Of a stretch of DNA of 41,442 bases, positions 1-41,442 are shown piece after piece. The DNA is taken from IMG/VR virus record IMGVR_UViG_3300028837_000778, positions 1 to 41,442 of that record. One strand, 5' to 3'. The stretch is from a virus. The notes below the pieces were generated by a model that saw only the letters and a program-made list of their open reading frames with translations, did not search any database and had not been told where the DNA came from. Numbering within the stretch: position 1 is the stretch's first letter; the number at the start of each line of letters is the position of its first letter. A program made the position numbers and the translations under genes.

Positions 1-48
1 GTGGCTGTTGTCCCTGGCTACAACGTGGCTGTTGTCCCAGGCTACAAA
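1..48. repeat. 24-bp tandem repeat, left end
   Basis: About two copies of a 24-bp unit (CAACGTGGCTGTTGTCCCAG plus GCTA) lie here, one with a single T-for-A change. The same unit occurs 2.6 times at the right end. Each unit encodes eight residues on the minus strand. An assembler would tend to open or collapse a circle at such a repeat, so the true copy number may be larger than seen. Confidence 0.9.
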
Positions 49-126
49 TTCTTCGTCTTCCGCTACCAATACCTGAAACTCGCAATACCCGTGGCAGATA
101 GGGCAGTATCCTTGTTTCTTTCTCAT
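1..126 (-). CDS. N-terminal part of repeat-containing DUF7666-like protein (continues at the other end of the window)
   Basis: This is the first 42 codons of a gene that runs off base 1. The start is the ATG at 126-124, behind GGGGGAG, and it overlaps the upstream stop as ATGA. The product begins with a CPIC-type zinc-knuckle-like segment, followed by 8-residue repeats of the form V(V/E)A(W/R)DNSH. If the last 10 bases of the window are treated as identical to the first 10, the frame joins exactly to the partial gene at 40911-41442, giving a 215-residue protein. The repeats resemble short beta-helix-like repeats known from phage proteins; the function is unknown. Joining the ends without the overlap gives an immediate stop. 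Confidence 0.8.
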   Translation of the reverse strand, partial: MRKKQGYCPICHGYCEFQVLVAEDEEFVAWDNSHVVARDNSH

Positions 127-332
127 TTCTCTCCCCCTTTCTTTAGTATCTCTTGTAACTGTTGTTCTACCTTGGCTGATAGGATAACCCCGCCTCCTGT
201 TTGCTTTGACCTCTCATACTGCTGGCCTAGTTGAAAGCCTTGCGTGAAAGCATTGTCGTAGGTTTCCCGGACAAGGTCTACTGTTTGCTTGTGCCTTGTT
301 AGCTTGTTAATTAAGCGCCTGATTGCGTTCAT
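123..332 (-). CDS. Small hypothetical protein, 69 aa
   Basis: The start is ATG at 332 behind AGAGGAGGT, an excellent Shine-Dalgarno site. The protein is basic at the N-terminus and mostly helical in appearance, without membrane segments or Cys pairs. Its stop overlaps the start of the repeat protein at 126, so the two are probably translationally coupled. I do not recognise the family. Confidence 0.75.
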   Translation of the reverse strand: MNAIRRLINKLTRHKQTVDLVRETYDNAFTQGFQLGQQYERSKQTGGGVILSAKVEQQLQEILKKGGEK

Positions 333-367
333 AGTTAGATACCTCCTCTGTATTTACTTGAATGGGG

Positions 368-964
368 CTAAGACTTAATAGGTGATAGGAAAGCCAAATC
401 TACATTCACGGTATATGTCCCGCTTGTGCCAGTGCTACCGATTTTGGCAGTTTTCTTGTTTATCTTTAGAACAGTACCCCGCCCATATATGCCAGTATCC
501 ACCATATCGCCCACCTTAAAGCGGGATGTATTCAAGTCCCGTAATCCCTGCCATCGTTTCTCGGCATCGCCCTTGACTCTGACGTGGCGCAAGTTCTCGG
601 CTTTAGCTTCCATTCTCTCTGCCACTTGTAAACTTTCAAACGCTCTGCCATCGGCTTTGTTCATTCTATCCCTGAAGGGTATTCTGCCAGGTTGCGTATT
701 GAAAGCTATATCGTGTCTAATTTCAGGGTAGCTATTAAGTTGTGCGGTGGCTTTCTCCCTACGCTTAGCCGCCCAATCTTCGTATTTATCAGCTTTGCGG
801 TCGGCGGCTTCTTGCCTGAACGCACGTATTTCCTCGGTGTCTTTCGGTTCACATTCGGGGCAAAATAACCCAACGTGGCGTTCATATATTGCCTGCTCCC
901 CGATTGTAAGAGTCGCCCCACATTTGCGGCACTCACCTTGATACTTAACTGTTATTAGTCTCAT
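368..964 (-). CDS. DUF3560-like protein with N-terminal zinc ribbon
   Basis: 198 aa. The N-terminus has a CRKCG / CPEC zinc-ribbon pair (about residues 12-40). A charged helical region follows with RKADKYEDWAAKRREKA and an RHDIAFNTQPGRIP motif, which I associate with DUF3560 proteins found in phages and plasmids. The last 60 residues contain FKVGDMVDTGIYGRGTVLKI, like a small SH3-type or KOW-like barrel. The role is unknown; nucleic-acid binding is inferred from the zinc ribbon and basic charge. It lies in the leftward early gene cluster. Confidence 0.7.
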   Translation of the reverse strand: MRLITVKYQGECRKCGATLTIGEQAIYERHVGLFCPECEPKDTEEIRAFRQEAADRKADKYEDWAAKRREKATAQLNSYPEIRHDIAFNTQPGRIPFRDRMNKADGRAFESLQVAERMEAKAENLRHVRVKGDAEKRWQGLRDLNTSRFKVGDMVDTGIYGRGTVLKINKKTAKIGSTGTSGTYTVNVDLAFLSPIKS

Positions 965-1007
965 CTTTTCATTTTCCCTTCTTATTATTTGAGGGGTTAA
1001 GTATTGG

Positions 1008-1700
1008 TTATGCCTCCCCTTTAGTTAGAGCTTTTAAGATATACTTGCCGATGTATTCGGTATATGCTGGGGGAATTGCTTGTCTTAATTCACGTCTATT
1101 TAATCCCCAGTTTATTTCATAGGCTTTTGCCAAATGTTCCCGCTTCGTTAATTCGCCAGAGTTTTTGCCGTGTCTCATAATGCCAGCGAACTCACCTGCC
1201 TTTACCTTGCCACGAGCATTCCATTTAGACGGCAACAACAATATTTCAAAACCATATAGTTCAAACCAGCGCCTTTTGATTGTCTTGATGCCGACCATTG
1301 TCCCATCCAATTCAATGTAATTCCGCAGCGGCGAACCAGGGACATTTTCAATTACAAAAAGTTTGCCAGTTGATAAAAGGGCTTGTCTTGTTGGCGTAAT
1401 CAAGTCAAGATAGTCTACCCTGCCTAATGGGTTCACACAAGCGGAGAACCTTTGACACGGTGGGCTGGCGTGGTAAGCACTAAAATCTATCAGATATAAA
1501 GTCTCGCCATTATTAAAAGTCAAGCCCTCACCCCGAAGTAGTCTAGCCATAGCCCCCAATGCATCCATCTGCAAAAACGGGAATGGGTAATGAGGCTGTG
1601 GTTTAATATCAATTCCGTAGACGGCAAACCCTGCCTTTGCGTAGCCAACAGCACTCCCGCCGCCTCCACAGAATAAGTCTAATAATTTAGGTTTAGCCAT
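1008..1700 (-). CDS. DNA (cytosine-5) methyltransferase
   Basis: 230 aa. Motif I is LDLFCGGGGSAVGYAKAGF near the N-terminus (SAM binding). The motif IV catalytic loop is SPPCQRFSA with the nucleophilic Cys, motif VI is FVIENV, and a motif X-like IPPAYTEYIGKYI lies near the C-terminus. It is shorter than restriction-linked enzymes, as is common in phages, with a small target-recognition region. It probably methylates phage DNA to evade host restriction. It starts at ATG 1700, one base after the stop of the 53-aa gene upstream. Confidence 0.88.
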   Translation of the reverse strand: MAKPKLLDLFCGGGGSAVGYAKAGFAVYGIDIKPQPHYPFPFLQMDALGAMARLLRGEGLTFNNGETLYLIDFSAYHASPPCQRFSACVNPLGRVDYLDLITPTRQALLSTGKLFVIENVPGSPLRNYIELDGTMVGIKTIKRRWFELYGFEILLLPSKWNARGKVKAGEFAGIMRHGKNSGELTKREHLAKAYEINWGLNRRELRQAIPPAYTEYIGKYILKALTKGEA

Positions 1701-1701
1701 T

Positions 1702-1863
1702 CTACCCCGCCATCCGTGTTATTTCTCGGTTGAATTCAAGCATTCTTTCGTGTGATTCTTTTTGACAACGACATCTAACATCTACTATTCCGTTTTTATC
1801 CGTGTGGTATTTACCCCTACATTTAGGGTTATTACACTTATGCCATCCCTTTTTAGTTTTCAT
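1702..1863 (-). CDS. Small Cys-rich putative zinc-binding protein, 53 aa
   Basis: It reads from ATG 1863 to TAG 1702. The Cys residues form two pairs (HKCNNPKC and RCRC), a compact zinc-ribbon pattern, followed by a charged helix. A weak GGAG lies about 11 bases upstream. It is separated from the cytosine methyltransferase by one base and is probably co-translated with it. Function unknown. Confidence 0.6.
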   Translation of the reverse strand: MKTKKGWHKCNNPKCRGKYHTDKNGIVDVRCRCQKESHERMLEFNREITRMAG

Positions 1864-1910
1864 TGTCGGGAATTTCCTTCTCCTTTATTTTATCTGAGGT
1901 GCTTAACTAC

Positions 1911-2224
1911 TCAATAGAATGGGCGGGTGATTGTTTATTTTACATCCTAGTTATTGCTCTATTTATGAGCTTGCGGGCTTTCTGAAGTCTGGCGTTTGTT
2001 TGGGCATCTGCTTTCCAAGAGTAACAAACGAGTTCGTCGTTACCAGTGGGTCGTTCCCCGTTTTTATTGCGGTGGTCTAGTTTATCTGGGTAGGTGCAAC
2101 ACGGTTCGCCTGTGCCAACTTTGGGCTTATCGGCAAAGTAGCAATCACTACAGTTCCGACGTTGGAATTCAGCTAATCCTTCATCCAACTTAAACCTTCC
2201 TTTCCTACCCGCCCACTCTATTGA
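1911..2224. repeat. Inverted repeat flanking the Cys-rich 82-aa gene
   Basis: Bases 1911-1928 and 2207-2224 are inverted copies matching at 17 of 18 positions (core CAATAGA(A/G)TGGGCGGG). They bracket the gene at 1940-2188 almost exactly. In a leftward transcript they would pair and enclose the whole gene in one loop. They could equally be the edges of an inserted cassette. Confidence 0.7.
1940..2188 (-). CDS. Cys-rich hypothetical protein, 82 aa
   Basis: The N-terminal half carries CSDCYF, CCTYP and a later CYSW, which could hold a metal. The C-terminus is a basic helix. Its start at 2188 follows GGAAGG. The gene sits inside an 18-bp inverted repeat, and a hammerhead ribozyme ends about 65 bases upstream of the start, so ribozyme cleavage would leave this gene at the 5' part of the 3' cleavage product. 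Function not recognised. Confidence 0.65.
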   Translation of the reverse strand: MDEGLAEFQRRNCSDCYFADKPKVGTGEPCCTYPDKLDHRNKNGERPTGNDELVCYSWKADAQTNARLQKARKLINRAITRM

Positions 2225-2254
2225 ACAGTCAAGCTCTATTCAGTTGTTAAGGTG

Positions 2255-2316
2255 CTAAGCCTCATCAGTCCGAGCTTTACTCGGAGACGCCGGATTATAC
2301 CGGCGTTTCGGCTTAG
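2255..2316 (-). ncRNA. Type II hammerhead self-cleaving ribozyme
   Basis: Reading the minus strand from 2316 to 2255: stem II 5' arm (2316-2310), GAAA (2309-2306), a 6-bp stem III hairpin (2305-2300 with 2293-2288, loop 2299-2294) closed by the A15.1-U16.1 pair, the cleavage-site C at 2286, a 6-bp stem I hairpin (2285-2280 with 2274-2269, loop UAAAG), the invariant CUGAUGA (2268-2262), and the stem II 3' arm (2261-2255). Stem II is 7 perfect base pairs. Every invariant core position of the hammerhead family is present, and open stem II defines type II. Predicted cleavage is between 2286 and 2285. Confidence 0.95.
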
Positions 2317-2435
2317 AGTAATTGTCTGAGTAATTCTCTCCTTTCGTCTGGCATCCTGATTTCACAAGCTAAGTCCCAAAGGATATAGTAGAGTTCATTC
2401 AGGGCAGTAGAGTAACTATCGCCAGGGATAATCAC
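2313..2435 (-). CDS. Possible 40-aa protein immediately upstream of the ribozyme
   Basis: An open frame from GTG 2435 to TAA 2313 encodes a protein-like sequence containing LNELYYILWDLACEIRMPDE. Its stop codon lies inside stem II of the hammerhead ribozyme. The start is weakly supported: no good Shine-Dalgarno site is close, and a hairpin (CAGGCT/AGCCTG) with an A-run precedes it. It is included because the composition looks coding and a good promoter lies just upstream. Confidence 0.4.
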   Translation of the reverse strand: MIIPGDSYSTALNELYYILWDLACEIRMPDERRELLRQLL

Positions 2436-2467
2436 TTTTTTTCAGGCTTGCCCCAGCCTGTAAGTCA

Positions 2468-2497
2468 AACATACCACACCTTTTACACTTGTGTCAA
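2468..2497 (-). promoter_or_regulatory. Leftward promoter upstream of the hammerhead unit
   Basis: On the minus strand TTGACA (2497-2492), an 18-base spacer ending GTGTGG, then TATGTT (2473-2468). The same spacer end and a TA-starting -10 recur at two other leftward promoters in this window. It would transcribe the short frame, the ribozyme and the Cys-rich gene. Confidence 0.65.
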
Positions 2498-2795
2498 TAC
2501 CCCTCTACACTCAAGCCCCAAACTATTTTTTGAAAATTGTTTATTTGCTAGCTCTGCACGCCTGTCAATCTAGCATTATTCACGGCTTGACATTCAAACC
2601 CTATTGTGCTATCAATTATAATCAGGGGAACGGCTCGGAAAGAGTGTTGACCGCCACTCTACCGGGCGCCACAGCTTTCCCTAACCTTTCATCCTCCTTT
2701 AATATTGCCGCCCGGTATACCCTGGGGCTGGCCTTGCCCCCCAGCCCTGACAAACTAACCACCGGGCGGCTCGTAATTTATCTAACTGTAATGAG
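2498..2795. other. Non-coding region with competing inverted repeats
   Basis: No convincing gene is visible in these 298 bases. A 10-bp perfect inverted repeat (2707-2716 with 2761-2770) encloses a 7-bp hairpin (2725-2731 with 2741-2747). A third related segment, 2661-2668, can pair with 2709-2716 instead, so two exclusive folds are possible. A further 6-bp hairpin lies at 2641-2646/2655-2660. A weaker leftward TTGACA is at 2568-2563 and a rightward TTGACA near 2584. The region could be a leader or switch after the gene at 2796, or a replication origin. Confidence 0.5.
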
Positions 2796-3308
2796 TTAGT
2801 GAGGTTCAATTTCTACGATGAGAGACCCGGAAGGGTGTTGCCCTTTAACTTTGATAAGGTCATCGCTGTTTTTCACAGCCCAGGTATCAGGACTAATCTC
2901 GGTTAGCTGGACATCTTCCCCTTCCAGCATAGACTCGGCAAAGGGTTTCTTGCGCTTTGTCCCCCGGTAGTTCTTCTGTCGGTCATAGTCGGTGTATTGA
3001 TATTTCTCCCAGTTGATTAGCAAGATACGACCCGCCAGGTCAACCTTTATCCGGTCGCCATTCCAAGCCTTGATACATTTCTTAATAAGGGACTCTGGAG
3101 AATTAAGCAATTGAGCGATTCTTTTGGTAGAAAATCCCTGATTTTCATTGGCACAAATGACCCCGGGGACTCGGGAATTTCCAGCCAGCACCAGAAAATC
3201 ATACCAAACGGAGCGCTCTTCGGGTGTCATTTCTTCCCGCATACTTCCTATTAAACATTCCTTTACATATAGCTTTACCCAGTCCCTGTGTAGCGGTTCT
3301 TTTTGCAT
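2796..3308 (-). CDS. Phage replisome organiser / DnaD-like N-terminal domain protein
   Basis: 170 aa. The first 110 residues (DWVKLYVKECL, MTPEERSVWYDFLVLAG, RIAQLLN, INWEKYQY) follow the winged-helix pattern of the phage replisome organiser N-terminal domain. The C-terminal 60 residues are variable. It is the first gene of the leftward early transcript, under the promoter at 3357-3386. A second loader-like protein is encoded at 36633-37310, so the two may divide origin binding and helicase loading, which is inference. Confidence 0.7.
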   Translation of the reverse strand: MQKEPLHRDWVKLYVKECLIGSMREEMTPEERSVWYDFLVLAGNSRVPGVICANENQGFSTKRIAQLLNSPESLIKKCIKAWNGDRIKVDLAGRILLINWEKYQYTDYDRQKNYRGTKRKKPFAESMLEGEDVQLTEISPDTWAVKNSDDLIKVKGQHPSGSLIVEIEPH

Positions 3309-3356
3309 TTCTACCTCTTTTCTTTTATTCGTCTACACTCAAAGTAAACGTAATTA

Positions 3357-3386
3357 AGACTACCACGTTACTGTAACCCTTGTCAA
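3357..3386 (-). promoter_or_regulatory. Leftward early promoter with embedded operator
   Basis: On the minus strand TTGACA (3386-3381), an 18-base spacer ending ACGTGG, and TAGTCT (3362-3357). The palindrome GTTACTGTAAC at 3367-3377 lies wholly in the spacer, so a bound protein would block RNA polymerase. Confidence 0.65.
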
Positions 3387-3450
3387 GTATTTCTGTAACC
3401 AAAGTTACTGTAACCATAGTTACTACTTTTTTCCTTCTGGGTTACTGTAA
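3367..3450. promoter_or_regulatory. Operator array, GTTAC-T-GTAAC palindromes
   Basis: Full 11-bp palindromes occur at 3367-3377 and 3404-3414, and a 10-bp version at 3441-3450. Single half sites are at 3395-3399, 3419-3423 and 3456-3460. Repeated perfect dyads between divergent promoters are typical of repressor operators. The cognate protein is not known; HTH or ribbon-helix-helix proteins encoded here are candidates. Confidence 0.65.
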
Positions 3451-3466
3451 GAAGGGTTACACGTAA

Positions 3467-3492
3467 GAGTATAGAGTATAGAGTATAGAGTA
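3467..3492. repeat. Tandem 7-bp repeat GAGTATA
   Basis: Three full copies and a partial fourth of GAGTATA run head to tail. The AT-rich array may supply the -10 element of the rightward promoter or be a melting or binding site. Copy number could vary by slippage. Confidence 0.7.
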
Positions 3493-3563
3493 ATAACAAG
3501 AGAAATATTAAAGAGAAATTACCACTGCTGTTTTTTTATAATCTTTTTTAGGAGACTTTACCA

Positions 3564-4061
3564 ATGACCACAGAAACTAAATCACCAATCCCTAGAAAAC
3601 TAGACGAGGGTGTTATAGCTGCCCTCTGTGAATATGTCCGCAAAGGCAATTATGCTCACCAAGCTTGTTACCTCTGTGGTATTGACCAGTCTACCCTCTG
3701 GCGCTGGACTCAACTAGGTGAGGCAGACATTGAAGCTGGGCACGACACGCTATATTCAAGACTGTGCATAGCTCTAAAAAAGGCACGGGCAGAGGCTCAA
3801 AAAGAGATGGTAGAAGTTGCCCGTAATGCTGCAAAGGCAAATAAGGACGGTTATCTTGCTATAACCTTTATGGAGCGCACCGACCCTGAAAACTGGGGCC
3901 GCAGAGACCGCATCCAAGGCGGTAATACTTACAACATCAACATTGAGAAGGCTCTTATTGACGCCGGCGGTAAGCTCTCCGAGGGATTAGACAAACTAGC
4001 TGGCAGGGTAGACAACGTGCCACAGATAACGGAGGCCGTTGAAAGTGATAAGACTGACTAA
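3564..4061 (+). CDS. terS: Terminase small subunit
   Basis: 165 aa. The N-terminal domain is a helix-turn-helix of the small-terminase type (GNYAHQACYLCGIDQSTLWRW), followed by a helical segment (SRLCIALKKARAEAQKEM) and the conserved tail MERTDPENWGRRDR. It recognises phage DNA and regulates the large subunit during packaging. The start ATG follows TTTAGGAGACTTTACCA. It is the first gene of the late cluster, 1.9 kb ahead of the large subunit, an unusually wide separation filled by a structured region and small genes. Confidence 0.85.
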   Translation: MTTETKSPIPRKLDEGVIAALCEYVRKGNYAHQACYLCGIDQSTLWRWTQLGEADIEAGHDTLYSRLCIALKKARAEAQKEMVEVARNAAKANKDGYLAITFMERTDPENWGRRDRIQGGNTYNINIEKALIDAGGKLSEGLDKLAGRVDNVPQITEAVESDKTD

Positions 4062-4372
4062 CTTACTAGCGTTTGCTTTATTGGTACAGCATCGGCTAAT
4101 CTATGAACGCTGCTTCCCTTTAGCCTGGTTGTCGTTGCCAGTGTACCGAGCTGTTAAAACCTGGTGCCCCAACTAATGAGCCTAGCTTGACGTAATAACT
4201 ATTGTGCGAACCAATGAAACCGAGGGATTCTTTTACCGGGTGGCGTTACTTTTAACGTAGAGTAGAACCCCTACGGCCAGAAGGGGCTTCAACGGAGGAG
4301 GGGGGTGGGTTCCTATATGATACCCCCCTCGCACAGTCTAGGGAAATAGAAAAAGGAAAAAAGGGGGAAAAA
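4062..4372 (+). ncRNA. Candidate structured RNA or packaging region after terS
   Basis: No gene is seen here. Several hairpins line up: 4244-4248/4253-4257 (5 bp), 4265-4272/4282-4290 (GAA plus CCCCT against AGGGG plus TTC, with one bulged C), and 4298-4306/4322-4330 (9 bp, perfect, 15-base loop). The left half has short complementary segments (GGTAC near 4082 with GTACC near 4143) that allow competing folds. The last hairpin has no T-run, so it is not a normal terminator. A pac site, a packaging RNA or a leader for the next gene are all possible; no known family matched by eye. Confidence 0.4.
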
Positions 4373-4573
4373 ATGTTCAGGAAATGTTTGTTACCGATAT
4401 TGGCGACACTAACTATTATCTCAAACATTCCCGACTTGGCTGGGTTCGGGGGCAGTGGTTACACACCGAGAACTCCACGCATACCTGGGCGGGGCAGTCA
4501 TTCAAGTAGAACTCGCACCAGAGCGCCGAATGATGGGCGGTGGCATATGAAATATCATAGGAGCAGACATTGA
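4373..4573 (+). CDS. Small basic protein with N-terminal hydrophobic segment, 66 aa
   Basis: ATG follows a strong AAGGGGGAAAAA site. Residues 5-19 (CLLPILATLTIISNI) look like a signal peptide or membrane anchor. The rest is Arg/Pro/Gly rich and very basic. It overlaps the next gene by four bases (TTGA). It could be a membrane or secreted accessory protein; I do not recognise it. Confidence 0.55.
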   Translation: MFRKCLLPILATLTIISNIPDLAGFGGSGYTPRTPRIPGRGSHSSRTRTRAPNDGRWHMKYHRSRH

Positions 4574-4815
4574 AAAGGCAGAAGGCGAAGCTGGTTTATT
4601 GGTGGCGGTGGTTAAAGGTATTCCTTGGGCTTGGTGTGTGGGCAGAGGAGGTCAGGTGTAGACCGAAGACTGCCCAATGGTGTGTTTACTGCGGGGCATA
4701 TACCTGTAAACGTGTAAGGAAGACGGAAGTAGGGGCGATATACCAGTGCCGGAAGTGCGGGCAGATGTATCACATGACGGGCGGGGAAAATAAACTGGTG
4801 GCAGTAAGTAGGTAG
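4570..4815 (+). CDS. Zinc-ribbon protein, 81 aa
   Basis: The best start is TTG 4570, which overlaps the upstream TGA and lies seven bases after AGGAG. A hydrophobic/aromatic stretch (LVYWWRWLKVFLGLGVWA) comes first, then a two-knuckle zinc ribbon CVYCGAYTC / CRKCG. The non-ATG start is supported by coupling and spacing. Function unknown. Confidence 0.6.
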   Translation: MKRQKAKLVYWWRWLKVFLGLGVWAEEVRCRPKTAQWCVYCGAYTCKRVRKTEVGAIYQCRKCGQMYHMTGGENKLVAVSR

Positions 4816-4819
4816 GAAG

Positions 4820-5272
4820 ATGAGAGAGTTGATTAAACAAATAGCCTGTGCCTTATGTAAAGCTCTCGGTGGGGATACGGCAAAGCCTGGTATAGAACCT
4901 AGTGGGTTACTGGGCTTGAACTCTATGTCGTCTATACTGCTGGACAAACTTGAGGAAATGGGGGATGATAAGGCTGATATATACCTGCCGGACACGCATT
5001 GTAAGGTCTATGACAAAGAAGAGGTCAAGGCGTTTCTGGGGCTGGATGAGATTGATTCTATACCGTATGTTGAGGAAGAGCACGACTGCGATGATTTTGC
5101 GGCAGAACTATTTGGGGAGTTTGCCGGGCTGGTGTGGACTAACTTACACGCCCTGAACTGGTTTGTAGATACTGATGGGGTCTTCTGGTTTATAGAACCG
5201 CAACAGGATAAGATAAGCCAGGTATTAGAGAACTGGCAGGGGTACGGGATAAGATTCTTTATCGGGAGGTAA
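4820..5272 (+). CDS. MOA-like (agglutinin C-terminal) papain-fold protein
   Basis: 150 aa. Residues around 88-105 (EEEHDCDDFAAELFGEF) and 118-140 (NLHALNWFV, FWFIEPQ) give the ordered Cys, His and Glu/Gln residues of the papain-like C-terminal domain of the mushroom lectin MOA, a family seen repeatedly in phage genomes. It may be a cysteine peptidase or amidase. No other lysis enzyme is evident in this genome, so an endolysin or virion hydrolase role is possible but unproven. It sits in the small-gene block ahead of terL. Confidence 0.65.
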   Translation: MRELIKQIACALCKALGGDTAKPGIEPSGLLGLNSMSSILLDKLEEMGDDKADIYLPDTHCKVYDKEEVKAFLGLDEIDSIPYVEEEHDCDDFAAELFGEFAGLVWTNLHALNWFVDTDGVFWFIEPQQDKISQVLENWQGYGIRFFIGR

Positions 5273-5276
5273 AATA

Positions 5277-5699
5277 ATGGACTCGGCTCACTTAGCCTAT
5301 GCTGCTGGTTTTGTTGATGGCGAAGGTTCTATTATGATAGTGCAGGACAAACGGTTGAGTAGGGAGAAATTTTACCGTTTACGAGTTAGTGTTTGTAATA
5401 CTGATAAAACAGTTCTTGATTGGTTTTCCGCAATCTTTGGCTTTGACGGTGTTCATACCCGTAGCGGAGGATTCCAAAGGCAGCCTCAGAATAAACCAGT
5501 ATATACCTTGCTATTAGGAGACAAGAAAGCGGCAGAGTTTGTATCTTTAATATTACCATATCTTATCATCAAACGGAGGCACGCAGAATTAGCCATAAAA
5601 TTCCAAGCATTAAAGGATTATCAACGTAACACTTTTGATAAGGAAACGAAGCTATTTTTAGAAATGAAGAAAATCAATAGGAGGGGTAACAATGTTTGA
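5277..5699 (+). CDS. Free-standing LAGLIDADG homing endonuclease
   Basis: 140 aa. The motif AYAAGFVDGEGSI near the N-terminus is the LAGLIDADG helix with its acidic residues. IIKRRHAELAIKFQALK near the C-terminus matches the usual second part of the single-motif class, which works as a homodimer. Such genes cut intronless or HEG-free alleles and spread by repair. It overlaps the next start by 8 bases and has no intron of its own visible. It could mobilise itself or act on the nearby terL or intron site. Confidence 0.85.
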   Translation: MDSAHLAYAAGFVDGEGSIMIVQDKRLSREKFYRLRVSVCNTDKTVLDWFSAIFGFDGVHTRSGGFQRQPQNKPVYTLLLGDKKAAEFVSLILPYLIIKRRHAELAIKFQALKDYQRNTFDKETKLFLEMKKINRRGNNV

Positions 5700-5916
5700 T
5701 TGGTGGATTATAGGTACAGCAATAGCAGGTGTGGTTGCGATTATATTTGGAGCAAAGTGGTCTCAGGCGGTGAAAGTCCTGAGAGAGATTGGCGATGCGA
5801 TGACCAAGACGGCCGATGCCCTTGAGGACAAAAACATCACCAAGCAGGAAGCTCTTGATTTGCTAAAAGAGTGGATGGATGTAGTGTCGGCTGTAAGGAA
5901 ACTGATTGGGAAATAA
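5692..5916 (+). CDS. Small single-span membrane protein (holin-like), 74 aa
   Basis: ATG follows AGGAGGGGTAACA. Residues 4-21 (WWIIGTAIAGVVAIIFGA) form one membrane span, followed by an amphipathic helical cytoplasmic domain of about 50 residues. This topology is seen in small holin-like and packaging-associated proteins. Its location next to terL and near the MOA-like enzyme would fit a lysis cassette, but this is inference. Confidence 0.6.
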   Translation: MFDWWIIGTAIAGVVAIIFGAKWSQAVKVLREIGDAMTKTADALEDKNITKQEALDLLKEWMDVVSAVRKLIGK

Positions 5917-5922
5917 TATTCT

Positions 5923-8298
5923 ATGGCAGTAATACCGAAGACTGTTGAAAAGAGAGTCAGCCATTTTCGGGCGGAAGATCTGGCGAGATTAAGCGAGGCA
6001 GAGAGGAAAGAGCTGCTTGCCGGCTTGTCCATCAAAGAAAAGGCTGCTCTTTTTTATAGCTGGGAGTTCTGGGCTAGGGAAAAACAACTACCGCCACCCG
6101 GCGATTGGTTTATCTGGTTGCTGTTATCCGGTAGAGGATTCGGGAAGGCTTTAGCCATTGACACGCCTATTATGACAATCAATGGTTTCAAGTCTATGGG
6201 AGATATTGATATAGGTGATACTGTTTATGATGCTGAGGGGCAACCAACCAATGTTATCTTTGTTACAGGTATTATGTATAACCACTCTTGCTACGAGGTG
6301 CTTTTCTCAGATGGTAGCACGATAATTGCAGATGCAGAGCACCTTTGGTTGACACATACCCATAATTCAAGAAAGGCTTTAGCGAGGGCAGAGAATCCAC
6401 GAGTGTTTGCGGTGGAGAGAACTACTGAGGATATTAAGGCTACTCTATATTGTGATGGTAGGGGTTCACTTAACCATTCTATTGAGTGTTGCAAACCGCT
6501 AAAATTTCCTCGTAGGAAGCTCATTGTTAATCCTTACACGCTTGGGGCTTGGTTAGGTGATGGCTCAAGTGCGGGGGCGGAGATTACGGGTAGAGATGAG
6601 GAAATATTAAACTGGATTCAGGCAGATGGTTATCAGGTTAAAGCATATAATATAAAGGCGGATAAAGCACCAAGATACGGGATAGGTGGTTTACATAGAG
6701 GTCTTAAAGCACTCAACCTATTAAAGAATAAACACATCCCTAAAATATACTTAACAGCCTCAGTTGAACAACGGATGGCATTACTACAGGGACTAATGGA
6801 TACTGACGGACACATAACACCAGAAGGTCACTGTGAGTTTTGTTCTATGAAATGGGATTTAGCCGAGGGCGTTTATACTCTTTGTTCTACTCTAGGGATA
6901 AAAGCAGTTCTCTCTACTGGTAGGGCTACGATAAATGGCAAGGATTGTGGGGGAAAATACAGGGTAACATTCACTCCATATATTCCAATATTCAGATTAC
7001 AGCGTAAATTGGCGAGGGTTAAGCAAAAAGGTAATCAGGCATTACGACAAAACAGACGGTATATTGTTGACATTAAGTCTATTCCCAGTTGTGCGGTTAA
7101 ATGTATAAGTGTTGATTCGCCGTCACATCTCTATCTTGCTGGAAAGTCCTTGATTCCGACACACAATACTCGCTCATTAACCGAACTGGTTAGAAAATGG
7201 GCTTATGAGAAATATAGCCCTATCGCTATTGTCGGTCAGACTAAAGGTGATGTCAGGGATACGCTGGTTGAGGTTGGGGATAGCTCAATTCTAAAGATTA
7301 GCCCACCCTGGTTTATGCCGGAGTATGAGCCGTCAAAAAGAAGATTGACCTGGCCGAATGGTGTGCAGGCGATTATCTATTCAGGGGATGAACCTGACCA
7401 GTTAAGGGGGCCTCAGCATTGTAAAGCTGCTGTAGACGAATTAGCCAAGTTCCAATACGCACAGGAGTCGTGGGACAACCTTCTGATGGGCTTGAGGATT
7501 GGCGATAAGCCACAGGTGGTAGTAGCGACTACACCACGCCCTATCCAGATTATTAAAGACCTGCTCAAGGATAAAAGAGCAGTCGTTACCAGAGGGCATA
7601 CACTTGAAAATCAGGCTAACCTCGCCCCCGAGTTTCTGTCCTATATTATGTCAAAATATCAGGGGACTAAACTGGGCAGGCAGGAGCTTGCAGGGGAAGT
7701 TCTCTCCTCTATGGAAGGGCTGGTCTATGATGCCTTTAAACCTGATATGTCTATCATACCAAGGTTTGCTATACCTGAAGACTGGCCGAGATACTTCGGG
7801 ATGGACTTCGGCAGAGTAAATACAGCAGCCGTCTGGTATGCTATGGAGCCGGAGACAGGCTTTCTGTATCTCTACAGGGCATATAAGGCAAAGGCAAGCG
7901 TGGTAGAACACGCTGCCAAGTTCAGGGAACTGAGTAGAGGTGAGAATTTCAGGCGCAAGGTTGGGGGCAATCATCAGGAGCAAGAGGCAAGGGATGGCTA
8001 TGACATCGCTGGGTGGAAACTATTAGAACCCAAAATCAGCAACGATAAGTGGGAGAGAATACGGCGGGTCAACTCTCTCCACGCCCAGAATAAGATATAT
8101 GTATTCAGCGATTTGAACGAGTATATTGACGAGAAGATGTCCTTCTCTTACGAGATTGACAAAGAGGATAACCTGATAGAAGGCAAGATTCACAATGAGT
8201 CTACATTTCACTTTATGTCTGCCGAGAGCTATATCCTCAGCGAGTTTGAGCCGGACATAGGAAAAAAGATTAAGGGGCAGGTAGTCTGGCACTACTGA
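5923..8298 (+). CDS. terL: Terminase large subunit, interrupted by an intein
   Basis: 791 codons encode N-extein (residues 1-75), intein (76-415) and C-extein (416-791). The joined terminase would be 451 aa. The intein splits Walker A, SGRGFGK / T. The C-extein has a Walker B region (AAVDELAKF), the coupling motif VVVATTPRP, and an RNase H-like nuclease with MDFGRVNTAAVWY and later acidic residues. It powers DNA packaging and cuts the concatemer. Without protein splicing the ATPase site would be destroyed, so splicing is required. It is preceded by the homing endonuclease and membrane-protein genes. Confidence 0.92.
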   Translation: MAVIPKTVEKRVSHFRAEDLARLSEAERKELLAGLSIKEKAALFYSWEFWAREKQLPPPGDWFIWLLLSGRGFGKALAIDTPIMTINGFKSMGDIDIGDTVYDAEGQPTNVIFVTGIMYNHSCYEVLFSDGSTIIADAEHLWLTHTHNSRKALARAENPRVFAVERTTEDIKATLYCDGRGSLNHSIECCKPLKFPRRKLIVNPYTLGAWLGDGSSAGAEITGRDEEILNWIQADGYQVKAYNIKADKAPRYGIGGLHRGLKALNLLKNKHIPKIYLTASVEQRMALLQGLMDTDGHITPEGHCEFCSMKWDLAEGVYTLCSTLGIKAVLSTGRATINGKDCGGKYRVTFTPYIPIFRLQRKLARVKQKGNQALRQNRRYIVDIKSIPSCAVKCISVDSPSHLYLAGKSLIPTHNTRSLTELVRKWAYEKYSPIAIVGQTKGDVRDTLVEVGDSSILKISPPWFMPEYEPSKRRLTWPNGVQAIIYSGDEPDQLRGPQHCKAAVDELAKFQYAQESWDNLLMGLRIGDKPQVVVATTPRPIQIIKDLLKDKRAVVTRGHTLENQANLAPEFLSYIMSKYQGTKLGRQELAGEVLSSMEGLVYDAFKPDMSIIPRFAIPEDWPRYFGMDFGRVNTAAVWYAMEPETGFLYLYRAYKAKASVVEHAAKFRELSRGENFRRKVGGNHQEQEARDGYDIAGWKLLEPKISNDKWERIRRVNSLHAQNKIYVFSDLNEYIDEKMSFSYEIDKEDNLIEGKIHNESTFHFMSAESYILSEFEPDIGKKIKGQVVWHY
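6148..7167 (+). mobile_element. Ala1-type intein with LAGLIDADG endonuclease in terL
   Basis: 340 residues. Block A is ALAIDTPIMTINGFKSM, starting with Ala instead of Cys or Ser. Block B carries ADAEHLWLTHT. The endonuclease motifs are YTLGAWLGDGSS and LLQGLMDTDGHI, a two-motif LAGLIDADG enzyme. Block F/G is SPSHLYLAGKSLIPTHN, followed by Thr as the +1 residue. Ala1 inteins use a variant mechanism in which the +1 residue attacks the N-terminal junction directly. The insertion lies between Lys and Thr of Walker A, a highly conserved target. Confidence 0.92.
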
Positions 8299-8311
8299 TT
8301 TGGAGGCAACT

Positions 8312-10012
8312 ATGGAGATAACTCCTTCACAAGCGTTGCAAATGTATAAAGACAAAGAGAGCGAGTTCAGTGCTCTCCGTAAACGGCAAAAATTGGATGC
8401 CGATTTTTCCAAGAAAAAAAAGTTCATTATGAAAGATGACGCTGGAAAGGCAATCCCGAAATGCTTTAATGTAACCCTTCCCAAAGCAGTCAATTTTGCC
8501 AATAGAGCCAATGCAATTCTCTCATCGGCTAATGAACGTGTAGTGGTTGAAGGGGTTGGTTTAAGTGATGAAGATACATCCAAAAAGGAGAATTTTTTTA
8601 ATGAAGCTCTGGCAATAGCCGATAAGTATGTGCCACGCAAGATAGGCAGGCTTTTCCCTTTTACCGCCGGTCAGGCTAATTTGCGAGGTAGAGTTGCCAG
8701 AAGAGTAATTATTGAAATAGATGACGAAGGTAATCTCAGGGTAGAAATAATGCCCTGGGATACCCTTTTTGCTAATTGGGACTACGATTCAGACGGTCTT
8801 GCCTGGGCAGCTAACCCAATGAGGCGCAGTAAATCCTTGATAGAATCTGAATATCCCAATGCTAAGATAGGCGGAAAAACAGGTAAGGTCTTGGATTGTT
8901 GGACAAGGACTTCAAATCACGTTTTTGTTGACGAGAAACATATTGACACATATCCCAATCCACGAGGGTATGTTCCAGTCGCCGTGTCCTATACCTCTGC
9001 TGGTTTACCATTCTTTGATGACGATATGGAAGAAAACCTTGGGGAGTCTATCTTCTGGCAAATCAGAGACTTGTTTGATGAGGCTAACAGGGTAGCTTCC
9101 GTTGCGATGACCCTGCACGTTGGCTCTCTTTTTCCGCCTGTTCAAAAGCCCTATCAAGAGATACCGAATGAGAAACCAGAATCTCCTTATGGCGGGACAT
9201 CAACAGTAGTTCCTTATAAGACAGATGATGGCGAATACAAAGCGTTTCCACGTCAGGATTTATACCAGGCAACTAGATTTATATGGTCTCTTATTGATTC
9301 CCATATTCAACAGGGTAGTTTTTCAACTATTGAGTTCGGAACATTACAGTTTCCTCTTTCTGCTGTAGCTCTTGAAGGGCTGGCAGAAGGGCGGGAACTT
9401 GTTTTGTTGCCATCCTTACAGGCTATATCAGAGGTAGAGTTGCAAACCTGCCAGATGATAAAAGACCAATTCATTAAACTTGGCAAAACAGTTGAGATTG
9501 CCGGCGAAGGGAAAAGGGCTACTTATTCCCCCAAAGATATTGACGGTGAATATAAAATCTCATTCAAATACTTCACGGGAAGTCGGAAATATGCGCTGGC
9601 TGGTATATCCGAGGCACAGGCATTAAAGCCTCTTGGCGTGGTCAGTGATGACTATATTCGGAGAGAGCTTATCAAAGTTGATAATCCTGATGAGGAAAAG
9701 GACAAACTGCATACCCAGCAACTTGAGGAAAGCAATCCCAATATCAAGGTCTATAATCAGATAAAAAGCCTGATTGAACAGGAGAGATGGGCGGAAGCGT
9801 GGATGCAGCGCAAATTACTTATGGATATGATTAAAGCACAGTATGCCCCTCAACCAGTAGAACAAAACGGACAGAAGGGGCAATCTGAATTGGCTATGCC
9901 TTTGTTCGCTGGTGCGCCGAGCAAGGTAGGTGGCAGGCAACCAGGGGGGATAACTGCCGAAGAGTCAAGGAAAGCTGCCGCCGTTCAGGAATATGAGACA
10001 GAGGAGGCATAA
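8312..10012 (+). CDS. Portal protein
   Basis: 566 aa. It directly follows terL and precedes the capsid genes, the usual portal position. Length and features (PKAVNFANRANAILSSANE, EIMPWDTLFANWDYDSDG, a long helical C-terminal tail with LLMDMIKAQYAPQP) agree with large portal-type connectors. The start is ATG 8312, five to six bases after TTGGAGG, rather than the in-frame TTG at 8300 that lies within the Shine-Dalgarno site. It forms the dodecameric DNA channel. Confidence 0.72.
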   Translation: MEITPSQALQMYKDKESEFSALRKRQKLDADFSKKKKFIMKDDAGKAIPKCFNVTLPKAVNFANRANAILSSANERVVVEGVGLSDEDTSKKENFFNEALAIADKYVPRKIGRLFPFTAGQANLRGRVARRVIIEIDDEGNLRVEIMPWDTLFANWDYDSDGLAWAANPMRRSKSLIESEYPNAKIGGKTGKVLDCWTRTSNHVFVDEKHIDTYPNPRGYVPVAVSYTSAGLPFFDDDMEENLGESIFWQIRDLFDEANRVASVAMTLHVGSLFPPVQKPYQEIPNEKPESPYGGTSTVVPYKTDDGEYKAFPRQDLYQATRFIWSLIDSHIQQGSFSTIEFGTLQFPLSAVALEGLAEGRELVLLPSLQAISEVELQTCQMIKDQFIKLGKTVEIAGEGKRATYSPKDIDGEYKISFKYFTGSRKYALAGISEAQALKPLGVVSDDYIRRELIKVDNPDEEKDKLHTQQLEESNPNIKVYNQIKSLIEQERWAEAWMQRKLLMDMIKAQYAPQPVEQNGQKGQSELAMPLFAGAPSKVGGRQPGGITAEESRKAAAVQEYETEEA

Positions 10013-10013
10013 G

Positions 10014-10157
10014 GTGGCTATAAAGAAATTTACTATGAAAGATGTGGACGAGGAGATAGTCCAGATTATTGAACAGGCACAGGGCGGGACATCACAACCG
10101 CCTAAACTACTTCAAACACTATTGGAAAAAGCAAAGGCAAAGAGGGCTGGCAAATAG
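10014..10157 (+). CDS. Small helical protein, 47 aa
   Basis: It reads from GTG 10014 to TAG 10157 and contains KFTMKDVDEEIVQIIEQAQ and LLQTLLEKAKAKRAGK. It starts two bases after the portal stop behind GAGGAGG, and the next gene begins two bases after its stop. The charge pattern suggests a coiled helix. Tight packing supports expression; function unknown. Confidence 0.55.
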   Translation: MAIKKFTMKDVDEEIVQIIEQAQGGTSQPPKLLQTLLEKAKAKRAGK

Positions 10158-10158
10158 A

Positions 10159-13100
10159 ATGGTAATGCCTGAAACAAAAAAACCATACTTGGGTGGCTTT
10201 GATAATATAGATGAGATAGTAAAAGCTGCCCGTAAATTCAGGGAACACGCTGAGGAAACTACTCTGCGTGGGATACTATCAAAGCACTTTGAAGCTAAGC
10301 CAGAAGAGCCTTATTTTATTTCTGGCAAGCAGGCGCAGGCTTTTGGATTTGATATACCTGAAGAATGGCAGTTGAAAGCCTTTAAGGAAACTACCGATGA
10401 GGGAGATATTATCCAATTCAGTGAGGTTACTCCTTCAGGCTGGGAAGTCGCTGGTGAAGATTTGATTATCTCCCCTCAAGGTCAGAAGATGACTATTGAG
10501 GAAACGAGAGAATTAAAAGATACTTTTCCAGAATGGAGCACTTTCTGGCAAGCCCCTGAGCAGGTTACTCCAGAAGCACCCGTAGAAGCTGTAATAGCCC
10601 CACAAGGTTTCATTTGGGACTTTGAGAGAGCACAGTATGTTCCAGCCACTTTTGACCTTGAGGTAACTAAGAAGTTTTATAAAGAGCATCCTGAACTATT
10701 GCCGGAAGGAATCTCACCAGCATTGACACCTGCTGAGGTAGAGGAACTCATAGCCGAGCAAGAGATAAAACAGGAGCAAACAACAAGAGCCTTTGTTAAT
10801 ATCTTCCCTGAATTAGAGCCAGAGGAAGGGCAGACTTATGAGCAGCTTGTTGCTGAGACCTTGACACAGGTAAGTGTGAATGAGGAAGTTCAGGACTGGT
10901 TCACATCTGGTATTCTTGAAAAAGGCAGAACCCCTGAGACGGAAGCAATACTAAGGCAATTTGGTTTTACCGATAAGGGTATAACTGATTTCTTCGGGGT
11001 ACCTTCTGAAAGAGAAAGAGCACAGGCTACTTTAGGGATTTCTTGGGAAGAGGCAACCACTGGCAAATTTGAGTGGAAAGAATTAGGCAATCTCGCTTTA
11101 GCTTCTATCGGTGTCGTTTTCGGGCCGGTAGAGAAATATGTTGTGCGTCCTTGGGAAACTGCTATCCTAGAAGCACGGAGTAGACTGGAGGTTACTAGGG
11201 GGACGGATAGAGAAATTGACAGAGTTACACTCCAGAGATTAGATGAACTTAGAGATAAATACGGATGGGCTTCCGCTTTAGTTGACGAAGATGTTAGCGA
11301 TATATGGCGAAATTATTTAGAAGAGACACAAGGCGGAACAAAAGTATTGCTCACTGTATTGGACTTTGCTAATCCAGCCTTTCTCATTCCTATAGGTGGG
11401 ACATTCGGACTGATAGCCAGATTTACCAGCAAGGTTCCTGTTATTGGTAAGAGTCTTGGCTATGTTGCCAAAGGGGTTAATGCTGTTGAAAGGGGGATGG
11501 CCAAGCCGATTTCAAAACCATTGGAGCTGGGGGTTAAGGGTTTGGAGCGGGTCGGGATGAGTCTCGGTGAAAAGGCTAGTGCACAATTACTGAAGCGTTC
11601 ACAAAAATTGGTAATGGATATTGCTGATAGCGAGGCAATTATCAATGGCGTGGTAGTAGATAATTGGTTGAGACGGTCTATTCAATTTGCTTCAAAAATA
11701 CCATTCGTAAAAGCGGGTATTCAAAGAACTCTCGGCACGCATATCTTGGTAGATAAGACTGGCAAGGTGGTGATGGATGTTGTCGGGCGAGGTGCTATCC
11801 TCAATGCTCAGATACGCAAGATGGGTGTTAATCTCGCTAATATAAAGAAGCAGGAGTTGCGGGCAGTCCTGCCTAACCCGATAGAAGGGTTTGGCTTTAA
11901 TAAACAGGCGTTCTCTTCCGTTATGGCAAAGAAATTGCTACCTGCTTACAGCGAACAAAAAGCGGTGGCAGGCACACTGGAGCATATTTTCTCTCATCCA
12001 GAAATGTATAAGTTATCCGAAAGACAACTTCAATACATCACTCGGTTCAATGAGTTGCAGGACAGCGTTCTCAATCTGCTGGTCAAAGAAGGCATACCAC
12101 CTGAACATCTGATTGAAGATTGGGTGCATCGTGTTATCGTTGACGCTTCGCCATCTCCTATAAAGGCTAAAAGACCTAGAGCGATTGGAGCTATTCCATC
12201 ATACGAAAGACCACGCAAGTTTGACACAATGGCTGAAGGTATTGAGTGGTTTATGAAGCATCCCGAATATGGTAAGGCTTATGCTAATAATCCTGAACTC
12301 TTGATAGGGCGGTATGTGGAGGAGGCTTTCAATAAGATAGCTGGAGAGAGATTTGTAAAATACACTGGCGAGTTTGGCATAACCCCTGCTGAAAGAGTAG
12401 CACAGAGATTTCCTGAGCTTGTAGAGAGAGCGCAACTAACCAAGACCGAACTGGCTGATGCTGCTAAGTTTCAATCTATTATCCTGAGAGCAAGCAGGGG
12501 GGAGAAGCTGCCTGAGCAAACCTTGAAGGCTATGGAAAGTAGATTCCCTGAGATGGGGGCGAAACTGAGGGCGTTAGTTAAAGAGCCAGCTAGAGATATT
12601 CCTCACAGCACACAAGCACAGGGTTTGCTTGAGAAATATAAGCCATTACTCAGGGAAGTGGAGTCTGTTGATTTTCTCAAGAACCCGAAGGAATATGACC
12701 TTGCCGTTAAAAAGCTAGAGGGTTTTGTTGAGACGCTATCTGGAAGTGAGCGAAGTATTTTAGACAAGGCTTTAGAAGTAGACGCTCTCCTGAAAACGGC
12801 TGGCAAAGACCTATTCGGCTACCCTGCACCACTTAATATGTCTGCGTCAATCACTACAAAGAAGGTGGCTTTTGAGGCTCTCAAAAAAGAAGCTAAGGCT
12901 CTCGTTGAAACTAGGAAAGCACCTTTTTGGCAAGCCAGAACCGCTAAAGCGGAAAAGATGGAGCAATTAAGGAGACCTGAGCTTGGCGAGGGATATATCC
13001 AGGCTCCATTTGCTAGTGGCAAGATTTATCAGCAGGACTTCATAGATAGTTTTAATAAGTTTTTCGGCTATGAACCTGGCTCAGCTATTCTGAAGCCTAT

Positions 13101-16100
13101 AGCTGATACGGCTGGTGTTCTAAGGATTACTAAGGCAGCTTTAGACTTCTCTGCGATGGCTATTCAGGGCTTGACTTCCTTCGGTTTGGCACACGCCTAT
13201 ATGCTGGTTAATCCAAAGAAAGGTGCTCAGCTTATGGGGCAGTGGTATAAGGCGACCGCATATTCTATAAGAGGCTTCTTTGACCCACAGAGCATAGCTA
13301 AATATATCGCTAAGAATACTGCCACTGCTACACAACGAGTCTCATTTGGCGGTAGCTCAAGGTCTATTGATTACTTTGCAGCATTGGAAGCCAGACATGG
13401 AATTGGCGGTCTTGGAGAAGCTGCACTACGGAAGCTACCATTGAAACCTTTCCAGAGGGCGGAGACTTCGTTCTTCGGCTTCAGCGAGATAGTAAGGGAT
13501 GAGTTCTGGAGGATATTGTCTCCAAAAGCCATCAAGCAAGGTAAGGGTTTTGAATTAGCTAGGCATCTTGACCTTTCTACTGGCATAACTGAGGCAGCAT
13601 TCCAAGGAGTGCCGTTGACCACAAGGCAATTAGAACAATCGTTCTTATGGTTTGCCCCTAACTATACCAGAGCTAGTCTTACTTTGGTGGCTGATATATT
13701 CAGGGGTGGAATGTCTGGTGAAATGGCTCGCAAGTCCCTCGGTGCTTTGCTCGGTGCTGGTGTAGGTTACTATTCTGTTACTCAATATGCCAGTGCTATT
13801 TTAGCAGGCAAAAGTGAAGATGAAGCTATGGAAGCTATTATGGAAGGATTGGGTGTAGAGACTGACCCGATAACAGGCGAGTCGGAATGGAAACCTACTG
13901 GTAGGTTTATGACACTAAAAGTAGGAAATTACAACTTCGGGATTGGTGGGTTCTGGTATGGTCTGGTAAGGTTATCTGGCAATATAATGGCTACTATCAA
14001 TGAAGTTGGTGAGAGAGAACGCATTGACCTTGTTCGTATCTTGAAGCACGGTAGCCTCAATAAGCAGGATAACCCCTTTATATCGTGGTGGTATTCTAGG
14101 TCATCTCCTTTCACCGGCACAGGGTTTGAATTAGCTACTGGACGGGATTATCTTGGTTATCCCATTGAAACTCCAGAAGAATACGCCAAGTATATTGCCA
14201 CACGTTTTGAGCCTATCTGGATGGAGCAGGGCTTGAACTGGATGATACCCGGGATGGCGAGAGACAATGAGATACCCGAAGGTGATGCCAGACTTGCCAT
14301 CGTTCCTGTTGAGGTATTTGGATTGAGAACATTTCCTGATAGTGCTTGGGTGGACTTTTACGATAAAGCGAATGAGATTATAAAACAGATACCGGAGGAT
14401 GAACTTGACGAGAAACAGATAGAGGCTTGGAAAGCTGGTAAATTGACCTGGAGTGGACTCACTGAGATACAAAAGATGGACTTACTCAATCGCTATCCTG
14501 ACCTTTTTGAGCAATATGAGGAAGCGCAGGCTGATTCAGCAATCAGGGCAACACCTCAATGGAAGTCCTACCAAAGCAGGATAGAGGAAGAACGGGATAT
14601 TTATCTTGATAGGCTCGCTCAATTAACTGAGCAACTACAAAAGGGTGAAATAGATACCAGAGAATATCGGGAGAAGGCTGGGGAAGCTGGGCAGAACTTT
14701 GGGGCAGTTATGGATGGTATGTCCAGAGACCCACACTATGCGGAAATATACGAATACTTTGAAACTAAACAATCAAAGGGAGATGAATATGGCTATCACG
14801 ACTCAGTGGCTTTAGCTGAATTCCAATCTACTATTCTTTACGCTGAGGACTTGATTGATTCCAAGGGTGATTATGACTGGGATGAAAGGGATAGACTCAT
14901 TGATGAGTTTATTGGTAAATATGGCGAGGATATTTATCAGCGAATACAAATTTATCTATCTCAAAAGAAAGAGCAAAAAGGCGTTCCGCCAATATGGATA
15001 AGAAAAGCAGAAGACACCGAGAAGCTAGGGCGTAGCTACTGGAGGTTGCCTTATAAACCAATCTACGAGATGGATACTGAAGATGAAGCAGATGGTAATA
15101 TTCCTAGCGAATATAAGGCTTTATGGCTGGGTTATCAGGGTGCTACTGATAAAGAGTCTTTTCTTGAAAAGCATCCTGAGTTAGCTAAGGATTGGCGTGC
15201 TGAATACCGGCTTGCCAATCCCGAAGATGATGCTAGATTGGCTTTATGGGGGTATGGAGGGAAACTCCAATCTATGGAGGCGTATAACCTAGTTGAGAAG
15301 TGGGGTCAAGAACTTGGCATCCCACTTGAGCAGATGGGGCTAGGCTTACCACCAAGAAGTTTGATTGGGAACTACTTTGAACTCAATGAGATAGTCAGGA
15401 ATACCAGTGGGGGAAGCAGAGAAGCTAAACTTTACAAGCTGGAAAATCCCGATTATCTTGCATTTGGGGTGGAGAACTTGGACTGGTCTGATTTAGCTGA
15501 TGAAAGCATAGATGCTCTAAGGTTGCAGGTGAAGTATAAAGACCTATATAGCCTCTATGAAGCCTACGGAGATAGAAAATCAGACCAATATATCAAGGAC
15601 AGTAAAGATAGACAGGCAACTAGGGAGAAGCTACTTGCGGATAATCCTGAGTTCAGGGATGACCGTAGGAGAGTGGATGCCTACCAGATGAATTTACCTA
15701 TGGAGCTGATAGAGAATTATGTGGAGTTTTATAGCCTTCCATCTTCTGGTTTCTGGCGGGAGCGGTATCGCTTGGAAAACTCTCGTTTCAATGAATCAAT
15801 GATAGACTTGGCTGGGCTAGTACCGTTTGACCCTGATTACAAAGTGCCTGATATAAGATACGATGAGATATATGAGAATTGGAAAGAATTGTTTGATGCC
15901 TATGATGATGTAATAGGCACGGAAACAGAAAGAAAAGTAGCAAGAGGAAAAATCCTTGCTGATAATCCTGACTTTGCGAGTGATAGGCGAAGGAGGGAGG
16001 CTTACGGGAAGTTCGTCCCAGAGAAGCATATTGAAACCTATGTATCCTACTTTGAAGTTCCTGGGAAGCCCGATGACTACCCTAAAAATGTCTCCTACTA

Positions 16101-16254
16101 TGAAGATGATTGGTTCTTAATGGAACACGAGGACTTCTATAAAATTGTCTACCTCGGCATAATGGGAAACAAAGAGAGAGATTTTTCAGAAGTACCTACT
16201 CGTAAGATACTGAATAAATACCTCACCTATCTTGATAAGAATGAGGGCCAATAG
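10159..16254 (+). CDS. Giant putative internal virion / ejection protein, 2031 aa
   Basis: One uninterrupted frame, starting at ATG 10159 just after the small 47-aa gene. The N-terminal third is acidic and helical. Hydrophobic stretches lie around residues 420-450 (VLDFANPAFLIPIGGTFGLI) and 1190-1215, after the motif FLWFAPNYTRASL. The C-terminus has two related segments near residues 1820 and 1928 (LADNPEFRDDRRR, LADNPDFASDRRR). Its position between portal and scaffold resembles MuF or large internal virion proteins. A role in DNA ejection or as a polyvalent virion protein is inferred; I recognise no enzymatic motif. Confidence 0.6.
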   Translation: MVMPETKKPYLGGFDNIDEIVKAARKFREHAEETTLRGILSKHFEAKPEEPYFISGKQAQAFGFDIPEEWQLKAFKETTDEGDIIQFSEVTPSGWEVAGEDLIISPQGQKMTIEETRELKDTFPEWSTFWQAPEQVTPEAPVEAVIAPQGFIWDFERAQYVPATFDLEVTKKFYKEHPELLPEGISPALTPAEVEELIAEQEIKQEQTTRAFVNIFPELEPEEGQTYEQLVAETLTQVSVNEEVQDWFTSGILEKGRTPETEAILRQFGFTDKGITDFFGVPSERERAQATLGISWEEATTGKFEWKELGNLALASIGVVFGPVEKYVVRPWETAILEARSRLEVTRGTDREIDRVTLQRLDELRDKYGWASALVDEDVSDIWRNYLEETQGGTKVLLTVLDFANPAFLIPIGGTFGLIARFTSKVPVIGKSLGYVAKGVNAVERGMAKPISKPLELGVKGLERVGMSLGEKASAQLLKRSQKLVMDIADSEAIINGVVVDNWLRRSIQFASKIPFVKAGIQRTLGTHILVDKTGKVVMDVVGRGAILNAQIRKMGVNLANIKKQELRAVLPNPIEGFGFNKQAFSSVMAKKLLPAYSEQKAVAGTLEHIFSHPEMYKLSERQLQYITRFNELQDSVLNLLVKEGIPPEHLIEDWVHRVIVDASPSPIKAKRPRAIGAIPSYERPRKFDTMAEGIEWFMKHPEYGKAYANNPELLIGRYVEEAFNKIAGERFVKYTGEFGITPAERVAQRFPELVERAQLTKTELADAAKFQSIILRASRGEKLPEQTLKAMESRFPEMGAKLRALVKEPARDIPHSTQAQGLLEKYKPLLREVESVDFLKNPKEYDLAVKKLEGFVETLSGSERSILDKALEVDALLKTAGKDLFGYPAPLNMSASITTKKVAFEALKKEAKALVETRKAPFWQARTAKAEKMEQLRRPELGEGYIQAPFASGKIYQQDFIDSFNKFFGYEPGSAILKPIADTAGVLRITKAALDFSAMAIQGLTSFGLAHAYMLVNPKKGAQLMGQWYKATAYSIRGFFDPQSIAKYIAKNTATATQRVSFGGSSRSIDYFAALEARHGIGGLGEAALRKLPLKPFQRAETSFFGFSEIVRDEFWRILSPKAIKQGKGFELARHLDLSTGITEAAFQGVPLTTRQLEQSFLWFAPNYTRASLTLVADIFRGGMSGEMARKSLGALLGAGVGYYSVTQYASAILAGKSEDEAMEAIMEGLGVETDPITGESEWKPTGRFMTLKVGNYNFGIGGFWYGLVRLSGNIMATINEVGERERIDLVRILKHGSLNKQDNPFISWWYSRSSPFTGTGFELATGRDYLGYPIETPEEYAKYIATRFEPIWMEQGLNWMIPGMARDNEIPEGDARLAIVPVEVFGLRTFPDSAWVDFYDKANEIIKQIPEDELDEKQIEAWKAGKLTWSGLTEIQKMDLLNRYPDLFEQYEEAQADSAIRATPQWKSYQSRIEEERDIYLDRLAQLTEQLQKGEIDTREYREKAGEAGQNFGAVMDGMSRDPHYAEIYEYFETKQSKGDEYGYHDSVALAEFQSTILYAEDLIDSKGDYDWDERDRLIDEFIGKYGEDIYQRIQIYLSQKKEQKGVPPIWIRKAEDTEKLGRSYWRLPYKPIYEMDTEDEADGNIPSEYKALWLGYQGATDKESFLEKHPELAKDWRAEYRLANPEDDARLALWGYGGKLQSMEAYNLVEKWGQELGIPLEQMGLGLPPRSLIGNYFELNEIVRNTSGGSREAKLYKLENPDYLAFGVENLDWSDLADESIDALRLQVKYKDLYSLYEAYGDRKSDQYIKDSKDRQATREKLLADNPEFRDDRRRVDAYQMNLPMELIENYVEFYSLPSSGFWRERYRLENSRFNESMIDLAGLVPFDPDYKVPDIRYDEIYENWKELFDAYDDVIGTETERKVARGKILADNPDFASDRRRREAYGKFVPEKHIETYVSYFEVPGKPDDYPKNVSYYEDDWFLMEHEDFYKIVYLGIMGNKERDFSEVPTRKILNKYLTYLDKNEGQ

Positions 16255-16340
16255 AGGAGAAAAGGCGCAGGTCTAATCTCACCCCATCTGAGAAACGAAG
16301 CGAGGATATACAGGACATCTTGGACTTACTAAAGCGGTAG
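16255..16340 (+). other. Open extension in another frame after the giant gene, no start codon
   Basis: The frame one base back from the end of the giant gene stays open to TAG 16338-16340 and reads protein-like (IEEKRRRSNLTPSEKRSED, then IQDILDLLKR). It has no ATG, GTG or TTG near its beginning. It could be the true C-terminus after a frameshift, a gene with an unusual start, or chance. Confidence 0.3.
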
Positions 16341-16365
16341 TTGACATAATATGTTATACTATAAT
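16341..16365 (+). promoter_or_regulatory. Possible promoter before the scaffold/capsid genes
   Basis: TTGACA (16341-16346) and a perfect TATAAT (16360-16365) are present, but only 13 bases apart, shorter than the usual 16-18. AGGAGG follows at 16371. It is the best sigma70-like match in the late region. Confidence 0.35.
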
Positions 16366-16385
16366 GGATTAGGAGGTTTAATACA

Positions 16386-17060
16386 ATGTTGGACGGAACT
16401 GGGAACCAAGGGGACACTTCTGCTGCTACTGCGCAGGACACTTCAGGCGGTGAGCAGGGAACTTCAAAGCAAGAGCCGAAACTTATACCGGAAACCGAAG
16501 CACAGAAGCTAGTGAGTGATGCTCTGGCAAAGGCTGGCAGGGATGCCAAATCCCTTGAAACCAAGAAGGCTGAACTGGATAGACAAGCACAGGAACTCAC
16601 TGACTGGCAGGCAAGGAAAGACGAGGAAGAGCGCAAGGCTGTTGAAGGCAATCCTGAACTGCTGGATGTTTACCAGCAAAGGAAAGCACTCCGAGAGAAA
16701 GAGGCAACCTTCAAAAAAGAGCAAGATGAGTTTGAGCAGAAAAAACTGGAACACCAAGTTGAAGTTGAAAGTGCTAGGGAAGTGCAGAGGGATGTTGACA
16801 TCTTTGATATTGTTCAGGAGTATGAGGGTGGAGATGCTATGAAACTAAAGACTCTATGCGTCAACTTCAATGCAACATCCAAAGAGCAAATTCGTAAGGC
16901 TGCTGATACCCTCTGGGAAAAGAAGGGAACTCAATCATCCTCAGATACTACCAAGCAAAAGCGTGATTCTGGTATGACGATTGGCGGAGGTGCTAGACTA
17001 AGCGACCTATCTCCTAAAGACCGAGTAAAGGAAGCTGATAAGCTCCTGAGAACAAAATAA
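16386..17060 (+). CDS. Capsid scaffolding protein
   Basis: 224 aa, very charged. The low-complexity N-terminus (GTGNQGDTSAATAQDTSGG) is followed by a long coiled coil rich in Glu, Lys and Gln (about residues 35-140) and a basic C-terminus. This composition and its location directly before the major capsid gene are the standard signs of a scaffold. ATG follows TTAGGAGGTTTAATACA. It guides procapsid assembly and leaves before DNA entry. Confidence 0.75.
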   Translation: MLDGTGNQGDTSAATAQDTSGGEQGTSKQEPKLIPETEAQKLVSDALAKAGRDAKSLETKKAELDRQAQELTDWQARKDEEERKAVEGNPELLDVYQQRKALREKEATFKKEQDEFEQKKLEHQVEVESAREVQRDVDIFDIVQEYEGGDAMKLKTLCVNFNATSKEQIRKAADTLWEKKGTQSSSDTTKQKRDSGMTIGGGARLSDLSPKDRVKEADKLLRTK

Positions 17061-17073
17061 GTGAGGTGAAAAA

Positions 17074-18054
17074 ATGGCACTTACTTTGGCAGAATACGCC
17101 AAACAAGCATATGATGACGGCAATTTGCTACTGGGCAATATAGCCGATTGGTTTCTTATGGAATCCAATGTAGCCCAACTCTTACCCTGGCAAACTTCCC
17201 CGCAACTCGCCGTCAAGATAATCGCCTGGAATACCCTGCCCACCGTTGGCTGGAGGAAAATAAACGCTTCGTACAGCGAATCAACCGGCACCTACGAACA
17301 CAAGATTGAGAGCAAATACATCTTCGGGCATGATATTGACGTAGATGTTGTGCTGGCAAAAGCCGGGAACACAATCGGGGACGTAAGACAGAACCAGCGT
17401 AAGATGAGCGCAAAGGCGATGGCGTTTGAGTTCAACGACCAGTTCATAAACGGAGACCCCGCCAACGATGAGTTCAAGGGTATCTCAAGCCGTGTTGATG
17501 ATGCCAATGATGCTGGTTTTACCGACCAGTATATTGACGCCGGCAGTGCAACTAATAACAGGGGGATACTCTACGACACAACTGAACGCCACCGCTTCAT
17601 GGACAATGTGGCAAAACTTATCCATGTCATCTCAGAGCATAAACCGGATGCTCTTTACATGAACGCTAAGATGTATCTGGCTTTTGAAGCTGCGTTGAGG
17701 CGAGAGAATGTGCTGAGACAGACTGAGGATATGTTCGGCAGGGTAATAAACGCCTATGGTGGAGTTCCTCTAATTGACATTGGCATCAAGGCTGACCAGT
17801 CCACTCAGATTATTCCAAACAATGAAACTCTGAGTGAAGGCACGGAAGAAACCTCTATCTATGCGGTAAAGTATGGTGAGGAGGAGTATATGTGGGGTGT
17901 CCAGCAAGCAGCTATGGAAGCTAGAGACCTCGGTGAACTGCAAACCAAGCCGTGTTACCGTGATAGGGTAGAGTGGGTTGTAGGTCTTGCCGTCAGTAAC
18001 CCCAGGTCAATAGCCAGAGGCTATGGCTTTGTTCCCGATGCCGATGCGAGTTAA
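17074..18054 (+). CDS. Major capsid protein
   Basis: 326 aa, directly after the scaffold. The N-terminal sequence MALTLAEYAKQAYDDG and the segments TPQ-like LPWQTSPQL, INGDPANDEFKGI and YGGVPLIDIG are typical of HK97-fold coat proteins of phages with separate scaffolds. The tail AVSNPRSIARGYGF also fits. It forms the icosahedral head. GTGAGGTG precedes the start. Confidence 0.85.
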   Translation: MALTLAEYAKQAYDDGNLLLGNIADWFLMESNVAQLLPWQTSPQLAVKIIAWNTLPTVGWRKINASYSESTGTYEHKIESKYIFGHDIDVDVVLAKAGNTIGDVRQNQRKMSAKAMAFEFNDQFINGDPANDEFKGISSRVDDANDAGFTDQYIDAGSATNNRGILYDTTERHRFMDNVAKLIHVISEHKPDALYMNAKMYLAFEAALRRENVLRQTEDMFGRVINAYGGVPLIDIGIKADQSTQIIPNNETLSEGTEETSIYAVKYGEEEYMWGVQQAAMEARDLGELQTKPCYRDRVEWVVGLAVSNPRSIARGYGFVPDADAS

Positions 18055-18086
18055 ATAGGTACAAAGTAAAAGGGAGGTTAAATAAA

Positions 18087-18521
18087 ATGTTTGACTACAA
18101 TATGATGTTGCTGGACGGTTCAGTAGACCATGACCCCGATACCGATACGGCAGCTACCTCAACTGATAGAGATGCTACAAGTGGGGCTGCTGTCATTGAT
18201 ATTGGCGAAGGCGGCACTCCTGCCAGTGGACTATCCTGTGTTCTGATACTGCCGGCTGCTTCTGCTGATGGGGATATATTAACGGCGAGGCTTGAGGTAT
18301 CAGATGAGGCAGACTTCAGCGATGATGTTCATGTGCTGGACTTGTTTGAGATAGATGCTGCCGTTGAGGGGCAGATACTCGGTTCAGAGACTCCAGCCGT
18401 GGTTATCCGCAGGTTCTCCACCAAGAAACGCTATGTCAGGTATGCTGGCACGGTTACAGCAGGGGACGACTTCAAGAAGGTCAAGTGTTTCCTAACGCCA
18501 TACGCTTTCCATGTTCTATAA
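18087..18521 (+). CDS. Capsid decoration / Bbp16-like protein
   Basis: 144 aa. The N-terminal segment MFDYNMMLLDGSVD is followed by a beta-rich domain (RDATSGAAVIDIGEGG, RYVRYAGTVTAGDDF). The pattern and the place right after the major capsid protein match Bbp16-like head proteins thought to decorate the capsid. GGGAGGTTAAATAAA precedes the start. Confidence 0.65.
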   Translation: MFDYNMMLLDGSVDHDPDTDTAATSTDRDATSGAAVIDIGEGGTPASGLSCVLILPAASADGDILTARLEVSDEADFSDDVHVLDLFEIDAAVEGQILGSETPAVVIRRFSTKKRYVRYAGTVTAGDDFKKVKCFLTPYAFHVL

Positions 18522-18533
18522 AGGAGGCTGGTG

Positions 18534-18854
18534 ATGGGAAATGCAGTAAAAGGACTTTCGTTTTCGCCAGGGTTTATTACCCTGACAGATGATGGTGGGA
18601 ATAGAACAAAGTATCCGATAGCCGATGTGCTAAGGGCTTTGGACATTCCTACTGGACTGACCTATACGCAGGTGCCTGCGGTAAAAGCTCTGGCGAACGT
18701 TAACGCTATCCTGATACGGACTTTGATTGATAGACAGGTATTGGATGAGTCATTCCTAGAGAACAACGATATAGACTTAGACCATATCATCTATGCTATT
18801 GAGCAGATGGGCGGCGACTACGGAGACCCTGACTTATCGGGGTCGGAGACATAA
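18534..18854 (+). CDS. Hypothetical structural-cluster protein, 106 aa
   Basis: ATG 18534 lies six bases after AAGGAGG; the GTG at 18531 is too close to it. The protein starts with a small beta-rich segment (SFSPGFITLTDDGGNRTKYP) and continues with helices (KALANVNAILIRTLIDRQVL). Its place between decoration and another structural gene suggests a head or neck role. Family not recognised. Confidence 0.6.
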   Translation: MGNAVKGLSFSPGFITLTDDGGNRTKYPIADVLRALDIPTGLTYTQVPAVKALANVNAILIRTLIDRQVLDESFLENNDIDLDHIIYAIEQMGGDYGDPDLSGSET

Positions 18855-18964
18855 ATGGTATACTTCCAGCCTGGTCGGTTAGGAGAGCTACTTGGATAGT
18901 TGATTGGGATTAAGTTCTGAGTTAGCTATCCTAGGGCTTAATCAACGAAATAGGGAGAGAAACA
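18855..18964 (+). other. Short leader with predicted H-type pseudoknot and 14-codon frame
   Basis: A frame of 14 codons (MVYFQPGRLGELLG) starts immediately after the previous stop and ends at 18899. Two helices then interleave: 18894-18899 with 18926-18931 (6 bp), and 18900-18905/18909-18914 with 18937-18945 (TTGATT and ATTAAG competing for one CTTAATCAA arm). This is an H-type pseudoknot arrangement ahead of the start at 18965. It could control translation; no known riboswitch class fits by eye. Confidence 0.4.
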
Positions 18965-19591
18965 ATGCAAACGAAAATAAGAGGTATCCGAGCTGATAGT
19001 GGTGCAACCGAAATAGACATCAAGGCTTCCAAAGAGGGTGCTGCATATGTAGCTCAGTATCTTCCGCCCTACGCACTCTTAAATGAGGCTGGCGTGGTAT
19101 TCGGCTTTGACACATCTGGTGGTACAGCCAAGACCTGTGTTGAAGCTATGCCGACAACCTCGCCTGAGTGGGGGCTTTACAATTACAGCACCGACAAGTA
19201 CCTTGTGCTTCTGCACGTTGCTGCTATCTCAGAGAGTGGCACTATGGGTCTTGGACTTGCTGTGGTCGTGGCTGCTGCTATCGGGATACAGACTGTTGCG
19301 GCTGCTGACTACTCCGGTGCCACAAAGACCTGCATGAACGGCTCTGGGAATGTCCCGCAAGCCTTTGTTCTCAATAACCCGGCACTCATCAATGGTACTC
19401 CATCGTGGGTCGCCTTTGACCTGCTGAACCAGACTTCGGCTATTGCTGTCGGTACTGGTGTTAAAGCCAGGATTGACGGTCTGGTGATGGCACCTCCGGG
19501 CGGAGTGGTTGGTATTGAGGTAGTTGGGCTTACTGGCTCCACCGCACTCTACGACATCAACGGCATCTTCGCCATGATACCGTTTGACTAG
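18965..19591 (+). CDS. Putative virion structural protein, 208 aa
   Basis: A beta-rich protein with Gly/Ala-rich stretches (ESGTMGLGLAVVVAAAIG) and no catalytic motifs. AGGGAGAGAAACA precedes the ATG. Ala-rich segments are not flanked by charged anchors, so a buried core is more likely than a membrane span. It follows the capsid genes and is followed by a terminator, so it may be a highly expressed head or fibre subunit. Not recognised further. Confidence 0.6.
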   Translation: MQTKIRGIRADSGATEIDIKASKEGAAYVAQYLPPYALLNEAGVVFGFDTSGGTAKTCVEAMPTTSPEWGLYNYSTDKYLVLLHVAAISESGTMGLGLAVVVAAAIGIQTVAAADYSGATKTCMNGSGNVPQAFVLNNPALINGTPSWVAFDLLNQTSAIAVGTGVKARIDGLVMAPPGGVVGIEVVGLTGSTALYDINGIFAMIPFD

Positions 19592-19620
19592 ACCTGAGAG
19601 TAGCTTCTAGCAAGGAAGTG

Positions 19621-19658
19621 AAGGGGAGTAGGGAGTTCAATCTTTCTACTCCCCTTTT
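19621..19658 (+). terminator. Intrinsic terminator-like hairpin after the capsid genes
   Basis: Perfect 11-bp stem (19621-19631 with 19646-19656), 14-base loop, then TTTT counting the stem end. The T-run is short, so it may attenuate rather than stop transcription. The next Shine-Dalgarno AGGAGG follows at once. Confidence 0.65.
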
Positions 19659-19670
19659 AGGAGGAGAGAA

Positions 19671-20219
19671 TTGGCTGTAAATGTACGGGGCGAGTCTGAC
19701 ATCAAATCTGATATATTGCGACATAGGAGACAATACTTTGTGAAAGATGTAAAGGCACCGCTGTTATGCTCTTTGACCAGATGTGAGCAAAGAAGGCATA
19801 AATTCCTAGAGAGAATTTACCTATTGTGGGATGTCTTTGTGATTGTCAGGAGTATTTACAGATACCCGGAACCGACAAGAGAGAACATCAAGAAACGAAT
19901 GAACTCTGTATTATTTGATGTATGGGATGAGTTTTTTGAGAGAGATACCAACGAAGGTAAGACTGCTTTATTTAAGGCAGTCAGAAGAGTTTTAGCGGTT
20001 GAAATTGAGCATGATAGTCATTACTCTGAAAGATTCACCTGGTTTCTTAAAAGATTGGCTGAGAAATATGTCAGTGGGGAGTGGCCGCCGCTTGAACCAT
20101 GGTGTCCTGTGGATTATTGGAATGACCCTGTTAAGGAAGAGGAACTGAGAAAGGCTGTTATGGAATTTAGAGCAAACTTAACCATCGGTGGCAGACCATT
20201 TAACGAGGTGGAGACATAG
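19671..20219 (+). CDS. Hypothetical protein, 182 aa
   Basis: Start TTG 19671, seven bases after AGGAGG; no in-frame ATG lies close. The protein is rich in charged and aromatic residues (RRQYFVKDVKAPLLCSLTRC, RFTWFLKRLAEKYVSGEWPP) and has no membrane span. It lies between the capsid and connector genes, so a head-completion role is possible. I do not recognise it. Confidence 0.55.
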   Translation: MAVNVRGESDIKSDILRHRRQYFVKDVKAPLLCSLTRCEQRRHKFLERIYLLWDVFVIVRSIYRYPEPTRENIKKRMNSVLFDVWDEFFERDTNEGKTALFKAVRRVLAVEIEHDSHYSERFTWFLKRLAEKYVSGEWPPLEPWCPVDYWNDPVKEEELRKAVMEFRANLTIGGRPFNEVET

Positions 20220-20220
20220 G

Positions 20221-20427
20221 ATGTTGTATGAGTTCAAGTGCCCCGAACATGGTAAATTTGAAGTCAACCAGCCTATTACGGCTGAACATAAAGCAAACTG
20301 TCCCAAATGCGGGAGAGAGTGCCAGCGTGTATATTCCCGCCTTCAATGGATTTGGGCAGGTAACGCTTATAGACCTGATGGTAGTCTGCGGGAAGACAAG
20401 GATTATGCACCAGTAATGAGGGGGTAA
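20221..20427 (+). CDS. FmdB-like zinc-ribbon protein, 68 aa
   Basis: ATG 20221 follows GAGGTGGAGACATAGG. The zinc ribbon is YEFKCPEHG / CPKCGREC, typical of small FmdB-type proteins, followed by QRVYSRLQWIW. Such proteins occur in phage structural clusters. Its exact role is not known; it could be a regulator or a small virion component. Confidence 0.65.
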   Translation: MLYEFKCPEHGKFEVNQPITAEHKANCPKCGRECQRVYSRLQWIWAGNAYRPDGSLREDKDYAPVMRG

Positions 20428-20429
20428 TT

Positions 20430-20594
20430 ATGGTAACAGCAACAGCAGAAAAAGTGGTTAGAAAGAAAAGGAAACACCGAGCACCTGCAAGCCCTGAAAC
20501 CCAATTACTCAAAGAGTTGAAACAGGTAAACCAAAATCTCAAGGAAATAAAAGTTCTGCTTGAGAATATATGGCAGGGTAGAACGCCCTGGTAA
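20430..20594 (+). CDS. Small basic coiled-coil protein, 54 aa
   Basis: Starts three bases after the previous stop with GGGGTA upstream. The N-terminus is basic (VVRKKRKHRAPA) and is followed by a heptad-patterned helix (TQLLKELKQVNQNLKEIKVL). It could oligomerise and bind nucleic acid or protein. Function unknown. Confidence 0.55.
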   Translation: MVTATAEKVVRKKRKHRAPASPETQLLKELKQVNQNLKEIKVLLENIWQGRTPW

Positions 20595-20606
20595 GGAGAT
20601 GATAAC

Positions 20607-20801
20607 ATGAGAGGACACGGTATGGATTTGGACATCGGATACCCTAATATGACCAGAGAAGTCAATGTAGAGAACTTTGCCGAAGTAACCAGTGAGATTA
20701 AAGAGACAACGGCACAGGTAGAGGGAGTTACTGAGGAATTGGAAAAGATTACTCTCGGCACCAGTATCCTTGCTGATGTTGACTTGAACGAGGAGGTCTA
20801 A
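20607..20801 (+). CDS. Small acidic helical protein, 64 aa
   Basis: ATG follows AAGGAGATGATAAC. The C-terminal 40 residues form an acidic helix (EVTSEIKETTAQVEGVTEEL). The last base of its stop overlaps the next start. Unknown function, in a run of small accessory genes. Confidence 0.5.
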   Translation: MRGHGMDLDIGYPNMTREVNVENFAEVTSEIKETTAQVEGVTEELEKITLGTSILADVDLNEEV

Positions 20802-20929
20802 TGAAAGACAAGATAGTTCAAGGTATCATTTACTTTTTCCTATCTCCGTTCCTGATACTGCATAAGCTACCAAAGTATCAAAGGGGATATGACCCTAGAG
20901 TTGGGCTTTGGTTGGTTGACCTGCATTGA
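20801..20929 (+). CDS. Small membrane protein, 42 aa
   Basis: ATG overlaps the preceding stop (TAATG) behind GAGGAGGTC. Residues 5-20 (IVQGIIYFFLSPFLIL) form one hydrophobic span, followed by a polar tail. The size suits a phage membrane peptide; function unknown. Confidence 0.5.
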   Translation: MKDKIVQGIIYFFLSPFLILHKLPKYQRGYDPRVGLWLVDLH

Positions 20930-20935
20930 GGGGTA

Positions 20936-20995
20936 AAAGCCACTCAAGGGTGGCTTTAATAATAAAGGGGGAGATGGGGAATACCTTGTCTCCCC
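20936..20995 (+). other. Two adjacent hairpins in a short gap
   Basis: An 8-bp stem (20936-20943 with 20950-20957, TCAAGG loop) followed by AATAATAAA, then a 7-bp stem (20968-20974 with 20989-20995). The first resembles a weak terminator, the second could mask the next gene's leader. Confidence 0.4.
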
Positions 20996-21018
20996 TAAGT
21001 ATTTAAGGGGGTAGAGGG

Positions 21019-21165
21019 ATGCCAGCAATAAAATTAGCTTGTGTAGCCCTTAGTATTAAAAGGGGAGAAACGCCTAAGTCTTATAGCAAGCAGGCGGCAG
21101 AGTTAGCCGAGAAGAATAGTGAGGAAGACCTAAGTAAGTGGTGCAAGGAATACCATAAAAAGTAA
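21019..21165 (+). CDS. Small hypothetical protein, 48 aa
   Basis: ATG follows GGGGGTAGAGGG. Polar and charged, including KRGETPKSYSKQAAELAEKN, with no distinctive motif. Its last codon is 12 bases before the next gene. Could be real given the strong Shine-Dalgarno site. Confidence 0.45.
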   Translation: MPAIKLACVALSIKRGETPKSYSKQAAELAEKNSEEDLSKWCKEYHKK

Positions 21166-21177
21166 AGGCGGTGGGGA

Positions 21178-22440
21178 ATGAGCAGAGTATTATCGGATGT
21201 AAGACAAACGGTAAGGCAGATACTTCGGGATGAGTTCACTGGCGTTGTATCAGACCAAGACTGGCAAGACGATGAGATAGATGTTCATATCGGGCATACG
21301 CTAGAAGAAATCTCGCAGTATTCACCCTATAGAACCAGAGAAGCTATCCCAACTGCGCTCAATTCCAGAGCAATAGATATAACTCCTATTGAGAATTTAA
21401 TCCAAGTAACTCATGCGGAATACCCGCCAGGCAGTGACCCAAGAGACTATCGTAATGTCAAAATACTTGATAGCGATACTATAGAAATAGACACAACATT
21501 AACCCCAGAGGCAGGTGAGCTTGGTGTAGTTCTTGGGATAGTAACATTCACTTCTGGTAGCACCACTGTTACCTGTAGTGGTGCGGCGGCTGCTCTTTTA
21601 ACTCAATTAGACAAAAACTATTTTATTAAACCATCTTCAAGCACCAGATGGTATCTTGTTTACTCGGTAGAGAGTAATACATCACTCACATTAGCGGAAC
21701 CAGTGAGGTCTATTGACGCTGTGGAAGACGATGAAAATGCAACCACATTCTGTTCTCACGCAGCACTTCTCTACTGTGCTAAGCTGCATGAACTTGATGA
21801 GGACTCTTCTACTCTTAACCCTGCCGAGGAGAAGGTTCTCATTGACGGCTCGGTTGCTTATGTTGCCTTAGCCTGGGTAAACACTATCAGGACTCATATC
21901 AAGCAAGCGGTATCTATTCTTACCAGTTCGGAAAGTGCTATCAGAGATATTTCCAATCGCATTGACCAATCAATAGACGACCTCAGTAAAGGCAGGACTC
22001 AGATAGACGATGCAAGGGCTTCTGCCGATACCGCTATTGATAATATGGTAGCCCGGATTTCTCAGGCGATGGACAATCTCTCTCTAGGACAGACCTATAT
22101 CAACAAGATAAACTATGGCGGTTCTCCCGAAAACGACTACGCCAACTATGCAGCAAGGGAACTCTCCAATGCCAATACCTTTCTCAATCAGGCAAGAGGA
22201 TATATCTCGGAAGGCACTACGGCAGACAGGTTCGGCTCTTATGCCGCCAGAGAATTACAGAACGCAAATTCATTTCTCAATCAGGCTGGCGGTTACATAA
22301 GGCAGGCAACAGGCAGGCTTTCAATAGGGAACGCAGTAAACACTTACCAGACTTGGGCGACAACAAGACTGGCATTATACCAGCGTGCTCTCAGAAAGAT
22401 TGAGAAACCAAAGAATTGGAGAGAATACCCGAAAGACTAG
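21178..22440 (+). CDS. Putative head-tail connector / virion protein with helical repeats, 420 aa
   Basis: The N-terminal 110 residues (VRQILRDEFTGV, WQDDEIDVHIGHTLEEISQY) resemble neck or adaptor proteins. A beta-rich middle follows (VTFTSGSTTVTCSG). The last 170 residues are helical with a duplicated motif, NYAARELSNANTFLNQARGY and SYAARELQNANSFLNQAGGY, about 38 residues apart. GGCGGTGGGGA precedes the ATG. The place between head and tail genes supports a connector; the repeats could form a fibre-like coil. Confidence 0.55.
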   Translation: MSRVLSDVRQTVRQILRDEFTGVVSDQDWQDDEIDVHIGHTLEEISQYSPYRTREAIPTALNSRAIDITPIENLIQVTHAEYPPGSDPRDYRNVKILDSDTIEIDTTLTPEAGELGVVLGIVTFTSGSTTVTCSGAAAALLTQLDKNYFIKPSSSTRWYLVYSVESNTSLTLAEPVRSIDAVEDDENATTFCSHAALLYCAKLHELDEDSSTLNPAEEKVLIDGSVAYVALAWVNTIRTHIKQAVSILTSSESAIRDISNRIDQSIDDLSKGRTQIDDARASADTAIDNMVARISQAMDNLSLGQTYINKINYGGSPENDYANYAARELSNANTFLNQARGYISEGTTADRFGSYAARELQNANSFLNQAGGYIRQATGRLSIGNAVNTYQTWATTRLALYQRALRKIEKPKNWREYPKD

Positions 22441-22450
22441 GAGGTAAATT

Positions 22451-22558
22451 ATGGCAAATGGAGTGCCACGCAAAGATGGTAGCGGGGGTGGAGTTAGAGC
22501 CAACAAGGGAAGGGGTGGGTGTAGTCCTACTCAGAAAGTAGGAAAAGGGAGAAAATGA
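22451..22558 (+). CDS. Small Gly-rich protein, 35 aa
   Basis: ATG follows CTAGGAGGTAAATT. It contains NGVPRKDGSGGGVRANKGRG, a pattern I have seen in tiny Gly/Arg-rich phage proteins next to tail genes. It is strongly basic. Only the Shine-Dalgarno site and the location support expression. Confidence 0.5.
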   Translation: MANGVPRKDGSGGGVRANKGRGGCSPTQKVGKGRK

Positions 22559-22566
22559 GGTGAGAT

Positions 22567-22923
22567 ATGTCAGACGAACTTAGAATAGGAGTAATATTAT
22601 CTTACAGCAAAGGAGGTGCACCAGAAAATAGAGTTGAGCATATTGAGGTTGATGTAACCGGGGATTCCTTTATCCACCAAAATCAATCGGTGGGAACATC
22701 GGAGGAAGAACTAACTCAGGGTGCAGATTTGGGTTCACCTGGCTATGTCTTTATCAAGAATTTGGATGCTACCAACTATGTAGAGGTTGGCAGCACTACT
22801 GGGGTTTACGATATTAAACTCCTAGCTGGCGAGATAGCAATCTATCGGCATAATAGCAATACGCTATACGCCAAAGCTAATACGGCAGCCTGTTTAGTGG
22901 AATACATCATCATAGAAGCATAA
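22567..22923 (+). CDS. Putative virion structural protein, 118 aa
   Basis: Beta-rich throughout (RIGVILSYSKGGAPEN, YVFIKNLDATNYVEVGSTTG), as in small tail or decoration domains. GAGGTGAGAT precedes the ATG. Aromatic and Gly-Thr turns suggest a jelly-roll or Ig-like fold; this is inferred from composition. Confidence 0.55.
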   Translation: MSDELRIGVILSYSKGGAPENRVEHIEVDVTGDSFIHQNQSVGTSEEELTQGADLGSPGYVFIKNLDATNYVEVGSTTGVYDIKLLAGEIAIYRHNSNTLYAKANTAACLVEYIIIEA

Positions 22924-22936
22924 GGAGGTTTTAACA

Positions 22937-23116
22937 ATGAAAATAAAGCTAAAGGAAAACCGCATATTCAGAAGCACCGTTGACGGCGAGGATATTCGGG
23001 TGGGTAATCAACCAACGGAAGTCAGTGATAAAGTTGGGAAATACCTGCTTGAGTCGTTCCCCGCTATACTGGAGCTTGATAGCTCAGAGGAAAAACCAAA
23101 GAAGGAGGCAAAGTAA
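22937..23116 (+). CDS. Small hypothetical protein, 59 aa
   Basis: ATG follows AAGGAGGTTTTAACA, a near-perfect site. Mixed charge, with a Lys/Glu-rich tail (SSEEKPKKEAK). One base separates its stop from the next start. Reading a longer downstream gene from 22980 would conflict with this frame, so the downstream start is set at 23118. Confidence 0.6.
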   Translation: MKIKLKENRIFRSTVDGEDIRVGNQPTEVSDKVGKYLLESFPAILELDSSEEKPKKEAK

Positions 23117-23117
23117 G

Positions 23118-24004
23118 ATGGGACTGTTAGTACCGAGATTTCTAGTACCAAGGAGGGAGCAAGTGGGGGATGGCATAACCAAGCTGAGAACCAGAACACA
23201 GGCACAGAAATTCACTACCGACTTCCGAAGTATTGAGAGTGCCTTTCCACAATGCCTCAACCTGCCTGACTGCAATCAGAGATGGCAGTATCTCGTTAGT
23301 GTAATGGGAGCGCAGGGGACACTAGACCCTGAGATGTGGGACTACATCGGGCGATTCAGGTCAGCAATCGGACAGCCGAGGCGGGAAGTCAGGGACAAGG
23401 TGGTAACTACCGCCTTTGTGGACTTCATAGTTGACCAGCTACAGACCGAGACATCCGTATTCGGTGACTTCAAATACCACGATTCAGGGATTGGCACTGG
23501 TGCAGAAGCAGCAGGAGATACTGCTCTTGGCACTCCTTGGGGTGGTTCAAGGGACACTGGCACGCAGACTGAGACAGACCACGATACCTACAAGTCTGTG
23601 GCTACTACTACCTACAACGCCACAAAAGCTATCACCGAACACGGGCTGTTCAACACCTCTGATACTGTAACCCTGATGGACAGAACCAAGTTTGACGCTA
23701 CCAATGTGGTGGATACCAATCAGATTGGAAATGGTCTGCCGTTAGCGCAAGTTAACGGGCAATACGGGGTGAATTGCGGGAACTCTAAGGGCAAAGCCTA
23801 TGACAATCCGCAGCCAAGCCCAGTGAATGACATTAAAGTAACTGGGAAGGTTCAGAGACTAGAGGTTGAGGAGTCTACCAATAAGACCTCAAATAGCGCC
23901 CCGCATCCAGCAACGATGGATGAAGAGATAGTCCAAGCCGAGAGGAAACTCTCGGAGAGCCTTGCGAGTTCACCTTTGAGATAAGTTTTACTGCTGGCGG
24001 GTAG
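23118..24004 (+). CDS. Split virion structural gene, exons 23118-23726 and 23960-24004
   Basis: Exon 1 gives 203 codons ending DATNVVDTNQI, exon 2 gives PCEFTFEISFTAGG and TAG; the spliced protein is 217 aa. A C-terminal beta strand ending in TAGG is familiar from phage tail-associated proteins, while the unspliced frame ends in an unrelated tail at 23984. The intron between the exons carries all group I core elements. The middle region (YKSVATTTYNATKAITEHG) is beta-rich. Start ATG 23118 is preceded by GAAGGAGGCAAAG. Likely a tail or neck protein. Confidence 0.8.
23727..23959 (+). ncRNA. Group I self-splicing intron, probably subgroup IA, 233 nt, no ORF
   Basis: P1 pairs exon 23721-23726 with the guide 23733-23738, with a U-G pair at the splice site. 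P2 is 23739-23744/23753-23758. P3 is 23765-23769/23899-23903. P4 is 23775-23779/23808-23812. P6 is 23819-23824/23841-23846. P7 is 23857-23861/23929-23933. P8 is 23904-23909/23917-23922. P9 is 23938-23955 with a GAAA loop. Consensus boxes P (AATTGCGGGAA), Q (AATCCGCAGC), R (GTTCAGAGACTA) and S (GATAGTCC) all occur in order. A hairpin between P7 and P3 (23862-23866/23886-23890) fits the P7.1 of subgroup IA. The terminal G is 23959. Confidence 0.95.
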
Positions 24005-24100
24005 GTTGACTTCTGAAACTACATTGTGTTTTGCTTCCTAATTGGATTACAAGGCAAATAGATGGGTTTGCTGAATAAATGAGGTAGACAAAGGGTTACT
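24005..24100 (+). other. Short gap without a gene
   Basis: These 96 bases between the spliced gene and the repeat protein hold no frame with a ribosome site and no strong hairpin. An AGGGTT site precedes the start at 24101. Confidence 0.5.
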
Positions 24101-25048
24101 ATGTCCACGAAGTATGAGTATTACGATACTGGCTTAGACTCTGATATGGCAGTATACCCGCCATATTACGAGACCCAAACTTTTACTGTTAATACACCCC
24201 ATAAAATTAGTGCTGTTAAATTATATGTTGCTAGATTCCTTAAAGGAGAACCTGGGACAGTTATTGTTCAAATAAGAACAACGGATGGGGATGGCAAGCC
24301 AACTAGCACTGTTTTGTGTTCTGGTAGTTTCAACGGTAATGATGTAGAGTATGCGTACTTTGAATGGATTGAGGTAGCTTTAGATGAAACGGTCTTGTCT
24401 ACTGGAATAAAATATGCGATTGTAATAATGTCTCCTGATGCTGATGCCTATCAACCTATCTATTGGGCAAGCGATAATAGTAGCCCGACATACTCAGGTG
24501 GTAGTAGAGTTTACTCTGAGGATGAGGGCGATACTTGGATAATAAAGGCTGATGAAGATTATTATTTTGAGGAATGGGGCAATGCCTTTTTCCAACAGAC
24601 AGTCGGGCAGGGTGCGATTACTCCAGTGGGGGTTCTCGGAGCACATATCATCTTCTATCGGAATGTCGGGCAAGGTGCTGTCGCTCTCGCTGGGACACTG
24701 GCTAGAAATATATTCAAGGCGGTTGGCTCTGGCAGTATCACACCCACAGCCACCATCAGTAGAGTCGTTAAAATAGTTGTCGGCGCAGGCAGTATCACGC
24801 CTAGTGGTGTGCTGTCTACCATTGTGAGATTTACCCAGAATGTTGGGCAGGGTGCTGTATCTATTGTGGGAACTCTGGGGCTGAAGATTGCTCTGACAGT
24901 TGGCGGGGGTGCTATCACTCCTGCTAGTAGCCTTCTCTACAGACTTGGTAGGAATATACAGATAACGGTGGTAACAGCTTCTTATAGGAGTGTGAATGTC
25001 ATAACCGCCCTGTATCGGAAAATAAGAGGGAGTACGACTGAAACATAG
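24101..25048 (+). CDS. Fibre-like protein with six ITP-type repeats, 315 aa
   Basis: The N-terminal 160 residues are a beta-rich domain (YYDTGLDSDMAVYPPYYET, YAIVIMSPDADAYQPIYWAS) like carbohydrate-binding or jelly-roll modules on tail proteins. The C-terminal half carries six repeats of about 20 residues with the core VGxGxITPxGxL. It ends in VITALYRKIRG, also the ending of the second repeat protein downstream. Likely a tail appendage. Confidence 0.6.
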   Translation: MSTKYEYYDTGLDSDMAVYPPYYETQTFTVNTPHKISAVKLYVARFLKGEPGTVIVQIRTTDGDGKPTSTVLCSGSFNGNDVEYAYFEWIEVALDETVLSTGIKYAIVIMSPDADAYQPIYWASDNSSPTYSGGSRVYSEDEGDTWIIKADEDYYFEEWGNAFFQQTVGQGAITPVGVLGAHIIFYRNVGQGAVALAGTLARNIFKAVGSGSITPTATISRVVKIVVGAGSITPSGVLSTIVRFTQNVGQGAVSIVGTLGLKIALTVGGGAITPASSLLYRLGRNIQITVVTASYRSVNVITALYRKIRGSTTET

Positions 25049-25057
25049 GAGGCTCGG

Positions 25058-26137
25058 ATGCCCATTGAGAAAGTGAAAGAGCCGAAGAAAATAGTTACGG
25101 ATAGGCATATCCTTCATATATTGAAAGGGCAGGGAATAGACAAAGACTATGTAAAGTTTATTGACTATACCAAAGAACATCCTTCTACCAAATCTTATTA
25201 TGACCTGAAATCCAGAAAGCAGGTTGCTATCTGTGGGGGCTTGCCCAAAGTTACACCATCAGGTACAAAGATTTGTGGCAGTAAACATAACGAAACCACA
25301 GTTGGATGGAACGAGTCCCCAGAAGGCTTTATCACAAAGGAAAATGTCTTTCAAGCTAATGTATCTGGTGGTCTAATCTCGGTTGAAAGCTGGGACAATA
25401 AGAATATCAGGTGGCAGCCATTTGTATATCTCGGTGGAGTATTGCAGCCTACGCCTCTTGTGAGTGTTGTTCTTGAGAGAGACCCCTATAACCCCTATTA
25501 CTTCAACAACGTCTTGGAATGGGACTATGGTATTTGCAAAAGGCATCTGAGAGTGATTGAGGGAATGTTACTCGGCAGATGGAAGCCGACTGTGCGAGAC
25601 CCCGGAGCCGATGTCAGGATAAAGTATAACCAGTCAGGCGATTTTAGGTTAAGACTGGGACAGTATGCTATCTCTGATGATGAGGAGCTTATTCCCAGAG
25701 AAGAATGGATAGAAGTTTTTGATGCTGGTGAGGAGATTGGAGATAGCACAACCGCCTTTTCAACTGCCAGTGATGGCTTTAATTATGCTCATGCACAAGC
25801 AACTTGGGACGCAGCTTATACCGCAGCCAACGCTACGGGAAGTGATGCTGTTGGTGATTTTGCTAGGGCGCAGACAGTAAAGCTAACTGCTACAAATTGG
25901 AGCTGCCAGAGAGCATACCTTTACCATGACCCATCGGCTGCTGCTGGTGGAACGGTAACGGCGGTTGTGCTTGGACTGTATGGAGAATCCTTAGACGAGG
26001 CGAACCCTGGGCACGCTGATGTTGGCATAGTTGAGGGACTCCAAAGTGACCCATTTGACAATGCGGATTATGGCGACCACCGCACTCAGGAAACTTTACT
26101 TCACGATAATTACCACGAACAGGAGCAAACAAGGTAG
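25058..26137 (+). CDS. Fibre/appendage protein, 5' part of a frameshifted gene, 359 aa
   Basis: Starts at ATG 25058 after TAGGAGGCTCGG. It has a beta-rich domain with CGGLPKVTPSGTKICG, then an acidic stretch ending at TAG 26135-26137. The frame one base back is open from 26110 and continues naturally as NKVDFWANEKGEGFQPRLVI and on into 14 repeats. Together 25058-27165 would encode about 702 residues. No canonical slippery heptamer is seen in the 26110-26134 overlap, so an indel, an assembly error or phase variation is more likely than programmed frameshifting. Confidence 0.65.
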   Translation: MPIEKVKEPKKIVTDRHILHILKGQGIDKDYVKFIDYTKEHPSTKSYYDLKSRKQVAICGGLPKVTPSGTKICGSKHNETTVGWNESPEGFITKENVFQANVSGGLISVESWDNKNIRWQPFVYLGGVLQPTPLVSVVLERDPYNPYYFNNVLEWDYGICKRHLRVIEGMLLGRWKPTVRDPGADVRIKYNQSGDFRLRLGQYAISDDEELIPREEWIEVFDAGEEIGDSTTAFSTASDGFNYAHAQATWDAAYTAANATGSDAVGDFARAQTVKLTATNWSCQRAYLYHDPSAAAGGTVTAVVLGLYGESLDEANPGHADVGIVEGLQSDPFDNADYGDHRTQETLLHDNYHEQEQTR

Positions 26138-27165
26138 ATTTCTGGGCAAACGAAAAGGGCGAGGGTTTTCAGCCTAGACTGGTAATTACTTATACGGTAG
26201 CAGGCCCGACTGAACAAAGCGTTGGGGGCGGCTCTATTACCCCTACCGGGGTTCTTGGCAGGAATATCTTTACCACTGTTGGGACTGGCGGTATCACTCC
26301 TACTGGCGTTCTGACTGCGGCAAGAAAGTTCTTTCAGGCAGTGGGGTCCGGGTCTGTAACTCCTGTTGGAATTCTAGGTAGGAAGGTTGCAACCGCTATA
26401 GGCTCTGGTAGCATCACACCTAGCGGAGTATTAGGTAGAGTAATAAAGCGAGTAGTGGGTAGTGGTGCAATCACTCCAACTGGCATTCTTGGCAGACTTA
26501 TCAAGAAGATAGTAGGAGAGGGTGCTGTAACTCCCGTTGGAGTGCTAACCTCTGTCTTGTCTATATTCAAAACAGTGGGAGAGGGAGCAATAACCCCAGT
26601 AGGTGTCTTAGGCAGGAAGATTAGTCTTACCATTGGTTCAGGTTCAATCACTCCTAGTGGGGTACTGGCTCGTTTGCCAAAGATTACGATAGGTTCAGGT
26701 GCTATAACTCCTACAGGGGCATTGAGTTCTGTCCTTACTATCTTCAAGACAGTAGGAGAGGGTGCTGTAGGTCTTGCTGGTATATTAAGCAGACTCATAA
26801 AGATTACTATGGGTTCTGGCTCTATTACACCAGTAGGAACACTTGGTAGACTCATTAAGATGGTGGTTGGGGATGGTGCGATTACCCCTGTTGCCACTCT
26901 TGGCAGAAAAATATCTATCTCTATCGGTAACGGTGCTGTTGCGATAACGGGTGTCTTAACCAGACTGCCAAAGATTATTGTAGGGGCAGGCTCTATCACT
27001 CCAGTCGGCAGTCTTAATTTCGGTATAGTAAGACGGATTGTTGTCAATGTCATAACCGCCAGCTATAGAGGAGTTACCGTGATAACATCCTCTTATAGGA
27101 AAATACGCAGTATCACGACAAAAGATTTGTTTGGTGGTATAAGCAACTTTATCAAGGGAGGTTAA
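26110..27165 (+). CDS. Repeat-rich 3' part of the frameshifted fibre gene
   Basis: Open frame in phase 1 with no start of its own close to the shift; a later in-frame ATG at 26341 lacks a ribosome site. It carries 14 tandem repeats of about 21 residues with the core (V/I)G(S/E)G(S/A)ITPxGxL, then VITASYRGVTVITSSYRKIR and a short tail. The repeats resemble those of the gene at 24101, so the two genes probably arose by duplication. It would be part of an elongated appendage if fused to the upstream part. Confidence 0.65.
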   Translation, partial: LPRTGANKVDFWANEKGEGFQPRLVITYTVAGPTEQSVGGGSITPTGVLGRNIFTTVGTGGITPTGVLTAARKFFQAVGSGSVTPVGILGRKVATAIGSGSITPSGVLGRVIKRVVGSGAITPTGILGRLIKKIVGEGAVTPVGVLTSVLSIFKTVGEGAITPVGVLGRKISLTIGSGSITPSGVLARLPKITIGSGAITPTGALSSVLTIFKTVGEGAVGLAGILSRLIKITMGSGSITPVGTLGRLIKMVVGDGAITPVATLGRKISISIGNGAVAITGVLTRLPKIIVGAGSITPVGSLNFGIVRRIVVNVITASYRGVTVITSSYRKIRSITTKDLFGGISNFIKGG

Positions 27166-27166
27166 G

Positions 27167-27490
27167 ATGGGTATTGAAGTCGTAACAGATTTCCTTTCCG
27201 CTTCTTCAGTAAGAATATGGGCTTTTGTTAATCGTAATGAGCCTAACAATACATCTGCGGTAGACCCGACTACCATCTCCATTACCATTGTTGACCCTGA
27301 CGGCACGACTCAGGTAGATGATGTCGCTATGTCAAAGTCTACTACAGGTATCTACTATCACGATTACCATACCGGGACTACTAGCGATGCGATGGCAACA
27401 GGCAGATGGAGAGGGACAGTAAAGGTTGTTGAGGGAACTACAACCACAGCAATAATTATACCATCTCCGTTCTCTTTCAAGGTGAAATGA
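27167..27490 (+). CDS. Small beta-rich tail-associated protein, 107 aa
   Basis: ATG follows GGGAGGTTAAG, one base after the repeat gene. The sequence (SVRIWAFVNRNEPNN, TISITIVDPDGTTQ, GIYYHDYHTG) has an Ig-like beta-sandwich pattern found in tail-module proteins. It may link the fibre to the hub protein. Function inferred from fold pattern and place. Confidence 0.6.
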   Translation: MGIEVVTDFLSASSVRIWAFVNRNEPNNTSAVDPTTISITIVDPDGTTQVDDVAMSKSTTGIYYHDYHTGTTSDAMATGRWRGTVKVVEGTTTTAIIIPSPFSFKVK

Positions 27491-27491
27491 T

Positions 27492-29357
27492 ATGCGGACA
27501 TTAAGCAGTACACTCCAAGCCGAGCAGAAAAAGCTCTCGGTCAAGCCTGCGTTATCCTATGTTCTTACTTCAGGGGAAACAGAACTTACTTATAATACTA
27601 CCCGTCTTCTGCGGGCTAAACGTTTTGAGTCTCACAGTAGTCATAGGGCAGAACTCGTGTTGCAGAACTCAGATGGGCATTTTACTTCCCTAGACCTCAA
27701 GGGCTACGCAGTCTCTCAGAACTGGGGCTTCATAACTTCTGCTGGCGAGGAGACTTCTGAGACAGCCCCTTTATGGGTGAAAGACCAGCAGTTATTTTCT
27801 TCCCCTGGGCGTTTGGAATGTTACCTATCCTGTATCGGAATACCTGATAGATTAAGCGAAGATAAAGCAAGCGACAATTACAATCATCACTGGTCATCTG
27901 TCAAGACAGTGAAAGACCTGATAACTGAAATTGCTGACGGGCAGCCTGTATCAGAGGAACTCACTATCAAGCAAGAAGAGTATGATGCCAATGCTGGTGA
28001 ACTTTATTCCGCCCTAGATGCTACTACTACTGGTTGTGGTCAGCGTCTTCACATCCCGAATAGAACTATAACCAAAATATCTTTCAAACTAAAACGGATT
28101 GGTGTGCCAGAGGATGTTGTCTCCTTTATGATTGTAAATGCAGAAGCAGAAGAAATCTTGGCAGAGAAAAGCATCGGGTCGGCAGGAGCAATCAGTCTTA
28201 CTCCGACTTGGTATGAAGCTACTTTAGATACTCCTGTAACTATTGATGGTGATGTCTACCTGTATTGCCGTTCCTTGGGAAGCTCTGGTGGCAACTGTAT
28301 TGCCGTTGGTTATAGTAGTAGGGATGTAAAGGAGAACGAGCATCTGGTATTAGAGACTGCGTATCCCCTTACCGAATACCTTGATTTGGACTGCCTCTAC
28401 CGCTATAAGTTTGATTACGATGGCATAGAGGTCTTTGACGAAGCACAATCCTATGATGTTGAATATGACAGCGAAGATGATTTGATTGACGCATACATCC
28501 CAGCAGACTCCTACTACATTACCGAGGGCGAATCAAGATTAAATGCTATTGATAAACTACTGGCGTATACTGGATGTGAGAGAATGTTCAAGGCTGACGG
28601 CAAGATTCACATTCTCGTTCCTACAACCACTGGGGAAGACTATGACGATGAATACTCCCTGGCTCGTGGCGAGCACGGCTTCTTCTCTAAATCCACGAGA
28701 GAAGCCTTAGTCATACCGAATAAGATAGTGGTCAAGTCTTTTGAACGAGATGCTACCCAATACACAGGCTCGGCTACTAGCGCCGAAAGCTATGCCCTAA
28801 TGCCTATTTGCGGTTCACCGATAAGAGCCACCTTAGAAAGTAATGCTCAGGCAACCGCCATAGCAACGGCATACATATCTCATCTTGAAGCTATGGCACA
28901 GAGGGGTAGTGCTTATGTTCCTATGAATGTTGGGGCTGAGATTTGGGACTATGTGAATATAACCGACCAGAGACAGAACGACTCCCATACTGGCAACCTC
29001 GGTTATCTGACAGGACTTTATAACCCCAAGGCGAATATCTATCATATGACCGTTGGCTATGGTGATGTGCCAACCAAAGGAATACCTGGTACTAAGCTGG
29101 AGGAACTCAGAGCCAGCTTAGCAAGATTTGAGGCTTTACCACAAGACTCAGTAGTTATGTGGGGGACACTAGAGCCTTTACTGGTTAAATTCGCTGAGGC
29201 AATAGACGACCTGCAAACAACTGTATTCAACACCAAAGATGAGGCAGGGAAAGTAACCGAAGGATTAGAGGGGAAAATTGCCAAACTCCAAGAAGCCGTC
29301 AAGGATATTGAGATTGGGCTGGGCATATACAACACTGATGGTAGTCATCAAATGTAA
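27492..29357 (+). CDS. Tail hub-like / baseplate protein, 621 aa
   Basis: The N-terminal domain (FESHSSHRAELVLQNSDGHF) resembles the start of tail hub proteins. A beta-rich insert (residues 165-290) looks like a jelly roll. A second domain (LNAIDKLLAYTGCERMFKAD, VGAEIWDYVNITDQRQN) is similar to gp27-type hub cores. The last 60 residues are a helix. It is the longest tail gene and nearly the last of the late cluster, so it may carry the tip of a short tail. Confidence 0.55.
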   Translation: MRTLSSTLQAEQKKLSVKPALSYVLTSGETELTYNTTRLLRAKRFESHSSHRAELVLQNSDGHFTSLDLKGYAVSQNWGFITSAGEETSETAPLWVKDQQLFSSPGRLECYLSCIGIPDRLSEDKASDNYNHHWSSVKTVKDLITEIADGQPVSEELTIKQEEYDANAGELYSALDATTTGCGQRLHIPNRTITKISFKLKRIGVPEDVVSFMIVNAEAEEILAEKSIGSAGAISLTPTWYEATLDTPVTIDGDVYLYCRSLGSSGGNCIAVGYSSRDVKENEHLVLETAYPLTEYLDLDCLYRYKFDYDGIEVFDEAQSYDVEYDSEDDLIDAYIPADSYYITEGESRLNAIDKLLAYTGCERMFKADGKIHILVPTTTGEDYDDEYSLARGEHGFFSKSTREALVIPNKIVVKSFERDATQYTGSATSAESYALMPICGSPIRATLESNAQATAIATAYISHLEAMAQRGSAYVPMNVGAEIWDYVNITDQRQNDSHTGNLGYLTGLYNPKANIYHMTVGYGDVPTKGIPGTKLEELRASLARFEALPQDSVVMWGTLEPLLVKFAEAIDDLQTTVFNTKDEAGKVTEGLEGKIAKLQEAVKDIEIGLGIYNTDGSHQM

Positions 29358-29371
29358 GATAGGTGAAGCCA

Positions 29372-29608
29372 ATGAGTGATTTAACTGAAATAAAAAAGGC
29401 TATTGCTGAAACAAAAGAAGATGTGGCATATATAAAGATAGCCCTAAAGGGCTATGATGGACAGGAAGGATTGTGTAAAAAAGTGGATAGGAACTCAAGG
29501 TCAATCAATAAAATCTATATCTCCCTGGCTGTTCTCGCCGCTACTACAGGCGGAGGAGCCTACGGTATCATTCACGCTATCTTGTCCAATATCACACCGC
29601 CACCATAG
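29372..29608 (+). CDS. Holin-like membrane protein, 78 aa
   Basis: ATG 29372 follows AGGTGAAGCC; the upstream in-frame GTG would sit inside that site. A coiled-coil N-terminus (LTEIKKAIAETKEDVAYIKI) precedes one C-terminal span (ISLAVLAATTGGGAYGIIHA). This single-span, coiled-coil layout is common in phage holin or anti-holin proteins. It is the last late gene, where lysis functions often lie. Confidence 0.55.
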   Translation: MSDLTEIKKAIAETKEDVAYIKIALKGYDGQEGLCKKVDRNSRSINKIYISLAVLAATTGGGAYGIIHAILSNITPPP

Positions 29609-29654
29609 AACGCTACCAGAATTGTTGTAGCTTGTAACAGGGCGGTTAAACGGT

Positions 29655-30176
29655 TTAATGAATACTCTGGGGTAGGGAGTAATCCCTGCCCCTCTTTTTT
29701 TGTTCCCTAGGCTTCGTGTAATATAAGAACTCTGCATAAGATAGCTGGCGTTCCCGATACCCGCAGCAATACCTCAAGGCGTGGTTAAATCTCTCGTCTA
29801 TGTCCTCAATAGTAGTTTTGAAGTAGTGAGCCAACTTGTTCTCTATGGCTACTCTATCTCCGCCTTCATCCAGTAAGGCAATAAACTCAAGTATCAAACC
29901 GTCTGTCCCACAGGATTCAAGGCGGTGTTCTAGTGTAGAGGCTATCATACCGGGCATTTCAAACGAGGCGTGATGTCCTGTCTTTTTATTGGAAGTTCCG
30001 ATGTAGCCTGTGTCTTTGTGGTTGACCGGCCAGGCTTCAAGATAGAGCAACATCATATTCTTTATTATCCAGAATATTTGGGCAGAGCAATAGCGAATAT
30101 CTGATGGAGCGAACCAGGCGGTCTTGTGGCAGTCCAAGTATGCCGTGCGCCTTTTGCATCCCTGGCAATCACTCAT
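29655..30176 (-). CDS. Cys-rich hypothetical protein, possible regulator, 173 aa
   Basis: Start ATG 30176 follows AGGGGTGATA and overlaps the upstream stop. The N-terminus has CQGCKRRTAYLDC, a metal-binding cluster, and the C-terminal half is helical (IENKLAHYFKTTIEDIDERF). It is the last gene of the leftward cluster and its stop lies just past the late terminator. Late-gene activators of phages often sit at such a place, but I do not recognise the family. Confidence 0.6.
   Translation of the reverse strand: MSDCQGCKRRTAYLDCHKTAWFAPSDIRYCSAQIFWIIKNMMLLYLEAWPVNHKDTGYIGTSNKKTGHHASFEMPGMIASTLEHRLESCGTDGLILEFIALLDEGGDRVAIENKLAHYFKTTIEDIDERFNHALRYCCGYRERQLSYAEFLYYTKPREQKKRGRDYSLPQSIH
29669..29701 (+). 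terminator. Strong intrinsic terminator of the late operon
   Basis: Stem 29669-29678 with 29683-29692 (10 bp with one G-U), GTAA loop, followed by TCTTTTTTT. It lies at the convergence of rightward late and leftward early genes, inside the 3' end of the leftward gene. Confidence 0.92.
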
Positions 30177-30381
30177 TATCACCCCTTGACCGGCTGGGTG
30201 GCTGTCTCATAAACTTGTCTGTCTCGGTCAGGCTATCGGCTTCTGCTTCCTCACTCAAAATAATGTCAGGGTCAGGTTCAAGCGGTGCAAACTGAACCTG
30301 TAATGGAGAGTGAAAATTCTCAATCTGGTACTGGGTAAGAGCCTGCTGACATTCCTCAGTTAGTATGTCCCATATTCTCAT
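30169..30381 (-). CDS. Small hypothetical protein, 70 aa
   Basis: Starts at ATG 30381 inside the preceding small gene and overlaps the next by eight bases. Acidic in the middle (LEPDPDIILSEEAEADSL), no recognised domain. Strong overlap with its neighbours supports coupled translation. Confidence 0.55.
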   Translation of the reverse strand: MRIWDILTEECQQALTQYQIENFHSPLQVQFAPLEPDPDIILSEEAEADSLTETDKFMRQPPSRSRGDNE

Positions 30382-30520
30382 TTAGAGCCTCTTTCAGTTC
30401 TTTCATATTATCGGCTATCCCTTCAAGGTTCTCTACAACCTTATGTAGTTCTTGTTCGCAGTCTCTCAAGTGAGCTTCAACTAATTCTAAATTCATAGTT
30501 ACTAAATCTTGGTCAGTCAT
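30356..30520 (-). CDS. Small coiled-coil protein, 54 aa
   Basis: ATG 30520 overlaps the preceding stop (ATGA) behind ACAGGAGAG. Helical throughout (VEAHLRDCEQELHKVVENLE). Ends inside the next gene. Function unknown. Confidence 0.6.
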   Translation of the reverse strand: MTDQDLVTMNLELVEAHLRDCEQELHKVVENLEGIADNMKELKEALNENMGHTN

Positions 30521-30771
30521 ATCAATCTCTCCTGTCCACTATCAGGTTCCCACTTGTAATAGTGCAGAAAATCAGCGTCATTGTTATACTTATCTGGCAT
30601 TGGCGAGGTAGAGATAGAAACACGGCGGGAGTATATCTCTCTGGCGGTCAGTGTCATCTCGGCGTTATCGTGGGTAATGACAATAGCCTCGCCAGTCTTT
30701 AGTGCCTGACCGATATACTTTCCCCTGATGGCTACCTTACCTTGCCATAAAGTAAGAACCTTGAGCCTCAT
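30517..30771 (-). CDS. Small hypothetical protein, 84 aa
   Basis: Overlaps the DnaB stop by four bases (ATGA). Beta-rich start (KVLTLWQGKVAIRGKYIG) and a polar C-terminus. Co-translated with the helicase gene; function unknown. Confidence 0.6.
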   Translation of the reverse strand: MRLKVLTLWQGKVAIRGKYIGQALKTGEAIVITHDNAEMTLTAREIYSRRVSISTSPMPDKYNNDADFLHYYKWEPDSGQERLI

Positions 30772-32120
30772 CGTAGAACCTCAGCTGTATGGTGGGTGTT
30801 ATCGTAATAGACTTTTACACCCCAGAATGAATCGCCTTGTCTCTGCTTTCTTATCAGAATTTCAGTGATATTACTCTGCGACTCATTGTAGTAACTCTCT
30901 CTGTATAGGAATAATACCACATCGGCATCCTGCTCTATATTGCCTGAGTCCCTCAAATCGTGGAGTTGTGGCCGCTTCTCTTCTCTTGATTCTACTGCTC
31001 GGCTTAACTGGTGAGCACCAAGAACTGGCACATGGAGAGACATGGCTATTTGCTTGAGGTTTCTAGTGATATAGCCCAGGCGGTCATTGTTGTTGTTTCC
31101 ATACTTGTCATTCAGTAATCCAAGATAATCCACCACTACCAGCTCTAGACCGAGGCGGGACTTCATATCAAAGGCTGCCTGATATATGTTAGCGGTTGTA
31201 AGTTGAGATGTGCGAGTAGAGTCAAGATGATAAACTTTTAGCTCGTTAATATAGGGAATCGCCTTGTCAACAATATCCTGATAAGTTCCCTCGTCATAGC
31301 CACCGAACCTGACCTGACTAATGGGAACTCCGATTTGACCAGCCACATCCCTATCACTCAATCCTTCAATATTCATCTCAGCACTACAGAATAAGACGTT
31401 CTGACTTCGTGCTATAAAGTTGGAGATACATTCAAGCATAGTTGTTTTCCCCATACTGGGGCGTGCAGCAAGGATTATTAAATCCCCAGGGAAAAACCCG
31501 CCACCTAGTTTACTATCAAGGTCTTTCAATCCAGTGTGTACCGCAATACCCCTTTCCGTTGTATAAAGTTTCTCATATCTGTCCCAGAGTCTTTGAGTAC
31601 GTTCTTCCGGCGTGATGATATAACTACCCCCAGCCTGTTGCCGGAGTTTTAATAGAAGGGAGTCAGCTTTACTCAAGGCTTCTGTAGTGCTACTTGAACC
31701 ATCAAAGCCAAGCGAAGCAATCCTACCACCTACCGTGATTAGTTGCCTGAATGTAGATAGCCTCTTTACTATATCTGCGTAGTAATCGCAGTCAAGAGAG
31801 GTAGGCACTTTAGATATGAGGTATGACAGGTAGGCAGCACCGCCAACCTCTTGCAACTTGTCCTGCTCTTGGAGTTTCTGGGCTACTGTAATCTGATTGA
31901 TACCTACTCCATCCTCTTTTAACTTGAGCATAGCCTTGTAAATAATCAGGTTTGTTTCGTGATAAAAGTCATTAGGGAAAAGAGACAAGCCTTTGATTAT
32001 CTCACCGTCAATCAGCAAGGACCCGATGACAGCTTCCTCTGATTCTTGGTTATGTGGTGGCAATTTATCGCTAAAAGTCATACCGTATCTCTTTTCATTC
32101 CTATCCCTCAAAATCCCCAT
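30768..32120 (-). CDS. dnaB: Replicative DNA helicase, DnaB family
   Basis: 450 aa. The N-terminal DnaB domain (NQESEEAVIGSLLIDGE, about residues 24-120) is followed by the RecA-like core: Walker A ILAARPSMGKTTM, Walker B LELVVVDYLGLL, the sensor HVPVLGAHQLSRAVE, and the motif DLRDSGNIEQDADVVLFLYR. It unwinds DNA at the phage fork. Start ATG follows AGAGGAATAACC. It has no primase domain. Two loader-like proteins elsewhere in the early region probably deliver it. Confidence 0.95.
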   Translation of the reverse strand: MGILRDRNEKRYGMTFSDKLPPHNQESEEAVIGSLLIDGEIIKGLSLFPNDFYHETNLIIYKAMLKLKEDGVGINQITVAQKLQEQDKLQEVGGAAYLSYLISKVPTSLDCDYYADIVKRLSTFRQLITVGGRIASLGFDGSSSTTEALSKADSLLLKLRQQAGGSYIITPEERTQRLWDRYEKLYTTERGIAVHTGLKDLDSKLGGGFFPGDLIILAARPSMGKTTMLECISNFIARSQNVLFCSAEMNIEGLSDRDVAGQIGVPISQVRFGGYDEGTYQDIVDKAIPYINELKVYHLDSTRTSQLTTANIYQAAFDMKSRLGLELVVVDYLGLLNDKYGNNNNDRLGYITRNLKQIAMSLHVPVLGAHQLSRAVESREEKRPQLHDLRDSGNIEQDADVVLFLYRESYYNESQSNITEILIRKQRQGDSFWGVKVYYDNTHHTAEVLR

Positions 32121-32123
32121 TGG

Positions 32124-32732
32124 TTATTCCTCTGGTGGGCTTAACCTATCAACTTCTTCACATAATTTAGATAGACAAGTAAGCATCATTCTAGTTCCGT
32201 CAATATACTGACTACTAGGTAATCCCGCTAAATATTTATCCCAATGCTTTAGCATCTTGATAATATTTTCTAAGTCAATCCGTCCAACCAGTGTTTCCCA
32301 ATAAGCATCATCGGCGTGTCCCTCACTATACTCGCTTATATGACCCTGATATTCTTGGTTGAATGCCTTAAAGCTATCATCTTTGAGTAAATCTAAAGCA
32401 TAGCTTAATTGCATCCTCTCATTATTTCTGCTCGGCATTTTTCCCTTTTGAACATCTTTTATTGGCTTGGCTACTTTCTTTAAGGCATCAAAGAATTCAC
32501 CCCTCGTTACCCCGGGCTTAAAACTTTCTAAGGGCTTCGGCGTTGCCTGCAATTTAATCTCTGATTTGCCTTTAGGGTTATTTTGCTTTTGAGCTTCAGC
32601 TATTCTAAGTTGCTCAATGCGTTCCCGATTTCTTTTGGCTTCAGCTAAACCATCAAGCCCCCTAAGCCCGCAGTTAGGACATCTTTGGGCATGGTCAAAA
32701 AGCTCAAAACCACAATCTGGACAATGCTTCAT
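32124..32732 (-). CDS. Zinc-ribbon protein upstream of DnaB, 202 aa
   Basis: The N-terminus is a zinc ribbon CPDCGFELFDHAQRCPNCG, followed by a Lys/Glu-rich linker and a helical C-terminal domain. AGGGGGAGGAA precedes the start. It lies three bases upstream of the helicase gene, so it may help DNA binding in replication. Family not known. Confidence 0.6.
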   Translation of the reverse strand: MKHCPDCGFELFDHAQRCPNCGLRGLDGLAEAKRNRERIEQLRIAEAQKQNNPKGKSEIKLQATPKPLESFKPGVTRGEFFDALKKVAKPIKDVQKGKMPSRNNERMQLSYALDLLKDDSFKAFNQEYQGHISEYSEGHADDAYWETLVGRIDLENIIKMLKHWDKYLAGLPSSQYIDGTRMMLTCLSKLCEEVDRLSPPEE

Positions 32733-32775
32733 TTCCTCCCCCTATCCCTCAAAATCTATATCACTGTCTACTTCA

Positions 32776-33303
32776 TTACCCCAACAGACTAGCCTGTATC
32801 TTTCTTTCTACTGTTACTATGGTGTCATTACGACCGCCACCGTGAGCTACAAGTAATATTTCCGTAATCTTGAAACCACGCTTTTTGCCAAAGCCATTAC
32901 TGTTCCATCCGAAACTTATTGAATAGCCATTGGGTTCTATATGTTGGGCTATCTTGTCCTTTACTTCCTTGAATGAAGCGGTTGGGTCAGTAGTGCCTAT
33001 CCTAGACTTGATACCGAAATCCTTATAACTTCGTGACACCTGAACCAAAGAATAAGGCGGGTCAAATATACAGCCCCTAAATGACTGCCTGCCCAATGTA
33101 TAAACATAATCAAAGGCATCCATATGTGATACAGCAAGGCAATCGGGATTAAGGTCATTAGTAAATTCTGCAGGACTATTCATACCAGCAAAAGGGTCTA
33201 CCCAACCATTACCATCACCAACATATCTCGCCAGTAACTCTGCAATAGGTTTAATCTGGAATGTCCATTTATTAGGCATAGCCCAAACTCTATTGATTAT
33301 CAA
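32776..33303 (-). CDS. Adenine-specific DNA methyltransferase
   Basis: 175 aa. Motif I is WVDPFAGMNSPA, motif IV FDPPYS, with the opening NRVWAMPNKWTFQIKPIAEL typical of small phage Dam-like enzymes. Start TTG 33303 keeps this conserved beginning; the ATG at 33279 would remove part of it. It probably protects phage DNA or controls replication. It overlaps a 17-codon frame at 33300-33353. Confidence 0.85.
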   Translation of the reverse strand: MIINRVWAMPNKWTFQIKPIAELLARYVGDGNGWVDPFAGMNSPAEFTNDLNPDCLAVSHMDAFDYVYTLGRQSFRGCIFDPPYSLVQVSRSYKDFGIKSRIGTTDPTASFKEVKDKIAQHIEPNGYSISFGWNSNGFGKKRGFKITEILLVAHGGGRNDTIVTVERKIQASLLG

Positions 33304-33349
33304 TGTCTTATTCCTTCAATCTGGTATTTCTTCATTTCTTCCCTGTCCG

Positions 33350-33925
33350 TCATCGGATACATTCCTCTAGTACCCCAGTAAGCATCATAATCAAAACAAA
33401 GGCGTGCCCCATCTTGCGCTTTGGATAATTGATTACATCTATCAGTGTCATATCAAGTTCTGAGTGGTCATAGGCATCATAGTCTAGCAAAATCATTTCT
33501 GCGTTATGTAGGAGGCACTCGTTATACTGCTCTTTTAGAATTTTGAAACTATCGGTTTTCTCCACATTCCTAGCATACTCGGGGGCATATATCTTTTTAC
33601 GAGCTTGAATATAATCTAGTTTTTCACCATCCCAAAGAGAGTATTCAGGGATAGCTCCCTTCCCCATAGGATAACGATATGCCTTCTCTTGAGAGTATCC
33701 CCAATCACGCCATTTATACCAACTTGCGTCGGGATAACCGTCAATAGGCATAATATGTTTCTTGTAAACTTTACTGAATTGCCAAAGGTTTTCAAGGTTC
33801 TTAGCTGGTGGTGCAGGCAAAACAAAAGGCGACAATTCCTTGTATATCGGATGGGTATTAGATGTCGTATCTACTCTGACTACCCCATCAGGTAATTTGG
33901 CAAACTTAAATAATGCTCTTATCAT
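33350..33925 (-). CDS. DUF6939-like protein, 191 aa
   Basis: The middle section YRYPMGKGAIPEYSLWDGEK, followed by LDYIQARKKIYAPEYARNVE, is the hallmark I associate with DUF6939, a family of unknown function found in phage genomes. The C-terminus has the acidic ILLDYDAYDHSELDMTL and a GHAFVLIMMLTG segment. Function unknown; possible nucleotide or DNA modification role is inference. Confidence 0.65.
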   Translation of the reverse strand: MIRALFKFAKLPDGVVRVDTTSNTHPIYKELSPFVLPAPPAKNLENLWQFSKVYKKHIMPIDGYPDASWYKWRDWGYSQEKAYRYPMGKGAIPEYSLWDGEKLDYIQARKKIYAPEYARNVEKTDSFKILKEQYNECLLHNAEMILLDYDAYDHSELDMTLIDVINYPKRKMGHAFVLIMMLTGVLEECIR

Positions 33926-33947
33926 ATTTTTGTCTCCAGTCAGTCAT

Positions 33948-34070
33948 TTACTTGGTAACTCCCAAATGTATTGCTAGTATTAGCCCTGCAATAAATAAGC
34001 CTACGAGTATCCCCATAGCAAAGTATAGCCATAACAACTGTGAATAAAAATTATCCAGTTTATCTTTCAT
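33948..34070 (-). CDS. Small membrane protein, 40 aa
   Basis: Starts at ATG 34070, overlapping the upstream stop (ATGA), behind AAGAAGGG. Residues 12-36 (LLWLYFAMGILVGLFIAGLI) form one span. Function unknown. Confidence 0.6.
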   Translation of the reverse strand: MKDKLDNFYSQLLWLYFAMGILVGLFIAGLILAIHLGVTK

Positions 34071-34699
34071 CCCTTCTTCTCCCATCTCTCAATTACATAA
34101 ACAAAGACCCACGGATTTGAGTCCCAGTGATAATCAGGATTGATAGAGTCCCAGAGGTCAATAAACCCTAGTCTAAAGGAATACCCAGCTTCATTTGTGT
34201 CTTCCGAGTGCATAACTACCGCACCCTCGTTAATCGCATCTTCTTCTGTTATCTCCTGTAATCTCTCGGCTCTAATATCTTTTATCTTTAGAAAGTAGCG
34301 GGCATGGATAGCTTTTAAGAACATTGGCGAACGCCATTTATCATCGCCGCAAGTAGAACCACCATACCTTGTATTCTTTTCTAGCCAATCATTCCAACTA
34401 AATAATGTCTTTTCCCCGCCAGATTTGTAGAGAATTTGAGCGAACTTCTTATAAGAATATTCTCCAATCTTCCACGCCTCTTTGATATATACTACTTCAC
34501 CGACTTGGTAGCGGGGTTTGGCTACTGTGCCATCAGCAAAAACACCCTGCCCAATTACATCAAAATGGTCAAAGCCATCATAGTCATCTGGAATATTCGG
34601 CTGAGGTTTAATCACTCTCCTAGTCTGGGCTTCGCCATATTGCTCTAAGACTTTGAGTTTCGCCGTCAAAACTTCTGGCTTATAAAGCATTCCCTTCAT
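34067..34699 (-). CDS. ASCH-like phage protein, 210 aa
   Basis: Characteristic blocks are AQTRRVIKPQP, YQVGEVVYIKEAW, RSPMFLKAIHARYFLKI, ERLQEITEEDAINEG and FIDLWDSINPDYHWDSNPW. They match the widespread phage proteins with an ASCH-like fold, sometimes called morphogenetic proteins, thought to bind RNA or modified bases. It sits in the early cluster. Start at 34699. Confidence 0.7.
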   Translation of the reverse strand: MKGMLYKPEVLTAKLKVLEQYGEAQTRRVIKPQPNIPDDYDGFDHFDVIGQGVFADGTVAKPRYQVGEVVYIKEAWKIGEYSYKKFAQILYKSGGEKTLFSWNDWLEKNTRYGGSTCGDDKWRSPMFLKAIHARYFLKIKDIRAERLQEITEEDAINEGAVVMHSEDTNEAGYSFRLGFIDLWDSINPDYHWDSNPWVFVYVIERWEKKG

Positions 34700-34729
34700 A
34701 GACTCATCTCCTTCTCAAACAGTGATTGA

Positions 34730-35050
34730 TTACACCACCTTCCGCCAATCTTTCATATCTTCCTGAACATCGCCCACTCTCCAATGTGTAAGAGGATATT
34801 CTGGCAAGGTCTGGTCTTTACAAGCTACTGCTACTGTCCCGCCGTTCTCTAACTCTTTTAACTGCTCCGGTGTGAAGATTTTAGCAAAGAACGCATCAAT
34901 GGCATCCTCATTTGAGGCACAAAAGGCAGGGGCATCTCTGTCTAGCGGGTTATACCAACACTCAACAGGTATCTCATAAACCTTTTGTAGTGCCCGACAA
35001 TGCTGACACCATAAGTGCTGTATCCCTTCTCTCATCTGTTCAAGGTTCAC
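34730..35050 (-). CDS. Hypothetical protein, 106 aa
   Basis: The best start is GTG 35050, eight bases after AGGAGG; longer readings from 35107 would overlap the gene upstream. It has HLWCQHCRALQ (possible metal site) and FTPEQLKELENGGTVAVACK. Function not recognised. Confidence 0.55.
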   Translation of the reverse strand: MNLEQMREGIQHLWCQHCRALQKVYEIPVECWYNPLDRDAPAFCASNEDAIDAFFAKIFTPEQLKELENGGTVAVACKDQTLPEYPLTHWRVGDVQEDMKDWRKVV

Positions 35051-35255
35051 TATGAGCCTCCTTATAAGCAGGACAGCGTTTTGGTTTCTTTGTTTTCCTC
35101 CCATCAAAGGGGACTTCTTTATTCAAGTCTTTCTTTAGATAGAAACACCAATTATGAGATTCTTCATAGGCATAGGAATCTAATTGTGTGAGAAAACACG
35201 GGCAATCATCGCAAAATCCCCCGTTTGGTATCTGTATTTTCATTGTTACTTCCAT
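35040..35255 (-). CDS. Cys-rich small protein, 71 aa
   Basis: Contains CDDCPCFLTQ, CFYL and RCPAYK, a metal-binding pattern near the N- and C-ends. GGAGGGT lies upstream of ATG 35255. Overlaps the next gene by about ten bases. Unknown function. Confidence 0.55.
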   Translation of the reverse strand: MEVTMKIQIPNGGFCDDCPCFLTQLDSYAYEESHNWCFYLKKDLNKEVPFDGRKTKKPKRCPAYKEAHSEP

Positions 35256-35298
35256 TTTTACTTACCCTCCAACTGCCTTTTAATAGAGTCTACCTGGG

Positions 35299-35709
35299 CT
35301 ATTTATTTTCCTCTTCCAGCACCACAGCATGAAGTTTCGAACGTGGGCTATCTGAGCAAATACTCAAATGCCAATGGTGCTTATGGTTGTCAGCTATCAG
35401 CATAAAGCATTGGTCTGATAGGCTTTCAAGGTGTATTGAGGCATTGGATAAAACCACCTCGTCTACTTTGGGTCTGCCGTCTTTCAGAAATTCATTTGGC
35501 AAATAAGTAAGGCGGTCATTACTCTCATCACTCAGCACCTTCAACTCAGGGACAAGACGGTAGCCAAGTGTCCGTAATTCATCAGCGAAACCGTCACAGG
35601 CTAAACACCCTCGTTTCTCCTCCAAGCTGAGGTGCTCATCGCATTCCTGTTCTCTAGGACACCACTTACAATATAAATCCCTTATCTCTATTGCCTGTTT
35701 ATCTGTCAT
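35299..35709 (-). CDS. Cys-rich hypothetical protein, 136 aa
   Basis: The first 40 residues carry CKWCPREQEC and CLACDGF, likely zinc ligands, then a beta-rich domain (CFMLIADNHKHHWHLSIC). Start ATG 35709 overlaps the upstream stop. Function unknown. Confidence 0.55.
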   Translation of the reverse strand: MTDKQAIEIRDLYCKWCPREQECDEHLSLEEKRGCLACDGFADELRTLGYRLVPELKVLSDESNDRLTYLPNEFLKDGRPKVDEVVLSNASIHLESLSDQCFMLIADNHKHHWHLSICSDSPRSKLHAVVLEEENK

Positions 35710-35858
35710 TGGGAAACCCCCCCCAAAATAACTTTATAACCAAGTGCCTTAGCGGTAGATTCAAGTATTATTGCCATCAGCCAAGATAGGGGGTGTTGTG
35801 CGACTGATACACTACCCTCAAAATATTCTCTTGTAGGTGCTTTTACTTGCTCATTCAT
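35706..35858 (-). CDS. Small hypothetical protein, 50 aa, with G8 tract
   Basis: ATG 35858 overlaps the preceding gene's end behind AAAGGAG; the stop overlaps the next start (ATGA). It contains HPLSWLMAIILESTAKALGY. Eight consecutive G on the coding strand (35723-35716) near its end is a potential slippage site. Function unknown. Confidence 0.5.
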   Translation of the reverse strand: MNEQVKAPTREYFEGSVSVAQHPLSWLMAIILESTAKALGYKVILGGVSQ

Positions 35859-36396
35859 TACTTAACTCCTTTTTCAGGGCTTGCCAATCTTTACTTGGGA
35901 TATAGATTCCTAGCGGAAGAACTAAATCACTTATCCTTGACCTTCGTGTGGCTCGGTATTTACCCTCAATCTCTTTTAATAAATCTTTCTTTGCCTCGGC
36001 TATCACATCCTTAGTTCCAGATATAGTTTCCTGCCACTTCCCCTCACAATGTAAATCCCAATCATCCACAGCCACCGCCTCCATATCCCTGAGCCAATTT
36101 ACAAAGTTTATTAGGCGGGCTATCTTGGCTTCATAGTGTTTAGTGGCTTTGGCTAATACTTCTCGCATCACTTCCCACGCATTGTAAAACCAATGCCCTG
36201 CTATCCATACGGTGCTTGAAAGCTTTGATAATTCCTCTGGTGTCAGTTCCAATCCCTCATCAGGGTTCTCATACTTCTTCCTGTAATAGTCGTCTATCTG
36301 GCGGGTTACAGTAGAGTCCTCAATAATCGCTGCTTTAGGATTACCCTCCCAGTCAAACTGATACAGTATCTTCTTCACTTCCCCTATATCATCCAT
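35851..36396 (-). CDS. Hypothetical helical protein, 181 aa
   Basis: Mostly helical and charged (SDLVLPLGIYIPSKDWQALK near the C-terminus). GGAGGCTAACA precedes the start. No recognised domain. Follows the frameshifted ribbon-helix-helix gene in the replication operon. Confidence 0.55.
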   Translation of the reverse strand: MDDIGEVKKILYQFDWEGNPKAAIIEDSTVTRQIDDYYRKKYENPDEGLELTPEELSKLSSTVWIAGHWFYNAWEVMREVLAKATKHYEAKIARLINFVNWLRDMEAVAVDDWDLHCEGKWQETISGTKDVIAEAKKDLLKEIEGKYRATRRSRISDLVLPLGIYIPSKDWQALKKELSNE

Positions 36397-36398
36397 TG

Positions 36399-36588
36399 TT
36401 AGCCTCCCTTCTTCCTTGAGTGCTTCCTAGTTAGGTCGTAAGTAAGACGCAACCTGGCATACTCGCTTATGCCACCAGGATAATCCAATGCCCGGCGTTG
36501 TAGTATCTGGAACACATCGTTAGGCAATCTAATGGTTACCAGAGTGCTTATCTTGCTCGGTCTATAGGATTTTTACTTGTTCGCCCAT
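36399..36588 (-). pseudogene. Ribbon-helix-helix protein gene with a one-base frameshift
   Basis: From ATG 36588 the frame reads MGEQVKIL then stops. Skipping one A in the A5 tract (36574-36570) gives a continuous 62-residue protein MGEQVKSYRPSKISTLVTIR and on to LRLTYDLTRKHSRKKGG, a clear ribbon-helix-helix DNA-binding pattern, ending at TAA 36399. The downstream part has no usable start. This may be a broken gene, an assembly error, or expression by slippage on the A-tract. Confidence 0.65.
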
Positions 36589-36632
36589 TTTATCCACCAG
36601 ATTTTGATTGTGTGTTTTGCTGTATACAATAG

Positions 36633-37310
36633 CTAAAACTTGTATTCCTTTTCAGACTTGTCCTTAGCTGGTTGCTTTGTGGTAGTGATACCGTTGGCTT
36701 TCCAGTTCTCAAGTATAGTTTCAATGTATTTCATATTGTGCTTGCCATGAATTACAGCCTCATTGACCGCTTTTTCAAACCAGCCTTCGGGGTATTCTTC
36801 TTGGATTACCTTAATGCGGTCTGACATCATTGGGGTAATTACTCCGATATTTTCTTCAAAGACCTTTATCATTCCCGCAAACACTGGGTCTGGGATAGTA
36901 TCATCGTCTATTATTATTGGGGTAGTAGTATGGTTGGATTGGCTATCCGGTCTAACTGGCAGAGGCGATTTTCTTCTGGCGTAAAGAGAAGCCAGATTAT
37001 CCACAAACTTCTGGCACCAAATAATCTTCTTCTCAAATAACTCGGCATCAATAGTCTCAAGTTCAGCCAGGGTTTCAAGGATACGGTTGGCGGTAGCACT
37101 GTCAACAAAGGTTTCTGCCAGCAAGAACTCCCAGCTTTGGGGCTTGCTGAAATTGTAAAAGTGGTTGTCCGTTCTGCCTAGCAGTTCCAACAGTCTATAC
37201 CAGAAGGCATAGCCGTCATTCCCGAACCTCTCCTGGAGAACGAACTTGGTTGTACCACTATTGCAGAAGTGGGGGAAATACTCTACTGTTGCCCTATGTG
37301 GTCTTGCCAT
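36633..37310 (-). CDS. DnaD-like replication initiation / helicase loader protein
   Basis: 225 aa. The N-terminal domain (EYFPHFCNSGTTKFVLQERF, GYAFWYRLLELLG) matches the DUF4373/Lin1244-type winged-helix region. The C-terminal part (about residues 145-210, YPEGWFEKAVNEAVIHGKHN, then YIETILENWKANG) matches DnaD domains that load DnaB. It lies in the same operon as the helicase and shares the role of opening the origin. Confidence 0.82.
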   Translation of the reverse strand: MARPHRATVEYFPHFCNSGTTKFVLQERFGNDGYAFWYRLLELLGRTDNHFYNFSKPQSWEFLLAETFVDSATANRILETLAELETIDAELFEKKIIWCQKFVDNLASLYARRKSPLPVRPDSQSNHTTTPIIIDDDTIPDPVFAGMIKVFEENIGVITPMMSDRIKVIQEEYPEGWFEKAVNEAVIHGKHNMKYIETILENWKANGITTTKQPAKDKSEKEYKF

Positions 37311-37314
37311 TCGC

Positions 37315-38439
37315 CTACCCCTTCTTGATATGCTTGACTATCTCTTCCAGTTGCCACTTATTGAGGTCTGTCAGTTTGACTATACCCTTGAACTTTAGCT
37401 CATTCGTAATCAGGGCGCCGAGTTCGGTCATACCATAGCCGTTCTCACTCATTACTTCCTTCAGTTGGGTTATATCATCTTTGGTAACTGGTCGTTCATC
37501 CTTCTTTTCTGGCTCTGGTTCTGGCACATCTGGTATAGCAACTCCAGTTTCTTCTTCGGGAGCCTCTGTTACAGGCTGTAGCACTTCTGGTGATGGTTGT
37601 GGTTGTTTGGTAGAGGTTTTTGACTTATCTTCTGGCCACAGTTCCTCAAGGGCTTCTTTCGCAGTCGGTCTATGATAACCTTCTGGCATTTCCACCGGGT
37701 CGGGTTCAAACTCAGGGCTTATCAGGTCAGGTCTCTCATCGTCCGGGGCTGGTAAAGCTACTGCTCCTGTCAGCATTTCAGCATAAGGACGGCTGGTAGC
37801 CTGCATAAGCTCTATCAAAGTGGCATTGGTCTTGAGGTTGAGAACATAAACCATCTGTTTCTTGCCGGTATCAGGGTTATTGACTTCTTTCGGCTCCAGC
37901 GTCAACAACAAGGGAACCATTTGTATTCGCCCATAAACAGCCTTGATGAGTTCGGCAGATGAGTTGATATTTCTGATAGAGTTGATGCTGGAAGTATCAA
38001 TCTGCCAGATACCCAGCCCGGGCACTTCCGGTAAAAGGAATTGCAGGTTCATAACCTCTTTGCACTTGGTCTTATAATCGGGACACTCTCTGCCCTGGCA
38101 GGGGATTTCTTTCATTTCTACGGTTTTGCTGTCCCTGTCTGCCATAGCTCCGCTTTGAGTGTCAACCATTCGTAGGGCAGTCTCACCATCGCCCTTGCAG
38201 ATAAGCCCTCTTGTCTTGGAGTAGCATCGGTAGTATTGAGAGCACCACTTTTCCTCATCCTCTAGTGGTATCAGGATACGCAATTCCTTCGGCTTCTCTC
38301 CAAATACTTCTTGCACCTCCGAGGGGCACACGAAGTAATCGGTCTTGATTGGGTATCCTTTCTCTGGATGCCGAGTGCCGAGATGTATCTTGCCGAGTCT
38401 TGGTAGCCTGCGTTTTTCACTTAAACCCTTAATTGGCAT
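37315..38439 (-). CDS. Gp3-like (recombination directionality factor family) protein, 374 aa
   Basis: Begins IKGLSEKRRLPRLGKIHLG and TDYFVCPSEVQEVFG, characteristic of the Gp3-like family that includes the phiC31 recombination directionality factor and many phage proteins of replication or recombination clusters. A metal-site-like CQGRECPDYKTKC lies near residue 125. The last 100 residues are Pro/Glu-rich then helical. No integrase is visible, so a replication or ssDNA role may be more likely here. Start ATG 38439 with AAGGAGG; the GTG at 38454 would sit inside that site. Confidence 0.6.
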   Translation of the reverse strand: MPIKGLSEKRRLPRLGKIHLGTRHPEKGYPIKTDYFVCPSEVQEVFGEKPKELRILIPLEDEEKWCSQYYRCYSKTRGLICKGDGETALRMVDTQSGAMADRDSKTVEMKEIPCQGRECPDYKTKCKEVMNLQFLLPEVPGLGIWQIDTSSINSIRNINSSAELIKAVYGRIQMVPLLLTLEPKEVNNPDTGKKQMVYVLNLKTNATLIELMQATSRPYAEMLTGAVALPAPDDERPDLISPEFEPDPVEMPEGYHRPTAKEALEELWPEDKSKTSTKQPQPSPEVLQPVTEAPEEETGVAIPDVPEPEPEKKDERPVTKDDITQLKEVMSENGYGMTELGALITNELKFKGIVKLTDLNKWQLEEIVKHIKKG

Positions 38440-38450
38440 ATTGTCCTCCT

Positions 38451-39101
38451 TCACCTTGTATTCACAACCAGGGTTGGTTCTTCATAAATCCTGATACCAG
38501 CTATTGAACCGATACCAGCCTTTACCAGTTTGGTTACTTTACCTGCATCAATGAGTTTGAACTCATCGGGAACTAGCGAGAAGTCTACGACTTCCCATTT
38601 CCGTATCATCCTCTGCCCAGCACTCCCCGTATCTGTCATTACTTTATGTGGTGTCTCTGGTGATACCTCTACCAAGTTGACTGACTCTGATATTTCCCCG
38701 CCATTAAGAGCCGCTTCTTTCTGTGCCGCTTCCATTCTCATTTGGTTAATCCGTTCCTGCTCTGCCCGGCGTTTATCCTGCTCGGCCTGATAGATGAGTA
38801 ACTTTCGTCGTGTAACTTGGTCAGCATTGAGGATTGGTTCCATAAGAAATTCATAGGTGGCATTGATAGCTTTGATTTCGTCTTGGTGTGGCTTGACCTT
38901 TTCCTTGCGCCTCTCTTCCATCGCCTTCTTGAGCCGGGCGATAACCGCTAGGTCGTCAGTGGCTACCTTCATATCCTCGGTGGAAGCAATAACCCGGTCT
39001 GCGGCGTATGCCCGTAACTTGATAGACTCAAAGTAATAATTGATAACCTCGGCATCGGCGCCAGGTCTGCTAGCTAAAGCTGTGGTCTCTTCAGTTGTCA
39101 T
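38451..39101 (-). CDS. Coiled-coil recombination-cassette protein, 216 aa
   Basis: Long charged helix with RLKKAMEERRKEKVKPHQDE and RRKLLIYQAEQDKRRAEQER, and a small beta C-terminal domain (KVTKLVKAGIGSIAGIRIYE). Similar proteins accompany exonuclease or recombinase genes in phages. Its end overlaps the Gp3-like frame region. Precise function not known. Confidence 0.62.
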   Translation of the reverse strand: MTTEETTALASRPGADAEVINYYFESIKLRAYAADRVIASTEDMKVATDDLAVIARLKKAMEERRKEKVKPHQDEIKAINATYEFLMEPILNADQVTRRKLLIYQAEQDKRRAEQERINQMRMEAAQKEAALNGGEISESVNLVEVSPETPHKVMTDTGSAGQRMIRKWEVVDFSLVPDEFKLIDAGKVTKLVKAGIGSIAGIRIYEEPTLVVNTR

Positions 39102-39112
39102 ATCATCCCCCT

Positions 39113-39541
39113 TTATACTTTTAATTGCCCGATTAGTTTGTAGAGTTCGTCTTGCTTCTTAACTACTACCTCAAGGTCTTTCAGTTCTGTCTCTCTAACT
39201 TTCAAGTCAACTAGAAACTTCAATGCCTCTTTATCGGTCTCCAATGTTTTCTTCTTCTCACAAAGGGTAATGTTGAGAGAGTCAGACTCCAGCTTATATA
39301 ACTTGCCTGCCTTTAGTTCTTGCCTATTAGCATCAGATACTACCTTTTCCCAGTATTCTTCAACATCGTCAGAAAGCACGGATATATCTGTGGGTGGTAA
39401 GAATAAAACCACCTTTTCCTTTTTGCTTCTTGCCATAAAATGCTCACCTAACAAGCGGAGAGCTTCCTCAACATCTCTAGCCATAAAATGAGCCTCACCT
39501 TTCAAGATAAACTCTTGATACGGTGCTTTGTTTTCAGCCAT
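39113..39541 (-). CDS. Hypothetical protein, 142 aa
   Basis: Contains VVLFLPPTDISVLSDDVEEY and a coiled C-terminal helix (ETELKDLEVVVKKQDELYKL). GAAGGAGGGAGG precedes the start, and its start overlaps the previous gene's last codons. Part of the replication operon; function not recognised. Confidence 0.6.
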   Translation of the reverse strand: MAENKAPYQEFILKGEAHFMARDVEEALRLLGEHFMARSKKEKVVLFLPPTDISVLSDDVEEYWEKVVSDANRQELKAGKLYKLESDSLNITLCEKKKTLETDKEALKFLVDLKVRETELKDLEVVVKKQDELYKLIGQLKV

Positions 39542-39707
39542 TTCCTCCCTCCTTCGCCTTCTCTTTCAGGTAAATCTTGTTAGCCCTAGCACCAGAGATA
39601 CCAAAGACCTCGCCGATTTCTTTCCAAGATAGGTTAGGGTTCTCATCTTTGTAGGTTACAATAGCCTTGTTCCGGTTAATCTTAGTGTTGCTCTGATACT
39701 TGACCAT
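39534..39707 (-). CDS. Small helix-turn-helix protein, 57 aa
   Basis: Helix-turn-helix pattern LSWKEIGEVFGISGARANKI, similar to the DNA-binding region of sigma-type and small phage regulators. It is the first gene after the promoter at 39847-39875 and the folded leader RNA. Start ATG 39707 follows AAGAGGGCAAGAGA. It could autoregulate the operon. Confidence 0.7.
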   Translation of the reverse strand: MVKYQSNTKINRNKAIVTYKDENPNLSWKEIGEVFGISGARANKIYLKEKAKEGGNG

Positions 39708-39840
39708 TCTCTTGCCCTCTTGTTTCTTCTGTGTGCCAGCCCTTGTTAGCCGAAGGTGGACTTATACCCATTACTGAGATGCCCCCTGCGGGATTTTCAC
39801 CCGCATTTCCTATTTCTAGGTGGCTTCGGTAGCCAACACA
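39708..39840 (-). ncRNA. Structured leader RNA, putative cis-regulatory element
   Basis: On the minus strand, an 11-bp closing helix (CCGAAG at 39829-39824 with CTTCGG at 39755-39750, plus flanking GTTGG with CTAAC across a CUA bulge) encloses a CCTA/GAAA/TAGG tetraloop hairpin (39820-39809) and a 5-bp hairpin (39804-39800 with 39792-39788) whose UGAAAAU loop resembles a T-loop. It starts right after a good promoter and ends about 40 bases before the first gene. It is unlike riboswitch families I know; the loop recalls part of cobalamin riboswitches but the rest does not fit. Confidence 0.65.
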
Positions 39841-39846
39841 CTATCA

Positions 39847-39875
39847 ACCCTACCACACTTAAACAAGTTTGTCAA
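39847..39875 (-). promoter_or_regulatory. Promoter of the replication operon
   Basis: On the minus strand TTGACA (39875-39870), 17-base spacer ending GTGTGG, and TAGGGT (39852-39847). Initiation is expected near 39840, at the 5' edge of the structured leader. Confidence 0.75.
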
Positions 39876-39887
39876 TATCTTTCCCAA

Positions 39888-40064
39888 CTATTTTTTTACA
39901 AGTTCTTTTTCTGTAGCCTCTCTAGTCTCGTCATAGGTCTGGCTCTGGTAGTTTATGTTATTGATAATCCGGGTAAAGTTCTCGGTGTCCCGGTGCCAGA
40001 AATAGATGTGGCTACCGATTATCAGACAGGCTACTATTCCTATTGCTATGTAAAAGATTATCAT
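39888..40064 (-). CDS. Small membrane protein, 58 aa
   Basis: ATG 40064 overlaps the previous stop. Residues 1-23 form one hydrophobic span (IIFYIAIGIVACLIIG), followed by a polar tail. It is the last gene of the leftward unit before the replication promoter. Function unknown. Confidence 0.6.
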   Translation of the reverse strand: MIIFYIAIGIVACLIIGSHIYFWHRDTENFTRIINNINYQSQTYDETREATEKELVKK

Positions 40065-40279
40065 TTCTCCTCCTCTCCGGCTTGTCTCACGGTAACTTCA
40101 AAATGACGTTGGGCTAGTTTTTCTTGGAGTGATTTGATTTCCTTTGCTTGGGTTTCAACCCATTGATTGAGAATCTCTCGTTGTTCTCGTTGCCATTGGC
40201 AGTCTTCATAAAGAACACGGATAAGTTTCCGTAATTGAGTTAGAACACGGTGATATTTGCGTGGTTTACAATTAAACAT
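40061..40279 (-). CDS. Small basic coiled-coil protein, 72 aa
   Basis: Start ATG 40279 follows AAAGGAGGAGAAT; longer readings upstream lack a ribosome site. Basic N-terminus (CKPRKYHRVLTQLRKLIRVL) then a coiled helix rich in Gln and Glu. Unknown function. Confidence 0.6.
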   Translation of the reverse strand: MFNCKPRKYHRVLTQLRKLIRVLYEDCQWQREQREILNQWVETQAKEIKSLQEKLAQRHFEVTVRQAGEEEK

Positions 40280-40290
40280 ATTCTCCTCCT

Positions 40291-40479
40291 TTAATATGGA
40301 TGGGTGTTTATCCCGCCCTGTATCTTTAGATGGGACAAGGTCTTGATACAGCACTGCTTAGCTTTCTCATCCCACCAGGCGCAGGTAGACATCTCACAGT
40401 GACAATTTTTTTCTATATTTTGGCTAGAGCTTCCGACTTCTGGGTCTGCTAATACCGTAAATTTAAGTGGACAAATCAT
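40291..40479 (-). CDS. Cys-rich small protein, 62 aa
   Basis: CHCEMSTCAWWDEKAKQCC suggests a metal site or disulfide cluster. AGGGGGAAAGGGAA precedes the start, which overlaps the stop of the 21-codon frame before it. Function unknown. Confidence 0.55.
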   Translation of the reverse strand: MICPLKFTVLADPEVGSSSQNIEKNCHCEMSTCAWWDEKAKQCCIKTLSHLKIQGGINTHPY

Positions 40480-40541
40480 TTCCCTTTCCCCCTTATATCC
40501 TGAATAATCTCAAGCAGTATTCCGATAAGCCATTTAATCAT
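40476..40541 (-). CDS. Possible 21-aa membrane peptide
   Basis: The frame (MIKWLIGILLEIIQDIRGKG plus K) starts inside the end of the preceding gene and its stop overlaps the next start. It is hydrophobic at the N-terminus. Only coupling and Shine-Dalgarno (AGAGGAGAAG) support it. Confidence 0.4.
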   Translation of the reverse strand: MIKWLIGILLEIIQDIRGKGK

Positions 40542-40689
40542 TCTTCTTCTTCTCCTCTTTTGCCAGCTCACCCTTGATTGCCTCGTTCAGCCATTGTCCC
40601 ATCGTCTTACCGAGTATTGCTGCCGAGGCTTTGGCTTGCCGGTACAAGTCTTTGTCAATCCCTCTAACATTCGTCCATTCTGTTGTCAT
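40534..40689 (-). CDS. Ribbon-helix-helix-like protein, 51 aa
   Basis: Begins TEWTNVRGIDKDLYRQAKAS and continues ILGKTMGQWLNEAIKGEL, the pattern of Arc-type ribbon-helix-helix proteins. A short strand at the start would contact DNA. It could be a phage regulator; a candidate for the palindromic operator sites. Confidence 0.65.
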   Translation of the reverse strand: MTTEWTNVRGIDKDLYRQAKASAAILGKTMGQWLNEAIKGELAKEEKKKND

Positions 40690-40690
40690 C

Positions 40691-40918
40691 TTAACTCACA
40701 TCCCTTTCTATCTTTGCGTAGGGGTACTTGCCCTTGATATTGGCGGCGAAGTAGCTCCCCTTTGATGGTGCCCCCTTGAGCTCGTTGAAGGTATCCTGGC
40801 TAACTCCCCAGTATTGATAGATACCGCCGGAAAGGAACTCTATCTGTAGTGTCTCGGTGTCTAGGTCATAGCCAATCGCCTTGATGTTGGATGATTCTAT
40901 CTGTTGCATATCAACCAT
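40691..40918 (-). CDS. KTSC domain protein, 75 aa
   Basis: The pattern SSNIKAIGYD, LQIEFLSGGIYQYWGV, SKGSYFAANIKGKYPY is that of the KTSC domain, found in phages and often next to lysyl-tRNA synthetase-like or replication genes. The exact role is unknown. It overlaps the repeat protein's stop by eight bases. Confidence 0.85.
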   Translation of the reverse strand: MVDMQQIESSNIKAIGYDLDTETLQIEFLSGGIYQYWGVSQDTFNELKGAPSKGSYFAANIKGKYPYAKIERDVS

Positions 40919-41442
40919 TACCTGATTCCCCCTTTATATCCTTTTTGTTTCCCTTCTCATCCACTTCATAAAGGGTAAAGCCCCCCTTGCCCCTGATTTT
41001 GTCCGGGTATCTGGCAAATGCGGGCAGGTCAGCCAAATCAGATACTTTAACTCTACAAGCTACAAAGACACCTTCATCCCTAAATGTTCTAGCTTGTGCT
41101 ACGGTTGGGGAATAATGAATGCCCTTGCCGCATTCTTCCTTGAAACTGGCATCCCAATCAGGGGCTCTGTGGTGAGTTCTAGGTTTGAAAGATACTCCCT
41201 TCTGAGTGGTAAAATACTTGTTGACACTCTTGAACAGAACGGCGTATCCTCGCTTAACCGAGATACCACACTTGTCTAACCATTGCTGGGCAGGAATGAC
41301 ATCACAGCCTAGAATATTCCCTCCGCTCACCTTCACCTGCTTACTTCGGACAATAGTAGTAGCATAAGGGCTACGTGCTTCAACGTGGCTGTTGTCCCAG
41401 GCTACAACGTGGCTGTTGTCCCAGGCTTCAACGTGGCTGTTG
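40911..41442 (-). CDS. C-terminal part of repeat-containing DUF7666-like protein (continues at base 126-1)
   Basis: Open to the end of the window: repeats (VEAWDNSH, VVAWDNSH), then ARSPYATTIVRSKQVKVSGG and a globular C-terminal domain with YAVLFKSVNKYFTTQKG, APDWDASFKEECGKGIHYSP and FVACRVKVSDLADLPAFARY. This domain fits the DUF7666 family as I know it. With a 10-base overlap of the window ends it joins to the start at 126-1 and gives 215 residues. An internal ATG at 41336 is unlikely to be the true start. Confidence 0.8.
   Translation of the reverse strand, partial: NSHVEAWDNSHVVAWDNSHVEARSPYATTIVRSKQVKVSGGNILGCDVIPAQQWLDKCGISVKRGYAVLFKSVNKYFTTQKGVSFKPRTHHRAPDWDASFKEECGKGIHYSPTVAQARTFRDEGVFVACRVKVSDLADLPAFARYPDKIRGKGGFTLYEVDEKGNKKDIKGESGNG
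41381..41442. repeat. 24-bp tandem repeat, right end
   Basis: Two full units (41381-41404, 41405-41428, the second ending in TT instead of TA) and 14 bases of a third. The last ten bases equal bases 1-10 of the window. The unit count across the joined ends is about five. Confidence 0.9.

Follow-up and report, generated by a model that had tools for sequence, protein, structure and literature searches.

An early leftward transcript of this phage probably receives its 5′ end from a hammerhead ribozyme, and the gene cassette that follows is then probably transcribed and processed in the manner of pre-16S rRNA. The window analysed is the whole of virus record IMGVR_UViG_3300028837_000778 (41,442 nucleotides). 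On its minus strand, a type II hammerhead ribozyme is followed directly by a boxA of the Chloroflexota rRNA type, and then by a long helix closing around one small open reading frame (ORF). The features are listed below in the order in which they would be transcribed.

2796..3308 (−): gene for a protein with a phage replisome-organiser N-terminal domain, which opens the leftward early region
2468..2497 (−): promoter-like TTGACA-18-TATGTT, its second hexamer preceded by TG, some 150 nt ahead of the ribozyme
2313..2435 (−): putative coding frame of 40 aa, the UAA of which falls in the ribozyme's outer stem II
2255..2316 (−): type II hammerhead ribozyme, identified by pattern, fold and covariance model
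2316-2310/2261-2255 (−): ribozyme stem II, 7 bp, open; the class-typical 4 bp are 2313-2310/2261-2258
2309-2307 (−): ribozyme GAA
2306-2300/2293-2287 (−): ribozyme stem III, 7 bp, loop UAUAAU
2286/2285 (−): predicted cleavage site, after C2286
2285-2280/2274-2269 (−): ribozyme stem I, 6 bp, loop UAAAG
2268-2262 (−): ribozyme core CUGAUGA
2236..2255 (−): boxA GCACCUUAACAACUGAAUAG, with core UUAACAACUGAAUA at 2250-2237, identical to Chloroflexota rRNA-leader boxA
2205..2236 (−): 5′ (leader) arm of the helix, pairing at 30 of its 32 positions
2195..2205 (−): Shine-Dalgarno sequence GGAAAGGAAGG, abutting the 5′ arm on its inner side
1940..2188 (−): Cys-rich ORF of 82 aa, UUG start, inside the helix
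1899..1930 (−): 3′ (trailer) arm of the helix, pairing with 2236-2205

The hammerhead ribozyme and its class

The ribozyme RNA, read from 2316 to 2255 on the minus strand, is CUAAGCC-GAA-ACGCCGG(UAUAAU)CCGGCGU-C^-UCCGAG(UAAAG)CUCGGA-CUGAUGA-GGCUUAG. It has the invariant type II nucleotides (CUGANGA, GAA(A), and UH at the cleavage site) and the type II topology, in which loops close stems I and III while stem II is open. An earlier note on this DNA had described a complete type II hammerhead here, with this core, three stems, open stem II and predicted cleavage site, lying between a short frame that stops inside stem II and a Cys-rich gene, here the 40-aa frame and the 82-aa ORF; the description holds throughout. 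The predicted fold has an energy of −31.2 kcal/mol (z = −5.0), equalled by none of 200 shuffled sequences, and a hammerhead descriptor search of 200 shuffled windows gave no match.

The same note had proposed a search with the Rfam model as a check, and took a score below threshold as evidence against the ribozyme. In permissive mode, RF02276 (Hammerhead_II) matches with 31.8 bits, at an E-value of 5e-4 when 2 kb are searched and of 2.6e-6 over the whole record. This score is below the gathering score of 37, a curated threshold and not a structural feature, and on the note's own test the ribozyme would thus have been rejected. A default-threshold Rfam scan of the window misses the ribozyme and lists only a group I intron. 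The score is low because the Rfam model has a two-pair stem II and a 3′ tail; the corresponding ribozyme of another phage, L380, is also below the cut-off, at 33.3 bits.

Type II hammerheads were gathered from viral contigs by pattern, giving at least 120 stretches. A phage covariance model was made from 40 aligned hammerheads belonging to the 17-nt stem I subclass, from which the window and the phages L114 and L380 were excluded, and in these 40 members 13 of the 16 pairs covary, with changes on both sides. On 319 kb of sequence, the model gives the window 64.0 bits (E = 6e-19), L380 62.8 and L114 58.1, with the next-best match, at 13 bits, being background. Each of these three records has one such ribozyme, and their stems I and III differ in sequence by compensatory changes that keep the pairing. 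For the short subclass with a 17-nt stem I, the Rfam threshold misjudges, and the phage-built model is decisive.

In type II hammerheads, loop I contacts the stem II side, often as a pseudoknot with the 3′ tail. Members of the window's subclass have a 17-nt stem I (6 bp and a UNANN loop) and normally a stem II of 4 bp. The loop UAAAG fits the subclass, and no 3′-tail pseudoknot was identified in the window. Stem II, at 7 bp, is longer than the norm, which could hinder the usual contact of loop I with the region beyond it. It is concluded that this is a genuine type II hammerhead, predicted to self-cleave at 2286/2285. The ribozyme type is already known, and the window provides a further member.

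Among 138 distinct phage hammerheads with enough flanking sequence (contigs being counted regardless of relatedness), 102 (74%) carry at their 5′ edge the stop codon that ends an ORF of 40 codons or more, compared with 10.6% of random places, and 110 (80%) have a Shine-Dalgarno sequence and start codon within 60 nt downstream, compared with 14.6%; both are found at 82 hammerheads, compared with 2.0% of random places. They are therefore placed to cut between genes. As a class, phage hammerheads are, judging from these flanks, inter-gene cutters, and they are common in phages. The figures sharpen the observation of Perreault et al. (2011; PMC3088659) that single genes in prophages are flanked by hammerheads. 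The role of phage hammerheads has been open since 2011, and stop-to-start cutting is a simple rule that can be tested in phages with a cultured host. Three phage contigs (L020, L033 and L037) carry 5 to 9 type II hammerheads in series, apparently between consecutive genes.

The window obeys the class rule on its upstream side, where the UAA of the 40-aa frame falls in outer stem II. It resembles the bacterial and prophage type II hammerheads (RF02276; PMC3088659) in its open stem II, invariant core and placement around individual genes, but differs in its 7-bp stem II and in abutting a boxA instead of a Shine-Dalgarno sequence and start codon.

boxA, the long helix and the enclosed gene

The earlier note had interpreted the ribozyme as a transcript-separating element of the early region. 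The stop and start placement of the class supports this; the note overlooked boxA and the long helix, and it is this rRNA-type boxA, with a leader-trailer-like helix around the downstream gene, that is unusual.

boxA lies directly 3′ of the ribozyme. A 17-mer, ACCTTAACAACTGAATA, matched at least 120 stretches in the genome collection. Among the matches listed, 61 of the 80 with titles are from Chloroflexota, and at least 35 places are just upstream of 16S or 23S rRNA, 33 of them as judged by sequence motif. Rfam confirms rRNA at 4 of 12 loci tested (L140, L142, L150 and L163); the motif test had missed two. The boxA of the window is therefore that of Chloroflexota rRNA and the hosts are likely to be Chloroflexota; by boxA identity alone, the host of this phage is most likely a Chloroflexota bacterium. 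No integrated copy of the hammerhead and boxA was found in 393 + 396 genomes of two Chloroflexota classes, and a composite search of these 789 genomes gave one match, L381, which lacks a hammerhead by the descriptor.

In E. coli, NusB/S10 and the complex for rRNA antitermination assemble through boxA, and tethering of boxA is believed to assist the leader in finding the trailer (PMC10250234). A boxA in an mRNA leader also occurs at sites outside rRNA (suhB, a parE-like toxin gene and others), in a 2017 study of Nus-factor targets (PMC5725501), and lambdoid nut sites have one at the start of the early operon. Both differ from the present element in having neither a leader-trailer helix around a gene nor a ribozyme, and lambda nut also requires protein N and boxB; the likeness is judged here on boxA only.

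The helix (2236-2205/1930-1899) has 30 bp and encloses exactly one ORF (1940-2188), the stop codon of which ends about 11 nt before the core of the 3′ arm. The ORF product has no match in Pfam or PHROG. The 5′ arm holds a second, degenerate boxA-like stretch, CUUGACUGUUCAAUAG, and the 3′ arm can also pair with boxA itself, although more weakly (−15 vs. −49 kcal/mol in the window). Part of the Shine-Dalgarno sequence, GGUAGGAAAGGAG, is common to L114, L380, L284 and L410-L412.

The helix outscores all of 100 shuffles in eleven phage contigs, the window included. The position of the ORF is regular: in 12 phages it starts 10–32 nt beyond the 5′ arm, and its stop codon lies 6–18 nt ahead of the 3′ arm. 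The full architecture is present at 12 of 126 boxA places and at none of 1476 random ones. Of these twelve, five (L114, L380, L410-L412) were reached by patterns in which parts of the architecture are already assumed, and the other seven via boxA alone. L323, which has a strong helix and boxA, was rejected as a member on its ORF fit. The enclosed proteins differ from phage to phage, and those tested match no PHROG or Pfam family.

The arms themselves differ among phages, the 5′ arms being as little as 7% alike. Within a phage's own arms 94% of positions pair, compared with 49% in swapped arms, with 3–5 pair types per position, although the arms were picked as the best-pairing ones, and the 94% figure therefore counts only together with the shuffle control and the independent ORF fit.

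The same layout is found around host 16S rRNA. In 8 of 10 testable loci, the boxA and leader of pre-16S rRNA pair with the 16S trailer, as in L163, where CUGAAUAGUGGAAGGAAG pairs with CUUCCUUCCACUAUUCAG, and in the phages L284/L315, L319 and L267 boxA is inside the 5′ arm, as it is in the Chloroflexota pre-16S leader arm. The phage element thus has the same order as the pre-16S leader and trailer with boxA (rrnTAC; Warner et al., 2023; PMC10250234), namely boxA and then a long helix closing around the transcribed gene. It differs in having a small protein gene with a Shine-Dalgarno sequence in place of 16S rRNA, and in that a natural hammerhead precedes boxA; the hammerhead of Warner et al. 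is engineered only, and is at the 16S 3′ end (PMC10250234). In L410 (10956 and 11281) a second boxA occurs directly after the trailer arm, which recalls the second boxA before 23S in rRNA operons.

Recurrence, and promoter or ribozyme ahead of boxA

Hammerhead, boxA and helix recur in L114 and L380, around different ORFs (76 and 120 aa). The next gene in L380 is 75% identical in amino acids to window gene 371-964, and this is therefore the same place in a related phage. In all three phages, the ribozyme ends 2–4 nt before the boxA core. The L114 ribozyme is inside the end of a short frame, so that cleavage there would truncate that message. Elements with boxA, helix and ORF but no hammerhead occur in at least eight further phages, namely L319, L281, L284/L315, L307, L267, L317 and L410-L412. 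The ribozyme is restricted to three phages, or perhaps four; most relatives are without it, and the boxA-helix element therefore does not depend on it.

The possible fourth case came from a looser hammerhead and boxA pattern, which gave 26 stretches. It is in L386 (about 1003-1073), where a possible hammerhead of a subclass with a 22-nt stem I is directly before a boxA-like UUCACAACUGAAUA, with no clear helix. L122 has boxA and a shorter helix, with no ORF or ribozyme, and no recognised RNA family in its upstream region. Relatives found through terminase (L123-L139) have no hammerhead near the gene, many of these contigs ending before the corresponding place, and a nucleotide search of annotated phages gave nothing useful. 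In L237 (5281-6330), L198 and L341, which are Dehalococcoidia genomes and one viral contig, boxA precedes arms of the CTGAACGCTTGCCC type, which enclose a longer ORF. The helix is clear only in L237 among these, and they are probably another, prophage-borne version of the boxA-helix cassette.

In L319, L284/L315, L317 and L411, a good sigma-70-like promoter ends 12–26 nt before boxA. No promoter was found within 200 nt upstream in the three hammerhead phages; the promoter-like site of the window lies 217 nt upstream. L380 and L410-L412 have nearly identical arms, and L380 is fronted by a ribozyme where L411 is fronted by a promoter. As promoter and ribozyme occupy the same slot, we propose that the ribozyme supplies a 5′ end just ahead of boxA.

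The locus could also be read as an ordinary inter-cistronic hammerhead, which cuts a short upstream ORF from the next gene and has the boxA and helix as an independent neighbour. Most phage type II hammerheads do lie between a stop codon and the next Shine-Dalgarno sequence and start, with no boxA, and boxA-helix elements are mostly without a hammerhead. Such independence is nonetheless unlikely, given the close spacing of ribozyme and boxA core in three phages, including L380 with its different ORF and stems, and the promoter that fills the ribozyme slot in relatives.

Less probable still is that the inverted arms are the ends of a mobile gene cassette, with boxA as insertion site or passenger. 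This would fit a cargo ORF that is different in each phage, as expected of cassette exchange, but the pairing of the arms covaries while their sequences are not conserved, the 5′ arm runs into the Shine-Dalgarno sequence and the 3′ arm comes after the stop codon, and host pre-16S shows the same layout of boxA in a helix. That the ribozyme is a decaying or inactive hammerhead-like sequence, as its score below the Rfam cut-off and its long stem II might suggest, is very improbable in view of its perfect core and stems, its 64 bits in the phage model, and the two other phages with different stem sequences at the same position.

Proposed mechanism and other features of the window

In the reading that we prefer, of a cassette handled like pre-16S rRNA, the early leftward transcript would cut itself at 2286/2285, parting a leader or short ORF from the downstream RNA, which would then begin with the stem I hairpin about 35 nt ahead of boxA. 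This downstream part would be laid out like pre-16S: boxA, leader arm, a small gene in place of the rRNA, and trailer arm. NusB/S10 and other Nus factors would bind boxA and convert RNA polymerase to an rRNA-type antitermination complex, which would carry the polymerase through the early operon and aid leader-trailer pairing once the trailer emerges. RNase III or a relative would cut the long helix and so release both the mRNA of the small gene and the mRNA that lies downstream. In relatives, the promoter 12–26 nt upstream would start the transcript just before boxA, and in the window the ribozyme would give an equivalent 5′ end on a longer transcript. By analogy with rRNA, the phage may benefit from a processive polymerase on its early operon and from processing of the small gene's mRNA by RNase III.

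More broadly, we lean towards a new class of phage regulatory RNA, in which protein genes are presented as mock pre-16S, with boxA and a leader-trailer helix enclosing a single, exchangeable small early gene. The host's RNase III and its machinery for rRNA antitermination would thereby transcribe and process these genes, and a hammerhead would make the 5′ end wherever boxA has no promoter directly in front of it. Such borrowing of the host machinery for rRNA transcription and processing by a phage looks undescribed; a search of the literature outside most subscription journals found no report of a natural hammerhead with a boxA. If correct, it would tie early gene expression in the phage to RNase III and to the complex for rRNA antitermination. 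The boxA-helix element would also be a marker for Chloroflexota phages, and its slot points to a set of small early proteins with no known family.

Several other features were noted. At 2650-2772, a nested G+C-rich inverted repeat (GCCGCCCGGT...ACCGGGCGGC) separates the replisome-organiser gene from the promoter-like site; a partial copy of it lies at about 2659-2670. The two ends of the record (1-60 and 41383-41442) hold the same tandem repeat, GTGGCTGTTGTCCCAGGCTACAAC (NSHVEAWD in frame); the contig therefore probably broke in the repeat, and may be circular or permuted. In the terminase large subunit frame (5923-8298, plus strand, 791 aa), residues 282-333 match LAGLIDADG_3 and are flanked by two terminase parts; this is probably an intein, and a free LAGLIDADG/HNH endonuclease gene (5277-5699) is just upstream of this frame. 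The group I intron is at 23717-23955 on the plus strand (Rfam, 106.5 bits) and overlaps the end of ORF 22980-23984.

Follow-up and report, generated by a model that had tools for sequence, protein, structure and literature searches.

A group I intron without an ORF in a structural-module gene of an uncultivated tailed phage, and its relatives at a homologous and a non-homologous site

The window analysed here, a virus record of 41,442 bases from an uncultivated tailed phage (IMG/VR IMGVR_UViG_3300028837_000778), contains, judged from its sequence, a group I intron whose removal in silico restores a conserved protein product. The intron comprises 239 nt and very probably both splices and belongs to a lineage that has been mobile, including into a non-homologous gene. 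A scan of viral contigs with the translated intron retrieved two further contigs with related introns, L030 and L031 (the latter on the L038 contig). Within the mRNA, the intron would fold into a group I ribozyme whose guide would pair with the four or five bases at the end of exon 1 (cAGAU); the predicted reaction is a cut after U23725 with a guanosine cofactor, followed by joining of exon 1 to C23965. On an evolutionary scale, the lineage would have moved horizontally between phages.

Host gene, intron boundaries and predicted spliced product

The host gene starts with the ATG at 23118 and is interrupted within codon 203 (I203), where the isoleucine codon reads ATT in the DNA and, after splicing, ATC in the mRNA. 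In silico splicing gave a protein of 215 aa with the C-terminus NQI-EFTFEISFTAGG. Scanning of viral contigs with the exon 1 protein yielded 28 relatives, all uninterrupted to the stop; the 12 residues past the position of window I203 form a tail of the EFTFEISFTAGG type in 27 of them, and the remaining one (L027) has a shorter alignment, yet is uninterrupted as well. A profile scan gave 52 contigs with the host gene, 51 of which run uninterrupted across the insertion point, while one (L169) is ended by the contig edge at the site. Homologues read NQI and then directly EFTF, with nothing between. Because they run uninterrupted through the site with that tail, NQI-EFTFEISFTAGG was taken as the correct product. 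The earlier note had proposed that splicing leads to a natural C-terminus and that intronless homologues continue from NQI straight into exon 2, and both proposals held. Its junction had to be moved: joining 23726 to 23960 would give NQI-PC-EFTF, with Pro-Cys as two extra residues, and the true 3' site is placed at 23964/23965.

Several junctions one base apart would result in an identical spliced protein, and 23725/23965 alone fits the homologues, the U.G pair, omega-G and P9.0 together (a slash marks the junction here and below). U23725 is in the U.G pair with G23734, G23964 is the last intron base, P9.0 (AAG/CUU pairing) lies immediately before it, and C23965 faces G23733 in a short P10; both P9.0 and P10 were assigned by eye from the letters and stand outside the pair count given below. 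The introns of L030 and L031 have the same boundaries as that of the window, AGAT/T...CTTG/C. On these sequence grounds, splicing of the intron in the phage mRNA is well supported.

Without splicing, the frame continues across the entire intron to a stop at 23982-23984, corresponding to 288 aa. Use of this frame, by which read-through would lengthen the protein through a tail of some 85 intron-encoded residues, is very improbable. The frame is open in the window and in L030, and in the window such openness is expected in 0.8% of mononucleotide shuffles; L031, on the other side, has one stop in that frame, the tail has no Pfam match, and codon differences over the first 165 nt are mostly non-synonymous (synonymous:non-synonymous 1:9, 3:9 and 3:6 for the three pairs, the first ratio being that of window versus L030). 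The read-through isoform was set aside as unlikely on account of these codon differences and the L031 stop. What had earlier been called an odd tail is thus uncommon as an open frame reaching 23984, without a sign of selection as protein. The warning that annotation goes astray here was justified, since an annotation made without an intron model carries a false 85-residue tail and loses the conserved C-terminus.

Upstream of the host gene there is a GP7-type major capsid gene (17074-18054). Exon 1 of the host gene gave no Pfam match. Of 19 family members, 12 matched PHROG 5417 (unknown function) and two matched PHROG 240 ('head protein'), and a weak relative, annotated 'tail collar fiber protein', is located shortly after the capsid gene of MW202796. 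Position and weak matches make the host protein a likely part of the virion, so that the virion gene of the earlier note stands as an indirect assignment. The predicted structure of the host protein is of low confidence (mean pLDDT 66, pTM 0.42), with weak matches to the PDB (best E 0.024) and two uncharacterised viral matches (E <= 0.001); a profile search of solved structures gave no meaningful match. The low-confidence model and its weak matches may hint at a tail-type protein. Elsewhere in the window, the terminase gene (5923-8298) has a 340-aa insert at 6148-7167, positioned at the Walker A motif (GRGFGK/T), which begins with Ala, ends with HN and contains a LAGLIDADG_3 match; from its motifs we take it to be a likely intein. 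A 2061-aa ORF at window positions 10069-16254 had no Pfam or PHROG match; in its C-terminal part it shares 38% identity with a stretch of L038.

Ribozyme fold and covariation

The Rfam model RF00028 matched positions 23717-23955 on the + strand with 106.5 bits (E 7.9e-27, gathering score 50) over 253/253 model positions, and was the sole Rfam match above threshold in the window. This agrees with the earlier reading of the stretch as a group I intron without an ORF. Helices P1 to P9 and the P, Q, R and S elements, all of which had been read from the letters before, were located as listed in Table 1, together with the P3/P7 pseudoknot. The lowest-energy fold had -83.3 kcal/mol (z -3.95; 0/200 shuffles as low) and holds P2, P3, P4, P6, P7.1, P8 and P9; the P7 pairing, being a pseudoknot, was taken from the Rfam alignment and counted apart from this fold.

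Table 1 Coordinates of the host gene, the intron and its structural elements in the window
Feature	Position	Strand	Basis
Exon 1, structural-module host gene	23118..23725	+	ATG start; homologues in 52 contigs; spliced translation
Group I intron, 239 nt, ORF-less	23726..23964	+	Rfam RF00028, 106.5 bits; ends set by homologues and two related introns
Exon 2, 13 codons' worth, TAG stop, gives (I)EFTFEISFTAGG	23965..24004	+	uninterrupted homologues; spliced translation
P1: exon CAGAU 23721-23725 with guide GUCUG 23734-23738	23721..23738	+	pair count
P2, GCAA loop (CCGUUAGC / GUUAACGG)	23739..23758	+	one compensatory change, C-G to U-A
P3: 23765-23771 with 23897-23903, encloses P4-P7.1	23765..23903	+	Rfam match, fold, pair count
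P4 (23775-23780 with 23807-23812) and P5; P and Q elements	23775..23812	+	Rfam match, fold, pair count
P6 and P6a (CCCAGU 23819-23824 with ACUGGG 23841-23846)	23813..23851	+	three compensatory pairs
P7: GACUA 23857-23861 with UAGUC 23929-23933; R and S elements	23857..23933	+	invariant in three introns
P7.1 hairpin (GAGGU / ACCUC)	23862..23890	+	fold, pair count; identical in three introns
P8 hairpin (CAUCCA / UGGAUG)	23904..23922	+	one compensatory pair; loop length variable
P9 hairpin, GAAA loop	23938..23955	+	three compensatory pairs
P9.0: AAG 23935-23937 with CUU 23961-23963; G23964 intron end; C23965 exon 2 start	23935..23965	+	read from letters

Across the three introns, standard pairs occupy 187 of 191 pair cells (97.9%), and in 8 of 64 pairs both partners have changed; this is a small set (n = 3), in which the invariant helices P3, P4, P7 and P7.1 carry no information. 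Sliding of the structures by 1-3 columns left 0 or 1 two-sided changes versus 8, and 2/500 shuffles reached 8. The four broken pair cells comprise two in the outermost P1 pair, which is missing in L030 and L031, one in P5 and one in P9 (L031, shifted by a gap). The U.G at the 5' splice site, the terminal intron G and the ending YTTG/C are common to the window, L030 and L031. Compensatory changes in P2, P6, P8 and P9 support what would be a working ribozyme. The P7.1-like hairpin pointed out before is present between P7 and P3; no P7.2 was identified, and membership in subgroup IA is suggested by P7.1.

Related introns and GATC at the insertion site

Rfam identified both relatives as group I introns (103.1 and 102.5 bits). 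The L031 intron occupies the same site of a homologous gene, with the spliced end NGEKI-EFTYQLTVTAGG. The L030 intron, on a 5.4-kb metagenome contig, lies in a different, non-homologous gene with the spliced end GYEI-YSDATQPTS; the 79 other members of this gene family (among the best 80 of 94 relatives, L030 itself being one of the 80) are all uninterrupted and have a comparable end. This gene is probably the major capsid gene, with a Phage_capsid_4 match below threshold (E 0.0021, 18.8 bits versus a cut-off of 27) and no match to PHROG. A chimeric assembly of L030 is unlikely, because both exons rejoin to the C-terminus of the family.

Intron identities are 91.1% (window-L030), 86.4% (window-L031) and 89.7% (L030-L031). 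Between window and L031, the identity is 58% over the final 330 nt of exon 1, 56% over its final 45 nt and 60% over exon 2; for the capsid proteins it is 27% across 242 aa. Outside the intron, no similarity could be detected between L030 and either the window or L031/L038, and none of the 79 contigs of the L030 gene family yielded a member of the host-gene family. Past AGAT/C, 10/36 upstream and 6/39 downstream flanking positions match between L030 and the window, which is about chance.

Three pattern scans of viral contigs gave no further close copy of the intron beyond L030 and the L031/L038 contig; six other loci from one of these scans have only short core stretches in common, and so do, among the matches listed (20 of 42 records), those from the phages collection. 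Rfam detected no intron in the 28 loci of the exon 1 scan, nor in 20 of the 52 profile-scan loci, and on 29 whole records it gave these three introns as the only matches above threshold, along with one sub-threshold match in the L138 record. For host assignment, genome contigs were scanned by pattern (0 stretches) and by protein (37 pattern matches, no relative).

Other group I introns were noted in passing. The sub-threshold match (28.6 bits; L172 1442-2280) in the L138 record, which holds a host-gene relative, adjoins a frame that appears intron-borne by eye, within what is probably a capsid gene of the opposite strand; this frame is presumably LAGLIDADG-like. Further group I intron cores were seen in L032-L037 from IMG/VR contigs, where they lie early in what by eye resemble capsid genes; L033 has two introns, only L033, L034 and L037 are above the Rfam threshold, and the matches of L034 and L037 span about 1 kb, so that they probably carry an ORF. 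Downstream (3') of exon 2 in L031 (about 5300-5420), a 38-residue frame rich in KG repeats looks NUMOD3-like by eye; it had no Pfam match, and the idea of an endonuclease remnant was discarded.

All three introns sit between AGAT and C, so that GATC occurs there only in the spliced mRNA. GATC was observed 1 time in the window against 152 expected from trinucleotide and dinucleotide counts, 0/16 in L030 and 3/45 in L038, and AGAT is followed by C in 1/229 cases in the window (given strand), 0/38 in L030 and 1/57 in L038. Avoidance of GATC (observed/expected <0.15) was found in 8/28 host-gene relatives and 38/79 L030-gene relatives (39/79 with the ratio left unrounded) and is therefore so common that three avoiders among three carriers are unremarkable by themselves. 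Among avoiders with AGAT at the site, C comes next in 0/3 members of the host-gene family and 0/12 of the L030-gene family, the next base being T, A or G in 15/15; among non-avoiders of the L030 gene family, C comes next in 7/15. Carriers (3/3 with C) and avoiders (0/15) differ with Fisher p 0.0012, or 0.007 with window and L031 counted once, in a test that ignores relatedness among the 15 avoiders. The assumption that the empty site read AGATC was dropped as uncertain in view of these 15 avoiders.

On a modest reading, the C is required for P10 or arrived with the intron, and it is tolerated because the intron splits GATC in the DNA. That the intron position is tied to restriction, the DNA at GAT/C being hidden from a GATC-cutting host enzyme, is distinctly unlikely; either insertion would have been selected for removing a rare leftover GATC, or GATC cleavage would start insertion. 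If true, an RNA intron would spread as a silent restriction-site eraser for which an endonuclease of its own is unnecessary. Further 4-mer palindromes are avoided in the window (observed/expected: TCGA 1/75, CGCG 0/40, GGCC 18/159, CATG 25/118, GTAC 30/125), which suggests that several restriction systems have acted in the host over time.

Probable movement of the intron and comparison with known systems

We infer that the intron spread horizontally and into non-homologous genes, and that movement gave rise to the L030 copy, because the introns are 86-91% identical versus 58% for the exons, L030 is otherwise dissimilar and its flanks match at about chance level. As only three introns are known, their tree is unrootable and gives no direction of movement. 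An old intron, inherited vertically at the host-gene site and conserved as a compact ribozyme, with L030 as a rare recombination accident, would explain why window and L031 share the intron position in homologous genes, and the structural genes of the two are indeed related, though distantly. We nevertheless consider it unlikely, given that adjacent exons (56-60%) and capsids (27%) fall far behind the intron (86%), that 51 of the 52 other homologues are intronless and the remaining one is cut, and that the L030 copy (91%) is as close to the window intron as the same-site copy, or closer.

Horizontal movement could have proceeded by reverse splicing into mRNA with subsequent cDNA recombination, or at the DNA level, by repair with an endonuclease in trans or by illegitimate recombination. 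Around the intron, the targets in window and L030 share no more than the preceding AGAT and the following C. According to a review (PMC3984707), reverse splicing requires about four to six bases of pairing, which the length of the AGAU target fits; reverse transcription would also be required, and no reverse transcriptase (RVT_1) was found in the three records, that of L030 covering only 5.4 kb. Direct reverse splicing at AGAU/C sits uneasily with AGATC being nearly absent from these phages. Spread at the DNA level by an endonuclease encoded elsewhere, through collaborative homing or relaxed cleavage, rather than insertion at the RNA level, is a real possibility that stops short of being probable. 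Such spread is known for ORF-less phage introns (PMC3984707), and since T, A or G follows AGAT in all 15 avoiders, an empty AGATC site for reverse splicing would have been rare. The translated intron had no Pfam match and is thus devoid of its own endonuclease ORF. Speaking against an endonuclease encoded elsewhere, HNH, HNH_3, GIY-YIG and NUMOD3 gave no match in the three records (again with 5.4 kb for L030), the sole LAGLIDADG_3 match lies inside the window terminase, the flanks of the two non-homologous sites are similar over five bases at most, and window and L031 are without a sign of exon co-conversion. An IStron-like element that is non-autonomous and mobilised in trans by a Y1 transposase is no better than a bare outside chance: IStrons insert at a short conserved 5' target sequence without target duplication, and the insertions described here likewise have a short conserved sequence on the 5' side and no duplication; a transposase-recognised end would be expected to keep its sequence, unlike P9, the 3' hairpin, which keeps structure and not sequence, and no Y1 transposase (Y1_Tnp) was found in the three records. 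IStrons are included in the reference list of the review cited above (PMC3984707).

Group I introns in capsid and tail genes of phages are already known, and the mycobacteriophages LittleE (capsid gene) and BAKA/Optimus (tail gene), which carry related introns, are a close precedent. As reported for these phages (PMC3706429), the BAKA intron has 265 bp and no endonuclease gene, its splicing was demonstrated by RT-PCR, the LittleE copy in the capsid gene bears a LAGLIDADG-like frame, and the similarity between LittleE and BAKA, both Cluster J phages, is a 5' segment of 156 bp (98%). Judged by that description, the introns studied here resemble them in occurring as related copies in a probable capsid gene and in structural-module genes, with exon 1 ending in U and the intron in G. 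They differ in that all copies are ORF-less, the similarity extends over the whole intron and L030 is otherwise dissimilar to the window. In collaborative homing, as described in PMC3984707, ORF-less phage introns spread to homologous sites via free-standing endonucleases, and intron and endonuclease share one conserved target; here, by contrast, none of the searched endonuclease families was found in the three records and one copy is at a non-homologous site. Small group I introns are frequent in phages and some are nuclease-free, as in the Bastillevirinae (PMC11878797) and Jug phages (PMC12363816); the excerpts of these accounts contain no intron common to non-homologous genes of unrelated phages and no restriction-site masking. 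Among the literature titles and abstract beginnings listed, no ORF-less intron in non-homologous genes of unrelated phages was found besides LittleE/BAKA, and no report of GATC masked by an intron. The present analysis adds whole-length ORF-less copies in otherwise dissimilar phages.

For ORF-less group I introns, direct evidence for the reverse-splicing route is lacking according to the review PMC3984707, and movement to new genes has so far been argued mostly from rDNA. With a 91% identical intron in two non-homologous genes, intronless relatives of both and about five target bases in common, the window/L030 pair represents a compact natural case for comparing RNA-guided with DNA-guided insertion.
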